The notes under the pieces: generated by a model
Databases searched by the model: none
Told to the model about the DNA's origin: nothing
The model's input: the letters and a program-made list of their open reading frames with translations, nothing else
Translations under genes and position numbers: made by a program
Source of the DNA: a virus
Reading direction: 5' to 3' (one strand)
Virus record (IMG/VR): IMGVR_UViG_3300044612_000975
Coordinates: 1 to 20,021 of that record
Length of the DNA stretch: 20,021 nucleotides
In this document: positions 1-20,021 of the stretch, piece by piece
Layout of the letters: each line of letters starts with the position of its first letter
How positions within the stretch are numbered: the stretch's first letter is position 1

Positions 1-149
1 GCCTCTGCGACACGTCGCTCGGCCTCGGTGCTGGACAGGCCGTAGCGCTCGGCGTCGAGAGCGTCACCCGGGCGCAGGTCGGTGCGGAGCTGGCGAGCGG
101 TCATGAACATCTGCAGCTGGTCGTAGCTGATGTTGTCAGGAGCGCTCAT
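1..149 (-). CDS. Hypothetical protein, 3' end cut by window edge
   Basis: This gene begins with ATG at 149-147 and reads off the left edge, so only the first 49 residues are visible. Its start overlaps the stop of the ParB-like gene upstream by four bases (ATGA), which points to translational coupling in one transcript. The visible protein is polar and probably helical, starting MSAPDNISYDQLQMFMTARQ. Its N-terminus resembles that of the upstream ParB-like protein (Q-L-Q-M-F followed by A-R-x-L, against Q-F-Q-L-S-M-F followed by A-H-x-L). No family was recognised. The coupling and the shared N-terminus suggest it acts or is delivered together with its neighbour, but this is inference. Confidence 0.7.
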   Translation of the reverse strand, partial: MSAPDNISYDQLQMFMTARQLRTDLRPGDALDAERYGLSSTEAERRVAE

Positions 150-565
150 CCCCGATCACCAAACTTTCGCTCACCACGCCACGTCACCGGCACTTCCATG
201 TTGGGGTCGATCTCGTTGGCCGCAGCGATTCGGTGATGACCGTCCATGATGTTGCCTGCAGGGAGGAAACGCTTCCATCTCCGTTCATGGAGGTCCACCG
301 CCAGCAGGGCTACGGGCTTCGTGACTCCGCGCTTGGCGATGGAGTCATACAGTCCGTCGTAATCGGCCTCTTCCAGCTTCTGCTCCCAACCCTCCGCCGG
401 GGTCTGAGGCCGCTCCCGGTAGCCGCCATGGGTCGAGGGCGTCGCTTCCTCGATTCCGAGGTCGCCCGGGTTGAAGCTACCGATCCCACCGTCCATGAGC
501 TTGTGGGCAGGCTCGAACATGGAAAGCTGGAACTGCTTGTCGGACAGGCTCCGCTGGGCGCTCAT
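146..565 (-). CDS. ParB-like nuclease-domain protein (paralogue A)
   Basis: This 139-residue protein carries a ParB/Srx-like core in its C-terminal half: a segment LYDSIAKRGVTKPV (about residues 72-85) followed by D-G-H-H-R at 108-112 and an alanine-rich helix. That order (short helix, G-x-x-x-P-V strand, then the GHHR box) is typical of the ParB-like nuclease fold, where the box binds nucleotide or takes part in catalysis. The N-terminal 60 residues are not ParB-like. A second copy lies at 3487-4071 with the box at exactly the same residue numbers and a shared D-P-N-M-E-V-P-V segment. I chose ATG 565 over an in-frame TTG at 586, because the TTG sits beside the terminator and upstream of a possible -10 (TACAAT, 575-580). 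Activity is unknown; a virion-associated role is possible. Confidence 0.8.
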   Translation of the reverse strand: MSAQRSLSDKQFQLSMFEPAHKLMDGGIGSFNPGDLGIEEATPSTHGGYRERPQTPAEGWEQKLEEADYDGLYDSIAKRGVTKPVALLAVDLHERRWKRFLPAGNIMDGHHRIAAANEIDPNMEVPVTWRGERKFGDRG

Positions 566-574
566 ACCTTGGAC

Positions 575-580
575 ATTGTA
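575..580 (-). promoter_or_regulatory. Possible -10 element for a leaderless ParB-like transcript
   Basis: On the minus strand TACAAT lies nine bases before the ATG at 565 and just downstream of the hairpin at 589-616. No convincing -35 is present, and the only purine-rich stretch (AAGG) is too close to the ATG to be a normal ribosome binding site. A leaderless mRNA is therefore a reasonable reading. Confidence 0.3.
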
Positions 581-588
581 GAGCAAGA

Positions 589-616
589 AAGCCCTCCCCC
601 CGAAGGGAGAGGGCTT
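589..616 (-). terminator. Hairpin terminator between lysozyme-like and ParB-like genes
   Basis: The arms AAGCCCTC (589-596) and GAGGGCTT (609-616) pair perfectly, and CCC/GGG can extend the stem inwards with one bulged A. On the minus strand the hairpin follows the lysozyme-like gene by about 22 bases and is followed by TTTCTT. It probably ends that transcript, leaving the ParB-like gene to its own promoter. Confidence 0.7.
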
Positions 617-638
617 CTCTGGAAGAAGGGTCAGTAGG

Positions 639-1115
639 TCACAGACGCCATGGCGATGTACCAGCTGCTTGGTACAGGTGGTAGGCCGCCTTGGTGTTGC
701 AGAGTGGGTCGGCCCACTGCGACGGGGAGCACCCCACGGCAGTGAACCGGTGTGAGTGCAGTGACATCAACAGCTGCCAGCAGCCGCGAGCGGTGCTTGC
801 CGGGTTGGCTGCCGCTGGCTGGTTGCGGGACTCTCGGTGAATGATGCTGCGGCCCCACGCCCATGTGTGCGGAGGGAAGACCTTCTCCATGGCGCTGTAG
901 CAGTCGCGAGGGCGTGCGGCAGCTGCTGCGAGCCATGCTCGCTGCTGCTCTTGGACGTGCTCAGCGATGGCCCGCTGTTCAGGGGTCATCGTCTCAGCGG
1001 TGACCGGGTCAGGCCCGAGACTTCGCCAGTGAGCGATCTGTGCTGGCGTACACCCGCCCAGCACAGTAAGCGCCAGAAACACCAGCACGAGACGTCGAAC
1101 ATGCGTCATACTCAT
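639..1115 (-). CDS. Lipoprotein with lytic-transglycosylase/lysozyme-like domain
   Basis: This 158-residue protein starts with a lipoprotein signal peptide: positive residues (H-V-R-R), a hydrophobic stretch LVLVFLALTV, then the lipobox L-G-G-C with the lipidated cysteine at residue 22. A helical linker follows, then a lysozyme-fold core at about 87-158 with R-E-S (likely catalytic Glu95), N-P-A-S-T-A-R-G-C-W-Q-L-L (104-116), D-P-x-C-N (136-140) and A-A-Y-x-L-Y-Q. It should cleave peptidoglycan from the outer face of the membrane. ATG 1115 was chosen because AGGAGGT lies ten bases upstream (1126-1132). A promoter at 1192-1220 and terminators on both sides make it a single-gene unit. Unlike an ordinary endolysin, it would be exported and anchored. 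Superinfection exclusion, cell-wall remodelling or lysis are possible roles; the sequence does not decide. Confidence 0.8.
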   Translation of the reverse strand: MSMTHVRRLVLVFLALTVLGGCTPAQIAHWRSLGPDPVTAETMTPEQRAIAEHVQEQQRAWLAAAAARPRDCYSAMEKVFPPHTWAWGRSIIHRESRNQPAAANPASTARGCWQLLMSLHSHRFTAVGCSPSQWADPLCNTKAAYHLYQAAGTSPWRL

Positions 1116-1141
1116 GAGCTGCAGTACCTCCTGCAATAGAA

Positions 1142-1175
1142 AGCGCCCGTCGGAACTGGACCTCCGGCGGGCGCT
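1142..1175 (-). terminator. Strong GC hairpin: terminator of accessory operon, inside the leader of the lipoprotein gene
   Basis: The arms AGCGCCCG-t-CGG (1142-1153) and CCG-g-CGGGCGCT (1164-1175) form a stem of about eleven pairs with one mismatch and a ten-base loop. A's and T's flank it on both sides, so it could end transcription from either strand. On the minus strand it follows the accessory operon, but it also lies between the promoter at 1192-1220 and the ribosome binding site of the lipoprotein gene, so it may act as a leader attenuator too. Confidence 0.7.
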
Positions 1176-1191
1176 CTTTGTTGGTTCTGTA

Positions 1192-1220
1192 ATGGTACCG
1201 CAACATTGTGCGGATGTCAC
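1192..1220 (-). promoter_or_regulatory. Promoter for the lipoprotein gene
   Basis: On the minus strand GTGACA (1220-1215) and TACCAT (1197-1192) are separated by 17 bases, a good sigma-70-type arrangement. The -35 contains the stop codon of the upstream gene. Transcription would start near 1185 and run through the hairpin at 1142-1175 before the gene. Confidence 0.5.
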
Positions 1221-1447
1221 GCAGGAAGCTGACTCAGCTCCTTGATCGCATCCCACTCCTCAACGGAGTGGCCCTGCAGATCTCGCCAGAGAACGACGTC
1301 AAGACCCGCCGCCGATGCTGCCGCCACCTCGTCACGACGACGCTGGTTCGCCTGCCGCCGCTGCCTCTCTGCGTCCCTGAACGCCCGGTCACGCCGACGC
1401 CATGTCGACGCCGACGACTTCTGCGACTTTGCTGTCGATCTACTCAC
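1217..1447 (-). CDS. Small basic hypothetical protein
   Basis: This 76-residue protein is very rich in arginine, alanine and serine in its first 45 residues (for example R-R-R-D-R-A-F-R-D-A-E-R-Q-R-R), forming a probable charged helix, and has a more ordinary C-terminus containing LWRDLQGHSVEEW. The GTG start at 1447 is supported by AAAGGAG seven bases upstream. It is the last gene of the minus-strand accessory operon, separated from the membrane microprotein gene by 21 bases, and is followed by the hairpin at 1142-1175. No family was recognised. The basic helix could bind nucleic acid, but nothing in the sequence proves this. Confidence 0.7.
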   Translation of the reverse strand: MSRSTAKSQKSSASTWRRRDRAFRDAERQRRQANQRRRDEVAAASAAGLDVVLWRDLQGHSVEEWDAIKELSQLPA

Positions 1448-1468
1448 TGTGTTGCTCCTTTGTCCTCA

Positions 1469-1579
1469 CTATCCAAATACCCATACGGCGATCAGCGGTG
1501 CGAGGTCGTAGCCGAGGTTCACTCCCATCGTCGCCACGGCGACGGCGAGGGCGAGGGCGACGAGCGTGGAGGCGCTCAC
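1469..1579 (-). CDS. 36-residue membrane microprotein
   Basis: This very short gene starts at GTG 1579-1577, overlapping the stop of the upstream gene in a GTGA junction, and ends at TAG 1469. The protein is almost wholly hydrophobic: STLVALALAVAVATMG, then NLGYDLAPLIAVWVFG. It could form one long or two short membrane segments with hardly any soluble part. The same GTGA junction is used elsewhere in this operon (2662-2665), which supports the gene being real. Small phage membrane proteins of this kind include holins, antiholins and exclusion peptides, but no family can be named from the sequence. Confidence 0.6.
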   Translation of the reverse strand: MSASTLVALALAVAVATMGVNLGYDLAPLIAVWVFG

Positions 1580-1917
1580 TTGGTCCCCTTCGGGTCGGGG
1601 GGCTGCACAGCAGCAGCAAGGCGGTGGAAGTCGTTGTCGCACATGATCGGAGCGTCGATGTCGGGTAGTCCCTCGTCACCCACCGAACGGGGGTCGTCGC
1701 TGCTGCATGTCGGGCACAGCGTGGGCGGCGGGGTGGGGTCGGGGAGTTGGCATGGACAACCGGGGCCGCATAGCAGAACGTGGGGGATCTCGGTCACCGG
1801 CTCACCGATCGGGATGATTTGGGCGTTCGGCATCGTGAACGAGCCGCGCGGGGGCAGCCCATAGCGGGCGTCGGCGCGGCGTCGCCGCCGCTCGTTCCAC
1901 TCGGTGAAACGGCTCAT
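1576..1917 (-). CDS. Cysteine-rich small hypothetical protein
   Basis: This 113-residue protein has a basic N-terminus (R-R-R-R-R-A-D-A-R) and a proline-rich centre with paired cysteines at about 50, 54, 56, 68 and 71, plus a further C-D-N-D-F-H around 93-98. The spacing suggests a zinc-binding knuckle. The start ATG overlaps the stop of the upstream gene (ATGA, 1914-1917), and its own stop overlaps the microprotein start (GTGA). Its last residues, Q-P-P-D-P-K-G, are encoded by a 20-bp sequence repeated exactly at the end of the preceding gene. The function is unknown. Confidence 0.75.
   Translation of the reverse strand: MSRFTEWNERRRRRADARYGLPPRGSFTMPNAQIIPIGEPVTEIPHVLLCGPGCPCQLPDPTPPPTLCPTCSSDDPRSVGDEGLPDIDAPIMCDNDFHRLAAAVQPPDPKGTK
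1587..1606. repeat. 20-bp direct repeat at gene end, copy 1
   Basis: CCTTCGGGTCGGGGGGCTGC occurs here and again at 1925-1944, with weaker similarity continuing for about 20 more bases (CAGCAGC-rich). Each copy lies at the extreme 3' end of a minus-strand gene and encodes the shared C-terminal Q-P-P-D-P-K. Confidence 0.9.
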
Positions 1918-2396
1918 GTCGGTTCCTTCGGGTCGGGGGGCTGCTCGGCAGCAGCGAGGGCGGCCAGCCTGATCTTCAACGTGCGGGGGATGTCGAGGGC
2001 GTCGATGGCGTCGGTGAGTGCGGACAGGCGGGCAGCGAGGTCGTCACGCTCGGCGCGAAGGTCTGCCACCGTGCCGGTCGGAAACAACATGCGGCGCACC
2101 AGTTCGGCGTCATGGTCGAACCCGAGGGCGTCCAGATAGTCGGCCAGCGGTGCAAGCCGTTCCTGCATCTCCATCAGGTCCATGAACGTCGGGTACTCGT
2201 CCAGTTCGGCTGCGGCGAGCCACCCGTGCCACGGCTCCACGGGTCTGGCGTCGGTGAGTGAGGCGAGCCGGTCGGCGGCGAGCAGCAGGGCGCAGTCGTC
2301 GTGCCACTGCCAGCACTCGTCGGAGTGGGTGCCGACGGCGTCAGGGTCGCGCACCATGCTGCGGAGCCGGTCGGGCAGGGTTCCGTCGTCGCTCAT
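1914..2396 (-). CDS. Hypothetical protein with C-terminal coiled coil
   Basis: This acidic, alanine- and leucine-rich protein has 160 residues. The N-terminal part contains a tryptophan-rich segment (C-W-Q-W-H-D-D), and the C-terminal third (from about residue 108, ADLRAERDDLAARLSALTDA) is a probable coiled coil, so it may form oligomers. The ATG at 2396 overlaps the stop of the upstream gene by four bases, and its own stop overlaps the next start in the same way. It ends in Q-P-P-D-P-K-E-P-T, nearly the same tail as the next protein. No family was recognised. Confidence 0.75.
   Translation of the reverse strand: MSDDGTLPDRLRSMVRDPDAVGTHSDECWQWHDDCALLLAADRLASLTDARPVEPWHGWLAAAELDEYPTFMDLMEMQERLAPLADYLDALGFDHDAELVRRMLFPTGTVADLRAERDDLAARLSALTDAIDALDIPRTLKIRLAALAAAEQPPDPKEPT
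1925..1944. repeat. 20-bp direct repeat at gene end, copy 2
   Basis: This is identical to 1587-1606 and lies in the same position, the last codons of a minus-strand gene. It may mark a recombination seam or an intragenic duplication. Confidence 0.9.
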
Positions 2397-2665
2397 GTCG
2401 GCCCGTCCACGGCGTCAGCGATGCGGCGCACTTGGTCGACCCACCCAGCGGCGTCCCACTTCTCCATGAAGTGTGCTGGGACGTAGGCCATCCATGACTC
2501 GGCTTCAGCGACGAAGACATCGGGGTCGCCGATGGCATCGAGGAGGGCTTGATGGTCGCGCAGCCGCTTCGCCGCCGCTCGGGCCGCCACGCAGTCCGAA
2601 CAGGAACACGTCTCGGACTGCACGAGCCGCTCGATGATGTCCTCGGTCGTCGGTTCGGCGCTCAC
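2393..2665 (-). CDS. Small hypothetical protein with CxCxxC motif
   Basis: This 90-residue, mostly helical protein has a cysteine cluster C-S-C-S-D-C at 20-25 followed by a basic helix (V-A-A-R-A-A-A-K-R-L-R). I chose the GTG at 2665 rather than an in-frame GTG at 2686, because GGAGG lies seven bases before 2665 and because 2665 gives a GTGA overlap with the upstream stop, as at 1576-1579. The end overlaps the next gene by four bases. With only three cysteines and no clear fourth ligand, metal binding is uncertain. The function is unknown. Confidence 0.7.
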   Translation of the reverse strand: MSAEPTTEDIIERLVQSETCSCSDCVAARAAAKRLRDHQALLDAIGDPDVFVAEAESWMAYVPAHFMEKWDAAGWVDQVRRIADAVDGPT

Positions 2666-2844
2666 TTGATATCCTCCAACCGCCACCGGCCCACGCTGTT
2701 GCCGTTGATGTCAACGCACCGCCCGGAGCGGAATCCAGCGGGCACCCTACTGGCCACGTACGTCAGGATGCGCTCGATCTCCAGATCGGCGTCTTCCTCG
2801 AAGGCTGCGTTGGCAGTGTCGAACTCAGCGACAAATCTGATCAT
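2662..2844 (-). CDS. Small hypothetical protein, first gene of accessory operon
   Basis: This 60-residue protein starts at ATG 2844 with GAGGT five bases upstream. It reads as a strand (IRFVAEF), an acidic helix (E-E-D-A-D-L-E-I-E-R-I-L-T-Y-V-A) and a C-terminal strand pair ending RWRLEDIK. It is the first of six genes transcribed leftward from the promoter at 2879-2907. The leader is about 30 bases long. No family was recognised. Confidence 0.7.
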   Translation of the reverse strand: MIRFVAEFDTANAAFEEDADLEIERILTYVASRVPAGFRSGRCVDINGNSVGRWRLEDIK

Positions 2845-2878
2845 GGTGTACCTCGTCCTTGCTAGTGGCGTGACCTAC

Positions 2879-2907
2879 AAAGTATCACACTGCTGTGGTC
2901 ACGTCAA
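2879..2907 (-). promoter_or_regulatory. Promoter of the leftward accessory operon
   Basis: On the minus strand TTGACG (2907-2902) and TACTTT (2884-2879) are 17 bases apart. This is among the best promoter matches in the window. It lies in an AT-rich gap and drives the gene at 2662-2844 and those after it. Confidence 0.7.
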
Positions 2908-2915
2908 CTTCTTGT

Positions 2916-2938
2916 GTAAACTCATCTATGAGGTTTAC
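2916..2938. promoter_or_regulatory. Operator-like palindrome between divergent promoters
   Basis: GTAAAC-TCAT and ATGA-G-GTTTAC form an inverted repeat broken only by one extra base, with a two-base centre (2926-2927). It overlaps the -35 of the rightward promoter and lies just behind the -35 of the leftward one, where a bound dimer could control both. Confidence 0.45.
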
Positions 2939-2962
2939 TTAGCACTGACGGTCCGCTACACT
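2934..2962 (+). promoter_or_regulatory. Promoter giving a leaderless HAD transcript
   Basis: TTTACT (2934-2939) and TACACT (2957-2962) are 17 bases apart, and the ATG at 2970 begins only seven bases after the -10. Transcription would therefore start at or next to the start codon. No Shine-Dalgarno sequence is present. Confidence 0.6.
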
Positions 2963-2969
2963 AGCACCC

Positions 2970-3509
2970 ATGAAGCCCGTACTGTTCCTTGATGTCGACG
3001 GAGTGCTCAGCGCCCTGAGAGAGTCTCCGTGGGCGGAGTCGGTCTCGTCCGCAGTGAAGGTCGCAGACTACCCGCACTCGTTCCTCATCAACACCTCCCC
3101 TTTGCTCGGGTTCCGGCTTCAGCAGCTGCCCGTTGACATCCACTGGCTGACCACTTGGCGGGAGGACGCCAACACTCTGATTTCCCCTCTTGTTGGCTTG
3201 CCTGATGACTTGCCGGTAGTGGATTGGCAGATCGCCTTTGGCGAGCCGTCGAGCATCGACGGCAAGCGCCGTGCAGTGGAGGCGTGGACCGAGGCCAATC
3301 CCGGGCACCCCTACATCTGGATTGACGACGAGCACTGGCGTCCTCGTCCACACCTCCCTTCGCTCTTCATAGAGGGCGGGCTGTCCCTGATCGTCGGTCC
3401 AATGTCGTCTCGGGGCCTGACTCCAGAGGACATCGACAAGGTGGAGCAGTGGCTCTTGGGCTTGCCCGAAGAAGTACTATCTGGGGATGGCCGTCAGACG
3501 GGTTGGTGA
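2970..3509 (+). CDS. HAD-superfamily hydrolase-like protein
   Basis: This 179-residue protein has the haloacid-dehalogenase signature in order: motif I F-L-D-V-D-G-V-L with Asp8 and Asp10, motif II L-T-T-W (60-63), a lysine near 99 (D-G-K-R) and motif III W-I-D-D-E (117-121). These are the nucleophile, acid/base, phosphate-binding and magnesium residues of the family. The short architecture with T-T-W and I-D-D resembles HAD domains linked to RNA repair (HAD_SAK type), so a phosphatase acting on nucleic-acid ends or small phosphates is plausible; this is inference. It is read divergently from the accessory operon, probably from a leaderless mRNA. Its 3' end overlaps the next gene by 23 bases. 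Confidence 0.8.
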   Translation: MKPVLFLDVDGVLSALRESPWAESVSSAVKVADYPHSFLINTSPLLGFRLQQLPVDIHWLTTWREDANTLISPLVGLPDDLPVVDWQIAFGEPSSIDGKRRAVEAWTEANPGHPYIWIDDEHWRPRPHLPSLFIEGGLSLIVGPMSSRGLTPEDIDKVEQWLLGLPEEVLSGDGRQTGW

Positions 3510-4071
3510 GCTTCAGTTCCCCTTTCAGATGACCATGTTCGAGCAGGCTCGCACGCTGGACACCGAGATGGTTCACGGGGACGTGATGAGTTCGGGCCGT
3601 GACGCCGATTCAGTCAGAGAACAGAAGCTGCGAGAAGCCGCCAGCCCCGGATCAGCGGTGACTGCTCACAACGTGCGTGAGAAGTTCGTCGCTCGCACGC
3701 AGGGAGTCGGGTCACTTCGTGACTCCATCGCCAGTAGCGGCGTCACTGAGCCGGTTCATGTCAGCCTTGGCCAACGATGGTCGAGTCGAGCAGAGCCGAC
3801 GCTGGACAACGGCCACCACCGTGTGTACACCGCCGCCGACCTCGACCCCAACATGGAAGTTCCCGTGAGGTGGCTGGACCATCGTGCTCCGGCCGACCAG
3901 CCGCACGGGGAGTACCAGATCTACCGAAAGATCCACAACAGGCATCCCGGCATGGCCGAGGCCGCAGCCGCCGCCCGCAGCTTGTACGCCGATCAGAAGG
4001 CCAAGGACGATCAGGCCCTCAGCGTGAAGAGTTCGGGAAGCGGCGCAACCCGCAGCGGTAGCAGACCGTAA
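3487..4071 (+). CDS. ParB-like nuclease-domain protein (paralogue B)
   Basis: This 194-residue protein is a paralogue of the one at 146-565. Shared blocks are an N-terminal M-F-E-Q-A-R-T-L (M-F-E-P-A-H-K-L in the other), L-R-D-S-I-A-S-S-G-V-T-E-P-V, the box N-G-H-H-R at 108-112 and D-P-N-M-E-V-P-V. The box reads DNGHHR here against MDGHHR in paralogue A, so the aspartate is shifted by one residue. A C-terminal extension (from about 138) begins G-E-Y-Q-I-Y-R-K, then has an alanine-rich helix and a Ser/Gly/Arg-rich tail. The ATG at 3487 lies six bases after TACTAT (3475-3480), another possible leaderless start. The reading frame overlaps the HAD gene by 23 bases. It converges on the gene ending at 4135, with no clear terminator in the 63-base gap. 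Confidence 0.8.
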   Translation: MAVRRVGELQFPFQMTMFEQARTLDTEMVHGDVMSSGRDADSVREQKLREAASPGSAVTAHNVREKFVARTQGVGSLRDSIASSGVTEPVHVSLGQRWSSRAEPTLDNGHHRVYTAADLDPNMEVPVRWLDHRAPADQPHGEYQIYRKIHNRHPGMAEAAAAARSLYADQKAKDDQALSVKSSGSGATRSGSRP

Positions 4072-4134
4072 TCGTGCCGCGAAGGCGGGGCCTCTGCGCC
4101 CACCTGTGGCCTAGTACGAAGCACCAGATTTGCC

Positions 4135-4782
4135 TCACCTCGGCTCCTGAGAACGAAGCCATGACACAGCCCCTTCACGGGACATGGCCTGCTGGTAGCG
4201 ATCGGCATCGCCGGTCATCGCCTTCAGGGACGACAAGTGCTCTGCAGCCTTTGAGCTGTTCTGCAAGCCGATGTGGACCGCTGCAGCCTTGGCGTGGTAG
4301 CCGACCTCGTTGTACACGGGGAGCTGGTGATGCCCCAAGGTGTAGTCACGACGGGCGTTGTATAGATCGTCCTCGGTAGAGACCGGCTGGCCTTGTGACT
4401 CTCGGTAGCGGCTATTACCTGCTTGCTGTTCGGCAACCTCACGGTCATAGCCGTAACGGCTGGTCAGGTAGCCCAGCTGGCTGTGGACCTTCGGAATGAC
4501 GTACTCCGGGTTGTAGCGCCCACGGGTGGCGTACGGTTCATTCATTCGGTGCGTGAGATCCCCGATGTGTTCCAGACTGTGAGAGTACAGTCCACCGCCA
4601 AAGACCTGTTGGGCGTGGTCCATGGCACGCTCCGGGCGGCCTCGCTGCATGTGCGCCACGTCGTTGAGCACGACGTTGTACTGGTCGTCGGTCATGCCTT
4701 CGATCTCGTCAGCGTTGAATGGAGTGTTGGCAGCGTGCCGCCTCTTCACCATTTCACCGAACTGACTGTCACTCAAAGTCAT
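4135..4782 (-). CDS. Hypothetical protein downstream of terminase
   Basis: This 215-residue, polar, mostly helical protein is rich in Arg, Gln, His and Tyr and lacks membrane segments. It begins M-T-L-S-D-S-Q-F-G-E-M-V, which resembles the N-termini of the ParB-like proteins (L-S-D-K-Q-F) and of the protein at 11027 (L-S-S-D-Q-F). A similar block, M-T-D-D-Q-Y-N-V-V-L, recurs at about residue 30. It follows the terminase gene after 15 bases. No Shine-Dalgarno sequence is seen, but TAACCT lies seven bases before the ATG. It is the last gene of the nine-gene operon. The function is unknown; a virion cargo or head-related role is inferred only from position and N-terminus. Confidence 0.75.
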   Translation of the reverse strand: MTLSDSQFGEMVKRRHAANTPFNADEIEGMTDDQYNVVLNDVAHMQRGRPERAMDHAQQVFGGGLYSHSLEHIGDLTHRMNEPYATRGRYNPEYVIPKVHSQLGYLTSRYGYDREVAEQQAGNSRYRESQGQPVSTEDDLYNARRDYTLGHHQLPVYNEVGYHAKAAAVHIGLQNSSKAAEHLSSLKAMTGDADRYQQAMSREGAVSWLRSQEPR

Positions 4783-4797
4783 GAGCTACAGGTTACT

Positions 4798-6405
4798 TCA
4801 ACGAAACCACGGGGCCTCTGCCACTTCCACGACTTCGCCGACATCCTCTACCGTCATCATGGTCGCAATGGCGAGACTGTCCACATAGTCATCGTGGGCG
4901 TCCCTGCTGTCGTCTGGAGCCTGAATGAGCATGTAGTTGCCCTTCATGACCTTCTCGGCGTCCTCCATCTGCTGCCGAAACCGCTTCCAGACACGAGTCC
5001 TGCGGGCCTTGGAATGCCCCGGGTACAGCAGCAGGTTCCTCTGCAGCAGCTGAATCAGGTGCTTCCAGCGATCCGCCTGATTCTTGAGGTCTGACGTGAC
5101 GGGAACGACCTCAACCTGATGTCCAATCAGGCGGTCAAGTCGTTGAGCAACGGCATCACCCATGCCCTGAGCGTCGACTCCAACTCTGGCGATGTTGTAG
5201 TTGGAGAGAAAGTCCACGATCTGGAAGTACTGCTCTTCCCAGTCCGTGTGGGTGATCTCCAGCCAGTTCAGGATGCGGTGTTCGTAGTACCCCGCCGGGT
5301 CTGGATGATCCCAATCTACCCAGCACACCGTGACCACCGTCGAGTCCTTGACTCGTGCCACGTCGATTCCCGCCACACATGGCGTGCGGTGCCATGACTT
5401 GACTATCTCCATGGACTTGTCCGCTAGATAGTCAAGGTCATCTTCAGTGACCAGCATGCCCCGGTCGAGCATCCACTTGAGTGCGTAGCTGAGCTGGAAC
5501 TCGTCCGAGTCCTCGCCGAGTCTCACCTTCTCCTTCTGGATGAACTTGGCGTAGTACGGGTTGTACTTGGAGACAACCTTCCAGTTGTACTCGAAGTGGT
5601 AGTTCTTTGCTCCTCGGTTGGTGGAGCGACGCTTGTTGTGCTGGATGGCCTTGTAGTAGTCACCCTTGTGGAAAGAGGGCGTGCCGATCTTGCAGATCGT
5701 CCCAGAGTTCGCAGCCAACATCGGATGTATCGACTTGCGTACCATCAGGTCGTCAGCCTCCTGCGCCTCGTCAAGGATGATGACGTGGTAGGAGGCGCCT
5801 TCGATCTTGGCCTTTGGGTTGGCGGTCTGACGGCGACAGAATGACCCTGACTTCAGCTTGAGGATCTTCGACCCGTCATCGACCTTCTCGTCAATTTCCG
5901 GGTCAGACAGGAACATCTTCGCTCGGTCGTTCGTGAGCTTGTCACGTACGCGCCCGTAGATGAACTCGCTCTGAGTGTCGGTTGGGGCGAAGAGGCCGAC
6001 CCACACGCCCCGCTTGAAGCGGTCGAACATCGGGTACGACAGCGCCAGCTTGGGGAACAGCACTATCACGCCTGCCACGATGATCGCCATCGTCTCTGAC
6101 TTCCCCGACTGACGCGACCACGTAGCGGTCAGTTCCTCGCCGTCGGCAAGGAGGATCGACTCGATAAGCCGGTAAGCCATGTCCCGCTGGTACGGGCGCA
6201 GCTCCATGTCGGCCAGCTCCTCGCAGAAGACGATTGTCCTCAGGATGATCTGGTGGATGAACTCCTTGTCGGACTCCGACAGGGCAGCGTAGGCAAGCCC
6301 GGTGCCGTCGTCCTCGTCCGGCTCCAGCGGCTCGGCTTCCTCCTCTAGGGGGTGCTCGAAGAGCATCTCGGGGTTGCCAAGATCTTCGTACAGAGGAGTC
6401 GCCAT
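4798..6405 (-). CDS. terL: Terminase large subunit
   Basis: This 535-residue protein is the ATPase-nuclease that cuts concatemeric phage DNA and drives it into the prohead through the portal. Visible motifs are a Walker A-like S-R-Q-S-G-K-S-E (97-104), Walker B V-I-I-L-D-E-A-Q-E (208-216) and the coupling motif G-T-P (241-243). The RNase H-like nuclease part has acidic residues in G-I-D-V-A (346-350), V-G-V-D-A-Q-G (408-414) and D-A-H-D-D-Y-V-D-S-L-A (502-512). The length is normal for the family. The first 40 residues are an acidic, probably disordered extension. It sits in a minus-strand operon behind a cysteine-rich coiled-coil protein, nine bases after that stop, while the portal is on the other strand. 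All key residues appear present. Confidence 0.95.
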   Translation of the reverse strand: MATPLYEDLGNPEMLFEHPLEEEAEPLEPDEDDGTGLAYAALSESDKEFIHQIILRTIVFCEELADMELRPYQRDMAYRLIESILLADGEELTATWSRQSGKSETMAIIVAGVIVLFPKLALSYPMFDRFKRGVWVGLFAPTDTQSEFIYGRVRDKLTNDRAKMFLSDPEIDEKVDDGSKILKLKSGSFCRRQTANPKAKIEGASYHVIILDEAQEADDLMVRKSIHPMLAANSGTICKIGTPSFHKGDYYKAIQHNKRRSTNRGAKNYHFEYNWKVVSKYNPYYAKFIQKEKVRLGEDSDEFQLSYALKWMLDRGMLVTEDDLDYLADKSMEIVKSWHRTPCVAGIDVARVKDSTVVTVCWVDWDHPDPAGYYEHRILNWLEITHTDWEEQYFQIVDFLSNYNIARVGVDAQGMGDAVAQRLDRLIGHQVEVVPVTSDLKNQADRWKHLIQLLQRNLLLYPGHSKARRTRVWKRFRQQMEDAEKVMKGNYMLIQAPDDSRDAHDDYVDSLAIATMMTVEDVGEVVEVAEAPWFR

Positions 6406-6414
6406 GGCCTGATC

Positions 6415-6720
6415 CTACTTACGGTTGTCGTAGTAGTACTTCCGGTAGTAGGCCCGGCCCTGCTCTACGCAGGCCCCTCCACACCCCTGCTGGTAGCGGT
6501 AGGTCGAGAAGTACTCGCAGGTCTCCCCTGACGGCTTGCCGGTGACCACACAGACGCCGGGGGGCGACTCTCCCGATCGCTTCTTGCGCTGCGGCAGGTT
6601 GTCGAGCTTGGCTTCGATCTGCGAGAGCCGGGCTTCGAGCTGATCGAGTGCGGCTTCGAGCTGAGTGATGCGGGCAAAGACCCGCTTGAACCCACCGCTG
6701 GCAGCGGCTTCCTCAGTCAT
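6415..6720 (-). CDS. Coiled-coil, cysteine-rich protein in the small-terminase position
   Basis: This 101-residue protein has a heptad-like coiled coil at about 16-44 (A-R-I-T-Q-L-E-A-A-L-D-Q-L-E) and, after a basic linker, a C-terminal domain with cysteines at 57, 68, 80 and 84 in the setting C-E-Y-F-S-T-Y-R-Y-Q-Q-G-C-G-G-A-C. This looks like a four-cysteine zinc site followed by a tyrosine-rich basic tail. ATG 6720 overlaps the upstream stop by eight bases. It lies immediately upstream of the large terminase, where the small DNA-recognising subunit is often encoded, and the coiled coil would allow oligomers, but no helix-turn-helix is obvious. Calling it a small terminase would be a guess. 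Confidence 0.75.
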   Translation of the reverse strand: MTEEAAASGGFKRVFARITQLEAALDQLEARLSQIEAKLDNLPQRKKRSGESPPGVCVVTGKPSGETCEYFSTYRYQQGCGGACVEQGRAYYRKYYYDNRK

Positions 6721-7039
6721 CGGAGGACTTCTCCAGCCAGTCGAGACCGCCCCGCACCACCTCGGCGCCATGGGTCGGGGTGTACAGGTAGGCGGTGAAG
6801 CTCACGGAGTCACGTCGGGTCAGCTCGAACTTCGAGTTCTCGGCCAGCGCTGCCACGATCTGCAGCGTGTTGAGGTGGAAGAAGAGCACCGCAGCGGCGT
6901 CTGCCTCGGTGGAGTAGGTGTCGGCACCTTCCATCACGTCTCGGTTGCCGATCGTGATGTAGGGGCGGAACTGGTACTGGCTGGCCTCCCCGAAAGGAAG
7001 CTCCAGCTGCGTGTATTGAAGGGTGTTGGTGTCGCTCAT
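6713..7039 (-). CDS. Hypothetical protein
   Basis: This 108-residue protein appears to be a mixed alpha/beta domain (strands Y-Q-F-R-P-Y-I-T-I-G and V-S-F-T-A-Y-L-Y, helix A-D-A-A-A-V-L-F-F-H-L). I prefer ATG 7039, because an internal promoter at 7047-7075 places its -10 seven bases upstream. The alternative ATG at 7081 gives an ATGA overlap with the upstream stop, as elsewhere in the operon, and adds 14 residues, mostly encoded by an AT-rich stretch. Both starts may be used. The end overlaps the cysteine-rich gene by eight bases. No family was recognised. Confidence 0.7.
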   Translation of the reverse strand: MSDTNTLQYTQLELPFGEASQYQFRPYITIGNRDVMEGADTYSTEADAAAVLFFHLNTLQIVAALAENSKFELTRRDSVSFTAYLYTPTHGAEVVRGGLDWLEKSSDD

Positions 7040-7046
7040 GCCCCAC

Positions 7047-7075
7047 ATCTTACTAAAGGCATTTAGGAAATGCAA
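7047..7075 (-). promoter_or_regulatory. Internal operon promoter, probably leaderless
   Basis: On the minus strand TTGCAT (7075-7070) and TAAGAT (7052-7047) are 17 bases apart, and an ATG at 7039 follows the -10 by seven bases. The region is clearly AT-rich against the surrounding GC-rich coding DNA. It would allow terminase genes to be expressed separately from the first five genes. The segment GCATTT-cct-AAATGC within it is an inverted repeat. Confidence 0.5.
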
Positions 7076-7077
7076 GC

Positions 7078-7305
7078 TCATTCGGCCCGAGCCTGCATCT
7101 CCTCGGTCCCCAGCAGAGCCTGCTGCAAGTACAGGTGTACCTCGTGCAGATGCTCAGGGGCCTTGGAAGGCGGAGCGTGCCGCAGGGCGTCGTAGTGGAT
7201 CTGGGCGTTCATCAGCGACGTCTCCACCACGTCCATCAGCTCACTGGAGGAGAACTTGACGAACTTGGTAGGGGCGAGCGGAGCCTTCTGCCTACGCCGC
7301 CTCAT
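7078..7305 (-). CDS. Small helical hypothetical protein
   Basis: This 75-residue protein has a very basic start (M-R-R-R-R-Q-K), then two long amphipathic helices (S-S-S-E-L-M-D-V-V-E-T-S-L-M-N-A and H-L-H-E-V-H-L-Y-L-Q-Q-A-L-L). I chose the ATG at 7305, which overlaps the upstream stop in an ATGA junction, over an upstream ATG at 7335 that would give a 34-base overlap. No family was recognised; a helical bundle that binds DNA or protein would fit. Confidence 0.7.
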   Translation of the reverse strand: MRRRRQKAPLAPTKFVKFSSSELMDVVETSLMNAQIHYDALRHAPPSKAPEHLHEVHLYLQQALLGTEEMQARAE

Positions 7306-7652
7306 GGGGCGGATCGAGGAGCCGGGGGACGCCACTTGCCGATCTCCTCAGGAGGGGTCTCACCAAGAGCCTCTGAGTTACCGAGGACATCCGCATGGGA
7401 CTTTGCGCCAGACCGCTCAGCAATACCGATGTGAAATGCTGACTCTCTACCCATTCGGAACCTGTAACCACGCCCAAGGCGGTACGGCTCGGTCTCTTCC
7501 AAGAACCAGAACGGGATGGCCCAGCGGTTGTTCTTCTCGATCTCGTCCTCCAGCCCGAAGTACAGCCACTTACGCCATAGGGGGATGAAGTGGATGGACC
7601 ACACTGCATGCAGGACCCAGAACTTGACAGTGAGCCACCACTCGGTCTTCAT
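7302..7652 (-). CDS. Hypothetical protein with aromatic N-terminus
   Basis: This 116-residue protein has a first half unusually rich in Trp, Phe and Tyr (W-W-L-T-V-K-F-W-V-L-H-A-V-W-S-I-H-F-I), which could be a membrane or membrane-surface helix at about 4-25. The second half is polar and rich in proline and arginine. Starts and stops overlap both neighbours by four bases (ATGA). No family was recognised, and the membrane call is uncertain because of the interspersed charged and polar residues. Confidence 0.7.
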   Translation of the reverse strand: MKTEWWLTVKFWVLHAVWSIHFIPLWRKWLYFGLEDEIEKNNRWAIPFWFLEETEPYRLGRGYRFRMGRESAFHIGIAERSGAKSHADVLGNSEALGETPPEEIGKWRPPAPRSAP

Positions 7653-7972
7653 GGCCGGGACTGCACTTCCTTGCGGTTCGGATTCGATGGGGCCTGCACC
7701 TGATCCGGGGTCGCAGGCGTGTAAGGCAGGCCGTTGAGCACCCGGTTGACCATCTTGCCCTTCGATGAGGCACGAGCGAACCGTCGGTACAGCTCGGAGT
7801 CAGCCGCTCCGTACACCGTGACGACGTGCCCTCGGCCGTTCTTCCAGACGACCTGCAGCTCGCGAGTCCCATAGTCGTAGCGGTAGCGGGTGAGGCGGCT
7901 CGACTGCGGCGACTCGATCCACGGCCCGAGGTCGTGGACTGGATCATCGGCCTCTTGGTACGGCGAGGGCAT
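7649..7972 (-). CDS. KTSC-domain-like protein
   Basis: This 107-residue protein has a central block (about 24-80) that follows the KTSC pattern: S-S-R-L-T-R-Y-R-Y-D with the serine leading a first strand, T-R-E-L-Q-V-V-W-K-N-G as the second and third strands, a Y-G-A-A strand end, then L-Y-R-R-F-A-R-A-S-S-K-G-K, the helix and S-x-G turn that define the family. KTSC domains are small and often found in phage or nucleic-acid-related proteins; their biochemical role is not established. The tail (from 84) is proline-rich and disordered. The start overlaps the upstream stop by one base (TGATG). Confidence 0.7.
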   Translation of the reverse strand: MPSPYQEADDPVHDLGPWIESPQSSRLTRYRYDYGTRELQVVWKNGRGHVVTVYGAADSELYRRFARASSKGKMVNRVLNGLPYTPATPDQVQAPSNPNRKEVQSRP

Positions 7973-8295
7973 CAGTCGTCCGTCTCGTCAAAGAAGGTCT
8001 GGGGGTACTTGTTGGAGACCCGAGTCAGCACGTCGAGACGGCTTGCGCTGTCAGTGGCCCCTTCGGCCTCGCACTGATCCTCGGCCTCTCTCAGCAGGTT
8101 CTGGGTGCGGAGGAAGCTCTCCAGCAGCGGGGTCAGGTTCTCCGCCGTGCCGAGCGAGACGAACGTCTGCCCGTGATCTGGGTCCAGCACCCCGAGCAGG
8201 ATCACGAAGTCCAGCGTGTCGGTAGGAGACATGCCGACGATGAGACTTGTCTGCCCTGCGATGTAGAGGGGTGTCGTATCCAGCTCGTCATTCAT
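7972..8295 (-). CDS. Hypothetical protein
   Basis: This 107-residue acidic protein has an N-terminal half that suggests beta strands (T-P-L-Y-I-A-G-Q-T-S-L-I-V-G and F-V-I-L-L-G-V-L-D) and a helical C-terminal half (L-E-S-F-L-R-T-Q-N-L-L-R-E-A-E). It starts at ATG 8295 inside the end of the previous gene (eight-base overlap) and ends one base into the next start. It is the second gene of the operon from the promoter at 8519-8548. No family was recognised. Confidence 0.75.
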   Translation of the reverse strand: MNDELDTTPLYIAGQTSLIVGMSPTDTLDFVILLGVLDPDHGQTFVSLGTAENLTPLLESFLRTQNLLREAEDQCEAEGATDSASRLDVLTRVSNKYPQTFFDETDD

Positions 8296-8485
8296 TCTCT
8301 TCTGCCCTCATCGCTTCTGCAGCGGCAACTGCTGCGTCCATGGCCACTTGCTGTCGGAACAGGTCGGCGGCAGCCATCGCCCCTACGTGCAGAGCGTTGG
8401 GGTAGCCACCTGCCCAAGAGCCTAAAGCCCCTATCGCAACGGCGCCAGCGATGTCCAGACTCTGGAGGTCGTCGTAGGTAGACAT
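8288..8485 (-). CDS. Small alanine-rich hypothetical protein, first gene of terminase operon
   Basis: This 65-residue protein is rich in alanine (D-I-A-G-A-V-A-I-G-A-L-G-S-W and M-D-A-A-V-A-A-A-E-A-M-R) and probably helical; the first helix is hydrophobic enough to touch a membrane. I chose ATG 8485, which follows GGAAGG by twelve bases and lies downstream of the promoter at 8519-8548; a longer reading from 8569 would run through the promoter. It heads the nine-gene minus-strand operon that includes terminase. The function is unknown. Confidence 0.7.
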   Translation of the reverse strand: MSTYDDLQSLDIAGAVAIGALGSWAGGYPNALHVGAMAAADLFRQQVAMDAAVAAAEAMRAEENE

Positions 8486-8518
8486 TGGTATCGGAATCCT
8501 TCCTGTGTGCTGGCTTTC

Positions 8519-8548
8519 AAGATACCAAATGTGGTTTACAACATTCAA
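8519..8548 (-). promoter_or_regulatory. Promoter of the leftward terminase operon
   Basis: On the minus strand TTGAAT (8548-8543) and TATCTT (8524-8519) are 18 bases apart. The -10 lies in TTTGGTATCTTG, almost identical to the TTTGGTACCTTG of the opposing rightward promoter. Confidence 0.6.
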
Positions 8549-8562
8549 GGGGAAATATCTCC

Positions 8563-8592
8563 TTGACACGCTGGCGACACCTTTGGTACCTT
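8563..8592 (+). promoter_or_regulatory. Promoter of the rightward single-gene unit
   Basis: A perfect TTGACA (8563-8568) is followed after 18 bases by TACCTT (8587-8592). The two -35 boxes of the divergent pair are 14 bases apart, and the bases between them (8549-8562) form an imperfect AT-rich palindrome, a possible operator. Confidence 0.7.
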
Positions 8593-8627
8593 GTACTCAT
8601 CGTTCGACACACAGAGGAGCACGACAC

Positions 8628-8912
8628 ATGGCAAAGGTTCTGAACGAGTTCGACTTCAGGTCGGGCCGGGCTGGCGGGCACGAGAAGTACCCGTGGGCAG
8701 AATGGTTCGATGGGCGGATCTGGAAGCTCAGCCCCGAGGGCTGGGACTCCAAGGAGGAGCCGGGTGACTTCGTCGGCTCGCCCGAAGACTTCCGGACCAC
8801 CTGCTACTCGGCCGCCAAGCGGCGTGGGGTCAAGATCAAGACCTCCGTCAACACCGTCGAGAACTACCTCGTGATCCAGAAGGTGGCTGACTTGACCCCG
8901 GTCGAGTCCTGA
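8628..8912 (+). CDS. Small conserved-looking phage protein, possible regulator
   Basis: This 94-residue protein starts M-A-K-V-L-N-E-F-D-F-R and contains Y-P-W-A-E-W-F-D-G-R-I-W-K-L-S, F-R-T-T-C-Y-S-A-A-K-R-R-G-V-K-I-K-T-S-V and a short C-terminal strand. The layout (aromatic strands, then a helix with K-R-R, then a strand) would suit a small nucleic-acid-binding domain, and I believe similar proteins are common in actinobacteriophages, but no named family can be claimed. ATG 8628 has AGAGGAG about eight bases upstream; an in-frame ATG further upstream would lie before the promoter. It is alone in its unit, divergent from the terminase operon with shared promoter DNA, and followed by three hairpins. 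An autoregulator is a reasonable hypothesis. Confidence 0.8.
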   Translation: MAKVLNEFDFRSGRAGGHEKYPWAEWFDGRIWKLSPEGWDSKEEPGDFVGSPEDFRTTCYSAAKRRGVKIKTSVNTVENYLVIQKVADLTPVES

Positions 8913-8914
8913 GA

Positions 8915-8963
8915 TCTGACCGGAGTGCAAACCCCTCCCTCTCCTTGCCGCACTCCGGTCAGA
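8915..8963 (+). ncRNA. First RNA hairpin after the small gene (perfect 14-bp stem)
   Basis: TCTGACCGGAGTGC (8915-8928) pairs perfectly with GCACTCCGGTCAGA (8950-8963) around a 21-base pyrimidine-rich loop. It begins two bases after the stop codon. It lacks a T-tract, so it is not a typical terminator by itself. The CGGAGTG and CACTCCG parts of its arms recur in the third hairpin. Confidence 0.65.
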
Positions 8964-8976
8964 CAGCATGAGGATG

Positions 8977-9014
8977 GACACTTTCTAGCCTGCCCCCACA
9001 GCTAGTTGAGTGTC
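8977..9014 (+). ncRNA. Second RNA hairpin
   Basis: GACACT-tt-CTAGC (8977-8989) pairs with GCTAG-ttg-AGTGTC (9001-9014), giving two short helices with a small internal loop and an eleven-base cytosine-rich loop. It is weaker than its neighbours. Confidence 0.5.
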
Positions 9015-9028
9015 TCCTCGGCCAGAGA

Positions 9029-9061
9029 AGGCCCACTCCGTTTCGGAGTGGGCCTCTTTGC
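9029..9061 (+). terminator. Intrinsic terminator (third hairpin)
   Basis: AGGCCCACTCCG (9029-9040) and CGGAGTGGGCCT (9044-9055) form a perfect 12-bp stem with a TTT loop, followed by CTTTGCG. It ends the unit started at 8563-8592 and isolates it from the membrane-protein genes. Confidence 0.85.
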
Positions 9062-9098
9062 GTCTTGGGGTTAGCTACTATTGTGCAAGATCTTCTCG

Positions 9099-9467
9099 AT
9101 GATCAACTGCTACTGGAGCCACCCGTTGCTCTCATTGACATATTACCTGTCTGATACCAACGCAGCGGGCCTCTGGTGGTCAGCGGTAACTTCCTCACTT
9201 GCGGCAGTACTGTCTCTTGCGGGAGCATGTCACGGATTATCTCGTCACAGGTTTGCACGGACGGTTCTAGGCGTATCGGTGGCCGCAGCTGCCTTGAGCT
9301 ATTGGGTCGACATCCTAGGTGAGTACGGATTGGGGGCAGAACTGCGGCGTGGAGCCAGCTACGTTCTCTGGCCGTCGTTGCTGTGGGTGGCATGGACTGG
9401 CATCTCCTACATGCGGGCAAGAGAGGCCATGGTTCAGCAGATTCTTGAAGGGGTGCGGGATGAATGA
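9099..9467 (+). CDS. Three-segment membrane protein, holin-like
   Basis: This 122-residue protein has three hydrophobic segments at about 25-47 (L-W-W-S-A-V-T-S-S-L-A-A-V), 52-73 (F-A-R-T-V-L-G-V-S-V-A-A-A) and 86-105 (A-S-Y-V-L-W-P-S-L-L-W-V), with a charged C-terminus. I chose ATG 9099; an in-frame TTG at 9081 exists, but TACTAT at 9076-9081 looks like a -10, so transcription would start after it. The next gene overlaps by eight bases and encodes another membrane protein, a pairing often seen in phage lysis modules. No endolysin is adjacent; the only lysozyme-like gene in the window is about 8 kb away. Holin is therefore a position- and topology-based suggestion. Confidence 0.7.
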   Translation: MINCYWSHPLLSLTYYLSDTNAAGLWWSAVTSSLAAVLSLAGACHGLSRHRFARTVLGVSVAAAALSYWVDILGEYGLGAELRRGASYVLWPSLLWVAWTGISYMRAREAMVQQILEGVRDE

Positions 9468-9768
9468 CTGGCCTCCACAGATCTGGGGCCTGTTCATTGC
9501 CGTTGTCGGGGCAGTTTCAGGATGGGTCGGAAGAATTTCCAACAACCGAGCAGATGCGGCGGCAGTCTTGACTGACGGTGCGTTGAAGATGGTCCACGAG
9601 TTCCAAGAGGAACTCACCAATCTCCGTACTCGACAGACCCGACTAGAGATGGAACAACGTCTGGAACGAGAGTGGTGTGACCTCAGGATCAGCCAGCTGG
9701 TCACCGCACTGCACTTGGAAGGTATTGAAGTACCTCCCCCACCTACTCGTCCGGACTACTCCTCGTGA
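9460..9768 (+). CDS. Single-pass membrane protein with coiled coil, holin-like
   Basis: This 102-residue protein has one N-terminal membrane segment at about 8-25 (Q-I-W-G-L-F-I-A-V-V-G-A-V-S-G-W), a cytoplasmic coiled coil at about 40-85 (F-Q-E-E-L-T-N-L-R-T-R-Q-T-R-L-E-M-E) and a proline-rich tail. The ATG at 9460 has AAGGGG about seven bases upstream and overlaps the previous stop by eight bases. One-membrane-segment plus coiled-coil proteins commonly accompany holins in actinobacteriophages. It probably partners with the preceding three-segment protein. Confidence 0.75.
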   Translation: MNDWPPQIWGLFIAVVGAVSGWVGRISNNRADAAAVLTDGALKMVHEFQEELTNLRTRQTRLEMEQRLEREWCDLRISQLVTALHLEGIEVPPPPTRPDYSS

Positions 9769-9835
9769 GTAGTTAGCTGCCAATCTGTGGCATACTCTTG
9801 GCGACGAACTACTTCGACGTCAGGAGACTCCTCCA

Positions 9836-10195
9836 ATGAGCTACGCACCAGATGGCGGCTACGAGGCCACCTACGCACCCAGCATCCCCGGCAACAAGGG
9901 ACCGCTCCGATTCGAGGAGGGCGTCGCCACCGACACCGACGTCCCGATGGAGTTCGGTCGTGGCGCCTACGGCGACACAGTTGGCTCGGTTGCTCTCGGC
10001 ACGCTCGCAGGCATGACCAAGACCCCGGTGGAGACCATGCGTGAGCGCGCCCACGTCGGGTCGGCCAGTTGGATCGAGGCCCCCATGCAGCTGCAGGAGT
10101 TCGTGCAGGGTGCCAGCATGGATCACCCCACCTTCGAGCGGGTTGCCGGGAGCGAGTCCCGCATCTACCGCTGGAACCCGACCCGAGTCGGCTGA
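9836..10195 (+). CDS. Hypothetical protein, first gene of the pre-portal cluster
   Basis: This 119-residue, glycine- and proline-rich protein is partly disordered at its N-terminus (Y-A-P-D-G-G-Y-E-A-T-Y-A-P). The C-terminal half (E-A-P-M-Q-L-Q-E-F-V-Q-G and S-E-S-R-I-Y-R-W-N-P-T) looks folded. AGGAG lies nine bases before the ATG. It opens the plus-strand run leading to the portal and is followed after five bases by the next gene. A minor virion protein is possible from position; no family was recognised. Confidence 0.75.
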   Translation: MSYAPDGGYEATYAPSIPGNKGPLRFEEGVATDTDVPMEFGRGAYGDTVGSVALGTLAGMTKTPVETMRERAHVGSASWIEAPMQLQEFVQGASMDHPTFERVAGSESRIYRWNPTRVG

Positions 10196-10200
10196 GACCC

Positions 10201-10380
10201 ATGCCCGAGCACGACCGGCACTACCCGGACACTGCGTACCATCCCGCCCGTCGGCCCACCCCGGGGTACGACCCGGCTCCCGCCAGCCCGAAGGGCTTCA
10301 CTCCCTCTGAGCAGCAGCCCAAGCCCGAAGAGAGCTGGGAAGACCCCGACGCCGGGACCGGACAGATCTTCCGGAAGTAA
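10201..10380 (+). CDS. Short proline-rich protein with MPEH N-terminus (paralogue 1)
   Basis: This 59-residue protein is very rich in Pro, Glu and charged residues and is probably disordered. It begins M-P-E-H-D-R-H-Y-P-D-T-A-Y, matching the start of the next protein (M-P-E-H-G-R-F-Y-P-D-K-A-H), and both continue with an R-R-P/R-R-R-P-P segment. No Shine-Dalgarno sequence is apparent. The paired N-termini are the main support for both starts. The function is unknown. Confidence 0.65.
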   Translation: MPEHDRHYPDTAYHPARRPTPGYDPAPASPKGFTPSEQQPKPEESWEDPDAGTGQIFRK

Positions 10381-10392
10381 CTCAGATCTCTC

Positions 10393-10746
10393 ATGCCTGA
10401 GCACGGCCGCTTCTACCCAGACAAGGCTCACGACATCCGGCGGAGGCCGCCAGAGCCTCGCAGCGGGGACGGCTCGACTCTGAGTTGGACGCAGGACGAT
10501 GAGATCGACGGGCCGAACGTCACGCACACGAGCTACATGTCGAACTTGTCGGGGTACGACATCACCCGTTCGGTGCCCCGAAGCATGTACACCGTTGGTG
10601 CGGCAGCCGAGTACTCAGCAAGCACTCCTGATGGGGTGACCGGAGGATTCGATTCTTTCGAGTCTGCCGAAGCCCACGTCGCCTCCCATGCCGGGTACGT
10701 CAAGGACCGGGGCGCCGACCGCTATCGAAGACTGGACCTGAACTGA
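10393..10746 (+). CDS. Hypothetical protein with MPEH N-terminus (paralogue 2)
   Basis: This 117-residue protein shares its first ~20 residues with the preceding 59-residue protein but then has a distinct folded-looking region (T-S-Y-M-S-N-L-S-G-Y-D-I-T-R-S and F-D-S-F-E-S-A-E-A-H-V-A-S-H) ending in a basic tail. The E-S-A-E-A-H-V-A-S-H-A helix region resembles small alpha/beta virion or toxin-associated domains only vaguely. The stop overlaps the next ATG by one base. No family was recognised. Confidence 0.7.
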   Translation: MPEHGRFYPDKAHDIRRRPPEPRSGDGSTLSWTQDDEIDGPNVTHTSYMSNLSGYDITRSVPRSMYTVGAAAEYSASTPDGVTGGFDSFESAEAHVASHAGYVKDRGADRYRRLDLN

Positions 10747-11027
10747 TGGCTTACACCCCGTTCAACACCCAGCTCGGGAAGTCCGACCAGCCGGGGCGCC
10801 CGGTATCGGTCAAGGGCTTGGTTGTCCTGCGTCAGCCCAACACCCCTGAGGGGTTCGAGTGGTCATCTCCCTCGATGAAGCCTCAGGCGCTGGAGCGGGC
10901 CAAGAGCCAGTACCTCTCCAAGCACGAGATGCCGCCAGCCCTGCGCCCGCAGAGCGTGGGGGCAGTGAACCAGATTCGCCGCCGGAACATCTCCGCCGGT
11001 TGGCGCAACCCCCGAGGTATCGCCTGA
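10746..11027 (+). CDS. Small basic hypothetical protein
   Basis: This 93-residue protein is basic, proline-rich and asparagine-rich, ending R-R-R-N-I-S-A-G-W-R-N-P-R-G-I-A. It has a strand V-K-G-L-V-V-L-R and a helix M-K-P-Q-A-L-E-R-A-K-S-Q-Y-L. TGATG junctions (one-base overlaps) link it to both neighbours, so it is translated with them. The R-N-P / R-W-N-P style ending is also seen in the protein at 9836-10195. The function is unknown. Confidence 0.7.
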   Translation: MAYTPFNTQLGKSDQPGRPVSVKGLVVLRQPNTPEGFEWSSPSMKPQALERAKSQYLSKHEMPPALRPQSVGAVNQIRRRNISAGWRNPRGIA

Positions 11028-11566
11028 TGTCTGCTACCCAGAAGTTGTCCTCCGACCAGTTCGCCGCTCTTGCTCAGCGGGTGAACCGGCAGCAGGCAGA
11101 TGGTGAGGACATCGGCTTCAGCGTCTACAGCAGCGGCCCCAAGGTCGGTCAGGATGTCACCAACGCCTACATGGTGGGTGGGTACGGTGCCCCTGAAGGC
11201 GAAGTTTCGCTCCCTGCCGTTGGTGAGGCCATCAAGGGCTACCACGACGCCAACGTCTCCACCTTCAGTAGACCCGACGCCACCCTTGGTGGATGGGGGC
11301 CGGAAGGGGAAGGGCGTGTACTCCTTGACTCCTCAGAGTCGTTCCCCCCGACTAGCGCAGGCTATCGTGCGGCCCTGAAAGCTGCCGGGAATCGGACGGA
11401 TTCAAAGGGTCAACCTCGCCCAGAACGGGCTATCGGTCACATCAGCCCTGAAGGGGAGTACACCGAAACCCGTCTTCGTAGTGGCCCCCCGACCGGGACT
11501 ACTCGTCGTAGTGGCCCCCTGACCGGGACTACTCGTCGTAGTGGAAGCTCTCGGCCACTGGATTGA
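11027..11566 (+). CDS. Hypothetical protein with repeat-generated C-terminus
   Basis: This 179-residue protein starts M-S-A-T-Q-K-L-S-S-D-Q-F-A-A-L-A, one of the window's LS-D-x-Q-F N-termini. A central alpha/beta region (G-F-S-V-Y-S-S-G-P-K-V-G, Y-M-V-G-G-Y-G-A-P-E-G-E) spans about 30-130. The last 29 residues are two exact-length ten-residue repeats, R-S-G-P-P-T-G-T-T-R and R-S-G-P-L-T-G-T-T-R, plus a partial third, produced by a 30-bp tandem repeat at 11477-11544. The end overlaps the opposing zinc-finger gene by 38 bases. The C-terminus probably does not reflect the ancestral protein. No family was recognised. Confidence 0.75.
   Translation: MSATQKLSSDQFAALAQRVNRQQADGEDIGFSVYSSGPKVGQDVTNAYMVGGYGAPEGEVSLPAVGEAIKGYHDANVSTFSRPDATLGGWGPEGEGRVLLDSSESFPPTSAGYRAALKAAGNRTDSKGQPRPERAIGHISPEGEYTETRLRSGPPTGTTRRSGPLTGTTRRSGSSRPLD
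11477..11544. repeat. 30-bp tandem repeat, about 2.3 copies
   Basis: Units at 11477-11506 and 11507-11536 differ at one base, and a third partial unit (CGTAGTGG) runs to 11544. Read on the minus strand, each unit contains CACTACGACGAGTAG, the last codons and stop of the gene at 11529-11711. The array lies where two genes converge. Confidence 0.9.
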
Positions 11567-11711
11567 TGTCCCAGTGAGCGGCGCAGGCGACCAGCCCGTA
11601 GTAGTTGATACCGATGGCTCGTTCGGTGCAGCAATCACATCGTCTGAACATGTTGCGGCTGCCCGCCACCTGTCCTCGCATCTTGGTGACGTTGTCGTAC
11701 TTCGTTGTCAT
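11529..11711 (-). CDS. Small C2CH zinc-finger-like protein
   Basis: This 60-residue protein has a likely zinc site C25-x2-C28-x14-C43-x2-H46 (C-D-C-C ... N-Y-Y-G-L-V-A-C-A-A-H-W). The N-Y-Y-G-L-x-x-C-x-x-H-W arrangement is typical of small phage zinc-ribbon or treble-clef proteins. ATG 11711 has GGAGG five bases upstream, and a promoter lies at 11737-11765. It is the only minus-strand gene within the plus-strand virion cluster, so it is probably expressed at a different time. Its 3' end overlaps the convergent gene by 38 bases inside the tandem repeat. Role unknown; it could bind DNA or RNA. Confidence 0.7.
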   Translation of the reverse strand: MTTKYDNVTKMRGQVAGSRNMFRRCDCCTERAIGINYYGLVACAAHWDINPVAESFHYDE

Positions 11712-11736
11712 TCACACCTCCATTGGCAGGGTTCCC

Positions 11737-11765
11737 AGCCTAGCCTGACACGCTGATAACAGCAA
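11737..11765 (-). promoter_or_regulatory. Promoter for the zinc-finger gene
   Basis: On the minus strand TTGCTG (11765-11760) and TAGGCT (11742-11737) are 17 bases apart, about 26 bases before the gene start, with a good ribosome binding site between. The match to consensus is moderate. Confidence 0.4.
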
Positions 11766-11778
11766 GGACACTTTCCCC

Positions 11779-13134
11779 ATGGCCGCTCGCCCCCGACCTA
11801 ACAGCCGCAGTAGGGACATCCCGTACAGCGAGCATGTGGACGTGCCGGTACAGGGACCCGAGGCGGACAACGTCTTCCGGCCCGGAAGCCCCCGCAGCAA
11901 GGGAGCACTGCCCACCGACAGGTCCCGCTTCGCTCGGCCCCCCAAGGACTTGACTCCGGAGGAGAGCGCCTCGATCAGGGGGGCCTCGGTAGCCCGGGAC
12001 CACTGGGAAGCTACGCCTGAGGGGGAGGCCCGGACCCGGGACGTGTCGCAGCTACTCAGTACCCAGATGAAGCCTGCTCAGATCTACGCCGTCAACGGCT
12101 GGGATCAGCAGACCGGCGTGGGTCCTCGTCACTACGACCGGCAACTGCCGGGAATGTCGGACCCTGCCGCCGCACCCCGACCGGTTCGCTGGGAGGAGCA
12201 CTCCCCAGAGACCCGCAGGCACATCGAGCGGGCCTTGGCGGCACATGGGACCAGCATCGACCAGATGGCCGATGATCTGGGCGCTCAGATCGACCAAGCC
12301 AACGTCCGAGCCGCTGAGGCCGGGCACTCGGGGAACCCCTACGCCATGGACTTCTACTCGACGGGTGAGCCACGTGCGGTGCTCGACCAGTCGGCTCGGG
12401 ATCTCGGCATCCCGCAGCCCACACACGCTCTGATGAACGCATTCACGTCCCCGCAGACGAAGTTCTCTCAGGACACCAACTCAGGGCGGAGGTACCCCAA
12501 CGATGAGGCCGCCCGACATGTTGTGGAGCATGTTCAGGGCGGGGGCACGGCCACCAGTCTCACGAACGAGCGCACCGATGGCTCAGGTAAGCGCCATCAG
12601 GGGTTCGTAGGCAACATGCGAACTGCTGCGACGGCGATGGAGATGCACCTGCAGGGGATTCCTCCGCAGGACTGGGCAGGACCATCAGGCGACCCCATGG
12701 TTGGTCCCAAGACCGGGTCCTACGCCAACTCGTGGTCGGACTCACACCCTCAGTTCACCGTGGCCGATGTCCATACCGGGGGTGGGGGAGCGCTGCCACA
12801 CCTCAGCTCTGAGAAGCCACTCCTTCGGGGGGAGTCAGGCGAGGTGCTGCTGTCCCAGAGCGGGGCCGAGAGGCGAGATAAGTCCGAGCGTGAGAAGGCG
12901 ATCGAGACCATCCCGTACGCCCACGCAGCGATCGATTACGCCATGCGGCAGGCCATGCAGAAGAGAGGACTCGGCAGCATACGGGACTCTCAGGCCACCC
13001 AGTGGGGAGAGGAGCAGCTGCAGCGAGGCGAGGCTGGGCTGCGTAGTGCTCCCAGCAGCAGCACGGCCTATCCGACCCGTCCGAGTGGCCGGAGGCAGAT
13101 CGAGGGCCAGATCGAAGCCTTCCCGGGTGTGTAG
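11779..13134 (+). CDS. Large pre-portal protein, possibly DUF7178-like
   Basis: This 451-residue protein is disordered and Pro/Arg-rich for about 90 residues, then probably helical. Blocks in order are A-F-T-S-P-Q-T-K-F-S (about 221-230), a stretch around N-D-E-A-A-R-H-V-V-E-H-V, G-F-V-G-N-M-R-T-A-A-T-A-M, V-G-P-K-T-G-S-Y-A-N-S-W, F-T-V-A-D-V-H-T and R-D-S-Q-A-T-Q-W-G-E-E-Q. This order (S-P-Q, G-N, G-P-K-x-x-x-Y-x-N, T-V-x-D-x-H, Q-A-x-x-W) recalls an actinobacteriophage family of unknown function that I associate with DUF7178; this is recollection, not a search. AAGGA lies about ten bases before the ATG. It directly precedes the portal region, so a virion or capsid-internal role is inferred. 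Confidence 0.75.
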   Translation: MAARPRPNSRSRDIPYSEHVDVPVQGPEADNVFRPGSPRSKGALPTDRSRFARPPKDLTPEESASIRGASVARDHWEATPEGEARTRDVSQLLSTQMKPAQIYAVNGWDQQTGVGPRHYDRQLPGMSDPAAAPRPVRWEEHSPETRRHIERALAAHGTSIDQMADDLGAQIDQANVRAAEAGHSGNPYAMDFYSTGEPRAVLDQSARDLGIPQPTHALMNAFTSPQTKFSQDTNSGRRYPNDEAARHVVEHVQGGGTATSLTNERTDGSGKRHQGFVGNMRTAATAMEMHLQGIPPQDWAGPSGDPMVGPKTGSYANSWSDSHPQFTVADVHTGGGGALPHLSSEKPLLRGESGEVLLSQSGAERRDKSEREKAIETIPYAHAAIDYAMRQAMQKRGLGSIRDSQATQWGEEQLQRGEAGLRSAPSSSTAYPTRPSGRRQIEGQIEAFPGV

Positions 13135-13151
13135 TCTGCGGGTCGTGTAAC

Positions 13152-13271
13152 GTGGGTCTCGGCTACTTCTACGACAGCCCTGAGCGGTTGAAGAGCGCCA
13201 TCACGTATTTGTCCGGAGACTCGGTGTCGGCACCGCACGTCGTAGCAGTGGAAGGGGGTGAAGGTGAATGA
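13152..13271 (+). CDS. Small ORF coupled to the portal start
   Basis: This 39-residue reading frame begins at GTG 13152 and ends in an ATGA overlap with the ATG of the portal N-terminal segment (13268). It reads Y-F-Y-D-S-P-E-R-L-K-S-A-I-T-Y-L, a plausible helix, then a short valine-rich strand and an acidic glycine tail. The coupling is the main evidence. No convincing ribosome binding site precedes the GTG, and the frame is open further upstream without a start codon, so the true start is uncertain. Confidence 0.45.
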   Translation: MGLGYFYDSPERLKSAITYLSGDSVSAPHVVAVEGGEGE

Positions 13272-13423
13272 CTGCATTCTTCTCACCGTCCTACCGAGCT
13301 GCAGCTTCGGACCTGACGGTTTCAGTCTCGCCTCTGGGCCTAGTTGAACTTGCTGACGAGGAGTTCGAGGTGCATGGCCCTCGACTCAACCGTTACGCGA
13401 GCAACTGGGCCTGGAGACCCTAA
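13268..13423 (+). CDS. Portal protein, N-terminal segment in a separate frame
   Basis: This 51-residue reading frame starts at ATG 13268, overlapping the preceding small frame by ATGA, with GAAGG just upstream. Its second half, L-A-D-E-E-F-E-V-H-G-P-R-L-N-R-Y-A, then S-N-W-A-W, has the character of the N-terminus of SPP1-type portals of actinobacteriophages, in which N-W-A-x is followed directly by Y-L-G-H-H-W. Here N-W-A-W ends at 13414, a stop TAA comes at 13421-13423, and Y-L-G-H-H-W-A-Y-R-R-E resumes at 13426 in the -1 (+2) frame, continuous with the main portal frame. The segment is almost certainly part of the portal, separated by an 11-base excess, a one-base error, or a programmed recoding event. 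Confidence 0.75.
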   Translation: MTAFFSPSYRAAASDLTVSVSPLGLVELADEEFEVHGPRLNRYASNWAWRP

Positions 13424-13458
13424 GGTACCTTGGACACCACTGGGCCTACCGCCGTGAA

Positions 13459-14940
13459 ATGGGTGACGCACAGCTGACGTTCAACTACGTCAGAGCACTT
13501 GCTGACTACAAGATCAACTTCACCTTTGGTACCCCTATTCACTTCGGGTCTCCAGAGGCAACTGAAGTCATCACTCCCTTCCTTCTGAAGAAGGTATGGG
13601 ACGATGACAACGATCGCAGGTCGTTGATCTGGGAAATCGGTCAGTTGGGCACGGTATCTGGCGATGTGTTCGTCAAGGTCGCCTACGAGCCTCCCTACGA
13701 AGACCCGCTGGGTAACCCCGTTGCAGGCAAGATTCGCATCCTGCCTCTCAATCCGGCGCACTGCTTCCCGGAATTTCATCCTCATGATCGGGCAAGGTTC
13801 ACCCGTTTCAAGTTGAAGTACAAGTTCTGGGGCACGGGGGCTGACGGCACCCGCCAGATTCATACTTACACCGAGATCATCACTGACGAGATGGTTGAGG
13901 AGTACATCAACGACGACCTGATCGATTCCCGGCCCAATCCTCTCGGCATGATTCCGATCGTCCATGCGACGAACATCGCCGTGGCATCAAGCCCGTGGGG
14001 GCTGTCTGATATTCAGGACATCGTCGGCCTGAACCGTGAGTTCAACGAGAAGGCCACTGAGGTCTCCGACATCATCAACTACCACGCTGCTCCGGTGACA
14101 GTGGTGACGGGCGCCAAGGCGTCGAACTTGGAGAAGGGGCCGAAGAAGGTCTGGGCCATCGGGAGTAAGGATGCCCGGGTCCAGAACCTGACCATGGATA
14201 CGAACTTGGCAGGCCCCATGGGCTACATGGAGCTGCTCAAGACGGCCATGCACGAGATCACTGGGGTGCCCATGAGCGCTCTGGGGCAGGTTCAGCCGAT
14301 CTCGAACACGTCGGGAACTGCTCTCCACATGACCTACTTCTCGCTGATGCAGCAGCACACGATGAAGAAGGTGCAGTACGCCAAGCTCTTCAAGAACATC
14401 AATGAGCTGGTGATCCGCACTGCGGTGGCCTACGAGCCGGAACTCCTTGAGTACCGCCCTGAAATCGCAGGGGTATACCCGAAGCCCGGGCAGTACGTGC
14501 TGCTCGACCCCCGGGACCCTGCCACCTACAAGAGCACCATCGAATGGGATTCCCCGCTACCGATGGACTCGCTCATCAAGCTGAACGAGGTGCAGGGCCT
14601 GATGACAATGGGCTTGGAATCCAAGAGGGGTGCCCTGAAGTCGATGGGGAGCAGCTTCCCAGACCAGAAGCTGCAGGAGATCTTCGAGGAACTGCTCGAA
14701 GACATGAAGCAGCAGGGCGGCTTGGGTCTCACTCAGGCGCAGATCAACCAGTTCATCCTTGCTGCCACCGGCTTCACCGCCGACGGCCAGCCGGTGGTGG
14801 TGCCCGGGACCGAACAAACAGACGCCGAAGGCAACCCTGTAGGCATGGCGCCAGCTGTCAACCCTGACATGGCAAATGCTGTGATGGAGAAAGCCTTTGG
14901 TGTGATGCCCCCAGCAAGAGATGATCTGACTGAGGATTGA
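13459..14940 (+). CDS. Portal protein (SPP1 gp6-like), main reading frame
   Basis: The main frame has 493 residues from ATG 13459. It forms the twelve-subunit ring at one head vertex through which terminase pumps DNA. Family features are Q-L-T-F-N-Y-V-R-A-L-A-D near the start, L-N-R-E-F-N-E-K-A-T-E-V-S-D, A-P-V-T-V-V-T-G-A-K, H-E-I-T-G-V-P-M-S-A-L-G and Q-P-I-S-N-T-S-G-T-A-L. The last ~90 residues are Gln/Pro-rich. ATG 13459 has no ribosome binding site and would delete the conserved Y-L-G-H-H-W-A-Y-R-R-E, which is open in this frame from 13426. The real protein probably starts at 13268 and crosses a frame shift at 13412-13425. Scaffold follows after 74 bases. Confidence 0.9.
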   Translation: MGDAQLTFNYVRALADYKINFTFGTPIHFGSPEATEVITPFLLKKVWDDDNDRRSLIWEIGQLGTVSGDVFVKVAYEPPYEDPLGNPVAGKIRILPLNPAHCFPEFHPHDRARFTRFKLKYKFWGTGADGTRQIHTYTEIITDEMVEEYINDDLIDSRPNPLGMIPIVHATNIAVASSPWGLSDIQDIVGLNREFNEKATEVSDIINYHAAPVTVVTGAKASNLEKGPKKVWAIGSKDARVQNLTMDTNLAGPMGYMELLKTAMHEITGVPMSALGQVQPISNTSGTALHMTYFSLMQQHTMKKVQYAKLFKNINELVIRTAVAYEPELLEYRPEIAGVYPKPGQYVLLDPRDPATYKSTIEWDSPLPMDSLIKLNEVQGLMTMGLESKRGALKSMGSSFPDQKLQEIFEELLEDMKQQGGLGLTQAQINQFILAATGFTADGQPVVVPGTEQTDAEGNPVGMAPAVNPDMANAVMEKAFGVMPPARDDLTED

Positions 14941-15014
14941 CGCTGAAACCTTGTGCAAACGTGTGTAGTGTTACCTCTACGTAGCACTTCCCCACTAAAC
15001 GAGGTATCCCACAC

Positions 15015-15902
15015 ATGTCAGTTCAGCAGAACCTCCCGCCGTCGCAGCAGACAGTGACCGACACGGCCAACGGTTTCATCGTCGGTGTCGACCCGGCAAC
15101 TCCCCCGCAGGGCGGATTGATCACTGAGAGCGCAGTCGCTCAGAGCCAGCAGGACGGGCTGCTCGTTCCGGTGCAGGAGCAGGCCCTGCAGCAGGTGCCC
15201 CAGACGGTCGAGTCGCTGCCGAGCCTCGGCAATGAAGGCCAGCAGGAGCAGTACTTCACTGCTGATCAGGTCGCCCGCATCCGGCAGGAGGAGAAGGAGA
15301 AGCTCTACTCCCGGCTGGAGCAGACCGAACAGCAGCTCAACGAGATGCGCCGCCTGCAAGAGGAGCGGGAGAAGGCTGAACTGACTGAGCGGGAGCGGAT
15401 CGAGGCCGAGCGCAAGGCTGAAGAAGAGAAGGCCATGGAGGTCCGAGATCTGCTGGAGCGCCGGGAGCAGGAGTGGAACGACCGCTTCACCCAGTTGGAA
15501 GAAGATCGGGCACGGCAGGAAGCCCTCTTCCAGCGAGAGCGAGAGCTGCAAGAACTCGACAGGTACCGCCAGCAGATGACGGAGCAGAACGCTGAGTACA
15601 TCATGCCCGAACTTCGGGATCTGATCAGCGGAACAACGGTCGAGGAGATTGATCGTTCTGTGAACGAAATGCGGGAGCGAACTTCCGCTATCATGCAGAA
15701 CATCGCAGACGCTGCACAGCAAGTTCAGCGTCCGACCATGCGGGGTGTGACACCTACCGGTGCCCCTCCCGTTGGGCCAATGGAACAAGCATCGACGTAC
15801 GAGAACCTGACCGCTGATCAGATCAGCAATATGAGCATGGATGAGTATCGCCAGCATCGAGATCGGCTCCTCCAAGCGGCCAGCCCCAATTTCCGGGGCT
15901 GA
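15015..15902 (+). CDS. Scaffolding protein
   Basis: This 295-residue protein has a long, highly charged coiled coil at about 82-200 (E-E-K-E-K-L-Y-S-R-L-E-Q-T-E-Q-Q and A-E-R-K-A-E-E-E-K-A-M-E), flanked by disordered Gln/Pro-rich ends. It lies between portal and major capsid genes, the classical place of the scaffold that guides prohead assembly and is then removed. The C-terminus L-T-A-D-Q-I-S-N-M-S-M-D-E-Y-R-Q-H-R (265-282) is the likely capsid-binding helix; F-T-A-D-Q-V-A-R-I-R (81-90) is a second similar block. GAGG is ten bases before the ATG. No protease gene is visible in the window, so scaffold exit without cleavage is possible. Confidence 0.9.
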   Translation: MSVQQNLPPSQQTVTDTANGFIVGVDPATPPQGGLITESAVAQSQQDGLLVPVQEQALQQVPQTVESLPSLGNEGQQEQYFTADQVARIRQEEKEKLYSRLEQTEQQLNEMRRLQEEREKAELTERERIEAERKAEEEKAMEVRDLLERREQEWNDRFTQLEEDRARQEALFQRERELQELDRYRQQMTEQNAEYIMPELRDLISGTTVEEIDRSVNEMRERTSAIMQNIADAAQQVQRPTMRGVTPTGAPPVGPMEQASTYENLTADQISNMSMDEYRQHRDRLLQAASPNFRG

Positions 15903-15951
15903 CGGCACCAACAACCCCCCATAACCCGTCTCTCACGGAGGACACCCACTC

Positions 15952-17331
15952 ATGGCATTCCAGATCCCCAACGGGTCCGGCATCACCGGTACCGGCCGGG
16001 TCACATCCGGCACCGCCGGTTCGGCCTACGGCGCGATGCAGCCGACCGGCAGCCCGGTCGGCAACAACATCACTGGCGGCTACGGCTCCAGCGCCACCAC
16101 CGGCTCCACGATGCTCTCCCCGGCCATCCAGACCGTCTGGTCGAAGGAGATCCTGTTCCAAGCGATGCCCGTGCTGCGCTTCGAGCAGTTCGCAGTGAAG
16201 AAGACCGAGCTGGGCGTCATGCCCGGCCTCACGGTCAACTTCATGCGCTACAACAACCTCCCCATCCCCTCCGGGGCGCTGGTTGAGGGCATCCGCATGA
16301 AGACCCACGGCATCTCGGCCCAGCAGTACCGCATCACGGTCGCTGAGCAGGGCTTCGCTGTGGCGCTCTCGGAGCTGCTCCTCAACGCTTCGTTCGATGA
16401 CGTGATGGCCTCGGCCTCCCGCCTCCTCGGGCGCAACATGGCCCTGTACATGGACGAGCAGGCCCGTTCGACGCTGCAGTCGGCCTCCTCGATCGTGAAC
16501 GGCTACACCCAGCCGTCGGACCTCACCGTCGGTCGAGGCATCTACAACAACGGAGCGCAGGCGCAGACCCTCGCCGAGCTGAAGAACAACGAGGCCCGGT
16601 ACACCCTGACCCCTGCTGCGATCAAGGATGCCGTGCTCGAACTGAGCACCAAGAACATCCCGCGGCTGGGCGAGACCTACGTGTGCTTCATCCACCCGGC
16701 GCAGAGCCGCCAGCTCCGGGACACCCCGGAGTTCATCGAGGTCACGAAGTACGCCGCTCCCGGCAACTTCATGCTCGGTGAGATCGGCCGCCTCTACGAC
16801 GTGGTGTTCATCGAGACCACTCAGGTTGGCACCATCGCCGACGCTGGTGGCGTGATTCAGCGCTACGACAACGGTCAGGCTCTCGACTGGCGTACCCCTG
16901 CCCAGCAGGGTCTGGAGACCGGCAAGGCCGCCGAGGACGGCTCCGCCGGTACGGCAACTCCCGTCACCGATCCGTTCGAGACGCCCGGTGCTTCCGGGAC
17001 GCCCGGTCAGGCGACCGAGGGGTCGACGGCTGAGCCGCAGGCCACTCCGGGCACCAAGCAGGTTCCCGGGTGGGATGAGCAGTGGCCCTCTACCTATGGG
17101 CAGTCGCGACTCGACACCAACCTCGGTGGCAACGATCTCGGCGACGAGGACGTGTACGAGGCGCTCATGCTCGGCGACAACTCGTTCGGCCACGCCATCT
17201 CGCTGCCGGTCGAGCTGCGTGACGGTGGCGTTCTGGACTTCGGTCGTGAGCACGCTCTGGCGTGGTACTCGATCTGGGGCTTCGGTCTGGTGACCGACTC
17301 CGCCGTGGTCAAGATCCGCACCAACGTCTGA
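15952..17331 (+). CDS. Major capsid protein (N4-gp56-like family)
   Basis: This 459-residue protein builds the icosahedral shell. Family-like blocks are L-S-P-A-I-Q-T-V-W-S-K-E-I-L (55-68), G-L-T-V-N-F-M-R-Y-N-N-L (92-103), Y-R-I-T-V-A-E-Q-G-F-A-V-A-L-S (126-140), Y-V-C-F-I-H-P-A-Q-S-R-Q-L-R-D (243-257) and F-M-L-G-E-I-G-R-L-Y-D-V-V-F (273-286). The first 50 residues are Gly/Thr/Ser-rich. At about 318-390 there is a low-complexity Thr/Pro/Gly/Ala stretch (E-T-P-G-A-S-G-T-P-G-Q-A-T-E-G) that looks like a surface loop inserted between folded parts. GGAGG lies ten bases before the ATG. A strong hairpin follows the stop. Identity as the capsid protein is firm; the exact family is less so. Confidence 0.92.
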   Translation: MAFQIPNGSGITGTGRVTSGTAGSAYGAMQPTGSPVGNNITGGYGSSATTGSTMLSPAIQTVWSKEILFQAMPVLRFEQFAVKKTELGVMPGLTVNFMRYNNLPIPSGALVEGIRMKTHGISAQQYRITVAEQGFAVALSELLLNASFDDVMASASRLLGRNMALYMDEQARSTLQSASSIVNGYTQPSDLTVGRGIYNNGAQAQTLAELKNNEARYTLTPAAIKDAVLELSTKNIPRLGETYVCFIHPAQSRQLRDTPEFIEVTKYAAPGNFMLGEIGRLYDVVFIETTQVGTIADAGGVIQRYDNGQALDWRTPAQQGLETGKAAEDGSAGTATPVTDPFETPGASGTPGQATEGSTAEPQATPGTKQVPGWDEQWPSTYGQSRLDTNLGGNDLGDEDVYEALMLGDNSFGHAISLPVELRDGGVLDFGREHALAWYSIWGFGLVTDSAVVKIRTNV

Positions 17332-17343
17332 CCTCCCAAGGAA

Positions 17344-17380
17344 GAGAGCGGGGAGGGGGTAACTCCCCTCCCCTCCTCTC
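17344..17380 (+). terminator. GC-rich hairpin after the major capsid gene
   Basis: GAGAG-c-GGGGAGGGG and CCCCTCCCC-tc-CTCTC pair into a stem of about fourteen pairs around a short GTAACT-type loop, a dozen bases after the capsid stop codon. No T-tract follows, so partial termination or mRNA 3'-end protection, giving more capsid than downstream product, is the likely use. Confidence 0.6.
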
Positions 17381-17426
17381 TGCGTTCTGTAGAACCAACC
17401 GATTCACGTACTGAGGAGAACTCCCC

Positions 17427-17753
17427 ATGGCTACCACGAGTGCAACTGCCCGCAAGCGTCAGGCGACGGTCGATGTTCAGGACATCGAAGGCGCCGATCC
17501 GGAGCGCATCGGGACGCTGAGCAGCGTTCTCGGCAGCGCCGAGATCGAAGTCGGCGCTCCCGAAGAGATCGTTCCGGATCACCTCCGGAACCGCATCAAC
17601 ATGATCCGTGTGCGGATCAACGAGGACATCGAGGAAATGAGCTACGTCGGCGGTGGCCAGCGTGAGTCCTACTCCTTCAAGATGGGCCACGAGTACCTCG
17701 TGCCGTGGTACATCGCCAACGAGCTGGAGAACAACGGAAAGGTGTGGCACTGA
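17427..17753 (+). CDS. Small head-region protein
   Basis: This 108-residue protein has a disordered Ala/Thr/Arg start, an acidic segment (E-I-E-V-G-A-P-E-E-I-V-P-D-H-L), then a compact region (I-N-M-I-R-V-R-I-N-E-D-I-E-E-M-S-Y) and Y-S-F-K-M-G-H-E-Y-L-V-P-W-Y-I-A-N-E-L-E-N at its end. The C-terminal motif (K-x-G-x-x-Y-x-V-P-x-x-I-A-x-x-L) resembles small proteins encoded just after capsid genes. AGGAG precedes the ATG by seven bases. A head-completion or decoration role is inferred from position. Confidence 0.8.
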   Translation: MATTSATARKRQATVDVQDIEGADPERIGTLSSVLGSAEIEVGAPEEIVPDHLRNRINMIRVRINEDIEEMSYVGGGQRESYSFKMGHEYLVPWYIANELENNGKVWH

Positions 17754-17754
17754 C

Positions 17755-18246
17755 ATGACCACGGTCGTCCATCACAGCACGATGTACGTGCATCAGTCGC
17801 AGGGAAGCGCAGGTAGCACCCTTGCAGCGGCAGTCACCAAGGTGACGGGCGGCCCTGCCACCTTCAACGGCCTTGCTCCCAGTACCAAGAAGGAACTGGA
17901 CAAGTACTCCGTCGCCGCCGACTTCAACCCCGCAGTGGTTACCGCATGGGCGACGAACGAGTGGGTCGTCACCGACAGTGGCCGCTACTACCGCTGGAAC
18001 GGCACGTCGTGGGTCACGGTGGGTCTTGCCACTGGTGTCACCACGTCGGCCGTAGTCAACGCCGAGCGGTTCTTCACGGGCGGCCGGGCACCCAAGGACG
18101 AGGCTGAGCTGGCTTCCAGCGCCTTCGGCCAGACCGCTGCGTGGACCGTGGCCGGGCAGTTCGTGCGCCTCAAGGGCGCCGGTACCGGCGGGCAGCAGTT
18201 CTACTGGAACGGCACCAGCTGGGTGGCGGGCGTTCGCCCGGCCTGA
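17755..18246 (+). CDS. Putative appendage protein with WNGTSW repeats
   Basis: This 163-residue, Thr/Gly/Ala-rich protein has two copies of an aromatic beta motif: Y-Y-R-W-N-G-T-S-W-V (about 81-90) and F-Y-W-N-G-T-S-W-V (about 149-157). Such Y/F-W-N-G-T-S-W motifs are common in phage fibre and baseplate-like proteins, where they form short beta hairpins. ATG 17755 lies one base after the previous stop, so translation is coupled; AAAGG lies some 13 bases upstream. It is followed after two bases by another beta-rich gene. A tail or head-fibre component is likely, but its exact place in the virion is unknown. Confidence 0.75.
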   Translation: MTTVVHHSTMYVHQSQGSAGSTLAAAVTKVTGGPATFNGLAPSTKKELDKYSVAADFNPAVVTAWATNEWVVTDSGRYYRWNGTSWVTVGLATGVTTSAVVNAERFFTGGRAPKDEAELASSAFGQTAAWTVAGQFVRLKGAGTGGQQFYWNGTSWVAGVRPA

Positions 18247-18248
18247 TC

Positions 18249-18920
18249 ATGCCCCTAGACCCGCAGTGGTGGGGAAACACCCCCAATGTGTCCCCCTTCC
18301 GGGACAACGTCGATGGGTTGATCACCGCCGGGACCTTGCGGAGTTTCGCCGAGGCAGTGGCGCTCAACGTCGCCGCCGTCGACTGGTATGAGTACATACC
18401 CGGGGCGACCAACTCCGGTGCCCCGTACGTCTGGGACCAGATCAACCAGTCAGAAGTCGTCTGGTTTGCGGGAGAAGGTACCGGGCAGTTGTCGGCCAGC
18501 TGGCAGTACGCCGCCACTCCAGATGGGGAGGCGTACTTCGAGCACGCCAGCGGCAGCACTTCGGTGATCGTGGAGGTCTCTGTCGCCGGGACCGTAGTGG
18601 TGTCGGGGTTGACTTCCGGCACCACCCTGACCCCGGTCATGTGGTCAGGCCCCTCCCTTGCTGCCCTTGAGTTCTCTACACCGATCCCAATCGGCAGCCC
18701 TGTAACCGCTGGTTCAGGGCTTGAGACGCTGACGTTGCGCGGAGAGGGGTTCTCCCGGTTGACCACCTCAGGTGGAGTGTCTCTCACGGGAATCCTGTTG
18801 CAGCCCCCTTCCGGGGCCAAGATCGAAGCTTCAGCTGAAAGCGTGTCACTAGACTTCGGTGGCATGACTACCTTGGCGATCACTCGCCAAGCAGCGCAGG
18901 CTTCGTCCATCACTACCTGA
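18249..18920 (+). CDS. Beta-rich putative virion appendage protein
   Basis: This 223-residue protein begins M-P-L-D-P-Q-W-W-G-N-T-P-N-V-S-P-F and has a short helical N-terminal part (L-R-S-F-A-E-A-V-A-L-N-V-A-A-V). The remainder is beta-strand rich with alternating Thr/Val/Gly (T-S-V-I-V-E-V-S-V-A-G-T-V-V-V-S-G), including R-G-E-G-F-S-R-L-T-T. No enzyme motif is visible. It sits between the WNGTSW protein and the collar-domain protein, so it probably forms part of the same tail or fibre structure. ATG 18249 lies two bases after the previous stop and has no clear ribosome binding site. Confidence 0.75.
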   Translation: MPLDPQWWGNTPNVSPFRDNVDGLITAGTLRSFAEAVALNVAAVDWYEYIPGATNSGAPYVWDQINQSEVVWFAGEGTGQLSASWQYAATPDGEAYFEHASGSTSVIVEVSVAGTVVVSGLTSGTTLTPVMWSGPSLAALEFSTPIPIGSPVTAGSGLETLTLRGEGFSRLTTSGGVSLTGILLQPPSGAKIEASAESVSLDFGGMTTLAITRQAAQASSITT

Positions 18921-18930
18921 GGACTCCTTC

Positions 18931-20021
18931 ATGGCCCATCGTGCCGGGTTTCGTATCCCGAACGCCAGCAGCGACCAGATCGTCAACTTCCGTCAAGCGG
19001 AGCCAGATGCCGGGGACTTCTCGATTCTCGGCAACGACCGCTACGGCGTCTTCTACGGCTGTGGCGTGTCGACCTCAGGTACGGGCGGTTTCACCGTCTC
19101 TCTGGAAGCAGGCCCTCACATCATCCTTGTGGACGGGGTAGTCCAGCAGATTCCGTCCTCAGCGTCGGTGTCCTTGAGCACTGGGGCCACGACTGACCGG
19201 TTCGACCTTGTCGGGTGGGACGCTCAGGCCAATGCTCTGGCGGCGATCTCCGGCATTCCGGTCGATGACCCCACGTTCCCGGACATCCCGAACTCGTTCG
19301 TGGTGTTTGCCGCTGTGCTGGTGCCTGCGGGAGCGTCGAACATCACGCCGTACAACCTTACGGACAAGCGCAGGATGCTGCTCCACGGGGCACGGGGCGC
19401 TGCTGCGGCTGGCGACACCTTCCTCCGTAACCTCCTGCCGGACGGGGGAGTCGGCTTCCAAGCGACGGGTAGTGGCGCCATTTCGTGGGCCAACTCTGCT
19501 GTCACGCTGCAGTATGACGGGACCGACCTCGTTATCAGCGGCAAGAAGCTCGCTGCCAACAACGGGCTGTCGGTCACCGGATCTGTCACGGTCCAAGGGG
19601 CTGTCACGGCCACGGGGGACTTCGCTGCGGACAACTTCAAGCGGGGGGCAGGCAACCCGACTGGGCTAGGGGTCACCGGAAAGTACGGGGACGAGTTCTC
19701 CAACACCTTGACAGGCCAGAAGTACATCTGGCGGGGGCCTTCTGTTGGTTGGGCCGAGATCTACGCCGATGAGTACCCGCCCGGGACGGTCATCGCCTCG
19801 CTGCTGACCGGAGCTGACGCTGCTACCCACATGGTGGGGTGGCTCCCCCTCACCGGTCAGACGTACCCAGAGAGCGCTGTCGGTCGGCTCACTAACTTGG
19901 CGGCGCCATTCTCTTCGTGGGACAACAACAACGGAACGTGGACGTTGCCGAACCTGCAGGGCCGCACGCTGCTCGGGGGGACACCGGGAGCCTTGGCAGG
20001 GTCCAACTCCGTAGTGCTGAC
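18931..20021 (+). CDS. Tail-collar-domain fibre protein, cut by window edge
   Basis: The reading frame from ATG 18931 stays open to the end of the window (363 residues seen). GAGGA lies seven bases upstream. The N-terminal part (about 1-150) is a mixed beta region starting M-A-H-R-A-G-F-R-I-P-N-A. The middle has beta repeats (L-S-V-T-G-S-V-T-V-Q-G-A-V-T-A-T-G) with a fibre-like shaft character. From about 284 comes a phage tail collar pattern: P-P-G-T-V-I-A-S-L, H-M-V-G-W-L-P-L-T-G-Q-T-Y, then W-T-L-P-N-L-Q-G-R-T-L-L-G-G. Such proteins form host-binding fibres. The missing C-terminus would contain the receptor-binding tip or chaperone. Confidence 0.85.
   Translation, partial: MAHRAGFRIPNASSDQIVNFRQAEPDAGDFSILGNDRYGVFYGCGVSTSGTGGFTVSLEAGPHIILVDGVVQQIPSSASVSLSTGATTDRFDLVGWDAQANALAAISGIPVDDPTFPDIPNSFVVFAAVLVPAGASNITPYNLTDKRRMLLHGARGAAAAGDTFLRNLLPDGGVGFQATGSGAISWANSAVTLQYDGTDLVISGKKLAANNGLSVTGSVTVQGAVTATGDFAADNFKRGAGNPTGLGVTGKYGDEFSNTLTGQKYIWRGPSVGWAEIYADEYPPGTVIASLLTGADAATHMVGWLPLTGQTYPESAVGRLTNLAAPFSSWDNNNGTWTLPNLQGRTLLGGTPGALAGSNSVVL

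What the first reader, a model, noticed from the sequence alone, without database searches (positions are those of the whole stretch)
13268..13470. Portal gene broken by an apparent 11-nt in-frame-stop insertion: recoding, bypassing or error
The N-terminal frame reads N-W-A-W up to 13414, then AGA CCC TAA. The portal frame resumes as Y-L-G-H-H-W-A-Y-R-R-E at 13426. My recollection of related portals is N-W-A-x-Y-L-G-H-H-W without a gap, so removing exactly 13415-13425 restores a normal protein. A ribosome hop from the TGG codon (13412-13414) to AGG (13423-13425), where the tRNA could pair at two of three bases, would skip the stop and do just that. A -1 shift before the stop would also join the frames but adds four or more extra residues. 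A sequencing indel or a recent mutation must be excluded first, since a phage without portal is dead.
Basis: partly seen in the sequence, partly recalled or inferred. Interest (0 to 1): 0.75.

Follow-up and report, generated by a model that had tools for sequence, protein, structure and literature searches.

The report
Ribosome-hop inserts in phage portal genes
A phage gene for the portal, the DNA gateway of the virus head, carries a tiny frame-breaking insert that the ribosome most likely jumps over, and about thirty different inserts of the same design occur in related phages and prophages, often beside a mobile DNA-cutting gene.

Summary
The 11-nt frame-breaking insert (window 13415-13425) is real. 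A second assembly carries it, and 17 reference proteins place it there. It is one of about 30 distinct inserts (4-18 nt) found at the start, rarely the middle, of this SPP1-type portal family: 36 of ~180 distinct portal 5' ends, including prophages in sequenced actinobacterial isolates. No comparable break turned up in capsid, scaffold or terminase genes. The inserts share a grammar. A codon X is followed by a stop, TTA or another rare codon, and the insert ends in the same, synonymous or near-cognate codon, after which native reading resumes. Identical or synonymous pairs: 10/17 in the discovery set (shuffled mean 1.3) and 10/12 in the validation set (mean 1.1); at least two of three positions match in 29/29. 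A ribosome hop from X to its copy restores the exact native protein whatever the insert length. Endonuclease VII or HNH genes, or their remnants, lie directly upstream in 14/33 insert carriers against 2/135 intact portals; the window keeps a remnant (13119-13271). This resembles T4 mobA/gene 60, but with minimal, recurrent hops. The hop itself is inferred, not shown experimentally.

The parts
13119..13271 (+). C-terminal remnant of an endonuclease-VII-like gene (50 aa + TGA); its stop overlaps the portal ATG
   Evidence: PF02945 E=5.8e-6, last 28 of 82 profile positions only; alignment with full-length copies in L013, L069, L107, L162
13268..13423 (+). Portal 5' ORF, 51 codons + TAA (MTAFFSPSYRAAASDLTVSVSPLGLVELADEEFEVHGPRLNRYASNWAWRP*)
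   Evidence: N-terminus conserved in portal-family loci
13412..13414 (+). Proposed take-off codon TGG (Trp)
   Evidence: position of the 11-nt excess; hop scan
13415..13425 (+). 11-nt insert AGACCCTAAGG; the next 0-frame codon is AGA (rare), and the in-frame stop TAA lies at 13421-13423
   Evidence: alignment with intact relatives; second assembly L005
13423..13425 (+). Proposed landing codon AGG (2 of 3 bases as in TGG); same landing codon as in insert classes B and B'
13426..14940 (+). Remainder of the portal ORF (504 codons + TGA), SPP1 gp6-like
   Evidence: PF05133 E=7.5e-22 for P0001; PHROG_64 portal E=4e-33

Best explanation
The window's portal gene carries an 11-nt translational-bypass insert. 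Ribosomes decode to Trp TGG 13412-13414 and are held up by the rare AGA and the nearby stop. Peptidyl-tRNA(Trp) leaves that codon, re-pairs at AGG 13423-13425, and decoding resumes at TAC 13426, giving a portal of normal sequence. The insert belongs to a recurrent class: an (often A/T-ending) copy of a portal codon, then a stop, TTA or other rare codon, then 0-10 further nt, placed before the native codon, over which the ribosome hops. Many of these inserts sit beside an endonuclease-VII or HNH gene or its remnant. The most likely reason they exist is that they interrupt that endonuclease's site in the portal gene and move with it by homing, as in the T4 mobA/gene 60 cassette. Shown here: the inserts, their grammar, their restriction to portal genes, purifying selection on the 3' part in insert-bearing lineages, and the endonuclease association. 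Inferred: the hop, its efficiency, and protection from cutting.
For: (1) Discovery set, 17 inserts: landing codon identical or synonymous to take-off in 10 (shuffle mean 1.27, max 6 of 5,000); at least 2/3 positions in 17/17 (mean 4.1, max 11); next 0-frame codon stop or TTA in 13/17 (mean 1.6, max 7). Validation set from later searches, 12 inserts: 10/12 (mean 1.06, max 7), 12/12 (mean 2.7, max 9), 8/12 (mean 0.83, max 5); the other next-codons are AGA, AGA and ATA, plus one tied parse. (2) TTA, AGA, AGG and ATA are the rarest non-Cys codons in 101,528 codons of intact portals. (3) Synonymous pairs run from A/T-ending take-off to C/G-ending landing 10:1 (p=0.012); take-off is AAT in 2 of 3 N|W inserts against 1/116 in intact relatives. 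(4) One mechanism covers inserts of 4, 6, 7, 8, 9, 10, 11 and 16 nt in all frames. (5) No ATG/GTG/TTG for 80, 75 and 59 codons after the break in L013, L012, L088. (6) Pairs sharing an insert: 3' part dN/dS 0.03-0.09 at pS up to 0.67. (7) Endonuclease or remnant directly upstream in 14/33 carriers vs 2/135 intact, p=8e-10; full-length 11/33 vs 0/135. (8) Four isolate genomes hold no other portal of this family.
Against: No protein, ribosome-profiling or reporter data. The window's own pair is near-cognate (TGG/AGG), the stop is the third codon of the gap and not the first, and no significant RNA structure was found (z -0.08). About half the carriers have no endonuclease beside the portal, so the protection story may not cover all inserts. 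The 4-nt inserts could also be +1 frameshifts. Low dN/dS between carriers could partly reflect homing into intact portals. The sharp 5' tract identity (L013/L029, 97-100% from -220 to about +15, but 75-88% across the rest of the endonuclease gene) fits short gene conversion or RNA-level constraint equally well.
Confidence: 0.78

Rival explanations
1. Conventional recoding, different in each case: -1 frameshift on CCC_TAA in the window, +1 shifts at 4-, 7-, 10- and 16-nt inserts, stop read-through at the 6- and 9-nt inserts, each adding one to a few residues.
For: A -1 shift in the window joins the frames as NWAW-RPLR-YLGHHW; 4-nt inserts such as AAC TGAC TGG look like stop-C contexts.
Against: Needs at least three mechanisms and gives no reason for the landing-codon match in 29/29 inserts. 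P-site re-pairing at +1 is poor for AAY and TAY. Inserts after sense TTA, AGA or ATA need a separate reason.
Confidence: 0.1
2. Split portal: the 51-aa N-terminal peptide and a separately initiated C-terminal protein assemble together.
For: The window has ATG 13459 eleven codons after the break and an SD-like TAAGG at 13421-13425.
Against: L013, L012 and L088 have no ATG/GTG/TTG for 59-80 codons after the break, and Met 13459 is not conserved. Most inserts carry no SD-like motif.
Confidence: 0.04
3. Assembly or sequencing error, or decayed portal genes of dead phages or prophages.
For: Most carriers are metagenome contigs and reads were not available; isolate examples could be decaying prophages.
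Against: No comparable breaks in MCP, scaffold or TerL. Same insert in separate metagenomes (L270/L272/L273) and in diverged lineages with dN/dS 0.03-0.06. Inserts in several isolate genomes. Random decay would not give matched codons.
Confidence: 0.03
4. The codon match is a by-product of how the insert forms (a 3-nt target duplication), not of selection for hopping.
For: Exact triplet copies in several inserts (TGG/TGG, GCT/GCT, GAA/GAA, GAG/GAG).
Against: About half of the matched pairs are synonymous, not identical (CTT/CTC, TAT/TAC, TCT/TCC, CGA/CGC, TTT/TTC, GAA/GAG), and differ in one direction. It also does not explain the stop, TTA or rare codons next to take-off, or how portal is made.
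Confidence: 0.05

Closest known systems
T4 gene 60 programmed bypassing with its mobA (HNH endonuclease) neighbourhood (reviewed in PMC3014915, PMC5009743)
   Same: Essential phage gene interrupted near its start by a non-coding gap holding stops; endonuclease gene or remnant just upstream; [quoted passage not shown] the T4 insert is thought to protect against that endonuclease.
   Different: Gap of 1-15 nt against ~47-50 nt; ~30 distinct inserts in many phages against one; several endonuclease families; portal and not topoisomerase; sense TTA, AGA or ATA next to take-off as often as stops; no consistent stem-loop found; the window's pair is near-cognate.
Byps of Magnusiomyces capitatus mitochondria (81 instances; reviewed in PMC5009743)
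   Same: Many short inserts in one gene set, an unused or slow codon after take-off, matched or two-of-three matched landing.
   Different: Phage and bacterial ribosomes, one gene only, shorter inserts, endonuclease neighbours.
Streptomyces phage Hau3 terminase, suspected bypass at UUA (cited in PMC5009743)
   Same: Actinobacterial phage head gene, short gap, UUA next to take-off.
   Different: Portal and not terminase; many independent inserts; stops as well as UUA. The original paper was not available here.
Synthetic 'stop hops' in E. coli (Weiss et al. 1987, cited in PMC5009743)
   Same: Matched codons flanking one stop, e.g. L012 TGG TAG TGG and L308 CTT TGA CTC.
   Different: Natural and in an essential gene; the 2016 review states that no natural in-frame stop hops were known.

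Membership tests
Programmed translational bypassing (gene 60 type) | Non-coding gap between two ORFs that together encode one conserved protein | tested here: met
   Gap 13415-13425 exact against intact relatives
[quoted passage not shown]
   Window TGG/AGG near-cognate only; 20 of 29 tested inserts identical or synonymous
Programmed translational bypassing (gene 60 type) | Stop codon directly after take-off | tested here: not met
   Window: AGA then CCC then TAA; met in many relatives
Programmed translational bypassing (gene 60 type) | Take-off stem-loop | tested here: inconclusive
   Window z -0.08; L088 z -3.49, L013 z -1.85, others weak
Programmed translational bypassing (gene 60 type) | Nascent-peptide signal | not testable with these tools
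   The 5' peptide is conserved in intact portals too, so conservation cannot show it
Programmed translational bypassing (gene 60 type) | Protein shown to lack gap-coded residues | not testable with these tools
   Needs mass spectrometry
mobA-like endonuclease plus bypass cassette | Endonuclease gene or remnant adjacent to the interrupted gene | tested here: met
   Window: PF02945 remnant 13119-13271; family 14/33 vs 2/135
mobA-like endonuclease plus bypass cassette | Endonuclease cuts the insert-free gene and spares the insert-bearing one | not testable with these tools
   Needs a cleavage assay
SPP1 gp6-like portal (PF05133) | Profile match above cut-off | tested here: met
   78.3 bits vs cut-off 25.5
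Endonuclease VII (PF02945) | Full DHDH nuclease domain | tested here: not met
   Window keeps only the last 28 of 82 profile positions; full domain in L013, L069, L107, L162

The most novel reading that the evidence does not exclude
Actinobacterial phages and prophages carry a widespread class of minimal mobile bypass elements (4-18 nt) in the portal gene. The only cis requirements may be a weakly paired take-off codon, a hungry codon (stop, UUA, AGA, AUA, CUA) and a nearby synonymous landing codon, linked to several endonuclease families. UUA-dependent hopping might also tie portal synthesis to the host's bldA state.
Probability: 0.55. Interest if true: 0.93.

Novelty: new variant of a known kind. 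Interest (0 to 1): 0.9.

Why it matters
Bypassing has been known in bacteria from essentially one proven case, T4 gene 60. The 2016 review of recoding (PMC5009743) says short matched-codon counterparts were long expected, that no natural in-frame stop hops were known, and that UUA in Streptomyces phages was the best lead. Here are about thirty natural short candidates in one essential gene, some in cultured strains, so the requirements can be read from nature and tested in simple reporters. It also supplies a second, repeated instance of endonucleases occurring beside such inserts, and warns that gene finders will call these portal genes split or dead.

Tried and rejected
Restart at Met 13459 (not conserved; no start codons in L013, L012, L088). 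Alternative genetic code (all three stops, plus TTA, AGA and ATA, and frame changes). Second intact portal copy (none in four isolate genomes). RNA structure as a common signal (only L088 strongly structured; its relative L106, with the same insert, has a weaker-looking stem by eye). A six-frame scan for breaks in all ORFs was swamped by antisense ORFs and was replaced by real-protein queries. A free search for matched codons around TTA in intact portals is uninformative (59/124 when any displacement 4-16 is allowed); the tests used fix the displacement by the native protein. Endonuclease hits in intact loci at -60 were judged artefacts, since the L162 query begins with a portal copy; the raw table with them in was 14/20 vs 9/126, p=3e-6. 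L064 was dropped as a contig-edge artefact. PMC held no report of bypassing in portal genes; subscription journals are not covered.

Full report
The observation. In the window (a 20,021-base IMG/VR virus record) ATG 13268 opens 51 codons ending NRYASNWAW-R-P, then TAA 13421-13423. From TAC 13426 a 504-codon frame reads YLGHHWAYRREMGD.. to 14940. The 3' part is an SPP1 gp6-like portal (PF05133; PHROG_64). Relatives read NWAW-YLGHHW without a gap, so the insert is exactly AGACCCTAAGG, 13415-13425; seventeen queries give an 11-nt excess there. L005/L096 is a second assembly with the same insert.

It is not alone. Different short inserts sit at or near the same place in other members (take-off[gap]landing): TGG[CTATAA]AGG (L013, L029, L032, L034), TGG[ATATAA]AGG (L069), TAT[TGAA]TAC (L088, L086/L106), TGG[TAG]TGG (L012), GCT[TGAATAA]GCT (L187, L188), AAC[T]GAC (L185, L308), AAT[T]TAC (L107), AAT[T]AGC (L162), GAA[CTACC]GAA (L017), CTT[TGA]CTC (L308), CTT[TTAC]CTC (L082, L373), TAT[T]TAC and CGA[TTA]CGC (L081, L082, L378), GAA[TTAT]GAA (L084), TAT[T]GAC (L269, L270, L272, L273), TCT[TAGCG]TCC (L106, second insert). 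Later searches added GAA[TTAGC]GAG, GAG[TTACC]GAG, GAA[TTACC]GAA, GAA[TAAGT]GCA, GAA[TAGC]GAA, GAG[TTAGG]TAG, GAG[TTAA]GAG, CGA[TTAC]CGC at codon ~175 (L321, L365), CGA[AGACC]CGC (Actinomadura atramentaria DSM 43919), TAC[T]TAT (Nonomuraea sp. SYSU D8015), GAG[AGACCCGCCGGTC]GAG (Streptomyces sp. UNOC14_S4), TTT[ATAGG]TTC (Armatimonadota MAG) and two less regular ones in L391. In all, 36 of about 180 distinct portal 5' ends carry an insert (without L064).

Grammar. The native protein fixes where decoding must stop and resume, hence the displacement. In the first 17 inserts the codon before the resume point matches the take-off codon (identical or synonymous) in 10 and in at least two positions in 17; shuffled inserts give 1.27 and 4.1 on average, with maxima 6 and 11 of 5,000. 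The 0-frame codon after take-off is a stop or TTA in 13 (shuffled 1.6, max 7). The grammar was formed on these; the 12 validation inserts, gathered afterwards, give 10/12, 12/12 and 8/12 against 1.06, 2.7 and 0.83. The remaining after-take-off codons are AGA, ATA and CTA; TTA, AGA and ATA are among the rarest codons of intact portals. Caveats: parses are sometimes tied (L321/L365 second insert), inserts in related phages are not fully independent, classes A, B and B' look homologous, and the two L391 inserts were not part of either test.

Direction of the match. Synonymous pairs go from A/T-ending take-off to C/G-ending landing 10:1. At the N|W site take-off is AAT in two of three inserts but in 1 of 116 intact portals. 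This fits easy release and strong re-pairing and does not follow from a simple 3-nt duplication.

Why it is not error or decay. The same searches found no comparable breaks in MCP, scaffold or TerL. L270, L272 and L273 come from three metagenomes. Insert-sharing pairs have dN/dS 0.03-0.09 in the 3' part, at synonymous difference up to 0.67. Several carriers are isolate genomes, and four of them hold no second portal of this family.

Neighbouring endonucleases. L013, L029, L034, L069, L107, L162, L185, L187 and L188 have an endonuclease-VII gene whose end overlaps or abuts the portal start. L088 has an HNH endonuclease there (PHROG_374 E=1.5e-47) and L341 another (PF01844 E=6e-12). L032, L012, L308 and the window keep remnants. 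In L069, L162 and L308 the endonuclease ORF or its remnant begins with an extra copy of the portal N-terminus, as if a cassette with its own portal 5' end had been inserted. Fourteen of 33 insert carriers but 2 of 135 intact portals have an endonuclease or remnant directly upstream (Fisher p=8e-10, after removing artefacts noted under rejected items). L013/L029 are 97-100% identical from -220 to about +15 around the insert and 75-88% immediately outside, which fits conversion of the 5' end with the insert into different portals, or RNA-level constraint.

Mechanism. One hop model covers inserts in all three frames. In the window peptidyl-tRNA(Trp) would leave TGG 13412 and re-pair at AGG 13423 with two of three bases. 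Two-of-three landing is known from yeast mitochondrial bypassing (PMC5009743). Restart is disfavoured by lack of start codons. Frameshift or read-through would need several mechanisms and leaves the codon match unexplained. RNA folding gave no common signal. The hop has not been shown experimentally.

Comparison with the known. T4 gene 60 has the same plan: gap, stop, matched codons, endonuclease neighbour. The present class differs in minimal gaps, sense hungry codons including UUA, the target gene, and its recurrence. It is filed as a new variant of programmed bypassing, by resemblance; membership of the window's own insert is incomplete, since its codons are near-cognate and no stop directly follows take-off.

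Noticed in passing
L308:1342-3990: Portal 3' ORF is 883 aa against ~535 in relatives, with the homologous part split; possibly an intein, in a gene that also carries two hop inserts.
   Followed up: no
L106:1-1755: The terminase ORF begins with a stretch (..VEDKHWFIANGMQVSNSGKSE..) that looks like the end of an intein.
   Followed up: no
L081, L082, L378: In-frame CGA-TTA-CGC adds two sense codons; it may be read normally or hopped.
   Followed up: partly
L013 and L069, about 60-45 nt upstream of the insert: Perfect 16-bp palindrome GAGGTCCATGGACCTC in the portal 5' exon of both lineages, predicted as a hairpin.
   Followed up: no
window 2970-3509 and 4798-6405: HAD_SAK_2 (PF18143) protein, E=4.9e-10, on the + strand; the terminase gene lies on the opposite strand to portal and capsid.
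   Followed up: no
L324, L326: Intact portals with a weak HNH match ~115-120 nt upstream: possible endonuclease without an insert.
   Followed up: no
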